From Devosia pacifica (lineage in GTDB: Bacteria > Pseudomonadota > Alphaproteobacteria > Rhizobiales > Devosiaceae): a DNA stretch of 64,000 nt. Where the stretch lies: contig NZ_BMZE01000001.1 in NCBI RefSeq assembly GCF_014652635.1, forward strand, positions 754,051 through 818,050. The letters are read 5' to 3'. This document shows, piece after piece, positions 1 to 64,000 of this stretch. Made by a program: the position numbers and the translations under genes. The notes under the pieces were generated by a model. That model had not been told where the DNA came from. It saw only the letters and a program-made list of their open reading frames with translations, and ran no database searches. The stretch's first letter is position 1; each line of letters opens with the position of its first letter.

Positions 1-310
1 GGTTGGCTTTATGAGCTGGCGCGTTCTCAGCCGTGACAAAGTCAATCACAGCCTCCACCGATCCCGCCTCGACGTCGGCAAATATGGAAGTTGCCGGGGT
101 GCGATGCCGGTTTGTGTAATCGATCAGGGCTTGAACGGTTCGCGCCGAAACCGAAGCCTTGGCGTAGGCCGGCGCCGGCATGAAACGCTCTAGATCAGAC
201 AACTCCGCGCCATCAGGGACGATCGCATATGCGCCACCGTTCTCGATGAAATTGGCCTTTCCTGCCGACAATCCAGCCTGCACGGCGCTGCGGATCTCGG
301 AATTATCCAT
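1..310 (-). CDS. DUF2303 family phage protein (partial, runs off left edge)
   Basis: An open frame of 103 codons starts at ATG 308-310 and is still open at base 1, so the C-terminal part is missing. The segment around residues 28-50 (AYAIVPDGAELSDLERF and following) resembles the N-terminus of DUF2303 (YfdQ-type) proteins, which occur in phage early and recombination regions and have no firm function. The start overlaps the stop of the upstream leftward gene by 8 bp, indicating translational coupling in one leftward operon. The family call rests on recall of the motif, not a search. Confidence 0.72.
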   Translation of the reverse strand, partial: MDNSEIRSAVQAGLSAGKANFIENGGAYAIVPDGAELSDLERFMPAPAYAKASVSARTVQALIDYTNRHRTPATSIFADVEAGSVEAVIDFVTAENAPAHKAN

Positions 311-638
311 TGGCCGCATCCTTCACCGGACGGTCTTCGTGCTTAACTTCACGCAGCGGCATTTCGGTTTGCCGCGGATCGTTGCGAAGAAGCGACCCGG
401 AGGAAGTAGCGAAGAACAAGGTGGAGCCAACGGCCTGCTTGGGCACCTTCTGCTTGATGTCAGGAATAACCTGAACACTGCCCTCGCCGTTCGGCTTGAT
501 GGAAAGCTTCAGCGAAAGCTCGCCAACCTTTCCTGTCTCGAGGACGCCGGTAACGACCTCCCCGAGTTGGGTGCCGAGGTCTTCATAGATGGTGCCGCCG
601 GAAAGCTCTCGGAGCACGTCTGCAAATGCACGAGACAT
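303..638 (-). CDS. Small phage protein of unknown function
   Basis: 111 residues. I chose the ATG at 636-638 because GAGGA lies about 8 bases upstream; an in-frame start at 725 would add a low-complexity stretch overlapping the neighbouring gene. The sequence (MSRAFADVLRELSGG at the start, LSIKPNGEGSVQV mid-protein) is soluble, alpha/beta-looking, without transmembrane segments or Cys/His clusters. It lies between the Cro-like gene and DUF2303 and is coupled to the latter by an 8-bp overlap, so it probably belongs to the leftward early operon. I do not recognise a function. Confidence 0.7.
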   Translation of the reverse strand: MSRAFADVLRELSGGTIYEDLGTQLGEVVTGVLETGKVGELSLKLSIKPNGEGSVQVIPDIKQKVPKQAVGSTLFFATSSGSLLRNDPRQTEMPLREVKHEDRPVKDAANG

Positions 639-721
639 TGTCGTCCTCACATTCTGGGACGCATCTACGGCTGCATCGCCATGGAAAGGGAAACCGCCCG
701 TAGCCGGTATGCGATGACCGA

Positions 722-946
722 TCATGCCGCTTCCTCGGGTTTGCCGAAGACGTCAGGGCGCAGATCGTGGCGGGAAATGAACCCGTTCGACCACTCGTGC
801 AGCTTGCCAGCCATTTCGGGAGAGACGCGGCCTATCCGGCGCGCACGCCAGATAGCGTGTTGGGAATATCCAAGCGCCTTTCCGAGCTTTTCTTCGGAGC
901 CGGCGCGCCGCACAGCGGCTGTAAGAAGGTCGCGAACGTGTTCCAT
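722..946 (-). CDS. Cro/YdaS-like DNA-binding protein
   Basis: 74 residues from ATG 944-946 (an ATG at 952 is possible). Residues 1-60 look like a compact helix-turn-helix of the YdaS/Cro type: KLGKALGYSQHAIWRARR is a plausible HTH with recognition helix, followed by SPEMAGKLHEWS. It is divergent from the S24-type repressor, the classic cro/cI arrangement, so it should repress or antagonise the lysogenic promoter. No ribosome-binding site is visible before the start; a TTGACA (minus strand, 978-983) places the transcript start within a few bases of the ATG. YdaS-type proteins have also been called antitoxins; no toxin partner is visible. Confidence 0.75.
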   Translation of the reverse strand: MEHVRDLLTAAVRRAGSEEKLGKALGYSQHAIWRARRIGRVSPEMAGKLHEWSNGFISRHDLRPDVFGKPEEAA

Positions 947-951
947 ACACA

Positions 952-974
952 CACACTTACACCCAATAAGTGTG
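952..974. promoter_or_regulatory. Operator-like inverted repeat between cro-like gene and repressor
   Basis: CACACTTA at 952-959 and TAAGTGTG at 967-974 form a perfect 8-bp inverted repeat with a 7-base spacer. It overlaps the predicted minus-strand promoter: TTGACA at 983-978, 16-base spacer, TGTAAG at 961-956. The same CACACTTA octamer recurs at 2055-2062 before the rightward early operon. This fits a binding site for the S24-type repressor or the Cro-like protein; binding itself is inference. Confidence 0.6.
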
Positions 975-1006
975 AAGTGTCAAACCTGTTTGTGTGGAGG
1001 TATGTG

Positions 1007-1043
1007 TTGGAAGCGTTACACGGTCGCGTGTTAGATACTCACA
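1007..1043 (+). promoter_or_regulatory. Candidate repressor-maintenance promoter, leaderless transcript
   Basis: TTGGAA at 1007-1012 (4 of 6 matches to the -35 consensus), an 18-base spacer and TTAGAT at 1031-1036 lie so close to the repressor ATG (1043) that transcription would start at or next to the A of the start codon. No Shine-Dalgarno sequence precedes the ATG. Lambda cI from PRM is likewise leaderless. Prediction from spacing only. Confidence 0.4.
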
Positions 1044-1684
1044 TGGCCGACAGCTTTGAAAAAATTGGCGATCTGATCAGGGAAAAGCGCGAAGCTCGCG
1101 GCTGGAGCCAAGACGTTTTGGCGGAGCGCGTAGGCACAAGTCAGCAGAACATCGGTCGCATTGAGACTGGCAAGGTGAAACACTCGCGCTACATCGACCC
1201 GATCTTGCGCGTCCTTGGGTCAGATATAAGCCGGGCCGTATCGCAAACCGCCGAGCCCGGCGAGGTGATCCCGCAAGACTTACTCGTTGGCGAAAAGGGA
1301 ATGCCTCTTTATGCCCAGGCAGAAGGTGGCGACGGCGCGATCATCATCAATTTTGATCCGATCGACTATCTGAAGTGGCCTGCCCCGTTGATCAATATCC
1401 GGGAGGGCTTTGGCGTTCTGGTGACCGAGGAATCCATGTTCCCCGCGTTCGAGCCGGGCGACATTGCCTTGGTCAATCCGCGATTGCCGCCTCGCAGAGG
1501 CAAGAATTGCGTACTGCTCGGCCCTGAAAGCAGTATGAAAGTCCGCGCGCTCATAAAGCGCTACCAGAGCCAGTCTGATGGAATATGGCGGGTTTCGCAG
1601 TGGAATCCCGCCGAAGATTTCTCGCTAGCGAAAGCCGAGTGGCCTCGCTGCTATTCGGTGGTCGGGAAGTACGACGCCCGCTAA
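1043..1684 (+). CDS. Phage repressor, XRE HTH plus S24 peptidase-like domain
   Basis: 213 residues. Residues about 8-60 are an XRE-type helix-turn-helix (SQDVLAERVGTSQQNIGRIE). Residues about 88-205 are a LexA/CI-type S24 fold with the nucleophile motif TEESMFPAFEPGD (Ser131) and a candidate general base Lys172 (ALIKRY). Such proteins hold a prophage silent until RecA-stimulated self-cleavage. I see no Ala-Gly or Cys-Gly dipeptide before Ser131; the nearest candidate is AEGG at 93-96, so the cleavage site is unusual or absent. The start was placed at 1043 because the HTH begins right after it and promoter elements abut it. The stop overlaps a convergent gene by 4 bp. Confidence 0.88.
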   Translation: MADSFEKIGDLIREKREARGWSQDVLAERVGTSQQNIGRIETGKVKHSRYIDPILRVLGSDISRAVSQTAEPGEVIPQDLLVGEKGMPLYAQAEGGDGAIIINFDPIDYLKWPAPLINIREGFGVLVTEESMFPAFEPGDIALVNPRLPPRRGKNCVLLGPESSMKVRALIKRYQSQSDGIWRVSQWNPAEDFSLAKAEWPRCYSVVGKYDAR

Positions 1685-1947
1685 AAGGCCAGCAGTGTCC
1701 TCTCATACTCCTCTGGTATATCCCCAAAGCGCGCCACCTCAATCGGATCATCAAACTCTCCGATATCGGGATCTCCTACTCGCGAGATCGCTATAGCTCC
1801 TACGCAGTTCTCTGCCAGGCGCTCGGCCAACCTCTTAGCTGAAGCCTCCCCTTTGGCTTGCCGCGCGGCATCGATCGACACACCCCCCTTCACCTTGCTG
1901 AACGTGATGACCGCGTAGAGCGGCTTGCGAGAACTCGTGAGCGCCAT
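1681..1947 (-). CDS. Conserved small phage protein, unknown function
   Basis: 88 residues. The ATG at 1945-1947 is preceded by a strong AGGAGG about 6 bases upstream, which supports a real gene. The protein is mixed in charge (MALTSSRKPLYAVITFSKV, then Lys/Ala/Glu-rich helix around 28-45, acidic C-terminal half), with no transmembrane segment or known motif. It converges on the repressor and overlaps its stop by 4 bp, so it is probably a separately expressed lysogeny-region gene. I do not recognise it. Confidence 0.65.
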   Translation of the reverse strand: MALTSSRKPLYAVITFSKVKGGVSIDAARQAKGEASAKRLAERLAENCVGAIAISRVGDPDIGEFDDPIEVARFGDIPEEYERTLLAF

Positions 1948-2054
1948 TGCCCCCTCCTGATGTTGATGCCCGATGTTCTCATTTTGTTCACGAATGAGTC
2001 AACGGCTCCACACGCAAATGATTCGGATGTGTGAATAACGTGCACAACTGATCT

Positions 2055-2110
2055 CACACTTAAAGGTGTTGACACGTGTGTTCGCGTGTGGGTAATGTGT
2101 ACACACGATA
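2055..2110 (+). promoter_or_regulatory. Promoter and operator region of the rightward early operon
   Basis: CACACTTA (2055-2062) repeats the operator half-site found at 952-959. It is followed by TTGACA (2069-2074), an 18-base spacer and TAATGT (2093-2098), a reasonable sigma-70 promoter. The spacer and downstream bases are full of GTGTG/CACAC words, including the palindrome TGTGTACACA at 2096-2105. Repressor occupancy here would silence the whole early operon starting at 2143. Confidence 0.55.
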
Positions 2111-2142
2111 ACACACACGCCGCCCCGTCAGGAGCCGACACC

Positions 2143-2499
2143 ATGACCCCACTCGACAGAGCCCTTGCCGCGATTGATGCACTCGGCGCTGAGTATGCAG
2201 CGACGAAGGATCGTGTGGCTTCAGATGCTCGCTATCAGGCTCTCGCTGCTGCGGCTGTCGAGGATGATCTGAACATTCCGGGCGGTCACTTCGGCATGCC
2301 TGCCATTGTCGCGGCCAATGCCTCATCTCAGCACTGGCGCTGCCTTCGCGCCAAGGCACTGGCTCATGCCCGTCAGGCTCACATCAAGGGCTTTCCTGCA
2401 TCCGCAAAAGCTTCTCTGACCAAGGCTGCTGAGTGCCGGGCGGCGGAGCATCGCTATCTCGCTGCTGAGCGCCGCGCTGCTGCACGGGTGGCAGCATGA
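2143..2499 (+). CDS. First gene of phage early operon, unknown function
   Basis: 118 residues. The start at 2143 has AGGAG (2130-2134) upstream; an upstream in-frame start at 2086 would lie inside the promoter. The protein is Ala-rich and helical, with LDRALAAIDALGAEYAATKD near the N-terminus and an Ala/Arg-rich C-terminal helix. No known motif. It opens the rightward operon and overlaps the next gene by ATGA. Confidence 0.65.
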   Translation: MTPLDRALAAIDALGAEYAATKDRVASDARYQALAAAAVEDDLNIPGGHFGMPAIVAANASSQHWRCLRAKALAHARQAHIKGFPASAKASLTKAAECRAAEHRYLAAERRAAARVAA

Positions 2500-2810
2500 G
2501 CCATCCAGCCACCGGCCCCATCAGCCCCGACGAACTAAGGCGCATTGCCGATATGCCCTATGGCGCAGCGCAAGCCGAATTGCAGAAGCACGACCCTTTG
2601 TGGGGCAAGCTGCCTCGCGAGGAAGGCGAGCAGATCGAGTGGAAGGTGTTTGTCACTCAGGAAGTGACAATGGAAGCGTTCGTCAGGGTAACTGCCGCGT
2701 CGGCTGAGGAAGCGATGGAAATCGCTGAAACAATGCCCGAAGGCGACTTTAGCTGGGACTATAACAGCAGCGGGAGCGTCTACGCACAGGATGCGGAGCC
2801 GGCCAAATGA
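2496..2810 (+). CDS. Small phage protein, unknown function
   Basis: 104 residues, start overlapping the previous stop as ATGA. Residues 50-85 (WKVFVTQEVTMEAFVRVTAAS then an acidic helix) look like a small alpha/beta domain reminiscent of short phage proteins that carry a strand-helix AEEAMEIAE motif. No transmembrane segment or metal ligands. It is translationally coupled on both sides. Function unknown. Confidence 0.6.
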   Translation: MSHPATGPISPDELRRIADMPYGAAQAELQKHDPLWGKLPREEGEQIEWKVFVTQEVTMEAFVRVTAASAEEAMEIAETMPEGDFSWDYNSSGSVYAQDAEPAK

Positions 2811-3058
2811 GCGCCCTCACCGCCCCCAATACTGCTGCACTGTCTGATGAAGAGCTGCTCGCGCTCGCATGGGCGCAGTCCGAAGGCGTGTACCGCCCGA
2901 ACTGCCCTCAGCAGCTTCGCACAGCTCATGACTTGAAAGACGCCGGCTACCTGACGGACCGCACCCGGCCCGGCAATCCATACGAATTCAAGATCACACC
3001 CGCTGGCGCAGATCTGGTCGCTCGCGAAACTGCGGAGGCTCGCACCAATGGACGCTGA
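2807..3058 (+). CDS. Small winged-helix-like phage protein
   Basis: 83 residues, ATGA overlap with the previous gene. LRTAHDLKDAGYLTDRTRP followed by YEFKITPAGADLVAR reads like the helix-wing-helix part of a winged-helix DNA-binding fold: helix, beta-hairpin, then an ITPAG-type turn common in MarR/PadR-like domains. A regulatory role is only suggested by this pattern. It overlaps the following gene by 11 bp. Confidence 0.55.
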   Translation: MSALTAPNTAALSDEELLALAWAQSEGVYRPNCPQQLRTAHDLKDAGYLTDRTRPGNPYEFKITPAGADLVARETAEARTNGR

Positions 3059-3239
3059 ACTCGAAGAGCTCTTCGCTGACGCCAAGGCTGCGGCGGTCAA
3101 AGCTGCGCGCGCTCAGCACGCATACGAGACGGCAAAGGTTGCGGTCCTTCTCGCAGGCTTCTTTCTCACCACCCTGCTCTTCGCCGAATGGCTCCGCTAC
3201 CCGGAGACAGCGGTGCTCACCATGATCTTTGGAGGATGA
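3048..3239 (+). CDS. Small membrane protein of phage operon
   Basis: 63 residues: an amphipathic, Ala/Lys-rich N-terminal helix (about 5-30) and a hydrophobic segment at about 31-46 (VAVLLAGFFLTTLLFA) predicted to span the membrane. It overlaps both neighbours. Function unknown; the composition would suit a small inner-membrane phage protein. Confidence 0.5.
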   Translation: MDAELEELFADAKAAAVKAARAQHAYETAKVAVLLAGFFLTTLLFAEWLRYPETAVLTMIFGG

Positions 3240-3241
3240 GC

Positions 3242-3763
3242 ATGTCGAACACTGAATACGACCTGCGCCGGCAAACCGAAGCCGCAAAGGATCTGATGAG
3301 AGCCCTGCGCGAGCATGGCGCTGATGAGGACGACGATCTGGTTGCCGACGCGATCGAGGGAGAAACCTCGCTGCACGAAGCCCTGTGCGCCGCAATTGAG
3401 CAAGACGACGAAGACGACGCGCTCGAGATCGGGCTCAAGGCAGTTCGTGACCGCTTTGACAGCCGGCTTGCTTCCATCAAGGCGCGCCGGGAACGCCGAA
3501 AGGCATTGATCGAACAAGCGCTGCTGGCTGCAGAGCAGACGACGATAAAGCTCCCAGCCGCAACGCTGTCTATCGCAAAGCGCGCGCCTAGTCCGGTGAT
3601 CATCAACGAGGCCGACATCCCAGCCAGGTTCTTCGTCGAGCAAGCGCGACCGGCGCCAAAGCTCGACAAGAAGGCGCTGACCCAAGCGCTGCGCGATGGC
3701 GAAGAGATAGCCGGCGCAACCCTCGACAACGGAACCGTATCCCTAACCGTGAGGCGGAAATGA
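3242..3763 (+). CDS. Siphovirus Gp157-family protein
   Basis: 173 residues. GGAGG at 3230-3234 suits the ATG at 3242; the ATG at 3236 is too close. Layout matches the Gp157 family: an acidic helical N-terminus (about 20-65), a long coiled-coil-like basic helix (FDSRLASIKARRERRKALI, about 77-95) and a C-terminal beta part with KRAPSPVIINEADIPARFF. Gp157 proteins typically sit next to single-strand annealing genes in phage recombination modules, as here, directly before the Bet gene with ATGA overlap. Biochemical role uncharacterised, though linked to phage resistance or recombination. Confidence 0.78.
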   Translation: MSNTEYDLRRQTEAAKDLMRALREHGADEDDDLVADAIEGETSLHEALCAAIEQDDEDDALEIGLKAVRDRFDSRLASIKARRERRKALIEQALLAAEQTTIKLPAATLSIAKRAPSPVIINEADIPARFFVEQARPAPKLDKKALTQALRDGEEIAGATLDNGTVSLTVRRK

Positions 3764-4767
3764 ACCAGATTGCACACTACGAGCACACCGATCGACAGAT
3801 TGCGCTGATCAAGAAGACGACCGCGAAAGACTGCAACAACGACGAGTTCAATCTCTTTGTTGAGGTTGCGCGCGCCAAGGGCCTTGATCCGTTCCTTGGA
3901 CAGATCATTCCGATGGTCTTCTCGAAGAGCGATGCGGCGAAGCGCAAGATGACCATCATCATCACCCGCGACGGCCAACGCGTTATTGCGCAGCGCTGCG
4001 GCGACTACCGGCCGGCAAGCAAGCCGCCAACATTTGAGATCGACCCCGACCTGAAGAGCGAAACCAACCCGAAGGGCATCGTCTCGGCGACCGTCTACCT
4101 GTGGAAGCAGGATGTCAAAACAGGTGAGTGGTACGAAGTCGCCGGCCAGGCTGACTGGGACGAGTTCGCGCCGGTGAAGGATACGGCAGAAGACTACGAA
4201 TGGGTAGAGACCGGGGAAGTCTGGGAGGACAGCGGTAAGCCCAAGAAAAAGAAGGTTCCCAAGGGCGCTGTCACCAAGAGGCTTGATGACAGCGGCAACT
4301 GGGCACGCATGCCCAAGCTCATGATTGCCAAATGTGCGGAAATGCAAGCCCTTCGCGCCGGCTGGCCTGAGCAGTTCACCGGCCTCTATGACGAAGCCGA
4401 AATGGATAAGGCGAAGCTTGCCGACATGGATGCAAGCGAGATCGCTGCACAGGCCGAAGAGGCCGAGCGCATGCTCCGCATCGGGCGGCAAGAGGACAGC
4501 ATCACCGTCACCTGGGGTAACGGCTGGGCACTTGAGAACGTGCCGCTCGGTCAGTTCGCGGATCGTGCCGCGGAGTTCATCCGGGATTCATCGAAGAAGG
4601 ATGTCGGACTCTGGGCGCAGGCTAACCGCGTCGGCCTCCAGCAGTTCTGGGCGCGGTCGCCCGTCGATGCACTCGAGATCAAGAAACTCATCGAGGCGAA
4701 GGCGAAAGAACCAGATCCCGAAGGCGAAGCTGAAGAGGCGTCGGAAGACGAAGCCGCAGCCGCCTAA
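3760..4767 (+). CDS. bet: Phage recombination protein Bet (RecT/Redbeta-type annealase)
   Basis: 335 residues, ATGA overlap with Gp157. The N-terminal two-thirds match the Bet/RecT family: DEFNLFVEVARAKGLDPF, then GQIIPMVF, ITRDGQRVIAQR and a later MPKLMIAKCAEMQALR. These proteins coat single strands and anneal complementary DNA during phage recombination. The C-terminal quarter is extended and ends in an acidic Glu/Ala tail, common for partner binding in SSB-type proteins. No exonuclease partner gene (RecE, lambda Exo or YqaJ) is seen between here and the integrase. Confidence 0.88.
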   Translation: MNQIAHYEHTDRQIALIKKTTAKDCNNDEFNLFVEVARAKGLDPFLGQIIPMVFSKSDAAKRKMTIIITRDGQRVIAQRCGDYRPASKPPTFEIDPDLKSETNPKGIVSATVYLWKQDVKTGEWYEVAGQADWDEFAPVKDTAEDYEWVETGEVWEDSGKPKKKKVPKGAVTKRLDDSGNWARMPKLMIAKCAEMQALRAGWPEQFTGLYDEAEMDKAKLADMDASEIAAQAEEAERMLRIGRQEDSITVTWGNGWALENVPLGQFADRAAEFIRDSSKKDVGLWAQANRVGLQQFWARSPVDALEIKKLIEAKAKEPDPEGEAEEASEDEAAAA

Positions 4768-4810
4768 CCCTATCCCCACCAAGCAGGGAGCCGGTTCCGC
4801 AAGGAGGCAA

Positions 4811-5038
4811 GTGCGAAAGCAGCCGGTGATAGTTTCAATGACCAGAGGACAGCAAGAGGACTTCGTTCAGACAGCCGAGCGCGCAATTGCCTCGGTCACT
4901 GGCGAGGCTGACATGTCCCGATGGGAAGGCAATTACATCGAGACGCATGAATACATGCAGCTTGATGATGACCTGCTCAGCCGCATCGAGGAACTGCGTC
5001 GGGACCGCATCCTCTGGATTTACGGAGTGGGCGCATGA
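4811..5038 (+). CDS. Small phage protein, unknown function
   Basis: About 75 residues from GTG 4811 (AGGAGG at 4802-4807 just upstream) or 66 residues from ATG 4838. MSRWEGNYIETHEYMQLDDDLL and a charged helix (SRIEELRRDRILW) show a soluble, acidic protein. It overlaps the next gene by ATGA, supporting translation. Its start overlaps nothing and sits 43 bases after bet. No family recognised. Confidence 0.55.
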   Translation: MRKQPVIVSMTRGQQEDFVQTAERAIASVTGEADMSRWEGNYIETHEYMQLDDDLLSRIEELRRDRILWIYGVGA

Positions 5039-5493
5039 CGACGCACGCGATCAAGAACCTCGATGACCTGTCTTCGCTCAAGACAGACCTCGACGGCCGG
5101 AAGCGCCCTTTCATCGTAGAGATAACTGACGGACGCGATCGCTCGGCCGAGCAGAACCGTCTCAGCCACAAGTGGTATCGCGAGATTGCCGACCAGACCG
5201 GCGAAGACCGCGATGATGTCCGCGCAAGGTGCAAGCTGGAAATCGGCGTTCCGATCCTTCGCGAGGCATCCGAACAGTTTCGCGCCACCTATGACAGGCT
5301 GATCCGCCCTCTCGACTATGAGGACAAGCTGGCTGCTGTCCGCGACATGGACCTGCCGGTCACGCGCCTGATGAAGGTGTCGGAAATGACCCGGTACATG
5401 GACCTCGTGTTCAAGCGGCATGCCGAGGCCGGCATCGAGCTGACGATCCCGCCTGATCGCTTCGCATACGATCCGGGAAGGATGGCAGCATGA
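5035..5493 (+). CDS. NinB-like (YbcN) phage recombination protein
   Basis: 152 residues. Residues 22-50 show a beta strand followed by DRSAEQNRLSHKWYREI, matching the NinB signature of an Arg-Ser-x-x-Gln-Asn-x-x-x-(3)-Trp block. NinB of lambda binds single-stranded DNA and helps early recombination steps. The rest is divergent, so this is a family-level call. It is coupled by ATGA to both neighbours and lies in the recombination module downstream of Bet. Confidence 0.55.
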   Translation: MTTHAIKNLDDLSSLKTDLDGRKRPFIVEITDGRDRSAEQNRLSHKWYREIADQTGEDRDDVRARCKLEIGVPILREASEQFRATYDRLIRPLDYEDKLAAVRDMDLPVTRLMKVSEMTRYMDLVFKRHAEAGIELTIPPDRFAYDPGRMAA

Positions 5494-5705
5494 ACCCGTT
5501 ACACGACGACATGCCCAATATCCCCGCCTGCCCCCACTGCGGCCACGATGGCGACGGTCTGGAATGGGCATTTGCTATCACCGAGCGACGATTCACTCGC
5601 GTCCAGTGCGCCTGCCTTGCATGCGGAGCCCACGGCCCCGAGCGTGAAAGCTACGCGCAGGCAGTTGAGGCCTTCAAGGCTGGCGAGAAGGAACAGGCAG
5701 CATAA
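5490..5705 (+). CDS. Lar-like zinc-ribbon protein
   Basis: 71 residues with two CxxC knuckles, Cys14-Cys17 (CPHCG) and Cys42-Cys45 (CLACGAHGP), followed by an amphipathic helix YAQAVEAFKAGE. This is the layout of the Lar (restriction alleviation protein) family, which in Rac prophage modulates type I restriction-modification. Most Lar-like phage proteins are untested, so an anti-restriction role is inference. ATGA overlap with the preceding gene. Confidence 0.65.
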   Translation: MNPLHDDMPNIPACPHCGHDGDGLEWAFAITERRFTRVQCACLACGAHGPERESYAQAVEAFKAGEKEQAA

Positions 5706-6064
5706 TGGCCGCTATCAATTTCCAAGCGCAGTTTGTCGGTCCAATCGAGCGCGGCGAGAAATCCCAAACGATCCGTAAGACAGCACGTGTCCGACCGGGA
5801 CAGCGCTTGCAGCTGTACACCGGCATGCGCACCAAAGCTTGCCGTAAGATCGTATCGCCTGATCCGGTCTGCACCATGTGCCACTACGTGCACCTAGCGC
5901 CAGAATACATCACGTTCGGTGATGCCAGCCTATTCCCAAGCGCGGATGAGTTTGCACGGCAGGATGGCTTTCGCGACTACGCCGACATGCACGCATGGTT
6001 CAAGGACCGATACGGCAGCGATCATTTCATCGGCTACGTGATCCGGTGGGAGCCTGCAGCATGA
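5705..6064 (+). CDS. ASCH-domain phage protein
   Basis: 119 residues. Residues about 5-50 have the ASCH (PUA-like) pattern: FVGPIERGEKSQTIRK, then VRPGQRLQLYTG and a basic turn. A CxxC (CTMC, about 57-60) and a C-terminal YVIRWEP strand follow. ASCH domains bind RNA or nucleotides; phage members are common and mostly uncharacterised. The start overlaps the previous stop (TAATG). Confidence 0.7.
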   Translation: MAAINFQAQFVGPIERGEKSQTIRKTARVRPGQRLQLYTGMRTKACRKIVSPDPVCTMCHYVHLAPEYITFGDASLFPSADEFARQDGFRDYADMHAWFKDRYGSDHFIGYVIRWEPAA

Positions 6065-6279
6065 CCCGCCTCACCCCCATAGAGCACGAGCTACTGTTCC
6101 TGATCCGCGAAAATGGCGGGTCTGTGTGTCCGGGTAATCCAGAGTTTCTACGCAACGCCAAACTTCGCCGCACTCTGCGCCGACTGGAACATGCAGGCAT
6201 TCTTCGTGCCGAAGACACCGATGACGGCCCGAGGTTTCACTTAACCGAGCGCGGGCGCCAGGAGGTCGAGAATGGCTGA
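6061..6279 (+). CDS. Small winged-helix-like phage protein
   Basis: 72 residues, ATGA overlap with the ASCH gene. LTPIEHELLFLIRENGG, LRRTLRRLEHAGILRAED and FHLTERGRQEVE give a helix, recognition helix and wing resembling a MarR/PadR-type winged helix. It probably binds DNA; the target is unknown. It overlaps the following gene by 8 bp. Confidence 0.55.
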   Translation: MTRLTPIEHELLFLIRENGGSVCPGNPEFLRNAKLRRTLRRLEHAGILRAEDTDDGPRFHLTERGRQEVENG

Positions 6280-6460
6280 TAAACCCAAGTCAGACACCCC
6301 CGCCGATTACGACGATTGGGACTATGATAATGGCTTCGTTGAGGAAGATTACGACGAGTACGAAGACTGCGGCATGATGCCGGACGGCCAGTGCACTCTG
6401 GCTGGCAGCGAGTGGTGCGATTGGGATTGCCCGCGCAATCGTGGGGGTGGCAATGCCTGA
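6272..6460 (+). CDS. Very acidic small phage protein with Cys-rich tail
   Basis: 62 residues. Residues 9-32 are almost entirely Asp/Glu/Tyr/Trp, and the C-terminal half has four Cys (DCGMMPDGQCTLAGSEWC and a later DCP), suggesting a small metal-binding knot. The start overlaps the previous gene by 8 bp. Extreme acidity would suit a DNA-mimic or single-strand-DNA partner, but there is no direct evidence. Function unknown. Confidence 0.55.
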   Translation: MADKPKSDTPADYDDWDYDNGFVEEDYDEYEDCGMMPDGQCTLAGSEWCDWDCPRNRGGGNA

Positions 6461-6959
6461 ATTCCGCCGCGAGCCAATTCGCTCGAAAGCCCTGCGCCGC
6501 GCCGCCAAGGGGCAACCATGCACGCTGAACTTCCCTGGTATCTGCGACCATAACCCGGAAACAACCGTGCTGGCGCATGTCCATGACGAAAGCTTCGGCA
6601 AAAGCCGGAAGGCTGACGACACGAGTGCAGTTCACGCTTGTTACGCATGCCACTCAGCACTTGACCTGCATCGTCACGGGCTAGCCGACGCAGACCTTTA
6701 CCGGATGCTGCTCAGGGCCTTGCAGCGGACGCTCAGAAGGCTTGTGGAGACCGGAGTGGTGCAGGTGCCGCTAGATCAGTCCAAGCCCGCCTCAGCGCGT
6801 CCTGTGCCGAAGCGCAAGCCACGCAATCAGCGCGCCAAGATCTACGGCAGCAAAGAGATGCCGCAGCGCCCCAAGCGCCCGGCCAAGCCCCAACACACCG
6901 CCACCAGAGAACTCACCAAAGGCATAGGGCGGATTGAAAGCCCTGAGGAGGTGGAATGA
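6453..6959 (+). CDS. YbcO-type (DUF1364) HNH-like nuclease
   Basis: 168 residues. Residues 15-70 match YbcO/DUF1364: RRAAKGQPCTLNFPGICDHN, ETTVLAH and CYACHSALD, giving ligands Cys23, Cys31, Cys63 and Cys66 with His42 and His67 as candidate catalytic or metal residues. YbcO is a structural relative of HNH nucleases in lambdoid nin regions. Beyond residue 115 there is a long basic tail (KRKPRNQRAK and more) absent from the short E. coli homologue, perhaps for DNA binding. The ATG at 6453 follows a GGGGGTGG stretch. It overlaps the next gene. Confidence 0.75.
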   Translation: MPEFRREPIRSKALRRAAKGQPCTLNFPGICDHNPETTVLAHVHDESFGKSRKADDTSAVHACYACHSALDLHRHGLADADLYRMLLRALQRTLRRLVETGVVQVPLDQSKPASARPVPKRKPRNQRAKIYGSKEMPQRPKRPAKPQHTATRELTKGIGRIESPEEVE

Positions 6960-7615
6960 TGGAAGACTGCGCAATCTTCCTTTGCGACCGGACTGGCGTT
7001 GCTGCCGAGCCTTGGGCTGAGGCCGGCATTGAGTGCTTCTGCGTTGACGTGCAGCATTCCATTCGCAGGCCTCGTCGCGAGGGAAGCATCAACTTCGTCT
7101 GGGGTGATGTTCGCTCATGGACGCCACCACAGGGATACCGGCCCGTCTTTGTCGGCGCCTGGCCACCCTGCACGCATGTCAGTGGCAGTGGGGCGCGGGA
7201 TCACGCAACCAAGCGCGGGCTGATGCTCCGAGATGCTCTGGAGATATTCGAGGCCTGCCGGCAAGCGATCGCATGGTCAGGCGCCCCGGGCTTTCTGGAG
7301 AACCCTGTCGGGTACTTCTCGACAGTGCCGCACATTGGCAAGCCGGCGCACTACTTCCACCCGTCAGATTACACCGGCTGGTGCGCTGACGACCATTACA
7401 CCAAGAAGACCTGCATCTGGCCGATGAATGGCTTTGTGATGCCGGAGAAGTTCACCGCACCGCACCTTGCAGACGTGCCGCCCGATGACCGCATTCACAA
7501 GGCCAGCCCAACGAGCGATCGCGGAGACATTCGCAGCGCCAGCCCGCGCGGATTCTGCCGCGCTGTCTTCAACGCCAATGCGCCGGCCAGATATCGCGAA
7601 AAGAAAGCCGCATGA
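6956..7615 (+). CDS. Short C5-cytosine methyltransferase-like phage protein
   Basis: 219 residues. Motif IV-like GAWPPCTHVSGSGAR has the catalytic-type Cys72 after Pro-Pro, motif VI-like FLENPVG (113-119) has Glu-Asn, and acidic strand ends DVQ (31-33) and GDV (50-52) suit cofactor binding. True C5 methyltransferases have 300 or more residues with a target-recognition domain; here there is no room for one, so target choice must be minimal or supplied by a partner. Motif I lacks a clear Phe-x-Gly-x-Gly. No restriction nuclease is nearby, so it is an orphan. Start is ATGATG at 6956/6959. Confidence 0.65.
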   Translation: MMEDCAIFLCDRTGVAAEPWAEAGIECFCVDVQHSIRRPRREGSINFVWGDVRSWTPPQGYRPVFVGAWPPCTHVSGSGARDHATKRGLMLRDALEIFEACRQAIAWSGAPGFLENPVGYFSTVPHIGKPAHYFHPSDYTGWCADDHYTKKTCIWPMNGFVMPEKFTAPHLADVPPDDRIHKASPTSDRGDIRSASPRGFCRAVFNANAPARYREKKAA

Positions 7616-7641
7616 CCAACCCCCAACACACAGGAGCCGAC

Positions 7642-8496
7642 ATGGATAAGGATACACCGGAACTGCTGCCGTGTCTGTCGGATGGCGAGATTATGGAGAT
7701 CATCAATGAGTGCTTCCCGTGGCAAACGGAAGCTAAGATCAACGATCTTCTGACCCGTGAAAAATCCGCACCGCTAATCCCTCAGGCAACCTATGACGTA
7801 CCTTCCTATCGTGCTGAAAGGTTTGTTCGGGCGATAGAAAAGCGCATTCGTGCCACCTCCCCCACCGTACCAATAGAGCCGACAGAGGGGGTGGTGAAGC
7901 CGCTTGAGTGGGATCCTATTCGCGGAGAAGGCGTCGAGACTTATCAAGCAAAGTGTTCGTTTGGGATGTATCGGATATTCTCCGATGAAGACAGCGCCAT
8001 GGGTGCGATTTTCGTCGAGTTCGCGGTTCATGAAGATCGCTTCTGCATGAAAGATGCCATCTCGATTGGTCGCGTCCACGACTGGAGCGCTGCCGAGAAC
8101 GCCGCACAACAGCACTTCAACAACGCTGTCGCCTCCTGCCTCACCACCCCACCGTCTACCGATGTAGAGGGATTGCGGGCGGAAGCTCAGTTCCTGATCG
8201 ACCGACTCGAGGACTTCGAGCGCGGCGGTATGAGCGACGACATTGAAGACGCTGTTCGCGAGTTCGAGGGACACGTTTCGCCAGCAATTGCACGTCTTCG
8301 CGACTGCCTCAGTCGTCGCCCGTCTACCGATGCAGAGGCAGAGAACAAGCGGCTGCGCGAGGCACTAGAGTGGTACGGCGAACAGACTCGACTAGCTCGC
8401 CTAAATCATAGCGAAGGCGACGCCGGGCGTCACGCACTTGCGGCAGACGGTGGCAAGATCGCCCGCCAAGCCCTCGCAGAACAAGGAGAGGCATGA
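7642..8496 (+). CDS. Phage protein with repeated linker, unknown function
   Basis: 284 residues from ATG 7642 (AGGAG at 7632-7636); an alternative ATG at 7612 overlaps the previous stop and adds 10 residues. The N-terminus is helical and acidic, the middle (95-175) looks like a small beta-rich domain (KCSFGMYRIF, FVEFAVHEDRF), and the C-terminal third is coiled coil. The linker word STDVEG/STDAEAEN occurs twice (about 173 and 243), suggesting module fusion by recombination. No known family; typical of mosaic early-region phage proteins. Confidence 0.55.
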   Translation: MDKDTPELLPCLSDGEIMEIINECFPWQTEAKINDLLTREKSAPLIPQATYDVPSYRAERFVRAIEKRIRATSPTVPIEPTEGVVKPLEWDPIRGEGVETYQAKCSFGMYRIFSDEDSAMGAIFVEFAVHEDRFCMKDAISIGRVHDWSAAENAAQQHFNNAVASCLTTPPSTDVEGLRAEAQFLIDRLEDFERGGMSDDIEDAVREFEGHVSPAIARLRDCLSRRPSTDAEAENKRLREALEWYGEQTRLARLNHSEGDAGRHALAADGGKIARQALAEQGEA

Positions 8497-8801
8497 TGGC
8501 TCGAATTGCAAAAGACACTACCCTCGTAATCACAGTGGGTTGTTACAGCGACTACCGCGATCACGGGCCTTTCAAGGTTCTACGGGATTTTGACCAACAT
8601 GAAGTAGCCAAAGAGTACACCGACAATTGGGCGAAAGAGCATCCCGACAGCAAAGATTGGGACGGCCCAGACCTGTACGGCTTCATGGGTTGGCTGGCAA
8701 AGAACGACTACATTGAGGACATAGAAGGAACGCAAGTCTGGCACTTGGGCGATTACTACCTCGAGCCTGAGACGTGGCCCGATGCGGAGCCCCAGCCATG
8801 A
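8493..8801 (+). CDS. Small phage protein, unknown function
   Basis: 102 residues, start ATGATG overlapping the previous stop. Aromatic and acidic: TLVITVGCYSDYRDHGPF, then KEHPDSKDWDGPDLYGFMGWL and a terminal YYLEPETWPD. The pattern suggests a small strand-helix domain. No metal or catalytic motif recognised. Coupled to both neighbours. Confidence 0.55.
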   Translation: MMARIAKDTTLVITVGCYSDYRDHGPFKVLRDFDQHEVAKEYTDNWAKEHPDSKDWDGPDLYGFMGWLAKNDYIEDIEGTQVWHLGDYYLEPETWPDAEPQP

Positions 8802-9082
8802 CCCCTGCACTGATAGACAAAGAGAAGTACGCGGCGCTTGCTGATGAGTTACGTCATTTAGAACAATCAGATGCGGCGCTTGGAATACAAGCCGCCAACG
8901 CAATCGAGTCTCTCCTTGCCCAACTGTCCGAGGCTGAGAAGGCACTTAAACTCGTCCGATACGCGCTAGCGCTAGATGATGGTCGGGCGGTTCTCAAGAG
9001 TGGGTATTCTATTGGGCATATACGAGAGCACGTCAACGTAGCCCTCCCCACTCCCCCGAAAGGAACAGCCGATGACCAGTGA
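8798..9082 (+). CDS. Small helical phage protein, unknown function
   Basis: 94 residues from the ATG overlapping the previous stop (ATGA). Helical, with a heptad-like stretch at 40-60 (NAIESLLAQLSEAEKALK) typical of the coiled-coil proteins that fill early regions of alphaproteobacterial prophages. No function can be assigned. Confidence 0.55.
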   Translation: MTPALIDKEKYAALADELRHLEQSDAALGIQAANAIESLLAQLSEAEKALKLVRYALALDDGRAVLKSGYSIGHIREHVNVALPTPPKGTADDQ

Positions 9083-10268
9083 AACAGAACGCAGCGGCGA
9101 TGTGCGGGTGACGGATGCAAACGCGAATATTGCTTGCGCCTCGGCAGACTGTAAGAACCGCGCTACCGTCCACCTTGAGAAGGGCGGGGTTGGCTCCTAC
9201 TACTGTCGTGAATGCAGTGACCGCACCCTCACCGCCACCCAACAGCCACCGGCCACCATTCCGAATCTCGATAATTGCGGAACGTATCTAGCGAAGGACA
9301 ACAAAGGTCAGTGGCATTACCGTAATCACGCGGGCACGTGGCAGGCTTATCCGGGGCCTTGTCAAGAAGTAGCGGCCACAGTGTCCGCATCGGCATATGA
9401 GTTTGACCGCTACATTAACGGCGAGTTGATGGCGGAAGGCGTAGTCATCGAAAATCAGCGCACCTTGTCTGAGGCGATGAAACGAGCATCTCAGATTGCA
9501 GCAAAGGGGCCGAACGGTGAGGCCCCGGTTTTGGTCCTGCGTCCTGCGAAACAGCCACCGACTACCCATAAGGTAGAGGACGAGGCGGTAGCGGAACTTG
9601 AGCCCACGCCTTTGATGGACTTGCTTGCGGTTGCAAGCGGGCTCGGGGCGCGAGGTGATGAGCGTTCAGAGAAGATTATCCGCAGCGCAGTCAGTGCCGT
9701 TGTCGAGACGGTCGAAAGGCTGACGAGGGAGCGGGACGAAGCAATGGACTCGGCGCATGGCTGGCACGGTCAGTGTCAGTCGGTCGCGACGATCTTGGGA
9801 TTGCATGAACCGGAGGGAATTGGCCACGCAGAATCGGTGCGGGACAAGTTCGACGCACTCGAAGCCAAACTCACCCGCGCCGAGGCTGCTCTTGCTGAGG
9901 CGGAGAAACTGATAGAGCTTGCGCATCCGACCATGCGCGCATGCGGCTGGCAATTGGCAATTAACGCTGAGCCAGAAGGCGATGGCGTGCTTGAAGCGGC
10001 GTGTACAGAAATCGAGGCTAAGTTCGAGGACTACCTCTCTAGACAAGATCGCGCCGGCGATGGGTGCGCCCAGGATTTGAATGTTCGTATCGCCGGCCTA
10101 GAGAAGGCGGTCGCAATCGTTCGCAACACGGCACTCTATGGAGCTGCAAGCGTAGGTCTAGAATTCCGTGATCGCAAGAAAGCGGAAGGCGCCTCTGTCA
10201 TGGCAACAAAACTGGCCGAGGTTGTCGACGCCACCATCCGCGATACACGGGAGGTCGGGAATGGCTAG
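9072..10268 (+). CDS. Phage protein with N-terminal zinc knuckle and coiled coils
   Basis: 398 residues. Cys22, Cys27, Cys45 and Cys48 could bind zinc (ACASADC, YYCRECS). A middle segment has a short mixed domain (RYINGELMAEGVVIENQRT, about 112-130). From about 230 the protein is heptad-rich (LTRAEAALAEAEKLIELA), and it ends in a second helical module. Such architectures vary by module swapping between phages; no biochemical role is established. The start overlaps the previous gene by 11 bp. Confidence 0.55.
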   Translation: MTSETERSGDVRVTDANANIACASADCKNRATVHLEKGGVGSYYCRECSDRTLTATQQPPATIPNLDNCGTYLAKDNKGQWHYRNHAGTWQAYPGPCQEVAATVSASAYEFDRYINGELMAEGVVIENQRTLSEAMKRASQIAAKGPNGEAPVLVLRPAKQPPTTHKVEDEAVAELEPTPLMDLLAVASGLGARGDERSEKIIRSAVSAVVETVERLTRERDEAMDSAHGWHGQCQSVATILGLHEPEGIGHAESVRDKFDALEAKLTRAEAALAEAEKLIELAHPTMRACGWQLAINAEPEGDGVLEAACTEIEAKFEDYLSRQDRAGDGCAQDLNVRIAGLEKAVAIVRNTALYGAASVGLEFRDRKKAEGASVMATKLAEVVDATIRDTREVGNG

Positions 10269-10488
10269 CCGAGCAAACGATAATCTGCCCGAGGATATCC
10301 GTTCGGCAATGGACTATCTGTCAACGGGCGGGCTGGGCGAAGTCTACGGCATCACCGATATGGCCTACAGAGCCGGCCAGCCCAAGGTGCAGTGCGATGC
10401 CGACATGATGCTGGCGATCTGCATGCTGGCCTCGGAAGCCCTTGACGCCCGTCGCGCTGCTCTATCTCAGGAGAGCGACAATGGGTGA
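10261..10488 (+). CDS. Small phage protein, unknown function
   Basis: 75 residues, start overlapping the stop of the long coiled-coil gene. Content: LPEDIRSAMDYLSTGGLGEVY and MMLAICMLASEAL, mostly helical and soluble, with Cys and Met in the C-terminal helix. No known family. Part of the unbroken overlapping operon leading to the integrase. Confidence 0.55.
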   Translation: MASRANDNLPEDIRSAMDYLSTGGLGEVYGITDMAYRAGQPKVQCDADMMLAICMLASEALDARRAALSQESDNG

Positions 10489-10708
10489 AGCGATCGGCAT
10501 TTACCTGCCGTGGCTGCTTTCGGCCATCACCATCTACATGACCATCCTCGCCGGCAATAAGGCGCGTCACGCTTGGCTTATCGGTCTGGGCAATCAGGCC
10601 CTCTGGTTAGTCTTCATCATCACCACCGAAACATGGGGCCTGTTACCCATGAACCTGGCGCTGTGGACGGTCTATGCACGCAATCACTTGAAGTGGAGCC
10701 GGGCATGA
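10481..10708 (+). CDS. Small two-helix membrane protein of the prophage
   Basis: 75 residues with two hydrophobic segments, about 6-24 (IYLPWLLSAITIYMTILAG) and about 34-52 (LGNQALWLVFIITTETWGL), separated by a short basic loop. It overlaps the genes on both sides. Position between early genes and integrase is not typical for a holin, so lysis is not inferred. Function unknown. Confidence 0.5.
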   Translation: MGEAIGIYLPWLLSAITIYMTILAGNKARHAWLIGLGNQALWLVFIITTETWGLLPMNLALWTVYARNHLKWSRA

Positions 10709-10824
10709 GACGTTGGGGAATCTGGCCCACTGCCATAGCCTTCGGAGCAGCCATCGTCATCTGGGCAATCATGGCCCTTGGCTCTGGCCTTCAGACAATC
10801 ATATGGGGGCTTATGGGATGGTAG
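10705..10824 (+). CDS. Very small single-span membrane peptide
   Basis: 39 residues starting with ATGA overlap on the previous gene. Residues about 8-36 are hydrophobic (AIAFGAAIVIWAIMALGSG), with Arg2 and Arg3 on the cytoplasmic-side N-terminus. Coupling on both ends suggests it is translated, but at this size the call depends on context. Confidence 0.4.
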   Translation: MRRWGIWPTAIAFGAAIVIWAIMALGSGLQTIIWGLMGW

Positions 10825-11039
10825 CGAGGCCTGCACTCATCCGGCAGAGCGACGTGACCCGCATAATGCGTGGGGCCAAGGACGCTGGCATAACTATGGG
10901 AATTGTGGTGACAACCGGCGAAGTGCGGTTTGTTCCCGTTGACGAGATGGAACCGGAGCAAAAGCTTTCCGGCCTCGATCAATGGAAGGCGAAGCGCGAT
11001 GCCCGCAAAGCGAAAGCACAGGCTGGTGGGCGTTCATGA
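10818..11039 (+). CDS. Small basic protein preceding the integrase, possible directionality factor
   Basis: 73 residues from ATG 10818, overlapping the stop of the membrane peptide. ALIRQSDVTRIMRGAKDAG forms a helical stretch, followed by strands MGIVVTTGEVRFVPV and a Lys/Arg-rich tail (QWKAKRDARKAKAQ). Small proteins of this type recur immediately before tyrosine integrases in alphaproteobacterial prophages. Excisionases are small, basic and often located here, but I see no firm Xis motif, so that role is a guess. It overlaps the integrase gene by 41 bp. Confidence 0.6.
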   Translation: MVARPALIRQSDVTRIMRGAKDAGITMGIVVTTGEVRFVPVDEMEPEQKLSGLDQWKAKRDARKAKAQAGGRS

Positions 11040-12048
11040 GGTCAAGCGCCGGCTCTCATCCGGCGAAGTCGTCATCTACCGCTACGCCTGGCGCGGCGGG
11101 CCTCGTATCCATGCCGAGGACCCGGGCTCGCACGAATACCTAGTCGAATACACCAAGCTGACACGCGACCACGAGGATGCCAAGCGGGAAGGAACACTCG
11201 CTGGGCTGGTCTACGTCTATCGCCAGAGCGCCGCATTCCATAAGCTTGGTGATGCTACCAAGCGCAGCTACGACGCGGCAATCGATGAGATTGAAGCCGA
11301 GTTCTGCGATTTGCCGGTAGAGGTCATCGACAAGCGCGGCACACGTTCCCTATTCCTCGAATGGCGCGACGGCTTTGCCGACACTCCGCGCAAGGCGGAC
11401 ATGCTCATTACGGTGCTGGCGCGCATCCTGTCAGTTGCCCGCGACCGCGAACTGATCGACCGCAACCCGCTCGAGCGCGTCGAGAAGCTATCGGCCGGCA
11501 CGCGCCGCGATCAGATATGGTCAGACGATCAGCTGAAGGCCTTCAAGGCTCACGCCGGCACAAAGCTGTCTCTGGCGCTCGAACTGGCCCGCTGGACAGG
11601 GCAACGCCAAGGCGACCTGCTACGCCTGCCCTGGAGCGCCTATGACGGCTCACACATCACTCTGAGGCAGAGCAAGACCGGGCGCACGGTCCGGGTGCGC
11701 GTCTCAAGCGACCTGAAGGCGCTACTGGACGGCACAAAGCGTGAGGCGGTCACGATCCTGACGACGGAGCGCGGCAAGCGCTCATGGACCAGCGACGGCT
11801 TCAGGGCCTCATGGGCGAAGACATGCGTAAAGGCGGGGATTGAGGGTGTGACCTTCCATGATCTGCGCGGCACATTTGTCACGCTCGCCTATCGTAATGG
11901 CGCATCGATCAAAGAGATTGCAGAGGTGAGCGGGCACTCGGAAAGAGACGCTGAGGCGATCATTCGACGGCACTATCTGGCCGGCGATTCTGCGGTCACA
12001 AAGCTTGAGGCGGGGAACAGAAAAGCACGCGGTTCGGTAAAAGATTGA
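10999..12048 (+). CDS. int: Tyrosine-type site-specific integrase
   Basis: 349 residues from ATG 10999. The catalytic set is complete: Arg203 (TGQRQGD), Lys226 (QSKTGR), His287 and Arg290 (FHDLR), His313 (SGHS) and the nucleophile Tyr326 (RRHY). Residues about 75-165 form the core-binding domain. It catalyses attP x attB recombination. The gene ends 82 bp from the 3' end of tRNA-Lys, the usual placement for tRNA-targeting integrases. Its start lies inside the preceding gene, so it may be co-expressed with the early operon, though constitutive or separate promoters are common. Confidence 0.93.
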   Translation: MPAKRKHRLVGVHEVKRRLSSGEVVIYRYAWRGGPRIHAEDPGSHEYLVEYTKLTRDHEDAKREGTLAGLVYVYRQSAAFHKLGDATKRSYDAAIDEIEAEFCDLPVEVIDKRGTRSLFLEWRDGFADTPRKADMLITVLARILSVARDRELIDRNPLERVEKLSAGTRRDQIWSDDQLKAFKAHAGTKLSLALELARWTGQRQGDLLRLPWSAYDGSHITLRQSKTGRTVRVRVSSDLKALLDGTKREAVTILTTERGKRSWTSDGFRASWAKTCVKAGIEGVTFHDLRGTFVTLAYRNGASIKEIAEVSGHSERDAEAIIRRHYLAGDSAVTKLEAGNRKARGSVKD

Positions 12049-12130
12049 GAACCGTGTAAAACGGGGAAAATCGGCCAACTTGGCCAATTCACCCAAAGCA
12101 CTGATTTTCTTGGGGAAATGAACACTTCGG

Positions 12131-12206
<76 letters not shown>

Positions 12207-12371
12207 GGTCCCGAAGTGGCGCCTCTCTAGCAAAGCGATTCCGGCCTGTCCAGAACTTCCGTGCAAGGGGGCCAATCTTCTGCGCGCAACCAATCCTGGT
12301 TCCACGCCTTTGACCTGCGTTAAGAATCCCCGCCTTTTACGCGAAACGCCAAAGTCCCAAGGAGCGACGTA

Positions 12372-13199
12372 ATGGAGAACGGCGAAATCTTTTCGGTGTC
12401 TACCGAATGGATCCTGTCAAACGCACTATCCCTTTTGACAGCACTGATCGTGCTGGCTGCCGGTTGGATACTTTCCGGCTTCCTTGCCAAGAACGTCGGC
12501 AAGGTGCTGCCCAACGGCAAGCAGATGGACCAGACCATCGCCCCGATCCTCTCGCAGGTTGTCCGTTACGGTATTCTGCTGGTGACGCTGATCATCGTGC
12601 TCGGACAGTTTGGTGTCGAGACCGCCTCGATACTCGCCATTCTGGGTGCGGCGGGTCTTGCTATCGCCCTGGCCCTACAGGGGACACTGTCCAACATCGC
12701 GGCGGGCGTGATGCTGATCTGGCTCCGGCCCATCCGCACCGGCGAATATATCGACGCCGAGGGTCTGTCGGGCACTGTGGTCGAGATCGGACTGTTTGGC
12801 ACGCAACTTCGCACCTATGACGGCATCTATGTGTTCGCGCCCAACTCGCAGCTCTGGGACGCAAGGATCACCAACTACACGCGCGAAGCCACACGCATGG
12901 CTGAGATCAAGATTGGCATCGCATACGATGCCAACATCGCCCAGGCCCGCGAAGTGCTTCTGAACGCCGCGACTTCGGACGAACGGGTGCTGGAAACACC
13001 TGCGCCAGCGGTATTTGTGGCTGATCTCGCCGATAGCGCCGTGATCATGTCGCTGCGGGCATGGACCACAGGCCCCAATAATTGGTCCACGAAGAATGAT
13101 CTGAGGGAAAAGGTGAAAATCGAGCTCGACAACGCCGGAATCGAAATCCCGTACAACAAGCTCGACGTAAGCATCCTCAAGCAGACAGAGTCTGCCTGA
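12372..13199 (+). CDS. MscS-family small-conductance mechanosensitive channel
   Basis: 275 residues, close to E. coli MscS (286). AAGGAG precedes the start. Three hydrophobic helices lie at about 15-36, 62-80 and 84-115; the last contains the Gly/Ala-rich pore pattern (ILGAAGLAIALALQGTLSN). The beta domain follows with GEYIDAEGLSGTVVEIGLF and the NYTREATR turn. It releases solutes on hypo-osmotic shock from the inner membrane. Monocistronic by appearance, with a strong hairpin after the stop. Confidence 0.93.
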   Translation: MENGEIFSVSTEWILSNALSLLTALIVLAAGWILSGFLAKNVGKVLPNGKQMDQTIAPILSQVVRYGILLVTLIIVLGQFGVETASILAILGAAGLAIALALQGTLSNIAAGVMLIWLRPIRTGEYIDAEGLSGTVVEIGLFGTQLRTYDGIYVFAPNSQLWDARITNYTREATRMAEIKIGIAYDANIAQAREVLLNAATSDERVLETPAPAVFVADLADSAVIMSLRAWTTGPNNWSTKNDLREKVKIELDNAGIEIPYNKLDVSILKQTESA

Positions 13200-13208
13200 G
13201 GCAGCGCC

Positions 13209-13236
13209 GCCGGCGGTGATGACAATCGCCGCCGGC
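13209..13236. terminator. Hairpin between convergent genes
   Basis: A 12-bp stem (13209-13220 with 13225-13236, one G-U pair) around loop GACA lies between the mscS-type gene and a convergent small gene. No T-run follows on either strand, so it may be a structural or Rho-assisted 3' end. Confidence 0.5.
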
Positions 13237-13243
13237 TACCGAA

Positions 13244-13450
13244 CTAGTACCCCATTCGCTTCAGACGCTTGAACTCCCCAAGATCGAGGACGTTGTCGTC
13301 GCTGCGAAGGTCGTTCGAGCGCATCTCGTCAATCAGACCGATAGTGCGTTCTATGATGTTGCGCAGTTGCAGAGTTCGCGAATCGGCATCGTGCAGGATG
13401 GTCGCCGCCTGCTCCAGATGATCGCGTGCAAGTAGATATGTCGGGGACAT
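13244..13450 (-). CDS. Conserved small hypothetical protein
   Basis: 68 residues from ATG 13448-13450, with GAGG about 6 bases upstream. All-helical: LARDHLEQAATILHDADSRTLQLRNIIERTIGLIDEM, ending in an EFKRLKRMGY tail. Soluble, no metal ligands. It converges on the mechanosensitive channel gene. No family recognised. Confidence 0.6.
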   Translation of the reverse strand: MSPTYLLARDHLEQAATILHDADSRTLQLRNIIERTIGLIDEMRSNDLRSDDNVLDLGEFKRLKRMGY

Positions 13451-13769
13451 GCCCAGCCTCGTAAACCGTGGGTTTCAGGATATTCGGCGCGTTGCGGCGC
13501 TGTGAGAAGCTGGGGCCGCCATGCTTTCGCAGTTCTTATGCGGCTAGGGTAGTTTTAATGAAAATTGCCGGTATCGGATTACGCATACCAGGGAGCCCCG
13601 TTTTCCGGGCTCCCGGCTATTTTCCGGCAATCCCAATGCTGTTGAAATCTTCAATAGCCTCCGTGCCGGCACTTAAGCCAGGGCAAGACACGAATCAAAC
13701 CTACGGGATTTTCAGCAGTTCCTGCGCCGACTACAGTGCTGGGACCTGCCCAGATGAAGATCGTTCTTA
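13451..13769. other. Intergenic region with one strong hairpin
   Basis: No convincing coding frame. The only notable structure is a perfect 8-bp hairpin, GGGAGCCC (13591-13598) with GGGCTCCC (13607-13614), followed by CGGCTATTTT on the plus strand. This resembles a weak Rho-independent terminator with no upstream plus-strand gene. The rest presumably holds the promoter of the aminotransferase. Confidence 0.4.
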
Positions 13770-14885
13770 ATGCCCAGACCGCCTTTTTCGCGCCTCGCCG
13801 CTGACCTCCCCGACACTGTGCCGTTTGTCGGCCCCGAAACCATCGAGCGCCGGCTCGGACGACCGTTTCGCGCCCGCATCGGTGCCAATGAAAGCGGCTT
13901 TGGGGCTGCGCCCCAAACGATTGCAGCCATGCAGGCCGAGGCACCTGAGGCCTGGAAGTACGGCGATCCAGAAAATTACGATTTGCGCGCTGCGATAGCG
14001 CAGCATTGCGGCGTGAGGGCCACCGAGATTGCTGCTGGCGATGGCGTCGATTCGCTGCTCGGCCTTGCGGCGCGGCTCTACATCAATCCGGGAGATCCTG
14101 TGATCACGTCACTCGGTGGCTACCCGACCTTCGATTTTCACGTCGTGGGCTTTGGCGGCCGCGAGGTGAAAGTCCCGTTTGTCGACTATCGTGAAAATCT
14201 CGATGGTCTTCTGGCGGCCGTTGAACGCGAGGGAGCGCATCTCGTCTATCTCGCGAACCCCGATAACCCGATGGGCACATGGTGGCCTGCAAGTGACGTC
14301 AGCGCCTTCATGGATGCCCTTCCTGAAGACACGATGCTGATCCTCGATGAGGCCTATGGCGAGCTGGCGCCGGCAGGAACCCTGCCCGATATCCATCCTC
14401 TCCGCCCCAACGTTCTGCGCATGCGCACCTTCTCGAAGGCGTATGGCATGGCTGGCGTTCGCGTCGGTTACGTCATCGGCGAAGAACAGACGATCGCGGC
14501 GTTCAACCGTGTTCGCAACCACTTCGCAATCAGCCGCATCGGCCAGGCTGGCGCCATCGCGGCTCTCGGTGCCCAGCAATGGCTGCGGGAGACGGTTGCC
14601 GAAATCATCACCTGCCGAGACCGGCTGGGCAAAATCGGGCGCAACAATGGTCTCACCCCAATTCCATCGGCAACCAACTTCGTCACCATGGATACGGGCA
14701 GCAACGCGGCCTTCGCCCGCGCCATTCTCGAAGCTCTGGCAACGCGCGGTGTATTCATCCGCAAACCAGGCGGACCTGGGCTCGATCACTGCATCAGGAT
14801 CAGCGTCGGACCGCACGAGGCGCTCGATATACTCGAGGCCGAGTTGCCCGGCGCGATCGCTGAAGCGAAAGCTGCCGAGGGCTAG
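13770..14885 (+). CDS. HisC-like class I/II PLP aminotransferase
   Basis: 371 residues. Fold type I aminotransferase of the histidinol-phosphate family: NPDNPMGT (163-170), DEAYGEL (193-199) and the PLP lysine Lys223 in TFSKAYGMAG, with a later Arg near IRISVG. Similar length to HisC (about 350-370). Alphaproteobacteria often carry several HisC paralogues, and some serve aromatic amino acids. No his genes are adjacent, so the substrate is open. Its stop overlaps a convergent gene by 4 bp. Confidence 0.85.
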   Translation: MPRPPFSRLAADLPDTVPFVGPETIERRLGRPFRARIGANESGFGAAPQTIAAMQAEAPEAWKYGDPENYDLRAAIAQHCGVRATEIAAGDGVDSLLGLAARLYINPGDPVITSLGGYPTFDFHVVGFGGREVKVPFVDYRENLDGLLAAVEREGAHLVYLANPDNPMGTWWPASDVSAFMDALPEDTMLILDEAYGELAPAGTLPDIHPLRPNVLRMRTFSKAYGMAGVRVGYVIGEEQTIAAFNRVRNHFAISRIGQAGAIAALGAQQWLRETVAEIITCRDRLGKIGRNNGLTPIPSATNFVTMDTGSNAAFARAILEALATRGVFIRKPGGPGLDHCIRISVGPHEALDILEAELPGAIAEAKAAEG

Positions 14886-15832
14886 CGCCCTTCAATGATC
14901 TCGACACGCGCAATCAGCCCGCGGTGATTGGAGCCCAGCGGATCGGGAAGTGCCGATATCCGCGAAATATATGCGGGCTTGCGCGTGAAGATGTTGTCGA
15001 TCGGAACGCCGGCCGGACCGAACTCGGTCGGCCACGTCGCCGGATATTCCGGTCCGGGGATCATGCCGGTGTTCAACAGCAGCCGGTGGATATTGCCAGA
15101 CCAGGCAGCGGCGTTGAGATCGCCGGCAAGCACCAGCGCGCCTTCGCTCTGGTTCAGAAACTGCGTCAGTTTGAACGCTTCTCCCTGCGCCTGCCAATCG
15201 AAATATGGCTTAGTCAGGTGGACTGCAGCCAACCGGACCGGCTCGCCATCAATAGTGGTGCGGGCCAGAATTGTGCGGTTTGGCGAGAATGAACTGAGGC
15301 TCAAGATGTCGACATCGATCAGTTCGGTCTTTGACAGGATCATCAGATCGCAGGTCGCGACCTCGACGCAGCCAGCGCGATACGGATAGCGCTGCGACAG
15401 CCGCGAGAACTCGCTGTAGACCGGCGCGCCTTCGGTTAATACGACGACATCGGCATCCCGCTCGAGCAGCATGTCGGCAATCGCCTCACCGTTCTGGTTG
15501 GAGATCAGCACGTTGAAGCTGAGGACATCGAACCCCGTTGCGAACTCGGCTCCCTCAACCAGGGTGCGCGCCTGTTGCTGCGTGTTGATGATCGACCAGC
15601 TATGGAAAAGGCTCGCGATGAGCAGTAGCGCCGTTCCCAGAGCACGCCACGGTGCGGCAAGGAATAGGAACGCTGGCAAGAAAACGGCGAGACCGATTGC
15701 CAGATGAAGCCTGAGCGATTGCAGAAGCGCTTGGCCCGGCAAATATGGCGGCGCACTCGCCGCAATGACGATCAGACCGACCACGAAGGCCAGGCCCGTT
15801 ACAATCCCTCTGATCTCGCGCTTGTCGATCAT
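14882..15832 (-). CDS. Membrane-anchored endonuclease/exonuclease/phosphatase-family protein
   Basis: 316 residues. Three N-terminal hydrophobic segments (about 9-30, 40-60, 64-84) precede an EEP domain from about 100: FNVLISNQN (metal site Asn), LTEGAPVYSEF (Glu), AAVHLTKP, LAGDLNAAAWS (Asp-x-Asn) and SNHRGLIAR (His). Family members cleave phosphodiesters in nucleic acids, lipids or inositol phosphates, here probably outside the cytoplasmic membrane. Start ATG at 15832 directly follows an in-frame GTG. Substrate unknown. Confidence 0.85.
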   Translation of the reverse strand: MIDKREIRGIVTGLAFVVGLIVIAASAPPYLPGQALLQSLRLHLAIGLAVFLPAFLFLAAPWRALGTALLLIASLFHSWSIINTQQQARTLVEGAEFATGFDVLSFNVLISNQNGEAIADMLLERDADVVVLTEGAPVYSEFSRLSQRYPYRAGCVEVATCDLMILSKTELIDVDILSLSSFSPNRTILARTTIDGEPVRLAAVHLTKPYFDWQAQGEAFKLTQFLNQSEGALVLAGDLNAAAWSGNIHRLLLNTGMIPGPEYPATWPTEFGPAGVPIDNIFTRKPAYISRISALPDPLGSNHRGLIARVEIIEGR

Positions 15833-15902
15833 CACGTTCCCGGCACAGGAGAGCGTGATGACCGGAGTTCATCGCAATTGCAATCGCCTTGTGGCGATAT
15901 GG

Positions 15903-16364
15903 CTAAAGCTGTTTACGCATCTGAACGCAACTGGCCGATATCCCTTCCAACTCGGCCGCATCCCATTCGTGTCGTTCCCAGCCCGTGCGGGTGTAGTAGC
16001 CCTCGGCGGTCCTGATCGCATTGACGTAGAGCGTATGCCATCCATTCACATGCGCCTGCTGATCGATGAGCGCCTGAAGCGATCGCCCATACCCCTGCCC
16101 CTGCAATTCGGTAAGTATAGCGACGAGCCGAACCACGCCGACGTCACCGCCGCGGCTGTCGAGCCGCGTCGTACCGATGCCGCGTTCGTCATCGTAAAGC
16201 ACATAAGGCTGGTTGCCCGGCGCACGATCATCAGCATGGTCTTCGTCATAGCTGACGTGCCCAAGCGGACGACCCGGAACAAACAGCACTGCACGCCTTA
16301 TGGCATGCAGTGCTGTCCAGTCATGTTCCGTACGCACCGGCTGAAGCCGGAGCGAGGCGGTCAT
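15903..16364 (-). CDS. GNAT-family N-acetyltransferase
   Basis: 153 residues. The acetyl-CoA loop is recognisable as LQGQGYGRSLQALI (about 89-102), preceded by the strand VVRLVAILTE and followed by LYVNAIRTAEGYYTRTGWE, the usual GNAT end. Its start overlaps the stop of leuA by ATGA, so the two are co-translated; this does not by itself imply leucine chemistry. Substrate unknown. Confidence 0.85.
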   Translation of the reverse strand: MTASLRLQPVRTEHDWTALHAIRRAVLFVPGRPLGHVSYDEDHADDRAPGNQPYVLYDDERGIGTTRLDSRGGDVGVVRLVAILTELQGQGYGRSLQALIDQQAHVNGWHTLYVNAIRTAEGYYTRTGWERHEWDAAELEGISASCVQMRKQL

Positions 16365-17917
16365 CCCGCCATCGCTCCTTGCGCAGATGCGCCGCGATCC
16401 ATCAGCAGCCGGTTATAGGCATTGAGATAGGCGCGCGCCGAAGCCACCAGCGTATCCGGTTCGGCCGCGTTGCCCGAAACGATCTTGCCATTCATTTCGA
16501 GGCGCACATGTGCGTTCGCCTGCGCGTCGGTGCCGCCGGTGACGCCATCGACGGCATAAAGCACCAGATGCGGCTCCTGCCCCACTGCCTGCTTGATGGC
16601 CGAGAAGATTGCGTCGACCGAGCCCATCCCCTCGTAGCTCACGGCAGAAACCTCGCCATCGATCGACAGCGTCAGATTGCAGGTGTGAACGCCGCCGGTC
16701 TTGGAAACCACTTCCATGCCGACGAGCTTGATGCGGTCGCTGGACGAGCCGACTTCGTCGTCGACAAGGGCGATTATATCGGCATCGTAGATATGCTTCT
16801 TGCGGTCGGCCAAGTCCTTGAAGCGCACAAACGCTTCCTGAAAGGCATTGTCGCCAAGCTCATAGCCCAGTTCGCGCAACTTGTCCTTGAAGGCCGCGCG
16901 GCCGGAATGCTTGCCCATGACCAGTGTTGTCGCCTTGATACCGACGCTGGCCGGGGTCATGATCTCGTAGGTCTCGGCGTTTTTCAGCATGCCATCCTGG
17001 TGGATGCCGCTTTCATGCGCGAAGGCGTTCTTGCCGACGATAGACTTGTTGTACTGCACCGGAAAATTGGACGCTGCAGATACGATCTTGCTGGCACGGC
17101 TGAGATGTGTCGATTCGACATTGGTGAAAAACGGCATCGCGTCGCCGCGAGTCTGCAACGCCATGACAATCTCTTCCAGCGCCGCATTGCCGGCCCGTTC
17201 GCCAAGGCCGTTGATCGTGCACTCCACCTGACGCGCGCCACCGGCGACTGCTGCCAGCGAGTTGGCCACTGCCATCCCGAGATCGTCGTGGCAATGCGCC
17301 GAAAACACCACGTCTTCCGCGCCGGGCACCTTCTCACGCATGGTCTTGAACATCTGGAAGTGTTCTTCGGGGATCGTATACCCAACCGTATCCGGCAGGT
17401 TGATCGTGCGTGCGCCAGCCTTGATCGCCGTCTCGACACAGCGCATCAGGAAGTCCATCGGAGTGCGGGTCGCGTCCATCGCCGACCATTCGACATCATC
17501 AATCAGGTTGCGGGCCTGCCCGACGGTCTTGGTGATGATCTCGATCACCTCGTCCTCGGTCTTTTTCATCTGGTGTGCCAGATGAATTGGCGACGTCGAG
17601 ACGAATGTGTGGATGCGCCCGCGCTGGGCATGACGCACGGCCTCACCGGCCCGGTCGATGTCCGCGGGTATGGCGCGGGCAAGCCCGGCTACGGTGGCCT
17701 TTTTTACCTGCTTGGCGACGGCCACGACGGCCTCGAAATCGCCGACAGAGGCGATGGGAAAGCCCGCCTCGATGATATCGACGCCCATTTCGTCGAGAAC
17801 TTCCGCGACCTGCAGTTTTTCCTCGAGAGTCATGGTAGCGCCCGGCGATTGCTCGCCATCACGCAGGGTGGTGTCGAAAATAAAGACGCGGTCGCGGTTG
17901 CTGGTATCTGTCGTCAT
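16361..17917 (-). CDS. leuA: 2-isopropylmalate synthase
   Basis: 518 residues, typical for LeuA. The HMGL-like TIM barrel begins at about residue 10 with FDTTLRDGEQSPGATM; metal ligands are visible in HCHDDLGMAVANSL, and ECTINGLGERAGN follows. The C-terminal 130 residues form the leucine-binding regulatory domain (SYEGMGSVDAIFSAIK, VRLEMNGKIVSG). It condenses acetyl-CoA with 2-oxoisovalerate, the first committed step to leucine. Start ATG at 17917 with AGGATGAG upstream. An upstream hydrophobic Leu-rich frame may be a regulatory leader (see findings). Confidence 0.97.
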   Translation of the reverse strand: MTTDTSNRDRVFIFDTTLRDGEQSPGATMTLEEKLQVAEVLDEMGVDIIEAGFPIASVGDFEAVVAVAKQVKKATVAGLARAIPADIDRAGEAVRHAQRGRIHTFVSTSPIHLAHQMKKTEDEVIEIITKTVGQARNLIDDVEWSAMDATRTPMDFLMRCVETAIKAGARTINLPDTVGYTIPEEHFQMFKTMREKVPGAEDVVFSAHCHDDLGMAVANSLAAVAGGARQVECTINGLGERAGNAALEEIVMALQTRGDAMPFFTNVESTHLSRASKIVSAASNFPVQYNKSIVGKNAFAHESGIHQDGMLKNAETYEIMTPASVGIKATTLVMGKHSGRAAFKDKLRELGYELGDNAFQEAFVRFKDLADRKKHIYDADIIALVDDEVGSSSDRIKLVGMEVVSKTGGVHTCNLTLSIDGEVSAVSYEGMGSVDAIFSAIKQAVGQEPHLVLYAVDGVTGGTDAQANAHVRLEMNGKIVSGNAAEPDTLVASARAYLNAYNRLLMDRGASAQGAMAG

Positions 17918-18031
17918 GTCTTGCTCATCCTATCGCCGGCTCGAGAGCAATGCTCAAGATGCCGGACAAACTGAAGTGTTCGGCTGCTGGACAATCCCCT
18001 GATGACCCGCTCGCACAAAACGAGCTGCCGG

Positions 18032-18133
18032 TTACCAGGGGCTGATAAGGAGCAGGAGGAGCAGAGCGCCGAGCAGAAATCCATGCGCAGCATATTCGCG
18101 CAGCTTCTGGCTGTCGCGAGTGCTTTTCGTCAT
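18032..18133 (-). CDS. Leu-rich small peptide upstream of leuA (leader or membrane peptide)
   Basis: 33 codons from ATG 18131-18133 (other in-frame ATGs at 18157 and 18232). The C-terminus is GFLLGALLLLLLISPW, with six consecutive Leu codons using four different synonyms. It ends 114 bases before leuA. It could be a one-helix membrane protein, or a leader peptide sensing Leu-tRNA. Against classical attenuation, I see no U-run terminator between it and leuA; in favour, CCCCTG at its last codons can pair with CAGGGG downstream, and a CCGGC/GCCGG hairpin adjoins the leuA start. No good ribosome-binding site. Confidence 0.4.
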   Translation of the reverse strand: MTKSTRDSQKLREYAAHGFLLGALLLLLLISPW

Positions 18134-18247
18134 AGCAATGGCGCGCGAGCGCTTCATGGCTTGGATCCCGGTTCGCCGACAACAATGCGCGAGTTTCTCG
18201 TCCTGTGCAAGACCGTATGCGGCTGAGTGCATTGTACGATGTCTCGT

Positions 18248-19135
18248 TCAGTCGATATCCAGTTGCCCTTCGCCCACCAGCACAGCGTCTCCGCCAATGC
18301 CGGCATGGATCAGTCTGCCTTCCTCGAGCCGGAAATAAAGCCGGATGCGGCACGGCCGCCCCATCTCGTCACCCTGCCTCAATGTCAGTTCCGCCTGACC
18401 GCTATCGCCGTAACGCTCGGCCAGGGCGCCGATTAGGGCTGCAGCGGCGGATCCGGTGCCCGGATCTTCCTTGAGACCCATGCCGGGAGAGAACATACGT
18501 GCCGCCAGCTCGTTTCCATCCTCGCCCGGCGTTTCGGTGAAAACATAGACAGAGTGCCGGCCCACCGGAAAAAGCTCTGGCCAACGCGCTCCGAAAACCG
18601 GACTGGCCTTGGCCAAAGCATCAGGACCGCGCACTGGAATGAGGTAAAATGGATTGCCGGCCGAGTAGACCTCAGGCGCGTAAGAGCCGCAACCAATCTC
18701 CTCAGGATCAAGGCCCAGCACCATGGCGATATCGCGCCTCGCTGGCGCTGGCCCGGCGGGCTCAGGCAGCTTTGGCAGGGTGAACCTTGCCTCTCCCTGA
18801 CGCGGCCCGACGCGCTCGAACAAGGTGGTGACAAGTCCCACCTCTTCCTCAAGCCGCATCGCGCTCATCTTGCGCGCCAGCCCCAGCGCCACCGCGGCGC
18901 CAACAGTCGGATGCCCCGCGAACGGCAATTCAACCATCGGTGTAAATATCCGCAGGCGCGCCGTGTTCGAACTCGATGCCGGCGGCAGTACGAACACGGT
19001 CTCCGAGAGGTTGAACTCGCGCGCTATCGCCTGCATCGATTGAGAAGACAGGCGCTGCGCATCATGCACCACTGCCAGCGGATTGCCGGCTAGCGGCTGG
19101 CTCGTGAAGACGTCGAGCAGTTGATATCTCAGCAT
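18248..19135 (-). CDS. PhzF-family isomerase/epimerase-like protein
   Basis: 295 residues, standard for PhzF. The N-terminal half has DVFTSQPLAGNPLAVV (9-24) and the catalytic-type Glu45 in NLSETVF; ELPFAGHPTVGAA marks the conserved mid-domain. The second half shows GSGSA-like DPGTGSAAAALI. The PhzF fold is that of diaminopimelate epimerase; members isomerise varied small molecules, and only some make phenazines. No phenazine genes are nearby. It overlaps nothing; a GFA gene lies 17 bp upstream on the same strand. Confidence 0.9.
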   Translation of the reverse strand: MLRYQLLDVFTSQPLAGNPLAVVHDAQRLSSQSMQAIAREFNLSETVFVLPPASSSNTARLRIFTPMVELPFAGHPTVGAAVALGLARKMSAMRLEEEVGLVTTLFERVGPRQGEARFTLPKLPEPAGPAPARRDIAMVLGLDPEEIGCGSYAPEVYSAGNPFYLIPVRGPDALAKASPVFGARWPELFPVGRHSVYVFTETPGEDGNELAARMFSPGMGLKEDPGTGSAAAALIGALAERYGDSGQAELTLRQGDEMGRPCRIRLYFRLEEGRLIHAGIGGDAVLVGEGQLDID

Positions 19136-19152
19136 GTCGTCTGCCCCTTGGA

Positions 19153-19626
19153 CTAACTCTGTGCTGCCATCTGCCGCTGCCAGGCCGCATAGAGCGGATC
19201 ACGCGAGGGCGGCTGCCCGTCAAAATTGACGAGATGCGGATCGATTTCGACCCAATGAGCGCGGCTGGCAGTCCAGATATTGCCAACCGGCCTGACCCAG
19301 GCGAGGTCATCGAGCGTGCCGGCCCGCACCACGAGCATCTCGGGTGACGACAATGGCTCGTTCCAGAGCTTTGTCCCGCACTCGGCACAAGCGAACATAC
19401 GGACGACGCGGCCGCTATCAGCTGGCTTGTCGTAGTGCACCACCGAGCCGTCAAGAATGTTCAGAGACTCAGCGTTGACCGGCATGGACATCGACCAGCC
19501 GGCTCCCGAGAACCTCTGGCAATCCTTGCAATGGCAATTGTAAACCGCCAGCGGCGGTGCCGTCAGTTCGTAGCGCACCGATCTGCACACGCACCCGCCC
19601 TGAACGGGAAAGTCTGGCATCGACAT
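19153..19626 (-). CDS. GFA-family (glutathione-dependent formaldehyde-activating-like) zinc protein
   Basis: 157 residues from ATG 19624-19626 (AGGAG about 10 bases upstream). The three Cys clusters of the family are intact: Cys12-x-Cys14, Cys31-x-Cys33-xx-Cys36 (NCHCKDCQRFSG) and Cys80-xx-Cys83 (CAECGTKLW). These bind zinc and, in Gfa, glutathione; most paralogues have unknown activity. Likely co-transcribed with phzF downstream. Confidence 0.9.
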   Translation of the reverse strand: MSMPDFPVQGGCVCRSVRYELTAPPLAVYNCHCKDCQRFSGAGWSMSMPVNAESLNILDGSVVHYDKPADSGRVVRMFACAECGTKLWNEPLSSPEMLVVRAGTLDDLAWVRPVGNIWTASRAHWVEIDPHLVNFDGQPPSRDPLYAAWQRQMAAQS

Positions 19627-19688
19627 CGTCGCCGATCTCCTCTTGAAGCCGAACCTTTCTAGGTCCCGCTCATCGGTATCATGAAAAA

Positions 19689-19711
19689 GGGCGCCCGCAA
19701 CGCGGACGCCC
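19689..19711 (-). terminator. Rho-independent terminator of ilvC
   Basis: A 10-bp stem (19689-19698 with 19702-19711, one G-U) with a 3-base loop, followed on the minus strand by five T (19688-19684). It lies 22 bases after the ilvC stop. Confidence 0.88.
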
Positions 19712-19733
19712 CAGGGTTTAACGGCAGCCGCCG

Positions 19734-21423
<1,690 letters not shown>

Positions 21424-21462
21424 GGCGAATTTCCTCTAAACTCAAAGTTCCGCAAGTGGCGT

Positions 21463-21477
21463 ACCGTACGTTACGGT
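21463..21477. promoter_or_regulatory. TetR-type operator candidate
   Basis: ACCGTA and TACGGT flank CGT; the overlapping CGTACCGTACG (21460-21470) is a second perfect palindrome. Position between the divergent tetR start (21423) and the oxidoreductase, and similarity to GTAC-rich TetR operators, support an autoregulatory site. Confidence 0.6.
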
Positions 21478-21504
21478 TCGGCGTCAAGCAGAGAGTTCTT
21501 GCCT

Positions 21505-21530
21505 GCTTCATCGGCACTTGCCGATGAAGC
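21505..21530. repeat. 26-bp palindrome upstream of Old Yellow Enzyme gene
   Basis: GCTTCATCGGCA (21505-21516) and TGCCGATGAAGC (21519-21530) form a perfect 12-bp inverted repeat with a 2-base centre. A degenerate copy (CTTCATCG at 21545-21552, TGCCGAT at 21558-21564) follows 14 bases later. It lies in the 5' leader of the oxidoreductase gene and may be an operator for a dimeric regulator or an RNA hairpin. Confidence 0.7.
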
Positions 21531-21586
21531 ATTCTGTGCTACAACTTCATCGTAAAGTGCCGATAATAGGAAAGGCGATCAGATCG

Positions 21587-22732
21587 ATGTCTCAAGCCAA
21601 CACCCCTCCCTTGTTCCAGCCTTTTGAGGCGCGCGGCCTGACATTACGTAACCGGACCGTCGTCGCACCCATGTGCCAATACTCCGCAGTCAACGGGCTT
21701 GCCAACGATTGGCATTTTGTTCATCTCGGCCGATTTGCGCTTGGTGGTTTTGGTCTGGTCATTGTCGAAGCCACCGCAGTTACCGCTGACGGCCGCATCT
21801 CCTATGGTGACCTTGGTCTGTGGAACGATGAGCAGATCGCTCCGCTCAAGCGCATCAACGACTTTATTCATGCCCAGGGATCGACGGCCGGCCTGCAGTT
21901 GGCGCATGCCGGACGCAAGGCATCGACTCCGATCGCCTGGCGCCACGGCTTTGACGAAACCGAGGCCGAAAAAGCGGCCGTTGGTTTTGAAAGCTGGACA
22001 CCTGTGGCCCCGAGCCCGGTGATCCATGCCGAAGGATCGGATTTCACCACGCCGGTCGAACTCGACGAGGCCGGGCTCGATGCGATCGTCGAGGCATTCG
22101 CGAGTGCAACGCGCCGTGCGCTCGATGCGGGCTTTGACCTCGTCGAGGTACACGCAGCACACGGTTATTTGCTGAATCAGTTTCTATCGCCGCTCGCCAA
22201 CCAACGGACGGATAGCTATGGCGGCAGTCGCGAGAACCGCATGCGGTTCCCGTTGCGGGTGGTTGAGGCCGTCCGTGAGCACTGGCCCGAAGATCGCCCC
22301 CTCGCCTTACGAATCTCCGTCAGCGACAATCATCCGGACGGCTGGAGCGTCGAGGACAGCATCGCCTTCGTCAACGAACTCAAGGCGCGCGGCGTCGACA
22401 TCATCGACTGCTCCTCAGGCGGCTTTTCTGGCGGGCGGATTAAGGCCGAGCCGCTATACCAGGTGCCGTTTTCTGAAGCGATCCGACAGGCAACGGGTGT
22501 GCCCACAATGGCCGTCGGCCTGATTCATGACCCCATTGCCGCCAACAGGATGATTGCCGAAGGACAGGCGGACTTCGCGGCGCTTGCCCGCGGCGCGCTT
22601 GACGACCCCAATTGGCCGGTACACGCCGCCAAGGCACTACAGGAAGAACCGGACTATGATCTCTGGCCGATACAGGCCGCAGCCCGCATGCGCGACCGCG
22701 ATCGCAGTCTCGCCGCCGGCGCAACGCGTTAA
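21587..22732 (+). CDS. Old Yellow Enzyme family NADH:flavin oxidoreductase (YqjM-like)
   Basis: 381 residues from ATG 21587; an earlier in-frame ATG at 21518 lies inside the palindrome region. FMN-binding TIM barrel with PMCQYSA (Cys30 and Tyr32 match the redox-sensing Cys and Tyr of YqjM), HAAHGYLLNQF with the substrate-binding His pair, TDSYGGS, and a C-terminal DFAALARGALDDPNWP. It reduces activated alkenes, often electrophile or xenobiotic stress products. The divergent TetR regulator suggests inducible expression by such compounds. Confidence 0.93.
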   Translation: MSQANTPPLFQPFEARGLTLRNRTVVAPMCQYSAVNGLANDWHFVHLGRFALGGFGLVIVEATAVTADGRISYGDLGLWNDEQIAPLKRINDFIHAQGSTAGLQLAHAGRKASTPIAWRHGFDETEAEKAAVGFESWTPVAPSPVIHAEGSDFTTPVELDEAGLDAIVEAFASATRRALDAGFDLVEVHAAHGYLLNQFLSPLANQRTDSYGGSRENRMRFPLRVVEAVREHWPEDRPLALRISVSDNHPDGWSVEDSIAFVNELKARGVDIIDCSSGGFSGGRIKAEPLYQVPFSEAIRQATGVPTMAVGLIHDPIAANRMIAEGQADFAALARGALDDPNWPVHAAKALQEEPDYDLWPIQAAARMRDRDRSLAAGATR

Positions 22733-22733
22733 C

Positions 22734-22801
22734 GGTTTGCAAACCATGATTTTTGGAGCGGTGCCCCGCTCAGACGATTGATGCAACTCGATCCAAAAAT
22801 C
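22734..22801. repeat. Nested inverted repeats downstream of the oxidoreductase
   Basis: GGTTTGCAAACC (22734-22745) overlaps the 3' end of the gene and is followed by ATGATTTTT, a weak terminator. GATTTTTGGA (22748-22757) then pairs perfectly with TCCAAAAATC (22792-22801) across 34 bases that hold a small GCGG/CCGC hairpin. Confidence 0.5.
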
Positions 22802-22875
22802 ACCGCAATCGGGGTGCCACTCTTGTCTTGCTGATCCGGGATAACCAGATCAGCGTCGTTGAAGGGGAACATGAC

Positions 22876-23313
22876 ATGGATACCAAGGCCGCTATTTTCG
22901 CACTGCTCAGTGTTTGGGGTGTTGGCACATGCATGGCCCTGCCTGCTTCGGCGCAAGATATCGAAACTGAAACCGAGGCCGGAGACGACGGCGAGACCTC
23001 CAAAAATCCCTTGCTAAATCGCGTCTGGGTCCGGGCGGACGAAACCGGTCTGCCCGGCCCAATGCACATCTTCCTGCAGGACGGCACGCTGGTCTCGGAC
23101 AGCTGCTGGGAAACCTATCGGCTTTCCGAGTGGCAGCAGGTCTCGACGTCACGGATCAGCTGGGACGAGGACGGCATGAAGATCGATGCCGACATCGCGA
23201 GCCTGAACGAGGGCGAACTTGTTCTGCGTCTGCATCGCATTGGCGGCAGCGTCGAGGAGCAGCGTTTCACCGCAGCCAACGTGCCCTATGTCTGCCCGGA
23301 TATCGAAACCTGA
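22876..23313 (+). CDS. Exported small protein, unknown function
   Basis: 145 residues. The N-terminus (MDTKAAIFALLSVWGVG...PASAQD) is a signal peptide with cleavage expected after Ala-Ser-Ala near residue 26. The mature part is a small beta protein: RVWVRADETGLPGPMHIFLQDG, DSCWETYRLSEW, and a terminal VPYVCPD; the two Cys could form a disulfide. The pattern resembles short periplasmic META-like or copper-resistance-like domains, but no family is certain. Start chosen because the signal peptide begins there. Confidence 0.7.
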   Translation: MDTKAAIFALLSVWGVGTCMALPASAQDIETETEAGDDGETSKNPLLNRVWVRADETGLPGPMHIFLQDGTLVSDSCWETYRLSEWQQVSTSRISWDEDGMKIDADIASLNEGELVLRLHRIGGSVEEQRFTAANVPYVCPDIET

Positions 23314-23325
23314 GGTCCAAGCGCC

Positions 23326-25251
23326 TCAGAGCACCAGCTGCGTACCGATTTCGACCACCCGACCGGTCGGGATGTGGAAATACTCCGTCGCATCGCTGGC
23401 ATTACGCGCGAGCCGTGCGAAGACACGATCCTGCCAACGCCTGAGCATGTTCCCCTTTTGCCCTGCCTTGAGTGAGCGCCGGGACAGGAAAAACGATGTC
23501 GACATGATATCGAACTTCCACCCGATCTTACGGGCAAGTGCCAGCGCCTTGGGGATATTCGGCTCTTCCATATAGCCAAACGTCACGATCACGCGGCTGA
23601 ACAGCTCGTTATAGGCTTCGTAGTGAACCTTCTCGTCATCGGGCACACGCGGCGATGGCGACGTGTTGACTGTGAGGATCACGTTCGACTCGTGCAAGAC
23701 TTTGTAGTGCTTGAGCGAGTGCAGCAACGCCGTGGGGGCGCCTTCGATGTCGCTGGTCAGGAAGATCGCCGTGCCGGGCACCGTTGTCGGACGCTTCTTT
23801 GCGAGGTTGTCGACGAGGAAGGATAGCGGCACTTCGTCCCGACGGGTCTTTTCAGCCAGACGGCGACGCCCCAGCATCCAGGTCACCATTACCAGTGACA
23901 CGATCGCAGCGACCGCCACCGGCACCCAGCCGCCGTTGAAGATCTTGGCGGCGTTGACGATGAAGAAGCCTCCGTCGATCACGGCGTAGAGCGCTGCGAA
24001 GCCAACGAGCCATATGGTGTGCCATTTCCAGTTGCGGCGCATCACCACCAGCAGCAGCGCCAGCGTGACGATCATGATGCCCGATACGGCAATGCCATAA
24101 GCCTGGCTGAGCGCCTCGGAACTGCGGAAAGCCACGACGAGGATCAGCACCATGATCATCAGGAAGCTGTTGACCTGCGGCATGTACACCTGGCCGCTCT
24201 GCGTCTCGGAGGTATGGCGTACGACCATGCGCGGCAGCAAATTGAGCGCGATTGCCTGCTGCGTCAGGCTATAGGCGCCGGAAATTACCGCTTGACTGGC
24301 AATAATCGTGGCCATGGTTGCAAGGGCTACGAACGGGCCAATGGCCCAATCGGGATGCATCTCAAAAAATGGGCTTCGGACGGTTTCCGGGCCGACACTG
24401 AGCACAAATGCCCCCTGCCCGAAGTAATTCAGCAGCAGACACGGGAATACGAGACCGAACCAGGCCAGAACGATCGGGCGACGCCCGAAGTGACCGATAT
24501 CGACATAGAGCGCCTCTGCACCCGTGACCGCTAGAAACACGGCACCCATGACGACAAAGGCGAGATTGGCGTGGGTGACGAGAAATTCGATCGCATAATA
24601 CGGATTCAGCGCTGCGAGAATTCCCGGATACTGGACGATGTGAACGACGCCGATAGTGCCAAGAACAAGGAACCAGACCGCCGTAATCGGGCCGAACACG
24701 ATGGCCACGCCCGCCGTACCAAACCTTTGCACCGCAAAAAGCCCGACAATGATGACGAGGGTGATCGGCACAACCCACCGCGTCATGTTCGGCGCCACAA
24801 TCTCAAGGCCCTCGACCGCAGAGAGCACCGAGATTGCCGGCGTGATCATCGCATCGCCGTAGAACATCGCGGCGCCGAGCACGCCCAGACCAGTAATCCA
24901 GGTCGGCGCTTTGTCGAATGTCTTGCGCGCGAGCGACATCAGCGAAAGCGTGCCGCCTTCGCCGTTATTGTCGGCACGGGTAACGAAGAAGATGTACTTG
25001 ACGGCAACAGTCAGCGTCAAAGCCCAGACGATCAGCGACAACAGCCCGAGGATTTCACCTGTTGTGTTGTGGCCGCCCGGTGCCACGCTCATAGCCTGCC
25101 GGAAGGCATAGATTGGACTGGTGCCGATATCTCCGTAAACGACACCAACGACGCCTAGAGTGAGGAGCGGAAGGCTGCCGTGGCCGTTGCCGGCCTGTTC
25201 GGTCGCAACGTCACCGGCTGGGGTGCTGCCGGCGCTACTGGTTTGCGTCAT
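23326..25251 (-). CDS. kup: Kup-family potassium uptake transporter
   Basis: 641 residues. Twelve hydrophobic helices occupy about residues 28-460; GVVGVVYGDIGTSPIYAFR (N-terminal helix 1) and NGEGG (between helices 2 and 3) are Kup signatures. The C-terminal 170 residues are cytoplasmic. It imports K+ with protons, typically at low pH. Monocistronic; the short convergent exported gene ends 13 bp away. Confidence 0.95.
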   Translation of the reverse strand: MTQTSSAGSTPAGDVATEQAGNGHGSLPLLTLGVVGVVYGDIGTSPIYAFRQAMSVAPGGHNTTGEILGLLSLIVWALTLTVAVKYIFFVTRADNNGEGGTLSLMSLARKTFDKAPTWITGLGVLGAAMFYGDAMITPAISVLSAVEGLEIVAPNMTRWVVPITLVIIVGLFAVQRFGTAGVAIVFGPITAVWFLVLGTIGVVHIVQYPGILAALNPYYAIEFLVTHANLAFVVMGAVFLAVTGAEALYVDIGHFGRRPIVLAWFGLVFPCLLLNYFGQGAFVLSVGPETVRSPFFEMHPDWAIGPFVALATMATIIASQAVISGAYSLTQQAIALNLLPRMVVRHTSETQSGQVYMPQVNSFLMIMVLILVVAFRSSEALSQAYGIAVSGIMIVTLALLLVVMRRNWKWHTIWLVGFAALYAVIDGGFFIVNAAKIFNGGWVPVAVAAIVSLVMVTWMLGRRRLAEKTRRDEVPLSFLVDNLAKKRPTTVPGTAIFLTSDIEGAPTALLHSLKHYKVLHESNVILTVNTSPSPRVPDDEKVHYEAYNELFSRVIVTFGYMEEPNIPKALALARKIGWKFDIMSTSFFLSRRSLKAGQKGNMLRRWQDRVFARLARNASDATEYFHIPTGRVVEIGTQLVL

Positions 25252-25353
25252 GAGCTTTGGGCTACTGGTTCAAGGGCCGGCGCCCTATACACCCGCCCAC
25301 CCAGCGGCACAACCCGCGTCTCCCCGCCCGCACAAGGAGTTGCTTACAAAGCA

Positions 25354-25385
25354 GATCGGCGGCGCCCGCCAGGGCACCGCCGATC
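25354..25385 (-). terminator. Stem-loop downstream of the FMN reductase gene
   Basis: GATCGGCGG (25354-25362) pairs with CCGCCGATC (25377-25385); an inner GCCC/GGGC stem closes a four-base loop. On the minus strand it is followed by TGCTTTG, a poor U-run, so termination efficiency is uncertain. Confidence 0.5.
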
Positions 25386-25427
25386 CGACAACACAAGAAC
25401 TCGAGAGTCGCGCCTGGCGACGCCGGA

Positions 25428-26027
25428 TCAGGCGTTAGCCGCGTCACGCTCGCGCTGTGCCTTGGTGGCCGAGGTCCACCACACGAGCTGATCCAGCAGG
25501 TCATTCATGCCCGGAAGGATTGCCGGCTCGATGTTCGAGATATCGCCGTTCTCGCCAAGCGGGTGGACCTTCATGAACTCGGAACCGCCAATGTGGACGC
25601 CGGAACGCACGGGGACCATCTGCAGTTCGATGTTGATCAGGCGCAGATGCTCGATGGCACGGGCGGCGCCAACCGAGCCATAGCCGACATAGGCAGCAGG
25701 CTTGCGGTTCCACTCGAGATAGGCCTGGTCGAGCGCATTCTTGAGGGCGCCAGTGATCGAACGGTTATACTCGGCGACCACGAAGATGTAGCCGTCGAAC
25801 TCACCGATCTTTTTCTGCCAGGCGATGGCATTCGGGTCTTCGCTCGGCATCCAGAGATTGGAGGCCATCTCGTTGAAGAACGGCAGATCAAAATCCTTGA
25901 TGTCGACCAGTTCGACATCGAATTCGTCGCGCTTCTGAGCCTGCTGAAGGACCCACTGCGCCGGCTTGTCGGCAAAACGCGAGTCACGTGTAGAGGAGAC
26001 GATTACGGCTATCTTTGGCTTGGACAT
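25428..26027 (-). CDS. NADPH-dependent FMN reductase-family flavoprotein
   Basis: 199 residues from ATG 26025-26027. Flavodoxin-like: IAVIVSSTRDSRFADKPA (phosphate-binding loop, 7-24), FVVAEYNRSITGALKNALD (flavin-contact loop, about 82-100) and YGSVGAARAIEHLR. Related to azoreductase/ChrR-type NAD(P)H:quinone or FMN reductases, which remove quinones or chromate. A stem-loop follows the stop. Confidence 0.9.
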   Translation of the reverse strand: MSKPKIAVIVSSTRDSRFADKPAQWVLQQAQKRDEFDVELVDIKDFDLPFFNEMASNLWMPSEDPNAIAWQKKIGEFDGYIFVVAEYNRSITGALKNALDQAYLEWNRKPAAYVGYGSVGAARAIEHLRLINIELQMVPVRSGVHIGGSEFMKVHPLGENGDISNIEPAILPGMNDLLDQLVWWTSATKAQRERDAANA

Positions 26028-26247
26028 TTTCAAACTCTTCTCGTTGAAGTCAGGAACAAATCAGAACTGAGGCGATATATGTTCCTGTCTCGACAGAGCG
26101 CAAGGAGGCACTGACAAGTGGTCCACGCACACCGGTGCGCCCCGGTATCATGTATGTAACCTGTTGAATCGCCTTGAAATCGCGGTTTCGCAGGGCGACA
26201 GAAGGCTAACGGCCACCGCCTCGTGACGGACTGTCTGCCAAAGACGA

Positions 26248-26994
26248 TCAATCAGTTTCAAGAATTGCCCTGTACTGACGCACCGCCTCGCCGAATCCGA
26301 GAATCAGGGCGTCGGCGGTCAGGCCATGGCCGATCGACACTTCCGCAATCTCAGGCAGAACAGTCTTGAAAGCTGGCAGATTGCCGAGGGTCAGATCGTG
26401 GCCTGCATTGACAGCGAGGCCCTTTGCCAAGGCATCATCCACTGTTCGCCGCATCGCCTCGAGCTCATGCGCTGCCGCGTCCTCATCTTCGATGCACCCG
26501 CCATAGGGACCGGTGAACAACTCGATCCGGGCGGCACCGGTGTCTCGCGCCGCAGAAATATCATCAGGACCAGCGTCAGGATCGCAGAACAGCGACACCC
26601 GGCGGCCATCGGCCTGAAGTCCCCTGACGATGTCTGCCAGAAAGTTCGCCTTACCGCGAAAATCCCATCCATGGTCCGATGTCGCCTGCTGCGGATCGTC
26701 GGGGACCAGCGTCACCTGGTGCAGTGACACAGACGTGGCCAGTTCGAGAAACTCGTCTGTAGGATAGCCTTCGACGTTGAACTCCGCGTGCGGGTACTCC
26801 GCGGCAATCAGTTCCGCCAGATCGTGGACGTCGGCGCGGCGAATGTGACGCCCGTCTGGTCGCGGATGCACCGTGATCCCCGCCGCCCCCGCATCAAGCG
26901 CGATACGGGCAATTCCCGTAACGCTCGGCCACGGCAAATCGCGGCGATTGCGCAATTGCGCGACGGCATTGAGGTTGACTGAAAGCGCGGTCAT
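26248..26994 (-). CDS. pdxJ: Pyridoxine 5'-phosphate synthase
   Basis: 248 residues. PdxJ signatures: [15 protein letters not shown] at 4-18, [17 protein letters not shown] (phosphate and acid/base residues, His42), and [10 protein letters not shown] then [15 protein letters not shown] near the C-terminus. It condenses 1-deoxyxylulose 5-phosphate with 3-amino-2-oxopropyl phosphate, the final ring-forming step of vitamin B6 synthesis. Single gene on the minus strand. Confidence 0.96.
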
Positions 26995-27121
26995 AGGCTT
27001 ATCCCGAACAAGGCTGAAAACGCTGTTACACGATAAGTCGGTAAAGCCTCAATTCTTCTTGGTGATCCAAAGATCAGTTTGGCTGATGGCCGGAACTCAC
27101 CCGGCCACCAGTCTTGCTCAG

Positions 27122-27676
27122 CTACATTCCCTCGGGACCGCGCGATATTGCCGCCACACCGGTGCGTACGACTTCGATCAGACCGAGCGGCACCATCAGG
27201 GAAATAAAAGAGTCTATTTTCGAGGGCTTACCCGTCACTTCGAAGACGAAGCTTTCGGTTGTCGCATCGACGATGTTGGCGCGAAAGGCATCGGCAAGGC
27301 GCAAGGTTTCTGCGCGATGCTCGCCTGATCCGCCGACTTTTATCAGCGCCAGCTCACGCTCGAGCGAAGCACCTTCGGCCGTCAGATCATGCACCTTGTG
27401 CACCGGCACCAGGCGCTCCAGCTGCAGCTTGATCTGAACCAGCACCTTGGGCGTCGCCACCACCACGACAGTGATGCGGCTTAAGCCCTTGTCGTGCTCG
27501 GTCTCGCTGACAGTGAGACTCTCGATGTTGAACCCACGTGCCGAGAACAGGCCGACAACGCGAGCCAAAAGGCCGGGCTCGTTATCCACCAGAACCGATA
27601 GCGTATGCCGCTCCGGAGCATCGGTTTCCTTGGTAATGAAGTAGGCCGATCCAGTCGGCAGAAGATGAGCGTTCAT
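27122..27676 (-). CDS. ilvH: Acetolactate synthase regulatory (small) subunit
   Basis: 184 residues. N-terminal ACT domain (about 22-95) with HTLSVLVDNEPGLLARVVGLF and the valine-sensing region, then the C-terminal IlvH domain (REL.LIKV pattern, FEVTGKPSKIDSF). It activates the large subunit and confers feedback inhibition by valine. 27 bp downstream of the large-subunit gene, GGAGAT before the start. Confidence 0.97.
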   Translation of the reverse strand: MNAHLLPTGSAYFITKETDAPERHTLSVLVDNEPGLLARVVGLFSARGFNIESLTVSETEHDKGLSRITVVVVATPKVLVQIKLQLERLVPVHKVHDLTAEGASLERELALIKVGGSGEHRAETLRLADAFRANIVDATTESFVFEVTGKPSKIDSFISLMVPLGLIEVVRTGVAAISRGPEGM

Positions 27677-27703
27677 TCTGAAATCTCCTATCGCTGGGCT
27701 CGC

Positions 27704-29467
27704 CTAGACGAGCTGGCGCCCTTTTTCGTCAATGATCGATCCGATATTGGCTGTATCGGGCAGGATGATCTCGTTGTGTGGCTTGCCCGACGGGATCATC
27801 GGCAGGCAGTTCTCATCCTTTTCCACGAGGACGTCGAAGAGAACCGGTCCTGGGTAATCGAGCATCTCCTGGATCGCAGCATCGAGCTCGGCAGGGTTGT
27901 CGCAACGTATGCCCTTGCCGCCATAAGCCTCTGCCAGCTTGACGAAATCCGGCAGGCTTTCTGAATAGGAGTGCGCGTACCGGCCGCCATGCAGCAGGTC
28001 CTGCCACTGCCGAACCATCCCCATACGCTCATTGTTGAGGATGAAGATCTTGATCGGCAGCCGATACTGCACCGCCGTCGACATTTCCTGCATTGTCATC
28101 TGAACGCTGGCTTCGCCGGCAATATCGATAACCAGCGCATCCGGGTGCGCCACCTGAACGCCGACAGCCGCAGGCAGGCCGTACCCCATCGTGCCCAGAC
28201 CGCCAGAGGTCATCCACCGGTTCGGCTTGTCGAAATGGAAGTGCTGCGCGGCCCACATCTGGTGCTGCCCGACCTCGGTAGTGATGTAGACATCACGGTC
28301 CTTGGTCATTTCGTACAGTCTGGCGATCGCGTATTGCGGCTTGATGGTCGTTTCCGATGGCGTGTAGTTCAGCGACTTCACCTCACGCCAGCCCTCGATC
28401 TGCTTCCACCAGTCTGCAATTGCCTCGGTGCGCGGCTCGTTGGTTATCGAGCGGTAAAGCCGAACCATTTCCTCGAGCACCAGCCCGCAATCACCGACGA
28501 TCGGTAGATCGACACGGACATTCTTGTTGATCTGCGCCGGATCGATATCGACGTGAACCTTGGTCGAGTCCGGAGAAAACGCATCGATCCGTCCGGTGAT
28601 ACGATCGTCGAACCGCGCGCCGATATTGATCATCAGATCGCAATCATGCATCGCAAGGTTGGCTTCGTAGGTGCCGTGCATGCCAAGCATCCCAAGCCAC
28701 TGCGGATCGGACGCCGGGAATGCTCCCAGCCCCATCAGGGTCGAGGTGACGGGAAAGCCGGTCAATTCAGCCAACTCACGCAAGTGCTTGGACGCTTCCG
28801 GGCCCGAGTTGATCACACCACCACCGGAGTAGATCACCGGACGCTCGGCGCGCAGCATCATCTCGACGGCAACTTTGATGGCCTCGAGATCCCCTTGCGT
28901 CTGCGGCTTGTAGCTCGAATGCCGGAAACCGTCGGCCTCCGGACGGGTATACTCGCCGAGGGCGAACTGGACATCTTTCGGAATGTCGATCACCACCGGG
29001 CCGGGACGCCCGCTGGTAGCGATATGAAAAGCTTCATGAAGAACCCTTGGGAGATCCTCAACGCGCTTGACCAGATAATTATGCTTGGTGCAGCTGCGCG
29101 TGATGCCGACCGTGTCGCATTCCTGGAAACCGTCCGAGCCGATCAAGGTGGTCGGGACCTGCGCGGTGATGCAGACCAACGGGATGGAATCCATCAGGGC
29201 ATCGGTGAGGCCGGTAACAGCATTGGTTGCTCCCGGACCCGACGTAACCAGCACCACACCGGGCTTGCCCGTCGAGCGTGCATAGCCTTCGGCCATGTGG
29301 GTCGCACCCTGCTCGTGGCGCACCAGAATGTGCTGAACACTGTCCTGCTGAAAGATCGCATCATAGATCGGGAGTGCTGCACCACCGGGATACCCGAAGA
29401 TGTGCTGCACGTTCTGGTCGATCAGAGCCTGCACAACCATTTCTGCGCCGGTCATTTGTTCGGCCAT
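27704..29467 (-). CDS. ilvI: Acetolactate synthase catalytic (large) subunit
   Basis: 587 residues from ATG 29465-29467. ThDP enzyme: GYPGGAALPIYD, the catalytic glutamate region RHEQGATHMAEGYAR, FAD/PYR domain signatures, and the PP-domain metal loop, which reads IAGEASVQMT rather than the GDGS of most ThDP enzymes; this GEAS form is seen in alphaproteobacterial homologues. It makes acetolactate and acetohydroxybutyrate. It is preceded by a terminator, leader peptide and promoter consistent with attenuation control. Confidence 0.97.
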   Translation of the reverse strand: MAEQMTGAEMVVQALIDQNVQHIFGYPGGAALPIYDAIFQQDSVQHILVRHEQGATHMAEGYARSTGKPGVVLVTSGPGATNAVTGLTDALMDSIPLVCITAQVPTTLIGSDGFQECDTVGITRSCTKHNYLVKRVEDLPRVLHEAFHIATSGRPGPVVIDIPKDVQFALGEYTRPEADGFRHSSYKPQTQGDLEAIKVAVEMMLRAERPVIYSGGGVINSGPEASKHLRELAELTGFPVTSTLMGLGAFPASDPQWLGMLGMHGTYEANLAMHDCDLMINIGARFDDRITGRIDAFSPDSTKVHVDIDPAQINKNVRVDLPIVGDCGLVLEEMVRLYRSITNEPRTEAIADWWKQIEGWREVKSLNYTPSETTIKPQYAIARLYEMTKDRDVYITTEVGQHQMWAAQHFHFDKPNRWMTSGGLGTMGYGLPAAVGVQVAHPDALVIDIAGEASVQMTMQEMSTAVQYRLPIKIFILNNERMGMVRQWQDLLHGGRYAHSYSESLPDFVKLAEAYGGKGIRCDNPAELDAAIQEMLDYPGPVLFDVLVEKDENCLPMIPSGKPHNEIILPDTANIGSIIDEKGRQLV

Positions 29468-29538
29468 TGCCTTATCCTTCCTCACCGGGCGCCATCACCG
29501 CCCTTACCTGCAAAGCCGGCGTGAACCAGCCAATAAAA

Positions 29539-29558
29539 AAGGCCCCTTTCGGGACCTT
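29539..29558 (-). terminator. Attenuator terminator upstream of ilvI
   Basis: AAGGTCCC-GAAA-GGGGCCTT followed by T on the minus strand (29558 to 29535): 8-bp stem, GNRA-type tetraloop, six-T run. It ends about 68 bases before the ilvI start and belongs to the leader-peptide attenuator rather than to any upstream gene. Confidence 0.88.
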
Positions 29559-29587
29559 GTTCGGCGCATCAGCTATCGCGCGGGAAC

Positions 29588-29638
29588 TTATCCCACGTTG
29601 CCGATGCGCCAACCTACTACGAGAATGATAGACCGCAC
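29588..29638 (-). CDS. ilvIH leader peptide
   Basis: 16 codons starting GTG (29636-29638) after GAGGAG: MRSIILVVGWRIGNVG. Five consecutive branched-chain codons (Ile, Ile, Leu, Val, Val) plus a later Ile and Val are those that enzyme products must charge. The end of the peptide overlaps GGCGCATC (29603-29610 on the plus strand as GATGCGCC), which pairs with GATGCGCC downstream (29563-29570). This is the textbook design of ribosome-mediated attenuation: stalling at Ile/Leu/Val codons changes leader RNA folding before the terminator at 29539-29558. Confidence 0.85.
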   Translation of the reverse strand: MRSIILVVGWRIGNVG

Positions 29639-29668
29639 GGGGTCGCTCCTCAGTCGAATACCGCAAAA

Positions 29669-29697
29669 CAGATAAAAACTTGCTTCGGGTGTGTCAA
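29669..29697 (-). promoter_or_regulatory. Promoter of the ilvIH operon
   Basis: Minus-strand TTGACA (29697-29692), 17-base spacer, TATCTG (29674-29669). Transcription would start near 29662, about 25 bases before the leader peptide GTG. Confidence 0.7.
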
Positions 29698-29738
29698 GAA
29701 AAAGCTCGACTATATATCCCGCCGACGCGGGAAAGAAA

Positions 29739-29762
29739 AAGGGCCACCTTGCGGTGGCCCTT
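29739..29762 (-). terminator. Rho-independent terminator of cspA
   Basis: Ten-base arms AAGGGCCACC/GGTGGCCCTT around a 4-base loop, followed on the minus strand by T-run (29740-29735). It starts 7 bases past the cspA stop. Confidence 0.92.
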
Positions 29763-29769
29763 CGTCAAA

Positions 29770-29979
29770 TCAGTCTGCAGCCTGCAGATTTGCAGCAGAG
29801 GCGCGGCCATCACGGCCGGTCTCGAGATCGTAGGTCACCTTCTGACCTTCGGTCAGGGTGTGCATCCCGGCGCGCTCAACAGCGCTGATGTGGACGAATG
29901 CGTCCTTGCCACCGTCATCCGGGGAGATGAAGCCGAAGCCCTTGGTGGTGTTGAAGAATTTGACGGTACCAGTCGTCAT
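29770..29979 (-). CDS. cspA: Cold-shock protein CspA family
   Basis: 69 residues from ATG 29977-29979 with AAGGA upstream. RNA-binding motifs RNP1 KGFGFI (14-19) and RNP2 DAFVHI are intact in a five-strand OB fold. It binds single-stranded nucleic acid as an RNA chaperone and melts mRNA secondary structure. The 5' region is long (to about 30211) and could hold a temperature-sensitive leader, as in other cspA genes; I did not fold it. Confidence 0.95.
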   Translation of the reverse strand: MTTGTVKFFNTTKGFGFISPDDGGKDAFVHISAVERAGMHTLTEGQKVTYDLETGRDGRASAANLQAAD

Positions 29980-30210
29980 GGTGAAGTCCTTTAGAGAATG
30001 GCGCCCGAAGCCATCAGCGAACGGGCCGAAAACCGCGTCGCGCGCTCGCGCTGTGCGGAAACAAACGTTCGCAAGATCGTGGAGAGGCAACCAGACGTCC
30101 AAGGACGCCGTCGATATAGCCAAGTACGGCTGAAAACGCTGAAGCCTTATGGCTGCTCTTTGCGGCAATAGCAAGGCCCCGGACAGCCGAGCCGCCCGGA
30201 GCCAGTGTTG

Positions 30211-31854
30211 TTATCGCGGTTCGCTCGCCAGCCCTTTAATGAGACCGACGCAGGCGACCAAAAGGATAATCGCGAACGGGAACCCCGTGGAGACCGCCAT
30301 TGCCTGAAGCGCTGCCAATCCACCCCCAAGCAACAACGCGATTGCCACGAGGCCTTCAAAGCTTGCCCAAAGAACGCGCTGCGCCGTGGGCGCATTCACC
30401 TTGCCCCCTGCTGTAATCGTATCGATCACCAACGAACCGGAGTCCGAGGAGGTCACGAAAAACACGATCACCAGGGCGATGCCGACAAACGAGGTCAACT
30501 GTGCAAGAGGCAGGTAGGACAGCATCTGGAACAGCTGAATTTCGAGCGCTGAGTCGGCGACAGTCGTGAGGCCCTGATCCACCACCTCATGAATGGCTGT
30601 CCCACCGAATGCAGTCATCCAGAGCACTGACACCAGCGAGGGAATAAGCAGCACACACACGATGAATTCGCGTACGGTGCGGCCACGGCTGACACGGGCA
30701 ATGAACATGCCCACAAACGGCGACCAGGAAATCCACCAAGCCCAGTAAAAGGCTGTCCAGCCATGCCGGAAATTGTCATCCGTGCGACCAAATGGGTTCG
30801 ATAGCGCCGGCAGATGCTGCAGATAGGCGCCGAGATTGGCGAAAAAACCTACGAGAATCGAAACCGTTGGGCCGACGGCTATGACGAAGGCCAGCAACAG
30901 CACGGCCAGCAACATGTTGATCTCTGAAAGCCGCTTCACACCTGCATCCAGGCCCGCAACAACCGAGCCCAGCGCAACGCAGGTGATCGCGACGATCAGC
31001 AGCACCATCACTGTATTGTTGACCGGGAGGCCGAACAGGAACTCCAACCCGGCATTCGCCTGACGTGCACCAATCCCGAGCGATGTTGCGAGGCCAAACA
31101 GGGTCGCGAACACAGCGAGAATGTCGATCACGTGCCCGGTCCACCCCCAGACCCGCTCGCCGAAAATCGGATAGAAAATGGAGCGAATGGTCAGCGGCAA
31201 GCCCTTGTTATAGCTGAATATCGCTAGCGACAATGCCACCACCGCGTAGATCGCCCAAGGATGTAGCGCCCAGTGGAAGATTGTCGCCGCCATACCGAGC
31301 CGTTCAGCCGCAACATTGTTTTCGGCTGCCGCCCCGAGTGGAGCCCAATCGGTTCTCACACCGTCCTCGGTCACCACGCCGCCGACTGAACTGGAAAAGT
31401 GCGAAAGCGGCTCGGACACGCCGTAGAACATCAACCCGATGCCCATGCCAGCAGCAAACAGCATGGCAAACCAGCCTGCGTAGCCGAAATCCGGCTTTGC
31501 CTCGCGTCCACCAATACGAATCTTGCCGTATGGCGACACCACCAGAAACAGACAGACCAGCACGAAGATATTGCCGGCGCTGAGGAAGAACCAGTCGAAG
31601 TTCGCTGTCAGCCAGTCCCGAACGCCCTCGAAGATCGGACGTGAGCGCTCGCCCAGAATAAGCGTAATCGCAACGAATGCGACGATCGTGAGGACCGAAA
31701 TCACGAAGACCGGGTTGTGGATGTCCAGGCGAAAACGCCCGAATTTCGGCCTGATATTATCCTGACCAATAGAATAGTCAGTCTCGATGATCTGGGTCGG
31801 CCCTTCCGGAGATGGAATTGCCTTGGTGACCGCCGACTCCTCGTTCGATGCCAT
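30211..31854 (-). CDS. BCCT-family transporter (betaine/choline/carnitine)
   Basis: 547 residues from ATG 31852-31854 (AGGGAG upstream). Twelve hydrophobic segments; BCCT signature region TAFYWAWWISWSPFVGMF with conserved tryptophans, and MGIGLMFYGVSEPL (Gly-rich helix 3). Such carriers take up glycine betaine, choline or other ammonium compounds with Na+ or H+, mainly for osmoprotection. The N-terminal 45 residues are soluble and acidic; there is no large C-terminal osmosensor extension. A GC-rich hairpin follows the gene at about 30168-30198 without a clear T-run. Confidence 0.93.
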   Translation of the reverse strand: MASNEESAVTKAIPSPEGPTQIIETDYSIGQDNIRPKFGRFRLDIHNPVFVISVLTIVAFVAITLILGERSRPIFEGVRDWLTANFDWFFLSAGNIFVLVCLFLVVSPYGKIRIGGREAKPDFGYAGWFAMLFAAGMGIGLMFYGVSEPLSHFSSSVGGVVTEDGVRTDWAPLGAAAENNVAAERLGMAATIFHWALHPWAIYAVVALSLAIFSYNKGLPLTIRSIFYPIFGERVWGWTGHVIDILAVFATLFGLATSLGIGARQANAGLEFLFGLPVNNTVMVLLIVAITCVALGSVVAGLDAGVKRLSEINMLLAVLLLAFVIAVGPTVSILVGFFANLGAYLQHLPALSNPFGRTDDNFRHGWTAFYWAWWISWSPFVGMFIARVSRGRTVREFIVCVLLIPSLVSVLWMTAFGGTAIHEVVDQGLTTVADSALEIQLFQMLSYLPLAQLTSFVGIALVIVFFVTSSDSGSLVIDTITAGGKVNAPTAQRVLWASFEGLVAIALLLGGGLAALQAMAVSTGFPFAIILLVACVGLIKGLASEPR

Positions 31855-32092
31855 GTAATACTCCCTGGTCTTCGCGCCTTGCCGACCCCCGTTTTTTCCG
31901 AGGGCCGGCATTTAGGACAAATAGATCCGCCCGCGCCCTGTGCGGGGCGAGGCAGATGCGAGGTTGATCGATGTTATTCTGCAAGTAGAGAGTATTTGAC
32001 TTGCAACTGCAACCGCCTCGGGGAAAGACGTCGTTTGAAGCCTCGCCTTTTGTGATGACGGGCCGACACAAACTGCTGCGGCACAAGAAAAA

Positions 32093-32114
32093 AAGGGCGC
32101 CCTCAGGCGCCCTT
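32093..32114 (-). terminator. Rho-independent terminator of the lipoprotein gene
   Basis: Perfect 9-bp arms AAGGGCGCC/GGCGCCCTT with loop TGAG, followed by T-run on the minus strand (32094-32087). Confidence 0.92.
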
Positions 32115-32140
32115 CAATTCAGTGGTCTATTCGACCAGTA

Positions 32141-32413
32141 TCAGCCCTCGGGGCAAACGTCGACAAAACGGGTGCCATCAGCGCGCTGATAAACGCAACG
32201 GTTCGGGTTGCTCTCAAGGCGGCCGAGAACGTTGCCTGCCGCAGCGCCAGCAACGCCGCCAATGCCTGCGCCAACTGCCGTGCCCAACACGCTGCCCGTC
32301 GTTGCAGCACCCACAATGGCACCGCCGCCTGCGCCGATGGCGGCGCCCGTCTGGGTGCTGGTGCAAGCTGCGAGTGAGAAGATAGCTGCGAGGACGATAA
32401 GAATTTTGTACAT
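32141..32413 (-). CDS. Glycine-zipper outer-membrane lipoprotein
   Basis: 90 residues from ATG 32411-32413 with GGAGG. Lipobox SLAAC places the lipidated Cys at 17. Residues 22-65 are Gly/Ala-rich (IGAGGGAIVGAATTGSV, VAGAAAGNVLG), a glycine zipper as in the 17-kDa antigen/YMGG families. The tail has two Cys (NRCVYQRADGTRFVDVCPEG) able to form a disulfide. Probable envelope structural protein. Upstream of the gene, the region to 32503 holds nothing else. Confidence 0.85.
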   Translation of the reverse strand: MYKILIVLAAIFSLAACTSTQTGAAIGAGGGAIVGAATTGSVLGTAVGAGIGGVAGAAAGNVLGRLESNPNRCVYQRADGTRFVDVCPEG

Positions 32414-32502
32414 GAAACCCTCCGGATGGTTACTGCCCGACTGAATGAGCAAGCTTGCCAATGGTTCCGCCAAACGTGAACAATCTGTGGCACCAGCGAA
32501 AA

Positions 32503-32853
32503 TCAGTGCTTTTCGGCAACACCGAAAATTCCCGTACCAACCCAGCCCAGCATCATCATTGCGCCGAATACAGGGGCAGCAAAGCCCGGCATGCGGTCAG
32601 GCAAAAAGGTGCGGATTGCCATGTCGAGAACAAAGCCGGCTGCGCCAATCGCCAGCACCCATGCTGCGAGCCGGATCAGGCGCCCCCGCTTGAGCCGCTC
32701 TGCAAGAATCAGCAGAACCGGCGCATGCGCAAGCGCAATCGTCGCCAGCGCGGCGATGGTGCGGCTCGACTCCAGATGCGAAGCGGCAGCGGCCGCGGCA
32801 ACACCCCCCGCGCCCATCGCGCCTGCCATAAGCATCATGACTTTGCGTTCCAT
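32503..32853 (-). CDS. DUF423 membrane protein
   Basis: 116 residues from ATG 32851-32853. Four hydrophobic segments and the DUF423 (YgdD-type) patterns: the N-terminal Gly/Ala-rich helix, THY-like SHLESSRTIAALATIALAHA, and a C-terminal GAMMMLGWVGTGIFG. Function of the family is not established. It is divergent from the MATE gene. Confidence 0.88.
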   Translation of the reverse strand: MERKVMMLMAGAMGAGGVAAAAAASHLESSRTIAALATIALAHAPVLLILAERLKRGRLIRLAAWVLAIGAAGFVLDMAIRTFLPDRMPGFAAPVFGAMMMLGWVGTGIFGVAEKH

Positions 32854-32937
32854 GTGCACGATCCTTGCCGGATCACCGGCGCTTGAAGTCTGCGGCCAAT
32901 CGGATAGAGGTCTTGCCTGCGAGTAGGACCAAAGACA

Positions 32938-34356
32938 ATGACAGAGCAAGATTTCACGGTGACGCAGGGGGCGGCGCCACACCGTGCTGCCGCACCCTCG
33001 TGGCAGGATGAACTGAAGGCAACGCTCTTGCTCGCCTGGCCGCTGGTGATTGCCCAGCTTGCGCAGAACGCCCTGCACGTCACCGACGTAATCATGCTCG
33101 GCTGGCTTGGCTCAGATTTTCTTGCTGCCGGCACGCTTGCAACGGCGGTTCTCACGCCGGTGCTGCTGCTTGGTATCGGCACGGTGAGCGCCGTCGCGCC
33201 GCTGGTTGCTCAGGCTCGTGGCGCCCGCAATATCAAGGGCATTCGGCGCGTGGTGCGCCAGGGATTTTGGGTCTCGATCGCGGCTTCCGCCCTGATCATC
33301 CCGCTGCTGCTTCAGATCGAACTGTTCTTCACGGTCACCGGTCAGGATCCGCTGGCGACAGAACGCGCCGGACAGTACATGCAGATTGCGGCATTCTCCG
33401 TCCTGCCCGCGCTCGGCATCATGACCTTGCGCTCACTGCTCTCTGCATTCGACACAACGCGGATCATTCTGTGGATCACCGTTGCCGGCGTATTCTTCAA
33501 CGCCGCAGTCAACTATTTGCTGATATTCGGCAATTTCGGTGCTCCGAGGCTCGAGCTTCGTGGGGCGGCCGTTGCGACATTGACGACCAACCTGCTGATG
33601 TTCGCGCTAATGCTGCTTTTCGTGCTGCGGCATCGTCGATTCAAGCGCTTCAACATTCTCGTGCGATTCTGGCGGCCGGACTGGTCACGATTCTGGCAGA
33701 TCGTGCGCATCGGCGTACCCATCGGCTTTACCCTGCTCGCCGAAGTCGGCATGTTCACCGCCGCTGCACTGTTCATGGGTTGGCTCGGCACTGACGAGGT
33801 GGCCGCCCATGCCGTGGCACTGCAATGTGCATCCACCGCGTTCATGGTGCCGCTCGGCCTTGGCATGGCCAGTACGGTGCGGGTCGGTGTCGGGTATGGG
33901 GCAAAAGACCGGGACGCGGTGGCCCGCGCCGGTTGGGTTGCGATGGCTCTTGGCACTGGCTTCATGGCCTTTTCAGCGGCATTGTTCATCGCGTTCTCCG
34001 GAGTGTTCGTGCGCCTTTTCCTCGATCCCAACCAGGCATCGAACACCGAGGCTCTGGCTCTGGCAGCCACCTACCTCGTGGTCGCCGGCCTGTTCCAGAT
34101 CGTTGATGGGGCGCAGGTGATCGCCGCTCACGCGCTGCGCGGCCTCAATGACACCACGGTGCCGATGTTGGCTGCAATTATCGGCTACTGGTTCATCGGC
34201 CTTCCGACAGCTTACGCTTTGGGGTTCGTCGCCGATCTCGAAGGTGTCGGTATCTGGCTCGGACTTGCGGTGGGTCTATCGGCAGTCGCGATCGTTCTCA
34301 CCTGGCGCTTTGCCTGGCGCGAACGGCTGGGCCTGTTGAGGGGAATTCCGGCGTAA
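32938..34356 (+). CDS. MATE-family multidrug/toxin efflux transporter
   Basis: 472 residues with twelve predicted helices. NorM-like motifs: LLAWPLVIAQLAQNALHVTDVIM near the N-terminus, GWLG repeats in helices 2 and 8, and AAHAVALQCAS in the second half. Uses Na+ or H+ to export cationic compounds. The start ATG 32938 is the first in the frame; the N-terminal 20 residues are soluble. The stop lies 2 bp from convergent miaA. Confidence 0.93.
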   Translation: MTEQDFTVTQGAAPHRAAAPSWQDELKATLLLAWPLVIAQLAQNALHVTDVIMLGWLGSDFLAAGTLATAVLTPVLLLGIGTVSAVAPLVAQARGARNIKGIRRVVRQGFWVSIAASALIIPLLLQIELFFTVTGQDPLATERAGQYMQIAAFSVLPALGIMTLRSLLSAFDTTRIILWITVAGVFFNAAVNYLLIFGNFGAPRLELRGAAVATLTTNLLMFALMLLFVLRHRRFKRFNILVRFWRPDWSRFWQIVRIGVPIGFTLLAEVGMFTAAALFMGWLGTDEVAAHAVALQCASTAFMVPLGLGMASTVRVGVGYGAKDRDAVARAGWVAMALGTGFMAFSAALFIAFSGVFVRLFLDPNQASNTEALALAATYLVVAGLFQIVDGAQVIAAHALRGLNDTTVPMLAAIIGYWFIGLPTAYALGFVADLEGVGIWLGLAVGLSAVAIVLTWRFAWRERLGLLRGIPA

Positions 34357-34358
34357 GC

Positions 34359-35273
34359 CTAGCTCGGCAAACGCACCCAATCCGAAAAGCGGTTGCGAAA
34401 CCAGGTTCTCTGGCGTTTGGCATATTGGCGCGTGGCGATGACCGCGCGTTCTATCGCAGTTTCCTGAATAATATCGCCGTGCAACCACGCCGATATTTCC
34501 GGTACGCCAATCGCCTTCATTGCGGGTAGCGACGGATCGAGCTTCCGCTCGAGCAAATTCCTCACCTCGTCCACGGCGCCATTGGTGAACATCTCCTCGA
34601 AACGGTTCGCGATACGCTGGCGCAGCACCTCCCGGTCGGGATCCAGCACAACGCGAACTGTCTCAATCCCGACAAGCGCACCAGTTTCCGGCTGCTGCTG
34701 AAAGCTTGAAAGCATTCGGCCGGTTGCAGCCTTGACGCTCAGCGCGCGCTCGAGCCGTTGCGGATCGACAACCTTGAGCCGAAGGGCCGCTTCAGGATCC
34801 TCCACCTGTAACAATGCCAGCCGCTGCTCCGCATCGAGGCCGGCAATCCGAGACCGCACCTCTGCCCGCACGGTCGCCGCGACCTGCGGAATGTCCGCGA
34901 ATCCGTTTATCAAGGCATCGAAATAAAGCCCCGTACCACCAACAAAAAACAGGATCTTCCTGTCACTTTCCGCGATCACCTGCCGCGCGTTCGCAAGCCA
35001 TTTGCCCGTCGAGAAAGCCTCTGCACAGTCGACAAAGCCGTAAAGCCGGTAAGGCACATCCTGTATCTCATCGGCGCTGGGGCGGGCCGTCACGACGCGT
35101 AATGTGTCGTAGACCTGCAGCGCATCGGTGTTGATCACCACTCCATCCACGGCCCGCGCCAATGCGTGCGCCAGCCCTGACTTGCCGCTGGCGGTCGGAC
35201 CCGCTATCAGGACGGCGGTTCGTCGGCCATTGGCGGCCGCAGCGTCGATCATCCGGGAGAGTTCGTTTCGCAT
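34359..35273 (-). CDS. miaA: tRNA dimethylallyltransferase
   Basis: About 304 residues from ATG 35271-35273 (MRNELSR); an internal ATG at 35252 is an alternative. P-loop GPTASGKS, then the DALQVYD substrate loop, and FVGGTGLYFDAL. It prenylates A37 of tRNAs reading UNN codons. The chosen start shares the word CATG (35271-35274) with the divergent serB start, so the two start codons overlap base for base. Confidence 0.95.
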   Translation of the reverse strand: MRNELSRMIDAAAANGRRTAVLIAGPTASGKSGLAHALARAVDGVVINTDALQVYDTLRVVTARPSADEIQDVPYRLYGFVDCAEAFSTGKWLANARQVIAESDRKILFFVGGTGLYFDALINGFADIPQVAATVRAEVRSRIAGLDAEQRLALLQVEDPEAALRLKVVDPQRLERALSVKAATGRMLSSFQQQPETGALVGIETVRVVLDPDREVLRQRIANRFEEMFTNGAVDEVRNLLERKLDPSLPAMKAIGVPEISAWLHGDIIQETAIERAVIATRQYAKRQRTWFRNRFSDWVRLPS

Positions 35274-36144
35274 GCCGGTACTGTGCCTTATCGCCGATCC
35301 TTCCGATCCGGAACTGGATGCGGCACTCGCCAAGATGGTGCAGCTCGAGATCGGGGGCGAGTTAAATTGGCTCGATCACGGCATTGCCTGCGAGATCATC
35401 GAGCCGAAGTCAACCGATCCCCTGTCGGATGCGCGCGGCATTATCGGCTCTCGCCGCATCGATGCTGCGCTCGTGCCCAGCGGGGGACGGCGCAAGCGAC
35501 TGCTGATCGCCGACATGGATTCTACTATGATCAACGAGGAGTGCATCGACGAACTTGCCGATGCGCTTGACCTCAAGCCGCGTGTTGCCGAAATCACCGA
35601 GCGCGCGATGCGCGGTGAGCTCGATTTCGCCGAAGCGCTCAAGACACGCGTTGCGCTTCTCACCGGGCTCGAGCGTAAGGTCATGGAAGAGATCCGGCGC
35701 GAGCGGATCACGTTGGCCTCGGGCGGCCGCGCACTGGTTCAGACCATGAAGGCTTATGGCGCGCGAACCGTCCTGATCTCTGGTGGCTTCACCTTTTTCG
35801 CCGATCACATCGCCAAGCGCATCGGCTTCGACGAAGCGATCGCCAACACGCTTGAATTTGATGGCGACCGCCTGACAGGCTCTGTCGGCCAACCTATTGT
35901 CGACAAGAGCGTTAAGTTGCAGCGCCTACAGCAGGAGGCCGAGAATGGCGGCTTCCCACTGACAGATACACTCGCGGTCGGCGACGGAGCCAATGACCTC
36001 GATATGATTACGGCCGCGGGCTTCGGCGTCGCTCTTCACGCCAAGCCGAAGGTAGCCGAGGCCGCCCCGATCAGGATCGACCACGCAGATCTGACTGCCC
36101 TGCTCTACCTGCAAGGATTTGCAGAAGACGATATAGTGCGATGA
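35272..36144 (+). CDS. serB: Phosphoserine phosphatase
   Basis: 290 residues from ATG 35272. HAD motif I DMDSTMI (Asp81 nucleophile, Asp83), Mg and Ser/Lys motifs LISGGFTFFA and GDGANDLDMI (Asp pair). An ACT-like N-terminal 70 residues precede the HAD core, as in SerB. Last step of serine synthesis. Overlaps the next gene by ATGA. Confidence 0.95.
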   Translation: MPVLCLIADPSDPELDAALAKMVQLEIGGELNWLDHGIACEIIEPKSTDPLSDARGIIGSRRIDAALVPSGGRRKRLLIADMDSTMINEECIDELADALDLKPRVAEITERAMRGELDFAEALKTRVALLTGLERKVMEEIRRERITLASGGRALVQTMKAYGARTVLISGGFTFFADHIAKRIGFDEAIANTLEFDGDRLTGSVGQPIVDKSVKLQRLQQEAENGGFPLTDTLAVGDGANDLDMITAAGFGVALHAKPKVAEAAPIRIDHADLTALLYLQGFAEDDIVR

Positions 36145-36689
36145 TTATCGAAACGCCGCGGCTCATCCTCCGGCAATGGCGCGATAGCGACCGAGAGCCC
36201 TATGCGTCGTTCAACGGCGACGCCGAGACGCGCCGGTTCTATCCCACCATCCTCTCCCGCTCGCAGAGCAACGCCATTGTCGATCGGTTCATCAGGGGCA
36301 TTGAGGAAGACGGGCATGGCTTCTGGGCGGTCGAGCGAAAAAGTGACGGGGTGTTTCTCGGAGATGTCGGCTATGCGCCTGTCGAGATGCCCCTCAAGGG
36401 CAATCCGCCGGTAGAGATTGGCTGGATCATCGGCCGGCCGTTCTGGGGTAATGGCTATGCCACCGAGGCGGCACTCGGGGCACTGGACCATGCCTTCAAT
36501 TTCAAGGGTTTTTCAGAAGTCGTCGCCTTTACCGCACACCCGAATGCACCGAGCCAGCGCGTGATGCAAAAAATCGGCATGACCCATGATCCAGAGGGCG
36601 ATTTCGAGCATCCCAAGGTGCCTGTGGGCCATTGGCTTCGCGCCCACGTGCTCTACCGCATGTCCAACCCACAGCAAGCCACCAGCTAG
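36141..36689 (+). CDS. RimJ/RimL-type GNAT acetyltransferase
   Basis: 182 residues. TPRLILRQWRDSDREPYAS, VEIGWIIGRPFWGNGYATEAA (acetyl-CoA loop) and TAHPNAPSQRVMQKIGMTHD are typical of RimL-like acetyltransferases acting on N-termini or small amines. ATGA overlap with serB makes them one unit; its stop overlaps the convergent DUF2065 gene by 4 bp. Confidence 0.9.
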   Translation: MIIETPRLILRQWRDSDREPYASFNGDAETRRFYPTILSRSQSNAIVDRFIRGIEEDGHGFWAVERKSDGVFLGDVGYAPVEMPLKGNPPVEIGWIIGRPFWGNGYATEAALGALDHAFNFKGFSEVVAFTAHPNAPSQRVMQKIGMTHDPEGDFEHPKVPVGHWLRAHVLYRMSNPQQATS

Positions 36690-36877
36690 GACGCGCTGCG
36701 CACCAGCCAGAGCATCAAGAGACCGCCGCCAGCGGCGAGCAGCCCTGCAATACGCAAAGACGCTGGCGGCATGTTCATGATGCTCGCCAGCGTCTTTTGC
36801 ATCTGCTCAGGAAACGCCGCGTAGATCAGGCCCTCGATGACGATGGCAAGAAACAACGCGGCGAGCAATTCCGTCAC
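36686..36877 (-). CDS. DUF2065 membrane protein (YjeT-like)
   Basis: 63 residues from GTG 36875-36877 overlapping the hflC stop. Two hydrophobic helices with FLAIVIEGLIYAAFPEQM between polar caps, the DUF2065 pattern; yjeT follows hflC in E. coli as here. Function unknown, presumably associated with HflKC. Confidence 0.85.
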   Translation of the reverse strand: MTELLAALFLAIVIEGLIYAAFPEQMQKTLASIMNMPPASLRIAGLLAAGGGLLMLWLVRSAS

Positions 36878-38145
36878 TGTGCCGGAACTGCCTCTTCATC
36901 GGCCACGGCACCAGCGTCGGAGCCAGCATCCTCAGCCTCAGGGTCAACCTGGTCTGCAGCCGAGCCGGTATTATCAACAGGTGAGAGGCTATCGGTGCCG
37001 CCCTGTATATCCTGAAGAAGCCCTTCGCTCGGCGGCACCTCCGTTGGCTCGGCACCCGGCACATCCGGTGCGGAGACCGACGGATCTGGTTCGGCCGGCT
37101 CAGGGATTTCGGTGCCGACCGTCGGCGAAAGTTCGGAGCCGTCCTCGAGCGTGATGGAAGGTGGCACCGTTTCTTCGATGCCGAGACCATCGAGCGCCGG
37201 CTCGTCTGTCTCTTGCACCACGATCGGCTGCCCAGTCACGCGCGGGGTGGCGAACTCCTCGCTCGGCTCAGGAATAGAACCGCTCGAACCGAAATAGTCG
37301 AAGAAAGCCGACTGCGGCGACAGCACCATCGTCGTACCGGTATTGGCGAGCGCGTTCCGATAGGCTTCCATGGACCGATAGAACTCGAAGAACTCTTCGT
37401 TCTGGGTGTAGGCGTCGGCAAACAGAGAGTTTGCCGTGGCGTCACCCTCACCGCGGATGATTTCGGAATCACGGGTCGCGGCGGCAACGATCTCGACGGC
37501 CTGACGATCAGCAATAGCACGCAAGCTCTGCGCCTGCTCCTGGCCCCGGGCACGTAGCAGAGCCGCCTCGGCGAGACGCTCAGCCCGCATGCGTTCGAAG
37601 GTCCTTTCGGAGACTTCTTCAGCGAGATCGGTCCGCTGAATACGCACGTCTACAATCTCAATGCCGATTTCGGCCATCTCCGGACGGATCAGGTCGCGGG
37701 CCTCGAGCATCATCTGGGTGCGCTGCTCCGAAAGGGCCGCGCTGAATTCACGCAGGCCATAGACCTGGCGAAGAGCCGCATCAAAACGCGTTGCGATACG
37801 ATCCTCGACCACCGAAAGCTCACCCAGCGCACGCTGGCGGAACAACCGTGGATCAACGATCCGGTAGGTCAGGAAAGCGTCGACCTCATAAAACGCACCG
37901 CCGGAGACCTGCACGGTCATGTCGGCGAGATCGTAACGCAGCAGCCGATCCTCGATCATCTGCACGCGGTCAATGACGTCGGTCGGGATCTTGAAATACA
38001 GTCCCGGCTCAGAGTGAACGGCCGTGATCTCGCCGAACCGCGTCACGATCGCCTGCTGGCGTTCGTTGACGATATAGACCGAGGAGACAACGACATACAG
38101 GGCGGCCAGAACAACAACGGCCGCGATAATCAGACGATTGTTCAT
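36874..38145 (-). CDS. hflC: HflC, with acidic C-terminal extension
   Basis: 423 residues. N-terminal signal-anchor (about 4-24) and SPFH/band-7 domain (25-220) with VNERQQAIVTRFGE and VQMIEDRLLRYD; the standard protein is about 300-330 residues. The final 120 residues (from about 300) are a Pro/Glu/Asp-rich disordered tail without counterpart in typical HflC. HflK-HflC form a periplasmic-facing ring that modulates the FtsH protease. 3 bp downstream of hflK. Confidence 0.93.
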   Translation of the reverse strand: MNNRLIIAAVVVLAALYVVVSSVYIVNERQQAIVTRFGEITAVHSEPGLYFKIPTDVIDRVQMIEDRLLRYDLADMTVQVSGGAFYEVDAFLTYRIVDPRLFRQRALGELSVVEDRIATRFDAALRQVYGLREFSAALSEQRTQMMLEARDLIRPEMAEIGIEIVDVRIQRTDLAEEVSERTFERMRAERLAEAALLRARGQEQAQSLRAIADRQAVEIVAAATRDSEIIRGEGDATANSLFADAYTQNEEFFEFYRSMEAYRNALANTGTTMVLSPQSAFFDYFGSSGSIPEPSEEFATPRVTGQPIVVQETDEPALDGLGIEETVPPSITLEDGSELSPTVGTEIPEPAEPDPSVSAPDVPGAEPTEVPPSEGLLQDIQGGTDSLSPVDNTGSAADQVDPEAEDAGSDAGAVADEEAVPAQ

Positions 38146-38148
38146 GGC

Positions 38149-39321
38149 TTAGTTCCCCGCGCTTGTAGTTGAGGACGCACCGGCGCTGGACGTGCCGCTC
38201 TGTCTGGACTGCAGCTCTGGCAGCGGCAGATAGGGCACGACGCCGGAACCGCCCGTACCTTCCTCGATCAGCACCTTCTCGGAGCTGCTCATCACGTCTT
38301 CCATCATTTCGAGATAGAGACGCTTGCGGGTCACATCAGGGGCATTCACGTAAGCTGCATAGACCTGGTTAAAGCGCTCAGCCTCACCAGTTGCCTCCTG
38401 CACGACGCGGTTTGCGTAAGCTGCCGCATCTTCGCGCAGTTGCGCTGCCTGACCGCGGGCATCACCAAGCAGCGAATTCGCGTACTGGCGAGCTTCTTCC
38501 TGAAGACGATCCTCGTCCTGTTCGGCACGCTGCACCTCGTTAAAGGCGTCGGCGACTTCAGCTGGAGGCGCGGCATTCTCGATCGAAATCTGCCCGACAT
38601 TCACGCCGAGATCATAATCCGCGAGGATTCCAGCGGTGATGTCGCGCACTTGGCGGGCAATACCCGCACGGTCGTCACGGAAAATGTCCTGTGCAGGACG
38701 ACGCCCGACGACTTCGCGCATCGCGCTTTCCGCTACCGATCGCACCATTTCTTCAGGGTTGCGGACATTGAAGAGGTACTGAGCTGGATCCTCGACAGAC
38801 CACAGGACCGAAAAGCGCACATCCACAATGTTCTGATCACCCGAAAGCATCAGCCCATCCTCGGCGTTCGCCCGCGACCCAGTGCCCGAGGCATTGCCGA
38901 TGACAGTCTGGTTTTCGGTGATCGAGACACGCTCGACCGTCTCGATCGGCCACAGATGGAAGTGCAGCCCCGGCATTGCCAGCTCGTCTTTAGGCTGGCC
39001 GAAGCGCAGCTCAACGCCGACTTCCTGTGGGCTCACGGTATAGACCGAGTTCGCGACCCAGAAGGCAATCAGCGCGAGGGCTGCACCGCCTACGGCCCAT
39101 TTGCCGCCTGGGATGCCACCACCAGCACCGCCGCTGCCTCCGCCGCCTCCGCGGAATCGGTCGCGGCCGCGATTGAGAATATCTTCGAGATTTGGGCCGC
39201 CATTACTCGGACGACGCGGGCCACCGCCTCCGCCGCCATTGCCGCCGCCGCCGGGTGCCTGGCCCCAGGGACCGCCACCATTATTGCGGCCACCTCCGCC
39301 TCCGTTACTCTCCCACGGCAT
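38149..39321 (-). CDS. hflK: HflK
   Basis: 390 residues from ATG 39319-39321. The first 70 residues are Gly/Asn-rich (e.g. NNGGGPWGQAPGGGG), as is usual for HflK, followed by one transmembrane helix (about 75-93) and the band-7 domain (YTVSPQEVGVELRFGQPKDE). Partner of HflC in the FtsH-regulating complex. Start fixed by AAAGG about 7 bases upstream. Confidence 0.95.
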   Translation of the reverse strand: MPWESNGGGGGRNNGGGPWGQAPGGGGNGGGGGGPRRPSNGGPNLEDILNRGRDRFRGGGGGSGGAGGGIPGGKWAVGGAALALIAFWVANSVYTVSPQEVGVELRFGQPKDELAMPGLHFHLWPIETVERVSITENQTVIGNASGTGSRANAEDGLMLSGDQNIVDVRFSVLWSVEDPAQYLFNVRNPEEMVRSVAESAMREVVGRRPAQDIFRDDRAGIARQVRDITAGILADYDLGVNVGQISIENAAPPAEVADAFNEVQRAEQDEDRLQEEARQYANSLLGDARGQAAQLREDAAAYANRVVQEATGEAERFNQVYAAYVNAPDVTRKRLYLEMMEDVMSSSEKVLIEEGTGGSGVVPYLPLPELQSRQSGTSSAGASSTTSAGN

Positions 39322-39382
39322 CGCATACCTTTCGGCTGGTTCGATTGAATTGCGCCCTATATAGGAAAGGGCCGAACCTCGA

Positions 39383-39931
39383 TCAATGAAAAGCGGCGTG
39401 AACACGCTCGTAAATCTTGACACGAAACGTCGCATCATCGCGAGGGTCCGGCTCGACCTCTGGCAATGAGACAACTTCCCAGTCCCTGGACGATATTTCA
39501 GGGAAGTATACTTCGCCTTCCGGCGAAAGATCTATATGGCTTATGTATAGCCGATCTGCCAGATCAAGCGCCTGCCGGTATATTTCTCCACCACCAATAA
39601 TCATGATTTCATCGACACCATCAGCCGCCGCAATGGCTTTCGCATGGTGGATTGCGTCGTTAAGGTTGCTGATGACCAGAACCCCATCTGGCTGGTACCC
39701 CGCCTGGCGGGTCACCACGAGGTTGGTACGCTTGGGCAGCGGCTTGCCGACAGTCTCGAATTGCTTGCGCCCCATGACTATGGGCTTGCCAAGCGTCATC
39801 TTTCGGAAAAACTGCATGTCCGAGGGGATGCGCCACGGAATCGCCTGATCACAGCCAATGACGCCGTTCTCTGCCACGCCCGCAATCATGCTGATGCGGA
39901 CATCATCTTCGCTTGAAGCCTCTGCACTCAT
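39383..39931 (-). CDS. folA: Dihydrofolate reductase
   Basis: 182 residues. [23 protein letters not shown] (substrate pocket), [21 protein letters not shown] and [12 protein letters not shown] (NADPH). It regenerates tetrahydrofolate for thyA. ATGA overlap with the thyA stop. Confidence 0.96.
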
Positions 39932-40722
39932 ACGGCGACCGGAGCCTTGATATGTGGATGCGGTTCATACCCTTCGAAGCCAATGTCCTCGAAGGTGAAG
40001 TCCTCAAGTCGAGTGATCTCAGAAGAAAGCTGCAGTTTCGGCAAAGGCCGAGGCGTTCGAGACAACTGCTCCCGCGCTTGGGCAAAATGATTGGCGTAAA
40101 GATGGACATCGCCGAACGTGTGAATGAATTCACCCGGCCGATAGCCCGTAACCTGTGCCAGCATATGCGTCAGCAAGGCATATGAGGCGATGTTGAACGG
40201 TACGCCTAGAAACGTATCCGCCGAGCGCTGATAGAGCTGACAGCTCAAACGCCCATCCGCGACATAGAACTGGAAAAGGCAATGACACGGCGGTAGCGCC
40301 ATCTCATCGATCTCGGCCGGATTCCAGGCAGAAACGATATGTCGGCGCGAGTCAGGATTGTTTTTCAAGCCATCGACCAGCTTTGCGATCTGATCAATAT
40401 GCGTGCCATCCGGTGCCGGCCAACTGCGCCACTGTGATCCGTAAACGGGACCGAGATCGCCATTCTCGTCGGCCCACTCATCCCAGATCTTGACGCCGTT
40501 CTCCTGCAGCCAGCGCACGTTGGTGTCGCCGCGCAAGAACCATAGCAACTCATAAACAACCGAGCGCAAATGCAATTTCTTGGTCGTGACGAGAGGGAAC
40601 CCCTCTGCCAGATCGAAGCGCATCTGATAGCCAAAGAGCGAGCGCGTGCCGGTCCCCGTGCGGTCTGATTTGTCAGTGCCGTTGGCAAGAATGTCGGACA
40701 GGAGTTTCAGGTATTGCTGCAT
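39928..40722 (-). CDS. thyA: Thymidylate synthase
   Basis: 264 residues, identical in length to E. coli ThyA. Catalytic Cys146 in [22 protein letters not shown] at 21-31 and the folate-binding C-terminus ending [10 protein letters not shown]. Converts dUMP to dTMP. First gene of the thyA-folA pair. Confidence 0.97.
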
Positions 40723-40789
40723 GGCAGCATGGTAGCGATTCTTGTTGTCGAGCGCTCTTGCTGAATGCAGCTTTTAACAGGGTAGCGGC

Positions 40790-41299
40790 TCAGCACCAGC
40801 TGAGCATCCTCCCCTCCCACCGATGCGCCAGCCCTTCTGCGACCAGCACCTCACCGAGGGAATTGCCGTCTCGAGTCAGAACGCGCAACGAGCGCCCATA
40901 TCGGTCGGTGTCTCTGCTTCCCCTGCGTTCGACACGAAACTCTCCTTCATTCAGCAGTTGCATCAGTCTCTGCTTGGCTCGCTCACCGAGCGCGGCCTCG
41001 CTTGCGCATGACGGACGGCTGATTTCAGGAGTATTGATATCTGCAATGCGGATCTTTTCGCCCCTAAGCCAGATCGTGTCGCCATCGACGACGCAATCGA
41101 TGCGGGTTGATCCTGCGCATGAGCCAAACGTGCCGTGGGCTGTCACCGCACGGCCATCGCCTGCGAGCCAATCGGTCAGCGGCAGGGAGGTGGTAAGCGG
41201 CAATACGCCGAGCCCGACAGCAAAAGCGAAAGCCACTGCCAGCGGAAACGGAAGCCGCACCCTGCGGCGTGCGCGAACCAGGCGAACCGAACGAGCCAT
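40790..41299 (-). CDS. Thermonuclease (SNase)-family protein, membrane anchored
   Basis: 169 residues from ATG 41297-41299 (GGGGGA upstream). A basic N-terminus and a hydrophobic helix (about 19-42) are followed by an SNase fold: CVVDGDTIWLRGEKIRIADINTPE (Asp and Arg of the active site) and DRYGRSLRVL, then VAEGLAHRW. Probably periplasmic calcium-dependent nuclease activity, but the family also includes non-catalytic members. Confidence 0.88.
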   Translation of the reverse strand: MARSVRLVRARRRVRLPFPLAVAFAFAVGLGVLPLTTSLPLTDWLAGDGRAVTAHGTFGSCAGSTRIDCVVDGDTIWLRGEKIRIADINTPEISRPSCASEAALGERAKQRLMQLLNEGEFRVERRGSRDTDRYGRSLRVLTRDGNSLGEVLVAEGLAHRWEGRMLSWC

Positions 41300-41401
41300 T
41301 ACATCCCCCGAAATCACATCGAGGATGGCCCGGCGCAGTTAATGTCTGGTCAAGCGAACACGACAATCGAAACAGGGGTTTGCATCGGCCGATCCCATCC
41401 C

Positions 41402-41407
41402 TATATT
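41402..41407 (+). promoter_or_regulatory. Promoter -10 of ssrA
   Basis: TATATT at 41402-41407, with a weak TTGCAT 16 bases upstream (41380-41385). It places the start of the tmRNA precursor near 41413. Confidence 0.55.
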
Positions 41408-41412
41408 GGGCG

Positions 41413-41712
41413 TGCTCGCAAGAGCTATGGCGATAAATGGCCATCGGAATAAGCCACTCGGACCCGGGGGCGGTACCCGGCGCCTCCACCATTATGGGGG
41501 CGAAATAGGATCGACGGGGGTGTAAAGGGTGTGTTTTCGCTCGGTATGGTACTACCGTTATCAGACCAATTTTTATAGTTGCCAATGACAACTATGCTGA
41601 GGCCCGTCTCGCTGCGTAATGCGGCGCGATAGTCTCGAATGAAGCCCTTCCGCTGTAGCAGGCGGTAGGCGGGGTTCGCAGGCACCTGGCAACAGAAGCC
41701 TGCACTTCAACC
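41413..41712 (+). ncRNA. ssrA: Permuted two-piece tmRNA
   Basis: The acceptor piece comes first: T-arm CCGGG-GGCGGTA-CCCGG, then CGCCTCC and ACCA ending at 41491. Only four bases later the coding piece begins with GGGGGCG (41496-41502), which pairs with CGCCTCC, followed by AAATAGGATCGACGGG. The tag reads ANDNYAEARLAA and stops at TAA 41617-41619 (resume codon GCC at 41581). This order, 3' part upstream of 5' part, is the circularly permuted form of alphaproteobacteria; the spacer is cut out during maturation. It rescues stalled ribosomes and marks proteins for ClpXP. Outer ends are approximate. Confidence 0.93.
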
Positions 41713-41814
41713 AGCATCTGTGTTTCATATCCTGCGCGTTTAGGCCTTGAATTGTTGCGCCGGGTGAGGCTGATATGAGCCCCGTTCTACGGATTCTGTT
41801 TCCGGAAGGTACCG

Positions 41815-42309
41815 ATGGCTGAAGATCTGATCCGCTACGACATTCTCACCCAGGAGGCGCTGCGTGGCGTGGTGCGCAAGGTCCTGGCTGAAGTGGCGCG
41901 GGCTGGCCTGCCCGGCGAGCATCACTTCTTCATCACCTTTTATACCCGGGCCCCCGGCGTCAGGATCTCGCAGAAGCTGCTGGACCAGTACGACAAGGAA
42001 ATGACCATCGTGCTGCAGAACCAGTTCTGGGGACTCAAGGTCAATGAGACCAACTTCGAGGTCGGTCTGTCTTTTGGGCAACCGGAAACCCTGGTCATCC
42101 CATTCGCCGCCCTGCGCGGCTTCTTCGATCCATCGGTGCAAACCGGCATGCAGTTCCAGGATCTTGGCGAGCTCGAAGAACTCGGCGGAGAGGTGCCGGA
42201 TGCAGCTGAAATGGCAGAGGCCGCCGAATCCGGCAGCACAGACGACGAGCCCGAGGGCGAGCCGGGTGAGAAAGTCGTCAGCCTCGATTCTTTCCGAAAG
42301 AAGCCCTGA
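41815..42309 (+). CDS. sspB: SspB, ClpXP adaptor for tmRNA-tagged proteins
   Basis: 164 residues. Alpha-type SspB: dimer and tag-groove region LIRYDILTQEALRGVVRKVL, HHFFITFYTRAPGVRIS and NQFWGLKVNETNFEVGLSF, then an acidic linker and a C-terminal ClpX-binding tip (VVSLDSFRKKP). It delivers ssrA-tagged substrates to ClpXP. It lies about 100 bases after the tmRNA gene, linking tagging and degradation. Confidence 0.95.
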   Translation: MAEDLIRYDILTQEALRGVVRKVLAEVARAGLPGEHHFFITFYTRAPGVRISQKLLDQYDKEMTIVLQNQFWGLKVNETNFEVGLSFGQPETLVIPFAALRGFFDPSVQTGMQFQDLGELEELGGEVPDAAEMAEAAESGSTDDEPEGEPGEKVVSLDSFRKKP

Positions 42310-42314
42310 GCCGC

Positions 42315-42548
42315 TTGCAGAAGCGTTCCCTCACCATTGCGGGGCATCGCACAAGCATTGCCCTCGAGCCCGAGTTCTGGTCGGGCCTTGACGCTGTAGC
42401 AGCAGAACTTTCGCTATCGATCCCTGCAACGGTCGAACTGATCGACCAGTCTCGCAGGAGCGATAATCTCTCTTCGGCCATTCGCCTCGCCGTTCTAGCG
42501 TGGTTCAGGGACCATCGGCTTCCTCGACCAGCGCCGCAAGAGGACTGA
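42315..42548 (+). CDS. Ribbon-helix-helix protein
   Basis: 77 residues from TTG 42315. The RHH_4 pattern is clear: KRSLTIAGHRTSIALEPEFWSGL (strand plus helix 1), then ATVELIDQSRRSDNLSSAIRLAVL (helix 2). Family members in alphaproteobacteria are short putative DNA binders with no known regulon. It follows sspB closely and may be in the same transcript. Confidence 0.75.
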   Translation: MQKRSLTIAGHRTSIALEPEFWSGLDAVAAELSLSIPATVELIDQSRRSDNLSSAIRLAVLAWFRDHRLPRPAPQED

Positions 42549-42562
42549 AGCGGAAGCGATCT

Positions 42563-45500
42563 CTAAAAGCTCAGGTTGAGAGGCGGCCCGTTATAAACCG
42601 GGCCATCCGCTCCAGATTCGAATGGCGGCGTCGCCGGCTGCTGCTGCGGCGCATCGAGAACCGGTGCTCGCGGTGCTGGCTCGACTGGCTCCTCAGCTTC
42701 CGCAGCTTCGGAAGCCTCCTCTGCCCGCTGCTGCTCCATTTGTTGAAGCTGCTCCTCGATGAGCCGATTGCGCTCCTCAGCAGCTTCGCGCTGCCTGGCT
42801 TCCGCTTCGAGCCGAAGTTGTTCCAGCCTTTGCACTTCAAGCTCGTTTGCGCGCACCTGCAGGGCCGCCACCATCGCTGATAGGCGCGTGTCAACCTGTG
42901 GATCGAAGAGCGTGCCGGACAACGCAACGCCAACACGACCTGTTTCCGAACTCATGATGGCATCCTCGTCATACTCCGCGCGCGGAACCATGGTGAAGCT
43001 GCCGCCAAGATCGAGATCGGCGAGGCCAATTGTCAGCGTTCCGCTGAGGGCCGCGTCCTGACCATCGATCTGCAGGTTCGACAGACGTGCAGTGCCTCCA
43101 GCAATGTTGATCACGCCCTGTGCCGTCTCCGCCTCGAAGGCCCCGCGGCTCAGCCCCATGCCGATGATGTTGGCGAGAGCATCGGCATCCATGTCGAGCA
43201 CGCTGTCGAGCCGATTGACCGACTGATAGACATCTGGGTCAAGCGCCGACAGCGTCAGGTCAGAGACGGTAACGTTGCCCTGCCCTGCCATCCGCCCGAG
43301 GATCGAACGAAAGTCGGTGCCGGTGCCCTCGAACTGCAAGCCGCCACTCACTTGACCGGCAATTGCAGTGATGTCCGTCGGCAGAAGCGCTGTCATGTCC
43401 ACATCTTCGAGCATTACCCGTCCGCTCAGCGTGCGTTCGGTCAGGGCATTGTCGCAGCAAAGTCCGACACTCCCTTCGATACTGCCATCACCGATCTCAG
43501 CGCGCAGATCCGCCAGACGTACCCGCTCAGCGTCCCAGTTCAGATCAAAGCTAACGTCCTGGATCGCAGCATTCCCGCTCCCGATGAGCTCAGGAATGCT
43601 AACATTCACAGTACCGCGCGATGGTGCGGGCGCCTCTGGCATTTGAAGGGGGCTGTCTGGCCATACGCCCTCTTCCAGTGTCGCCACGCCGCTGGCGCCC
43701 CCGAGCAGCGATGCCACCCCGGACACACTGGCCGAGTTGATGCTCATCGCACCGTCCACCTGTCGGCCGGAAGGCGTTTGCTCAAGGCTGAGCTCTCCGG
43801 AAAACCCGGTCCCCGCGCTTGTCCCCTGAATATCGCTCAACCGCAAGGCATCGCCGTCCTCGAAAGCCAGTTGTGCGGTGCCAATCAGTCCCGGAAGATC
43901 GGCTCCACGCAGGCCAAGCAGTTCGAGCCAGGCGCCTGTCTGGTCGAGGCGTGCCTCGATCGTGCCCTCGCCCGAGATCGCATCGGCAATGGACAGCTCA
44001 CCGCTGTAGCTGACGCTCTGCTCGGAGGCACTTGCCGTCACTCGTGCTGTGAGGTTCGCCGGCGCCTGCCCGTCCAGGTTGAAGTGGATCAGCATCTCGC
44101 CGAATGGATCAAACGGATTGAGGGCGCCGAGACGCAGCTGCGACATCAACGTGCGGCTTTCGTCAGCCTCAAGATAGCCTCTGGCCGAAACCTCGCCACC
44201 AAGCGCTGTGAAGATCCCGCCGGCATAGCTGGCAGTCAGCATGAAATCGGTGCCATCCAGATCGCCATCGATCGTCAGGGTTGGCTGGCCAGCGTCAGCA
44301 CCGCCGAGGTCAAAAGAGAGCTCTGCCGGGAGAAAGGCATTGAAGGCTTCGCGCCACTTCTGAGGCATGTTCAACAGCTCGTAGGCCCGCGACAGCCCCT
44401 CCGCCTCTTCGGACAGAACGTTTACAGTGCCGGTACCGGACACGACCGGATCCGAAAATCCGCCCTGCAGATTCAACGCCGCATCGAATGCCACATCGCC
44501 AAGCGGCGCGGCCGCGACACGCTCGAGCAGGACGCTGCTATCGCCCCAGCTGCCTTCGGCAATAAGGTCTTCGCCGTGCATATCGAGAACGTTTGCGGCA
44601 TCGGCGCGAAGCGAGAAGCTACCGGCGGGAAAACTCACCGAAAACGTGTTGCTGTTACCGGGAGGCGGCAGGAGTTGCAGAAGTCCAGCGCTTTCGCGCT
44701 CGCTCAGGGCACCGAATCTGCCAGTGACATCGAGCCTCGGCTCCTCGCCGAATCCGACGCGGAGGTTCAGAACGTTTGAAACACCGTCGAGCACGAACCT
44801 GCCGGATGAAAGCGCCAGGGCGTCCGCCCCCAGCACGACGTTTGCGGCATAGCTCCCCGGTGTATTGAACAGCGCATTCTCGTCGCCCGGCGCCCGCCAA
44901 ATCTGAGACAGGGCGTCGAGACGCTGCGAATTGATCGAAACCTCACCACGAAACTCAGGGCGCTCGCCGGTGGAAGACAGGACGCCACTGGCGGTCAGAT
45001 CTGTGGCGCCTGGCAGACGCGCGGCCAGGCTTTCGATGGACCACTCGCTGGCATCTGTCGATGCCTCCACCTGAACGTCGCGCAAGGAAAAATCGCGTAG
45101 CCCCATTTCAGTCAGTTCGACGGCAACGGTACCGGGAATTGGCGGCACGGGCAGCGCCGGCAGTTCCCGCAACAGGCGGACGAACTCATAAGGCTGCTGC
45201 GCTTGATCTTCCGATGCATCGCGCGGCGGCAGCGAGAACACGCCACCATTGACCACTGCGTCGAAATCGCGCCGAGCACCGAGCTGGATGCTCGCCTGCC
45301 CGGTCAAGCGTGTGCCAGGGCGGTTCTCATCAGGCATCAGTGAATAGCCGGTGAGCACCACCCTGTCGGTCGATGCCTCGATATTGCTTTCGAGAATCAG
45401 ATCGCCACGAATGTCCTCGGCGGCCTCGGCAGCCTCGGGGGTATGCCGATACGTCATGCCGCCTTCGAAACGCGGCGCCGAGCCAGGCATGAGATCGCCA

Positions 45501-46165
45501 TCGAACTGGAATGTGTGCGGACCCCCGATCGATTCGACACGCGCCGAAAGCCTGCTCTCTCCGGCCTCATCGACAGCCGACGTATTAAGGCGCAACCGAT
45601 ACGGCGCGTCGCGAAACTCGCCCCTGCCCTGGAACTGAAATGGCCCGGAGAACCCCGATAGTCTCAGGTTCCCTTCCACACCGCTCAGCACCACGTTCTC
45701 GCTTGCCCGGCGATCCATCAGCCGGACGCTGCCGTTGACGATATGGGCACTTTCCAGCACGACATTGGTGGCGCCTGCTTCCCCAGCAAATGCGAAGTCG
45801 GAGACCAACAGACCATTCTTGTCGATCGTCAGGTCAATCACTGGCGCGTTGAGGTCAAAGCGCGTCAAATTGTACTGGTCGCGCAGGAACTCGATCAGCG
45901 AAAACTCGGCATCGACCGATTCCACTGTCACTGACGGCTCTTCAAGTTCGCCTACCACGACATCCGAGAACAACAGCCGCGGCTGCGGCAGCAAGCGGAA
46001 GTCGATGTCCCCGAGAATGCTCACCTCCGCGCCGACGACATCGCTCGCGATGATTTCCATGCGCTCGCGATAATCGCTCCACTGGATAAAGCGCGGCACG
46101 ATAAATGCGGCAGCGAGGACGAAAATCGCAAGCAGGCCTACAATGATGTAGATGCGGTTCAGCAA
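42563..46165 (-). CDS. AsmA-family large envelope protein
   Basis: 1200 residues, start TTG at 46163-46165 (no nearby ATG before the anchor). One N-terminal membrane anchor (about 4-24), an AsmA-like N-terminal domain (DIDFRLLPQPRLLFSDVVVG), then a very long repetitive beta region and the C-terminal AsmA part near 1020-1130 (GRMAGQGNVTVSDLTLS). The last 80 residues switch to a Glu/Gln/Arg coiled coil and a Pro-rich tail. AsmA/TamB-like proteins are thought to bridge the membranes and carry phospholipids; this function is family inference. Confidence 0.85.
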   Translation of the reverse strand: MLNRIYIIVGLLAIFVLAAAFIVPRFIQWSDYRERMEIIASDVVGAEVSILGDIDFRLLPQPRLLFSDVVVGELEEPSVTVESVDAEFSLIEFLRDQYNLTRFDLNAPVIDLTIDKNGLLVSDFAFAGEAGATNVVLESAHIVNGSVRLMDRRASENVVLSGVEGNLRLSGFSGPFQFQGRGEFRDAPYRLRLNTSAVDEAGESRLSARVESIGGPHTFQFDGDLMPGSAPRFEGGMTYRHTPEAAEAAEDIRGDLILESNIEASTDRVVLTGYSLMPDENRPGTRLTGQASIQLGARRDFDAVVNGGVFSLPPRDASEDQAQQPYEFVRLLRELPALPVPPIPGTVAVELTEMGLRDFSLRDVQVEASTDASEWSIESLAARLPGATDLTASGVLSSTGERPEFRGEVSINSQRLDALSQIWRAPGDENALFNTPGSYAANVVLGADALALSSGRFVLDGVSNVLNLRVGFGEEPRLDVTGRFGALSERESAGLLQLLPPPGNSNTFSVSFPAGSFSLRADAANVLDMHGEDLIAEGSWGDSSVLLERVAAAPLGDVAFDAALNLQGGFSDPVVSGTGTVNVLSEEAEGLSRAYELLNMPQKWREAFNAFLPAELSFDLGGADAGQPTLTIDGDLDGTDFMLTASYAGGIFTALGGEVSARGYLEADESRTLMSQLRLGALNPFDPFGEMLIHFNLDGQAPANLTARVTASASEQSVSYSGELSIADAISGEGTIEARLDQTGAWLELLGLRGADLPGLIGTAQLAFEDGDALRLSDIQGTSAGTGFSGELSLEQTPSGRQVDGAMSINSASVSGVASLLGGASGVATLEEGVWPDSPLQMPEAPAPSRGTVNVSIPELIGSGNAAIQDVSFDLNWDAERVRLADLRAEIGDGSIEGSVGLCCDNALTERTLSGRVMLEDVDMTALLPTDITAIAGQVSGGLQFEGTGTDFRSILGRMAGQGNVTVSDLTLSALDPDVYQSVNRLDSVLDMDADALANIIGMGLSRGAFEAETAQGVINIAGGTARLSNLQIDGQDAALSGTLTIGLADLDLGGSFTMVPRAEYDEDAIMSSETGRVGVALSGTLFDPQVDTRLSAMVAALQVRANELEVQRLEQLRLEAEARQREAAEERNRLIEEQLQQMEQQRAEEASEAAEAEEPVEPAPRAPVLDAPQQQPATPPFESGADGPVYNGPPLNLSF

Positions 46166-46307
46166 GGGCGTATCGCTTTCGTTCGGCGAACACAGAATGC
46201 AGGCGGGCGAGACGGGAGTGCAACCCCGTCATCTGCCGGTAACGACAGAACGAATCTGACCCGACCAAGACCAGCAATATCACCATTGTGTCAGCGCACA
46301 TAAAAAA

Positions 46308-46333
46308 GGCGGCCAGCCAAACGGCCGACCGCC
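46308..46333 (-). terminator. Rho-independent terminator of the phytase-like gene
   Basis: An 11-bp stem (46308-46318 with 46323-46333, including G-U pairs) closes a four-base loop, followed on the minus strand by six T (46307-46302). It lies 24 bases beyond the stop of the phytase-like gene. Confidence 0.9.
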
Positions 46334-46357
46334 CAAATAAGTTTTGCGCCTAGGCTC

Positions 46358-48538
46358 TTACATCTGGCCGATCGACCAGAAATTGGTCTCGCCCGAGGAG
46401 TCGTCAACGCCATCGTTGTCGGTCACGACCCAGCCTTCATTGTTGGCGTCGATCGCAAAGCCCTCGACCTTGTCCAGAACGTAACCGTTGAAGGACTGCA
46501 GGTCGGGGATGAAGTCGCGGACTTCTTCCTTGGTGACAACCGGAAGTTCTCCACCGATCGAAGCGCCCTGCATCTGGGACATCGGCACGCGGTAGAGCGC
46601 CTTGAGTTCGGCTGCTTCGCCGATCTGGTTGTCGCGCTCGACGATGTAGACATAATCGCCGTGTGCAGTGATTTCCGACAGGCCGACCCAGGCGCCTTCT
46701 GCTGGCGTTTCAAGCAGATAGTGCACCGCCGCCCATTCGCCCGAAGCCGGATTGTAGGAGACAAGCTTGACCATGCCGGCCGGATCATCGCCCCACTCGC
46801 GCTGGATGGCGATCCAAAGGGTCATGTCATCGCCTTCACCGACAACAGTCACGCCTTCCGCACCAAAGCGGATTTCGTTCGCCAGAAGCTCTTCCGGGAA
46901 CATCACTTCTTGCTGGATCGCACCTTCGGCATCGACGTGATAGAGCGCATGCGGCACCTCACGGTCGGTGCGGCCTTCTGAAGCCAGCCAGAACCCGCCC
47001 TCGCCATCAAGCGCAATGCCTTCAAGATCAATACCGCTGGCAGCATCGCCATCCCGGGTGACAACGGTCTTGTCGGTAATCATGGCCGGGGTTTGCGTGG
47101 CATCAATCGTGTAGATCGATGGCTGGCCGGACAGGAAGCTGTCGGATACTGCGTAAAGCATACCGGCCTGTTCCGCGTCGGCAACCAGACCCGACAGCGC
47201 CACCCAACCGATCGGGCGGCCATCTGCATCGAGATCAGACATTATCTGCGGATAGACCGGCTGCTCGGCTTCGGCGAGTTCGAAGATCATCACGTGCGAA
47301 CCGACACCGCCGTCCACACGCAGATCGTTTTCATTGGCGGTGATCAGCAGGTTACGCTCGGGGATTTCCACCGCACCTTCCGGGCCGATGCCCGACGGCA
47401 GCGACTGCAAGTATTCCGGCTCGGCACCGGTATCCTTGTAGACTGCCACCAGCGAGGAGCGCTCCTGGCCGACGAAGAGATACGTCGTATCGCCGAACGT
47501 TGCGACCTCGACGCCTTCCGGCTCGACGCCCTTGGCATCGGAACGGCCGTCTGGATAGTGACCAAGCTGGGCTGCGATCATTTCCATCGAGGCGCCGCTC
47601 TCATACGAGACGCTGCCATCCTTGTTCCAGATGGTGAAGCTGCGCGAGCCACCGTTGTAGTCGCCCTCGTTGGCTGAGATGAAGCGCTCGTCGTCAATCC
47701 ACTTGACGGCGTCCGGCTCACGCAGGCGCCCGTCCTGGGATCCGCTGAAGTCGAGCACACCGTCGTCTTCGACATCGATATTCTCGAGATCGACCGAACC
47801 GGCGCTGAAATGGTTGATGATTTCGCCGCTGTCGCCATCAACGATGACGAAGTGGTTGTTCTCCTGAAGCGAGACGACGATCTCGTTCTCGCCGTTGATG
47901 GAGACATATTCCGGCTCCGGGTCCGTCGGGCCGATATCGGCGAGACCGGTCAGGTCGACAAGCATGCGGCTGTCGCAGTCGATCTCACCATCGGCGACGC
48001 TGAACACCGCAAGACCGCCGGCGGGCAGCTGCGGCAACTCGCCATCGTTGAGATCCTCGTCGCGCTCGTTTTCGATCGCAACGGCAAGAAGCGAACCGTC
48101 GGCATTGCGCGCCAAGGCATCCGGCTGACCGCCAAGGTCACAGGTGACGCCAATGGACTGGCTGGCGATATCGATGCTGGCAACGTGGCCCGATGGATTT
48201 GTGTAGCTTTCCGAGGTGTTCACACCCGCCAGAACCTTATCGCCGAACACCACGACGGTTGTCGGCTCACCGCTGAGATCGACAAAGCCCGCGGCTTCGG
48301 GAGCCGCAGCATCTGTGATGTCGATGAAGCCAATACCGCCTGCAGGGCTGTCGGAGTAGATCAGCGTCATGCCGTCTTCAGTGACGGTGATGATCTCTGA
48401 TGAAGTCTCTTCGGCTTCCGGATTATTCTGAGCCACCGGGAAGCTGGCGATACGATCGAAGTACTGTTCTGCGTGCGCGGCGGCGGTGCCGGCAAGCAAC
48501 ACAGCGGCCAGGGCCGCAATTCGGCTGGTATGACGCAT
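46358..48538 (-). CDS. Exported phytase-like esterase protein with choice-of-anchor repeats
   Basis: 726 residues from ATG 48536-48538. Signal peptide (IAALAAVLLAGTAAAHAEQ). The first half is a beta-propeller-like choice-of-anchor I region (DITDAAAPEAAGFVDLSG, ISANEGDYNGGSRSFTIW); from about 440 it resembles esterase-like activity of phytase domains (LSGLVADAEQAGMLYAVSDS, DLEGIALDGEGGFWLASEGR, FAIDANNEGWVVTDNDG). Many Asp-Gly-Asp loops suit calcium. Secreted phosphate-releasing or ester-hydrolysing role is inference. GGGGGA precedes the start. Confidence 0.82.
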   Translation of the reverse strand: MRHTSRIAALAAVLLAGTAAAHAEQYFDRIASFPVAQNNPEAEETSSEIITVTEDGMTLIYSDSPAGGIGFIDITDAAAPEAAGFVDLSGEPTTVVVFGDKVLAGVNTSESYTNPSGHVASIDIASQSIGVTCDLGGQPDALARNADGSLLAVAIENERDEDLNDGELPQLPAGGLAVFSVADGEIDCDSRMLVDLTGLADIGPTDPEPEYVSINGENEIVVSLQENNHFVIVDGDSGEIINHFSAGSVDLENIDVEDDGVLDFSGSQDGRLREPDAVKWIDDERFISANEGDYNGGSRSFTIWNKDGSVSYESGASMEMIAAQLGHYPDGRSDAKGVEPEGVEVATFGDTTYLFVGQERSSLVAVYKDTGAEPEYLQSLPSGIGPEGAVEIPERNLLITANENDLRVDGGVGSHVMIFELAEAEQPVYPQIMSDLDADGRPIGWVALSGLVADAEQAGMLYAVSDSFLSGQPSIYTIDATQTPAMITDKTVVTRDGDAASGIDLEGIALDGEGGFWLASEGRTDREVPHALYHVDAEGAIQQEVMFPEELLANEIRFGAEGVTVVGEGDDMTLWIAIQREWGDDPAGMVKLVSYNPASGEWAAVHYLLETPAEGAWVGLSEITAHGDYVYIVERDNQIGEAAELKALYRVPMSQMQGASIGGELPVVTKEEVRDFIPDLQSFNGYVLDKVEGFAIDANNEGWVVTDNDGVDDSSGETNFWSIGQM

Positions 48539-48739
48539 GATATCCCCCATTTTTGGATGCGGCACCCGTAAAAACCCAGCGCGACATTTGCGTGAACTTT
48601 GCGTGACACTCGCGTGACAGCCAGTCGTCCTCCTGTACACCGCTGCCGGCGACACCTATATTCTGCTCGGAACAAAATGAGATTCGTCGCCTGGGGCAGA
48701 AGCCTGCCCGCGCTGCCGCGGCCGAACCGAAAGTGCTTC

Positions 48740-51076
48740 ATGCCCGGAACCGCCCCCTCTTTCGACCGGCCAGCTGCCGGTCCAATCACAAGCCAGTTCT
48801 CTCGCCGCCCTCCGGATTATCTCGAGGGCCTGAACGAGGAACAACGTGACGCGGTGTTGTCGACCGAAGGGCCGCTTTTGGTGCTGGCTGGCGCTGGTAC
48901 CGGCAAGACCCGCGTGTTGACCACGAGGATCGCGCATATCCTGTCGACGCGCATGGCCCGTGGCGCCGAAATTCTGTCCGTAACGTTCACCAATAAGGCC
49001 GCGCGCGAGATGAAGGAGCGGATCGGCAGCCTCGTTGGCTCGAGCGTCGAGGGCATGCCCTGGCTCGGCACCTTCCACTCAATTTCCGCGCGGATTCTGC
49101 GGCGACACGCCGAACTTGTCGATCTGCGCTCGGATTTCACCATTCTCGATACTGATGACCAGATCCGCCTGATCAAGCAGTTGCTGGCTGCCGAGAACAT
49201 CGACGAGAAGCGCTGGCCGGCGCGCCAGTTTGCCGGAATGCTCGACGCATGGAAGAACCGCGGCCTGCTGCCCCGTGACGTTTCGGAGGCAGATGCCGGG
49301 TTCTTCGCCAACGGCAAGGGAAAAAAGCTCTATGCCGACTATCAGGCCCGGCTCAAAGTCCTCAATGCCGCGGATTTCGGCGACCTTCTGCTCGAATGCA
49401 TCCGGCTGTTCCGCGAGCAGCCGGACGTTCTGGCGGAGTACCATCGGCGCTTTCGCTACATGCTGGTCGACGAGTACCAGGACAGCAATGTGGCGCAGTA
49501 TTTGTGGCTGCGCCTTCTGGCGCAGGGCAAGCCGGCCAGTGAAGCAAATATCTGCGTAGTCGGCGACGACGATCAGTCCATCTATGGCTGGCGCGGCGCC
49601 GAGGTGGACAACATCCTGCGCTTCGAAAAAGACTTTCCGGGCGCCAAGGTGATCAAGCTCGAGCGCAACTATCGCTCGACTTCGAATATCCTCTCCGCCG
49701 CCTCTCACCTCATTGCCCACAATGAAAGCCGGCTCGGCAAGACACTGCAGACCGATGTCGGTGAACGGGGCGAAACGGTTGCCGTCACCTCGGTTTGGGA
49801 CAGCGAGGAAGAAGCCCGCCAGATCGGCGAAGATATCGAGCAGTTGCAACGCAACGGCGAAGCGCTCGATTCAATGGCAATACTCGTGCGCGCCTCGTTT
49901 CAGATGCGCGAGTTCGAAGAGCGCTTCATCACGCTTGGCCTCAACTACAGGGTCGTCGGCGGCCCACGCTTTTATGAGCGTCGTGAAATCCGCGATGCCC
50001 TCGCCTATCTGCGCCTGGTCTCGAATTTCACTGATGACCTCGCCTTCGAGCGCATCGTCAACGTGCCCAAACGCGGTCTGGGCGACACTACGGTAAAAGT
50101 GCTGATGGGCACGGCCCGGCACCAGAATGTGCCTCTGACCACGGCCACGCGCATGCTGATCGAGACGGAAGATCTCAAACCCAAGCAGCGCACGACGCTG
50201 CGCGAATTGCTGGCGCAGTTCGACGATTGGGCAGAGCGATCCCGAAGCATACCGCACGCCGAACTGGCGGAGCAGATCCTCGACGAAAGCGGCTATACTG
50301 CCATGTGGCAGGCCGACAAGGCCCCGGACTCGCCCGGCCGGTTGGAAAACCTCAAGGAACTCGTCCGCTCAATGGAAGAGTTCGAAACACTCGGCGGCTT
50401 CCTCGAACACATTTCACTTGTCATGGATCGCGACAGTGCCGACAGCGATGATGCCGTCTCGATCATGACGCTGCACTCAGCCAAAGGGCTGGAGTTCAAC
50501 ACGGTGTTTCTGCCGGGTTGGGAAGAAGGCCTGTTTCCGCACCAGCGGGCGTTGGACGAATCCGGCCGTGCCGGGCTCGAGGAAGAACGCCGGCTCGCCT
50601 ATGTCGGCATCACCCGTGCCCGCAAGCGCGCAAAGATCTCGCTCGCCCAGAATCGGCGCATTCACGGGCTGTGGCAGTCCGCTATCCCGTCGCGTTTCCT
50701 TGATGAACTTCCGGCGGACGCTGTCGAGGTCAAGGATACCGGCTCGTCCTATGGCGGTTATGGCTACGGCGGCGGCGCCAGTTCGCGCTTCAATCAGGTC
50801 GACCCGTTCGACAGTGTCTACGAGACGCCTGGTTGGCAGCGCGCGCAGCGTCAGCGCGAAAACCGCAAGAGCCCTGGTCCGATGACAATTGATGGAGAGC
50901 TTGTCGCCAAGTCGGTGAGCGACCCGGGGACGAGTTCCGCGTTCAGCCTTGGCGAGACCGTGCTGCACCTCAAGTTCGGCCACGGCGAGATCATCAATAT
51001 CGAAGGCAACAAGCTCACCATCCAGTTCGAGACCGGACGCAAGAAGGTCCTCGACAGCTTCATTCGCAAGTCCTGA
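48740..51076 (+). CDS. uvrD: UvrD/PcrA-type ATP-dependent DNA helicase
   Basis: 778 residues from ATG 48740; an in-frame ATG at 48677 is possible but adds an unconserved stretch. SF1A motifs: Q-motif LNEEQRDAV, Walker A GAGTGKT, Walker B LVDEYQDSN, VGDDDQSIYGWRGA, and late VMTLHSAKGLEFNTVF-type motif. The C-terminus has a basic, Tyr/Gly-rich linker and a tudor-like strand cluster (VLHLKFGHGEIINIEG), as in PcrA, which binds RNA polymerase. Role in repair and replication-fork clearing. Confidence 0.95.
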   Translation: MPGTAPSFDRPAAGPITSQFSRRPPDYLEGLNEEQRDAVLSTEGPLLVLAGAGTGKTRVLTTRIAHILSTRMARGAEILSVTFTNKAAREMKERIGSLVGSSVEGMPWLGTFHSISARILRRHAELVDLRSDFTILDTDDQIRLIKQLLAAENIDEKRWPARQFAGMLDAWKNRGLLPRDVSEADAGFFANGKGKKLYADYQARLKVLNAADFGDLLLECIRLFREQPDVLAEYHRRFRYMLVDEYQDSNVAQYLWLRLLAQGKPASEANICVVGDDDQSIYGWRGAEVDNILRFEKDFPGAKVIKLERNYRSTSNILSAASHLIAHNESRLGKTLQTDVGERGETVAVTSVWDSEEEARQIGEDIEQLQRNGEALDSMAILVRASFQMREFEERFITLGLNYRVVGGPRFYERREIRDALAYLRLVSNFTDDLAFERIVNVPKRGLGDTTVKVLMGTARHQNVPLTTATRMLIETEDLKPKQRTTLRELLAQFDDWAERSRSIPHAELAEQILDESGYTAMWQADKAPDSPGRLENLKELVRSMEEFETLGGFLEHISLVMDRDSADSDDAVSIMTLHSAKGLEFNTVFLPGWEEGLFPHQRALDESGRAGLEEERRLAYVGITRARKRAKISLAQNRRIHGLWQSAIPSRFLDELPADAVEVKDTGSSYGGYGYGGGASSRFNQVDPFDSVYETPGWQRAQRQRENRKSPGPMTIDGELVAKSVSDPGTSSAFSLGETVLHLKFGHGEIINIEGNKLTIQFETGRKKVLDSFIRKS

Positions 51077-51088
51077 CGGAGACCTTTC

Positions 51089-51406
51089 ATGATCATCACA
51101 ACAACAACAACGCTCGAAGGCCGCCCGGTGCGTGAATATCTCGGGATCGTCACTGGCGAGGTGATCATCGGCGCCAACATCTTCCGCGATCTGTTCGCTA
51201 ATATTCGCGATATCGTTGGCGGCAGGTCCGGAGCGTATCAGAACGCCTTGCGCGGTGCGCGCGAGGAAGCGTTGCGCGAGCTCGAAGAAGAGGCAGCGAG
51301 CCTTGGTGCCGACGCCATTATCGGCGTCGATCTCGACTATGAGGTTGTGGGTGATAAAGGCTCGATGCTGATGGTGTCGATCACAGGGACTGCCGTAAGG
51401 TTCTGA
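51089..51406 (+). CDS. YbjQ-family protein
   Basis: 105 residues. [26 protein letters not shown], then [16 protein letters not shown] and a helix-strand end ([13 protein letters not shown]). The YbjQ family is a homopentamer proposed to bind metal; its function is unknown. 12 bp after the helicase gene, so likely co-transcribed. Confidence 0.9.
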
Positions 51407-51413
51407 TCGGCGC

Positions 51414-51710
51414 CTATCCCGGCAGACCAACGCCCCCGCGCGGAGCAGTCTCGAACCTGTGCCCAAACCCGGCAATGATCGGCCGCGCCTTTGCGATCGT
51501 GGCCTGAACATGCGTCAGTTGCAGCGAATCCGCGTGGCTGGCCTTGTCGGTCCACACTTCGCTGATCCAGATCGCATTGGCATTCTCCTGATCTTCCGCG
51601 ATCACGTAACTGAGGCAGCCCGGCATCTCGTCCTTCATCTGCAGCAGCAATGAGATGAGCTCTTCCCGTTGCCCGTCCTGAGCCAGCATCTGTCCGATCA
51701 AACCATACAT
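51414..51710 (-). CDS. Antibiotic biosynthesis monooxygenase-domain protein (putative quinol monooxygenase)
   Basis: 98 residues from ATG 51708-51710 with GGAGG. Ferredoxin-like ABM fold: YGLIGQMLAQDGQREELISLLL, CLSYVIAEDQENANAIWISEVW, and helix DSLQLTHVQATI. Related to YgiN, which oxidises quinols. A longer frame starting at 51797 would add a tail with no similarity and was rejected. Confidence 0.85.
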   Translation of the reverse strand: MYGLIGQMLAQDGQREELISLLLQMKDEMPGCLSYVIAEDQENANAIWISEVWTDKASHADSLQLTHVQATIAKARPIIAGFGHRFETAPRGGVGLPG

Positions 51711-51821
51711 ACCCGCCTCCAGAACAAAGAATGAACAAGAAGTATCGCGACGGCTGAATGCCGTCAATCCATTGACAGCGCCCCCAGCCCTGTCCAACTA
51801 CCCGCACGAAGAGGAACAGCG

Positions 51822-52691
51822 ATGACGGTTGAACAGGTGCGGGTAGCTTTAAGCAAGCAGCAGGCATACGCCTTGGCGGATGCGGTGATGGAAGAAGACG
51901 CGCTGGCGCTGACGGCTTCCGCCCATGAGGACGAAGAAACCGGCACCTGGTACTTCGAGGCTTCCTGTGAGGGCGAACCCGACCTCGAGGCCTTTCAGGA
52001 ACTGTCGCGTCGGGTGCTGGGTGCCGCTGTCGAGTTCGAGGTGGAGTCCATCGACCCCTCGATAGACTGGGTTTCACGCTCGCTCGAGGGGCTGGCGCCT
52101 GTCCGGGCGGGTGGCTTCTTCGTCTATGGCAGCCACGAGATCGACCCACCCCCGTATGGACTGACTCCTGTCATGATCGACGCCGCTCAGGCATTCGGTA
52201 CGGGTCATCACGAAACCACCACCGGCTGCCTCGAGGCAATCGACATCACGCTGAAACGCAAGCGCCCGCGCTATCTCCTCGATGTCGGCACCGGCACCGG
52301 CGTTCTCGCGATTGCAATCGCCAAACGTCTGAAGTCTCCAGTGATTGCCAGCGACATCGATCCTATTGCGGTGGAGACCACTCGCAATAATGCCGCAACG
52401 AATGGCGTCAGCAAGCTGATCGTGCCGTTGCTGGCAACAGGTCTTGATCATAGAACCATCGCAGGAAACGCGCCCTACGACCTGATCGTCGCGAATATCC
52501 TCGCTGGTCCTCTCTCACAACTCGCGCCGGCCATTGGTCGGGTTGCAGGCCGCGGCGCAACCATTGTCCTGTCGGGAATTCTGGAGCATCAGGCGGCGCG
52601 CGTCACCAATGCCTATCATCTTCAGGGCATAACCTTGCGGCGCAAGCTGCAGCGTCGGGACTGGACCACGCTCATGCTTGAAAAGCTCTAG
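51822..52691 (+). CDS. prmA: Ribosomal protein L11 methyltransferase
   Basis: 289 residues. C-terminal class I methyltransferase: AFGTGHHETTTGCLEAI (substrate/SAM contact), LLDVGTGTGVLAIA (motif I), ASDIDPIAV and NILAGPLSQLAP. The N-terminal 110 residues form the L11-binding domain. Trimethylates ribosomal protein L11. 24-bp hairpin terminator is shared with the small convergent gene downstream. Confidence 0.94.
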   Translation: MTVEQVRVALSKQQAYALADAVMEEDALALTASAHEDEETGTWYFEASCEGEPDLEAFQELSRRVLGAAVEFEVESIDPSIDWVSRSLEGLAPVRAGGFFVYGSHEIDPPPYGLTPVMIDAAQAFGTGHHETTTGCLEAIDITLKRKRPRYLLDVGTGTGVLAIAIAKRLKSPVIASDIDPIAVETTRNNAATNGVSKLIVPLLATGLDHRTIAGNAPYDLIVANILAGPLSQLAPAIGRVAGRGATIVLSGILEHQAARVTNAYHLQGITLRRKLQRRDWTTLMLEKL

Positions 52692-52705
52692 TGCAGGAAA
52701 CAAAA

Positions 52706-52730
52706 ATCCCCGGACCAACGGTCCGGGGAT
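52706..52730 (-). terminator. Terminator of the small convergent gene
   Basis: Perfect 11-bp inverted repeat (52706-52716 with 52720-52730) with a 3-base loop. On the minus strand five T follow (minus-strand TTTTT at 52706-52702), so it ends the small gene at 52757-52888; toward plus, only CAAAAA follows, so prmA would end there weakly. Confidence 0.8.
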
Positions 52731-52756
52731 CAAAAAGCTAATGCTGCGCTACGCGC

Positions 52757-52888
52757 TTATGGACGCTTGGTGAAAGCGCCGATCAGCTGGTGCTGCATGC
52801 GATAGGAACCGTGGCGAGCGGTTTCCCGGCCACGAGCATCGATCACAGCTCCCAGTGCCCTGCGAAAATCGTTCTTGCTCTCGGTCAT
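52757..52888 (-). CDS. Small conserved-looking protein, 43 residues
   Basis: 44 codons including stop, ATG 52886-52888 with GGAGAC about 5 bases upstream and a strong terminator 26 bases beyond the TAA. Sequence features: MTESKNDFRRALGAVIDARG at the start, then a basic helix and ending GAFTKRP. It is a short basic helical protein with no Cys, no membrane span. Complete expression signals make it more than a chance frame. No function known. Confidence 0.65.
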   Translation of the reverse strand: MTESKNDFRRALGAVIDARGRETARHGSYRMQHQLIGAFTKRP

Positions 52889-53128
52889 TTCTGTCTCCGT
52901 CTAACCCGCGCGAGGCGCCCCGCCTCGATAACTCAGTATATAGCCGCAGTGACGCCAGAGCGTTAGATGCACCTGCTCAATCCAGCTATGCCGGTGCTGC
53001 AAGGCAAGTTAACAGCCGATCAAGGATTTGGCGCATTGGGCGTGCGCCACATTGCAGCCCCTGCCGACTATGGTATGTCCGAAGCCTGTGACGCTGCCAT
53101 TCAGCCGTCGTTCCTGCCCGAGGCATAG

Positions 53129-54949
53129 ATGACCGAATCTGCATTCCCACCGCCCGCAATCTTCCAAAGTTTCGAGACGACCAGCGATCCGCAGAACGTT
53201 GCGAAACGCCTCGAGGCTCTGCGCGCAGAACTACAAAAGCACGAGCTTGATGGATTTCTGGTGCCGCGCGCTGACGCCCATCGCGGCGAGTCTGTGCCGC
53301 CGGGCGAGGCACGCCTTGCCTATCTTACAGGCTTCACCGGCTCGGCCGGCATGGCCATCGTCAATCGCGAAAAGGCCGCGCTGTTCGTTGATTCCCGCTA
53401 TACCCTGCAGGCTCCGGCGCAAACCGACACCAGCCTTGTCGATGTGCTCGAGGTTGGCCAGGGCGGCATCTCAGAGGAAGTCGCGGCCTACGTCCCGCAG
53501 GGCGGCAGGATCGGATATGACCCCTGGTTGCATACGCCGGGTGAGATCAAGGCACTTGAAGAAAAACTCGGCGGCAAGGCCACGCTCGTGGCCAGCGAAA
53601 ACCTCGTCGACAAAATCTGGCCGGACAGACCTTCTGCGCCGGTCAGCGAAATCGAGTTTCTGGGGCGCAACCGTGCCGGACGCGAGGCTTCCGACAAGAT
53701 TAGCGACCTGCAGACGACCCTGAGCGAAACCGGTGCTGCCGCCACCGTGTTGAGCCTGCCGGAATCAATCTGCTGGTTGTTAAACATCCGCGGCCGCGAC
53801 GTACCAAATACCCCATTCGTCCTCGGCTTCGCGATTGTCCCCGCAACTGGCCGACCGACGCTGTTTCTCGACGCCGCAAAGATCACCGACGCTCTACGAC
53901 AACGATTCGCCGAGTTGGCTGATGTTCGCAGTACCGAAGAGTTGTCTTCCGCACTCTCGCAGTTCGGCGAATCCCAAGTGCAGGTCGACCCGGCAACCGT
54001 GCCCGTGGCAATTACCGAGACTTTGCGCGCAGCGGGTAGCAAGCTGCTCGAGCGGCGCGATCCGGTACTCCTGCCCAAGGCGCGCAAGAACGAGGTAGAG
54101 CTTTCCGGCATGCGTGAGGCGCACCGGCTGGATGGCACTGCGCTCGCCAAGTTCCTTTCCTGGTTCGATCGACATGCGCCGGATGGAGAGTTGACCGAAA
54201 TTGCGATCGTGTCAGCACTCGAAGCCTTCCGTCGGGAGGAAGAGACCTGCATCGATGCGAGTTTCGATACCATCTCGGGGGCCGGCCCAAACGGTGCCAT
54301 CGTGCACTACCGGGTCACCGACAAGACCAACCGCACGCTGGCACCGGGCGAATTGATGCTGGTGGACAGCGGTGCGCAATATATCAGCGGCACAACCGAC
54401 ATCACCCGCACGATGTCGACAGGTGACACCACGCAACAGCAGCGTGACCGTTTCACCCGCGTCCTCAAAGGTATGATCGGCATTTCGACTGTCCGCTTTC
54501 CGAAAGGCACGACGGGTGCGCAGATCGACATTCTCGCGCGTCAGCATCTTTGGCAGGTGGGACTGACTTACAATCACGGCACCGGCCACGGCGTCGGCCA
54601 TGTGCTGTCTGTTCATGAAGGACCGACCGGCATCGCGCCACGCTACACCCTTCCACTTGAAGCGGGCATGGTGCTTTCGAACGAGCCGGGATATTACGAA
54701 ACCGGCGCCTACGGCATCCGCATCGAAAACTTGATCGTGGTGCGCGAAAGCAAGGTCGGGTCGGGCTATCTCGAATTCGAGACGATTACCCTCGCCCCAA
54801 TCGACACGCGTCTGGTCGATGTCGGTTTGCTGACTGAGGACGAGCGAAGCTGGCTGAACGCTTATCACCAGCGTGTCCTGCGTGAGATCGGGCCGACAGT
54901 GTCAGGCGACGTGCTCGATTGGCTGGAAGACGCGACGAGGCCGATCTGA
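53129..54949 (+). CDS. pepP: Aminopeptidase P (Xaa-Pro aminopeptidase), M24 family
   Basis: 606 residues. Two creatinase-like N-terminal domains (to about 320) and a pita-bread domain with metal ligands in LVDSGAQYISGTTDITRT (Asp, Asp), HGTGHGVGHVL (His), ...VLSNEPGYYE (Glu) and IRIENLIVV (Glu). Removes N-terminal residues before proline. The larger size is that of the eukaryotic-type APP1, common in alphaproteobacteria. Confidence 0.93.
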   Translation: MTESAFPPPAIFQSFETTSDPQNVAKRLEALRAELQKHELDGFLVPRADAHRGESVPPGEARLAYLTGFTGSAGMAIVNREKAALFVDSRYTLQAPAQTDTSLVDVLEVGQGGISEEVAAYVPQGGRIGYDPWLHTPGEIKALEEKLGGKATLVASENLVDKIWPDRPSAPVSEIEFLGRNRAGREASDKISDLQTTLSETGAAATVLSLPESICWLLNIRGRDVPNTPFVLGFAIVPATGRPTLFLDAAKITDALRQRFAELADVRSTEELSSALSQFGESQVQVDPATVPVAITETLRAAGSKLLERRDPVLLPKARKNEVELSGMREAHRLDGTALAKFLSWFDRHAPDGELTEIAIVSALEAFRREEETCIDASFDTISGAGPNGAIVHYRVTDKTNRTLAPGELMLVDSGAQYISGTTDITRTMSTGDTTQQQRDRFTRVLKGMIGISTVRFPKGTTGAQIDILARQHLWQVGLTYNHGTGHGVGHVLSVHEGPTGIAPRYTLPLEAGMVLSNEPGYYETGAYGIRIENLIVVRESKVGSGYLEFETITLAPIDTRLVDVGLLTEDERSWLNAYHQRVLREIGPTVSGDVLDWLEDATRPI

Positions 54950-54968
54950 TCCGCGGCTTACAAAGCGA

Positions 54969-58387
<3,419 letters not shown>

Positions 58388-60058
58388 CTACCCGACTTCA
58401 CTCAGCAATTTCTTGGCGGCGGCGCGGGCCTCCGCCGTCACTGTCGCACCCGCCAGCATGCGTGCAACTTCCTCGCGGCGCTGTGCCGGATCAAGTGGCT
58501 TTACATGTGTACGCACGAATGCACCCTCCTCGACTGCCTGCTTTTCGATCAGCAGGTGCCGCCCTGCCCGCGCCGCAACCTGCGGAGCGTGGGTGACCGA
58601 GAGCACCTGAACCCGATCCGCAAGCCGGCGGAGCCGGCGTCCAATCGCATCGGCTACAGCGCCGCCAACACCCGTATCGATCTCATCGAATATCAGCACC
58701 GGAGCCGACGCACGATCCGCCAGTACAACCTTCAAGGCGAGGAGGAACCGGCTGAGTTCGCCACCAGACGCAACCTTGAGCAGTGGCCCCGCGCTCGTTC
58801 CCGGGTTGGTCTGTACATGAAAGGCAATCTGGTCGAACCCATGAGCCGATACCCGCTCGGGATCGGTCTGATGATCGACGATGAACCGCGCACTGGCGAG
58901 CTTGAGGTCGGGCAGCTCCTGCTCAACCGCGTCGCTCAACGCCCCGGCGGCGTTACTGCGCGCCTTGCTCAGATCATGCGAGCCTGAAATGTAGTCGGAA
59001 TAGGCCGCTTCGCGTGCCTCGCGCAGCGCCTCGAGACGGGTCTCTCCGCTTTGCAGCGTCTCCAGCTCACTCTGGTAGCGCTCGAGAACCTCGGGCAGTT
59101 CGTCACAGAGAACCTGATGCTTGCGCGCAGCGGCACGGAGGGCGAACAAGCGCTCCTCGACGCCTTCCAGTTCGCCCGGATCGTAAGCCATTTGTTGCTT
59201 CAGCGTCTCTAGCGCCTCACCGGTCCTGTCGAGGGCCGACAGAGTTTCATCGAGACTGTCGACGATCGGCCGGAAAAGTTCGGTGCCCGTGTCCGCCTTG
59301 CGCGCCAGCCGCCGCAACAGCGCGGCAAGAGTAATGGAGGGCGCCGAGGGACCGTTCAGGATCTCATCGATCTCGGTCACTTCGCTGGCGGACTTTTCGA
59401 TCTGCATCAGATCGTGACGGCGGGTCGTCAGTTCCTCTTCCTCTCCTGGCTCGGCAGCCAGATCGGAAAGTTCCTCAACCGTGTGGCGCGCATAGTCCTC
59501 ACGCTCACGTGCCTCGGCGACCAACGCTTCCTGCTCACGAAGCGCGTCGTCGGCGTCGGTGTAGACCTGCCAGGCATCGCGAACCGCTGCGGCAAGCGCC
59601 TCATGCCCGCCAAAGGCATCGAGCGCCACGCGGTGTGTTGCTGAATCGACAAGCGCCCGATCATCATGCTGACCGTGAATCTCGACGACCTGGCTACCGA
59701 CCTTGCGCAGCAGGTTCGCCGACACCGGCTGATCATTGACGAAGGCGCGGGTACGTCCATCGGCAAACTGCACGCGCCGCAGAATGATGTCTTCATCATC
59801 TGGAATGGCATTATCGCGCAAAACCGCTCGCGCGGGGTGTGTACTATCAAGTTGCAGTACGGCGACGACCTGTCCGCTTTCCTCGCCCTTTCGAACAAGG
59901 CTGGCATCCCCTCGCCCGCCAAGCGCCAAGGTGAGTGCATCGAGCAAAATGGATTTGCCGGCGCCGGTCTCGCCGGTAAGGACCGTCATCCCGGCGTCAA
60001 GAGCCAGGTCGAGCTGATCGATCAGGACGATGTTGCGAACGGACAGTGCAATAAGCAT
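58388..60058 (-). CDS. recN: DNA repair protein RecN
   Basis: 556 residues. SMC-like: Walker A GETGAGKS near residue 30, a long coiled coil in the middle, and the signature KVASGGELSRFLLALK with Walker B LIFDEIDTGVGG. It binds and tethers broken DNA ends for recombination. Conserved position between bamD and ligA. Confidence 0.96.
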   Translation of the reverse strand: MLIALSVRNIVLIDQLDLALDAGMTVLTGETGAGKSILLDALTLALGGRGDASLVRKGEESGQVVAVLQLDSTHPARAVLRDNAIPDDEDIILRRVQFADGRTRAFVNDQPVSANLLRKVGSQVVEIHGQHDDRALVDSATHRVALDAFGGHEALAAAVRDAWQVYTDADDALREQEALVAEAREREDYARHTVEELSDLAAEPGEEEELTTRRHDLMQIEKSASEVTEIDEILNGPSAPSITLAALLRRLARKADTGTELFRPIVDSLDETLSALDRTGEALETLKQQMAYDPGELEGVEERLFALRAAARKHQVLCDELPEVLERYQSELETLQSGETRLEALREAREAAYSDYISGSHDLSKARSNAAGALSDAVEQELPDLKLASARFIVDHQTDPERVSAHGFDQIAFHVQTNPGTSAGPLLKVASGGELSRFLLALKVVLADRASAPVLIFDEIDTGVGGAVADAIGRRLRRLADRVQVLSVTHAPQVAARAGRHLLIEKQAVEEGAFVRTHVKPLDPAQRREEVARMLAGATVTAEARAAAKKLLSEVG

Positions 60059-60157
60059 TTCCGGTGCAGTCCCTCAGACACTCCGGTCACAAGCTACGGC
60101 AAGTCCCCGCAGCAAGCGGAGACTAACCGAAAGCGGAACAAAATAGCAACAGAAATG

Positions 60158-61027
60158 TCAGCTGCGCTGTGCGGTCAGCCAACTGCCTTCGTTCACCGCG
60201 GGCGAAAGTCCCTGATCAGCCAGAAGCTTATAGCTTCTCTGATACCACTCGCTCGACGGATAATTGTGGCCGAGAACAGCCGCCGCGTTCCGCGCTTCAC
60301 CAGTCAGGCCCAGCGACAGATAAGCTTCGGTGAGCCGGTAAAGGGCTTCCTCGATATGAGTCGACGTCTGATAGTTCTCGACCACCATACGGAAGCGATT
60401 GATCGAAGCAGTATACTGCCCGTTGCCGAGATAGTAGCGGCCGACCGACATCTCCTTGCCGGCAAGCTGATCATTGGCCACCGCCAACTTCTCACGCGCA
60501 TCATCGGCATACTCGGAACCAGGGTGCGCGCGGATAAGCGCGGTGTAGACCTCAATGGCCCTTTCCGACAGCTCCTGATCGCGCGTTATATCCTTGATCT
60601 GGCCGAAATACGAGGTGCCCTTGAGATACATCACATAGGCGGCATCCTGCCCGTTCGGATACAGCGCAAGATACTTGTCGGCTGCCAGGATCGCCTCGTT
60701 GAACTTGCCAATCCGGTAGTGCGCGTAAACCAGCATCAGCTTGGTCTCTTCACGCAGCTCCCCGCGCGGATGCTGGCGCTCCGCCTTTTCGAGTTGTTCG
60801 ATGGCCGTCAGATAGCGCTGGCGGTCCATATTGTTGAGGGCTTCCTGATACAGCGTCGCCTCAGGAACAATGGTTTCCTCGCGCACTTTCGGTGGACCGA
60901 ACAGGTTCATGCCCGTGCAGCCGGCCAGCGCCAGTACTGTCATGCTCACTGCCATGGCTCGAGCAGTACGCCCTGCCCCACCGCGAAGAAAACTGAGTGT
61001 CACCAGGTGCCCCGTCTCTCGTTCCAT
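60158..61027 (-). CDS. bamD: Outer-membrane assembly lipoprotein BamD
   Basis: 289 residues from ATG 61025-61027. Lipobox LALAGCTG gives lipidated Cys37. Five TPR-like repeats follow (EQLEKAERQHPRGELREETKLML, EAILAADKYLALYPN, and more). Part of the Bam complex that folds beta-barrels. No strong ribosome-binding site; an internal ATG near 60955 is an alternative start. Confidence 0.95.
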   Translation of the reverse strand: MERETGHLVTLSFLRGGAGRTARAMAVSMTVLALAGCTGMNLFGPPKVREETIVPEATLYQEALNNMDRQRYLTAIEQLEKAERQHPRGELREETKLMLVYAHYRIGKFNEAILAADKYLALYPNGQDAAYVMYLKGTSYFGQIKDITRDQELSERAIEVYTALIRAHPGSEYADDAREKLAVANDQLAGKEMSVGRYYLGNGQYTASINRFRMVVENYQTSTHIEEALYRLTEAYLSLGLTGEARNAAAVLGHNYPSSEWYQRSYKLLADQGLSPAVNEGSWLTAQRS

Positions 61028-61102
61028 ACTGCCGCTGTCGGCCTAGTCATCAATTGCTTCAAAACTGTGGCACAGCCGAACTGCCCGGCTGCGTGACAAG
61101 CT

Positions 61103-62059
61103 TCAGACAACCGAGCGTAGATAAGGCTGAGCAGAAAGGCCTTCCGGCAGATCATCGAGCGCATCGAAATTCAGCGGAAGGTCCTCCGCAGTGACTATCT
61201 CATAGTTGGCGTCACTGGAAAAGAGACCGGAAAGCACATGCGCGTTAAGCGCGTGGCCGCCCTTGTATGAGCGGAAGCGCCCGTAGATCGGCATGCCGCC
61301 AAGCGAAAGGTCGCCGATCGCATCGAGCAGCTTGTGGCGCACGAACTCGTCTTCGTAGCGCAGCCCGCCAGGATTGAGGATACGGTCCTCGTGAACCGTA
61401 ATCGAGTTGTCGAGCGAAGAGCCGAGAGCGTAACCCGCCTGGCGCAAAATCTTGGCATCGCGGGCGAAGCCGAACGTGCGCGCTCGCGAAACGTCTTCGT
61501 AATAGCGCCGGGGCGACCAATCAAAGATCATCCGCTGGCGCCCGATGACCTTGCTGTCGAAATCGATCTCAAGATCAAGCGCCCGCCCGTTATAGGGCTC
61601 GAGCGCCGCGAAGGCATCGTTGTTGCGGACAGTGACCGCCCGCATGATCTTGATAAAGCGGCGCGATGCCGGCTGGATTTCGAGGCCGGCCTCGAGGATG
61701 GCGCTCGCAAAGGGCTGCGCGCTGCCATCGAGGATTGGGCATTCGGCACCGTCCAGGGTGATCAGTGCGTTATCGACACCCATGCCGCTCAGCGCAGAGG
61801 TAACATGCTCGATTGTTGCGACGCTGACGCTGTCGCCGAGATCGAGCGTGGTGCACAACGTGGTGCGGGTAATTCGCGAGAAGTGGACCTGAACCGGAAG
61901 CGTTGTATGGCCGGAGCCAAGATCCCGGCAGATCAGAAAGCCGCTATTCGGTGGCGCCGGTGCGATCGTCAGCGTTACCGGCTGGCCGCTATGCACGCCA
62001 TAGCCACCGAAATTCAATTCGGACGCCAACGTGCGCTGGCGCGTCGACAATTTGCTCAT
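61103..62059 (-). CDS. lpxC: UDP-3-O-acyl-N-acetylglucosamine deacetylase
   Basis: 318 residues from ATG 62057-62059 (TGGAG upstream). Zinc ligands: TIEHVTSALSG (His), VRHKLLDAIGDL (His, Asp) and GHALNAHVL (His). First committed step of lipid A synthesis. A frame starting 264 bases earlier is open but lacks similarity before this ATG. Confidence 0.97.
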   Translation of the reverse strand: MSKLSTRQRTLASELNFGGYGVHSGQPVTLTIAPAPPNSGFLICRDLGSGHTTLPVQVHFSRITRTTLCTTLDLGDSVSVATIEHVTSALSGMGVDNALITLDGAECPILDGSAQPFASAILEAGLEIQPASRRFIKIMRAVTVRNNDAFAALEPYNGRALDLEIDFDSKVIGRQRMIFDWSPRRYYEDVSRARTFGFARDAKILRQAGYALGSSLDNSITVHEDRILNPGGLRYEDEFVRHKLLDAIGDLSLGGMPIYGRFRSYKGGHALNAHVLSGLFSSDANYEIVTAEDLPLNFDALDDLPEGLSAQPYLRSVV

Positions 62060-62107
62060 ATGCAGCTCCACCCGAGCCCTCGACACTGCCCGGCTCTTAG
62101 CGAAAAA

Positions 62108-62136
62108 CGGCCCGGCGCGGAAGTCGCGACGGGCCG
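62108..62136 (-). terminator. Terminator between ftsZ and lpxC
   Basis: CGGCCCG (62108-62114) with CGGGCCG (62130-62136) plus an inner CGCG pair, then five T on the minus strand. It sits 27 bases after the ftsZ stop, so lpxC likely has its own promoter or partial read-through. Confidence 0.8.
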
Positions 62137-62162
62137 CCTTGATTACGGGTTCAACCTGTGGA

Positions 62163-63842
62163 TCAGCCGTGCTTGCGCAGGAAGGCCGGGATCTCGAGGT
62201 GCTCTTTCTGGGTCTGCTGCGGCTGCTGGCGGCCCTGCGTATCGAGGTTGCCGCGGGCACCTTCGGCGGCCGGACGAGGCTGCGAAACCCTTGCAGGAGC
62301 GGCCTCAATGGCATTTCGCGCATCGAAATCGTCAGCCTGGATCTGACGCGGCTCCTGGCGCTCAGCCTCTTCCTGCTGACGCAGATTTAGGCCGACATTC
62401 GAAGCCAGACGCTTGAACAGTGCACGTGCATTGCGGGACTCGCCGTCAGCACGTTCGTGCCCATCCTGTGACTTGCGCGCAACAACCGGAAGCTCCTCAG
62501 TGCGCGGCATGCGGCGCTGCCCCTCGGGGCGAGTCGCATGCGAGGGCACGTGTGCGGCTGGAATCGGTGCCTCTTCGCGCGCCGTCGGCTCGTCGAACGA
62601 ATCATGGCGCGGCTCGTGGCGCGTTGCCACCGGTGTGTACGGCTCGACCGAGATGTCGTCATCTTCGGAAAGCTCGGCAACAGGTGCAGGCTGCAGGTCG
62701 CGCTGGCTGATCGCCTCGGCCACTGCTGCCTCGAACTGCTCGTCGGCCTGCTCTTCCTGCGCGTCAGCAACGGGTTGCGGCGCAGCAATAGTCTGCTCGA
62801 CAGCAGGCGCCGGGCGACGCACTGAAAGCGGAGAACGCGATGCGTGCGGCTTGCTTGGCTCCATGGCCTGCACCATGGCTGCGTCAGTACCGGTAGCAAC
62901 GACCGAGACGCGAATAGTGCCATCGAGGCTGGAGTCGTAAGTGGCGCCGAGGATGATGTTGGCGTCGGAGTCGACTTCCTCGCGGATGCGGCTGGCAGCT
63001 TCATCGACTTCGTAAAGCGTCAGATCGGGTCCGCCGGTGATCGAGATCAGCAGACCGCGCGCACCCTGCATCGACACATCGTCGAGCAACGGATTTGCAA
63101 TTGCTGCCTCTGCGGCGTGGCGGGCACGATCTTCGCCCGAAGCCTCGCCGGTACCCATCATCGCCTTGCCCATGCCACGCATGACGGCGCGGACGTCGGC
63201 GAAATCGAGGTTGATCAGGCCTTCCTTGACCATCAGGTCGGTGATGCAGGCAACGCCGGAGAACAGCACCTGGTCGGCCATTGCGAAGGCGTCGGCAAAG
63301 GTTGTCTTCTCGTTGGCGACACGGAAAAGATTCTGGTTCGGAATAACGATCAGCGTATCGACATGCCGATGCAGCTCGTCGATGCCATCCTCGGCAAGGC
63401 GCGCGCGACGCGTACCTTCAAAGCTGAACGGCTTGGTTACGACACCTACAGTCAGGATGCCCTGCTCGCGCGCGGCCCGCGCCACAACCGGTGCCGCGCC
63501 GGTGCCGGTACCACCGCCCATGCCGGCGGTGATAAAGACCATGTGCGATCCCGAAAGGTGATCGTTGATCTCGTCAAAACTCTCTTCGGCAGCAGCACGA
63601 CCGACTTCCGGGTGCGAGCCGGCGCCCAGCCCCTCGGTAACACCGACACCGAGTTGAATGATGCGTTGCGCCTTCGACAGCGCGAGCGCTTGAGCATCGG
63701 TATTGGCAACGACGAAATCGACTCCGTCGAGGCCGGACTCGATCATGTTGTTGACCGCGTTCCCGCCTGCACCGCCGACGCCGAACACCGTGATGCGGGG
63801 TTTGAGTTCCTGGATATCGGGGATGGTGAGGTTGATGGTCAT
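62163..63842 (-). CDS. ftsZ: Cell division protein FtsZ
   Basis: 559 residues. Tubulin-type GTPase: T1 [10 protein letters not shown] at 21-30, signature GGGTGTG 109-115, and T7 region. The intrinsically disordered linker (about 330-545) is long, as in alphaproteobacteria, and the C-terminal peptide EIPAFLRK binds FtsA. It forms the division ring. The start is ATG 63840-63842; an in-frame start 12 bases earlier is not preceded by a clear site. Confidence 0.98.
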
Positions 63843-63890
63843 TGAGGGCCCCATAGTGGCGTGATTGGCCTAGATTTACTCTCCAATTCG

Positions 63891-63905
63891 TTAACCACAC
63901 CCTAA
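63891..63905. promoter_or_regulatory. CtrA-like TTAA-N7-CTAA motif upstream of ftsZ
   Basis: TTAA (63891-63894), seven bases, CTAA (63902-63905) matches the CtrA recognition pattern TTAA-N7-TTAA at 7 of 8 bases. Two more TTAAC words (about 63923, 63972) follow. In Caulobacter, CtrA represses ftsZ; the equivalent here is inference. Confidence 0.5.
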
Positions 63906-64000
63906 CACTGCGGCAGATTGCGTTAACGAATGAGCAAATCTGTGCCTCTGTGACCCCTTCGGAAAGGCTTGGTTAACCATCCTCGCGCGGCTTATGCGGA

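Follow-up and report, generated by a model that had tools for sequence, protein, structure and literature searches.

A probable ribosome-mediated transcription attenuator before ilvIH in Devosia pacifica, matching the Rfam family Atu_C8

Architecture of the ilvI leader

The window, by which we mean the whole stretch of 64,000 nucleotides from Devosia pacifica that was analyzed, carries on its minus strand ilvI, coding for the large subunit of acetolactate synthase 3 (27704–29467, with the ATG at 29467; NF006581, 1111.6 bits against a cut-off of 974), and, downstream of it, ilvH, coding for the small subunit (27122–27676; NF008864, 220.1 bits, cut-off 119). By IlvI, the nearest named relatives belong to Devosia. 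Directly upstream of the ilvI leader, on the same strand, lies a cold-shock-like gene (29738–29979), whose NCBIfam matches fall below the curated cut-offs and which has a strong terminator of its own (29763–29738).

A sequence-only reading of this region had described a promoter, a GTG-started peptide of 16 residues with a ribosome-binding site, a stem and a terminator, in this order before ilvI, and all of these, the promoter as a promoter-like site, were found on the minus strand. The −35 element TTGACA (29692–29697) is followed, after a spacer of 17 nt, by a probable −10 element, TATCTG (29669–29674). Among 27 aligned leaders from Devosia and near relatives, 26 have TTGAC at a distance of at most 85 nt before the leader start, and TATCAA stands near the place of the −10 element in 11. 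The promoter is present in this sense, but its −10 element is weak, matching TATAAT at 3 of 6 positions, and a strict sigma-70 scan reported no promoter at the window leader; we infer both the promoter and the transcription start site from these sequence elements. The Shine-Dalgarno motif GGAG (29646–29649) lies 7 nt before the start codon, and GGAG is found close before the start in 22 of the 27 leaders. The leader ORF (29588–29638) starts with GTG at 29638, codes for MRSIILVVGWRIGNVG and ends with TAA at 29590–29588. Its control codons ATC ATT CTC GTA GTA (29615–29629) specify Ile4, Ile5, Leu6, Val7 and Val8, and the stem described below is reached from Val7–Val8. A candidate start-codon hairpin, GACC/GGUC, was also seen in the window.

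Downstream of the control codons, segment 1 (TTGGCGCATCGGC, 29600–29612, with the core GGCGCATC at 29610–29603) and segment 2 (GCTGATGCGCCGA, 29561–29573, with the core GATGCGCC at 29570–29563) are assigned by folding and covariation as the 5′ and 3′ arms of a protector stem. This stem has up to 13 pairs (29612–29600 with 29573–29561) and encloses an inner hairpin (29579–29597) that contains the leader stop codon. The intrinsic terminator follows as the hairpin AAGGTCCC-GAAA-GGGGCCTT (29539–29558), in which GGGGCCTTTTTT is invariant in all 27 aligned rows, together with a T-run (29535–29540); the Rho-independent terminator with a GNRA loop, as originally described, was seen at 29558–29539 with T residues to 29535. 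The loop itself is not a family trait, GAAA being found in just 2 of 72 called leaders (the window and L003). The cores GGCGCATC and GATGCGCC, which had been described as overlapping pairing segments, do pair with each other, but they overlap neither one another nor the terminator arms; they form the protector stem rather than a pair mutually exclusive with the terminator, and an antiterminator is predicted weakly. The Trp codon, previously left unexplained, finds an explanation in the RNA: TGG runs into the stem arm TGGCGC. The residue at this place is variable, being Trp in 6 of 71 leaders (the window, L016, L017, L059, L061 and L066), Arg in 30, Lys in 10 and others in 25. The Trp codon is incidental, and no tryptophan signal is needed.

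Conservation, covariation and family identity

Out of at least 594 relatives found by IlvI, the best 80 were kept for comparison of the leader, so that near relatives are over-represented; 78 loci with at least 300 nt upstream, the window included, were compared, after dropping three (L002, L036 and L076) with 58–109 nt upstream. A leader and terminator were called at any score in 72 of the 78 IlvI upstream regions, and a leader with a run of at least three Ile, Leu or Val residues plus a terminator in 71, the window included. The strict score (a terminator plus a leader with at least four of six residues I, L or V) was reached in 64 of the 78 real upstream regions, against 1 of 390 first-order Markov copies of them. 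By eye, three of the six uncalled loci have a leader (L035, L042 and L051) and L064 has one without the stem region, while no leader was seen by eye in L052 and L071. In the counts given below, L039, a spurious ORF call, was excluded from the run, fold, partner and residue analyses and included in the set of 70 leaders used for stem distances; the start codons of L007, L008 and L022 were shifted by hand to the conserved start for codon counts, folds and aligned-leader counts; and identical runs or leaders were counted once in the run-codon and 66-leader fold analyses.

In the 27 aligned leaders, 96.7% of 540 cells of the stem, inner hairpin and terminator are paired (98.9% of the terminator stem cells), against at most 58% for slid versions of the structure. 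The structure was derived from this same alignment. Cells with two-sided changes number 26, compared with 6.7 ± 2.1 in shuffles, which ignore kinship, and none of 500 shuffles was as high. All of these changes fall in the stem (2 of 7 pairs) and the inner hairpin (4 of 6 pairs), and none in the terminator. Weaker measures of covariation are less decisive: the number of pairs with two-sided changes (6) was matched by 13 of 500 shuffles and the count of pair types by 32 of 500. The peptide and the stem named in the sequence-only reading are thus both conserved in relatives, as that reading required, the leader in those 71 loci and the stem in the 27 leaders. At Mesorhizobium loci such as L057 and L060, a −10 element lies, by eye, so near the leader ATG that the mRNA may be leaderless or almost leaderless, whereas the Devosia form has a Shine-Dalgarno motif.

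The leader also matches an existing Rfam family, RF02502 (Atu_C8), at 29524–29639 on the minus strand (58.0 bits, gathering threshold 50). The match is full-length (model positions 1–122 of 122; E = 1.9e-9 over the whole window) and is the single one in this genome. The stem, the inner hairpin, the terminator and the leader ORF of the window all recur in the family consensus. Its consensus line reads AUG AUU AUU CUU GUG GUG GGC CCG CGC AUG GGC AGG GCG GUG UAA; the peptide coded by it, M-I-I-L-V-V-G-P-R-M-G-R-A-V-stop, is a branched-chain leader of the same design as that of the window. Matches were found in 47 of 61 genomes (that of the window included) and in 0 of 14 controls, and in 161 of 297 genomes sampled from the order. 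Rfam classes RF02502 as an sRNA gene rather than a cis-regulatory leader; a literature search by the name Atu_C8 found nothing related.

Attenuators of this kind have been described before ilvI and ilvB in Alphaproteobacteria. In the available parts of the sources, a leader CDS with tandem Ile and Val codons is said to attenuate ilvIH of Caulobacter (PMC4117421), a leader peptide of an alphaproteobacterial ilvB is termed previously described with reference to Vitreschak et al., 2004 (PMC1273637), and an “ilvIH cis regulatory” element of S. meliloti is tabulated with the same reference (PMC2573895). As in the window, a short ORF with branched-chain codons and a terminator stand just before the acetolactate synthase genes, and no difference in kind was found between the window element and those of Caulobacter (ilvIH and ilvBN) and S. 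meliloti. The window element is therefore a member of the known alphaproteobacterial ilvI/ilvB attenuators, and the system is not new for Alphaproteobacteria.

The valine codons and the position of the ribosome

The family shows a marked preference at the codon nearest to the stem. In 63 of 70 leaders, Val is the final branched residue ahead of the stem; this final residue lies 7–8 nt upstream of the stem in 48 of 70, and its codon is GTA in 54 of 70. In this set, L020 and L021 have a wrong stem and give no distance, and doubtful stems in some others (L024, L031, L033, L037 and L079) are the source of most non-valine cases. Elsewhere GTA is rare: among Val codons it accounts for 36 of 3495 across the 80 ilvI genes, for 0 of 45 in the ilvI gene of the window and for 80 of 1118 in 33 long window ORFs, some of which are perhaps not genes. 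Among 37 distinct control runs the last codon is GTA in 26, and the runs as a whole use GTA for 50 of 70 Val, ATT for 28 of 42 Ile and CTT for 22 of 48 Leu codons. The Ile and Leu codons are also biased, though the rarest ones are not favored, and so the GTA preference could have another reason. GTA is not universal either, since Rhizobiaceae-like leaders have GTG GTG and Phyllobacterium has GTG. The window genome has tRNA-Val genes with at least the anticodons UAC, GAC and CAC (30 of 43 tRNA match loci scanned). Attenuator theory, in the part of PMC1183508 available, holds that the choice of synonymous codon sets the sensitivity to supply. As far as our partial survey of the literature on alphaproteobacterial ilvI/ilvB leaders extends, neither the GTA bias nor the geometry of the last valine appears there.

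The dependence on ribosome position was examined by folding a transcript that ends just after the 5′ arm of the terminator, with all bases up to the front edge of the ribosome blocked. The front edge of a ribosome lies 12 nt past the first A-site base, and this value was used; 15 nt was also tried. In the window, the predicted pairing of the terminator 5′ arm with upstream sequence is 0.03 with the ribosome at Ile4, 0.00 at Ile5 and 0.02 at Leu6, and it is 0.36 at Val7 and 0.29 at Val8 (0.60 at Val8 with the edge 3 nt further). Beyond the run it is 0.60–0.62 at codons 9–11, 0.00–0.10 at codons 13–15 and 0.37 at the stop codon; the state without a ribosome gives 0.49 in the window and a mean of 0.41 in the family. 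The same rise is seen across 66 distinct leaders, with means of 0.05 two codons before the last codon of the run, 0.19 one codon before it and 0.47 at the last codon, followed by means of 0.35–0.54 beyond the run and 0.45 at the stop. Folding the full-length leader with a parked ribosome was rejected as a test, the terminator reaching 1.00 in all window states and 0.98–1.00 in the E. coli controls as well.

According to these folds, the 5′ arm of the protector stem would be covered by a ribosome stalled at Val7–Val8 and not by one at Ile4–Leu6. Since pairing increases at the final one or two codons of the run, a ribosome held up earlier in the run is predicted to leave the stem closed, and the stem would first be opened from the last valine codons. 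The expectation that a ribosome parked at codons 4–8 frees the terminator arm thus holds for Val7 and Val8, whereas Ile4, Ile5 and Leu6 leave the stem intact. A leader tuned equally to Ile, Leu and Val, with stalling effective at any of codons 4–8, would agree with the presence of all three residues in the commonest runs (LILVV in 18 and LILV in 15 of 71 leaders); we nevertheless regard it as unlikely, since the stem stays closed in the folds with the ribosome at Ile or Leu codons, and 63 of 70 leaders have Val as the branched residue adjoining the stem. Of the three amino acids, valine would be the main signal.

The E. coli trp, thr, leu, ilv and his attenuators share with the window the placing of control codons shortly before alternative RNA pairings, followed by a terminator. 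In the same folds, the upstream pairing of the arm in trpL, thrL, leuL, ilvL and hisL is about 0.6–0.8 at most control codons, and often at earlier codons too, with a drop at the last one or two control codons (0.41 in ilvL, 0.21 in hisL) and values of at most 0.14 at the stop; trpL at its Trp codons reaches 0.71, compared with 0.29 at Val8 of the window. The window differs in that its early control codons give no such pairing, its last ones a moderate amount and its stop codon a value not close to zero. Compared with the E. coli attenuators, the antiterminator modeled here has less strength and uniformity, a point against reading the leader as a textbook case. No conserved antiterminator emerged from 65 leaders (L039 and L079 left out). 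With the ribosome at the last valine, segment 2 takes 0.23–0.31 of the partner mass of the arm in these 65 leaders, and the remainder is spread over the arms of the inner hairpin and the rest of segment 1. One candidate in the window, UGGGAU/GUCCCG with GUUC/GAAC and GCGCG/UGCGC (edge 3 nt further), was rejected, its GUUC/GAAC helix occurring in 0 of the 26 other aligned leaders.

Attenuation of ilvIH and a second use of the leader

Taken together, the anatomy, the conservation, the covariation in the stem and in the inner hairpin, the biased codon usage and a predicted fold that varies with ribosome position make it very probable that the ilvIH operon is controlled by ribosome-mediated transcription attenuation, through an element like those known from the ilvI/ilvB leaders of other Alphaproteobacteria. 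The leader peptide and the RNA hairpins most likely switch on branched-chain synthesis when charged valine tRNA is low. When the leader is read without delay, the stem between segments 1 and 2 would re-form, the terminator would form right after it and a leader RNA of about 130 nt would be released. If charged tRNA reading GUA ran short, the ribosome would pause with the codon of Val7 or Val8 in the A site and its leading edge over the first bases of segment 1, and the stem would open; pairing with upstream sequence could then keep the 5′ arm of the terminator occupied until RNA polymerase has entered ilvI. Termination, read-through and the partner of the arm in the antiterminated state are thus predicted steps of this scheme. 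The branched-chain attenuation proposed by the sequence-only reading is retained as the best reading, but its treatment of stalling at codons 4–8 as equivalent is not. The element is real, well conserved and ordinary in kind, and its sensing codon is stated here more sharply.

It is improbable that the RNA of about 120 nt acts mainly in trans, as an sRNA or through its peptide, with attenuation as its source. Rfam types RF02502 as an sRNA, the peptide tail past the control codons is conserved among Devosia, and the available part of PMC7298713 describes a trpL attenuator RNA and peptide, rnTrpL and peTrpL of Sinorhizobium, that act in trans. However, the tail is coded by the stem arm, so that RNA pairing can account for its conservation, and the constant position of the element ahead of ilvI (71 of 78 loci, which were selected through IlvI) favors action in cis.

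Least probable of all is a switch linked to initiation, in which the ribosome-binding region would pair with the 3′ arm of the terminator and its occupancy would set read-through: with the 5′ end left free, the terminator probability does vary in L009 (0.00 without a ribosome and at codons 7–14, 0.89–1.00 at codons 3–6) and L003 (0.38 without a ribosome, 0.00–0.35 at codons 7–11), and GGTCCC stands before the start codon in 10 of the 27 aligned leaders, but the other 17, the window among them, have no GGTCCC there, and the window terminator is at 1.00 in all states of the same test. This GGTCCC lies in the ribosome-binding region and resembles the terminator 5′ arm; the predicted folds of L003 and L009 pair it with the 3′ arm.

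Reading the leader as an attenuator suggests a plain function, that of ilvIH attenuator, for members of an Rfam sRNA family. The most conserved sensing element is one rare valine codon at a fixed distance, a simple test case for the theory, as presented in the available part of PMC1183508, that attenuators pick the synonymous codon most sensitive to supply.

A second use of the leader was found outside the window. Twelve same-genus genomes have two RF02502 matches each. In 11 of the 12, the second copy lies before a gene of the Bcr/CflA type of MFS transporters (TIGR00710, 201.3 bits, cut-off 200.9); in the twelfth (G036), the weak second match (30.1 bits) is a terminator alone, behind a cold-shock-like gene, and was set aside. 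The loci surveyed for the transporter were L083–L092, L108, L118–L131 and L136–L148. MFS homologues with at least 74% identity, the query included, have the leader in 11 of 11 cases, with GTA GTA in 10; a valine leader was seen by eye before three homologues at 47–52% identity (L129, L130 and L131), and none before four at 36–37%. In the window genome, no such MFS homologue was found at 1e-60.

In the order sample, an MFS homologue was found at 1e-80 in 17 of 297 genomes. A leader was called in 9 of these 17 and seen by eye in one more (L129), and was not found in 7, which include L138 and L139 from the window’s own family and one with short upstream DNA. The ten transporter leaders span six families (f1, f23, f24, f28, f36 and f38), and all contain valine. 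GTA is found in 6 of the 10 and is kept in the genus. Since GUG replaces GUA in the other 4, the exact isoacceptor may differ in the transporter copies. The paralogy is plain in G222, where ilvI is preceded by the leader MKIAVALIVVGRRMGRVV and the transporter gene by the leader MKIAMVLIVVIERMGGMA. A targeted literature search named no case of a valine leader before an efflux-type transporter, which is not proof of its absence in print.

We tentatively propose, as a possibility that we hold at somewhat less than even, that Atu_C8 is a portable sensor of charged valine tRNA, a Val codon, mostly GUA, placed 7–8 nt before a stem that is closed by default, and that Hyphomicrobiales use it for ilvIH and, in at least six families, as a paralogous valine-rich copy for a Bcr/CflA-type MFS efflux transporter. 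Such a paralogous valine leader would tie amino-acid sensing to transport; if the proposal is true, the pump would be raised by a shortage of valine and likewise by any drug that retards the ribosome on the leader. In another genome (G058, contig C1049, locus L188), the second Atu_C8 copy lies before an acetolactate synthase large-subunit-like gene.
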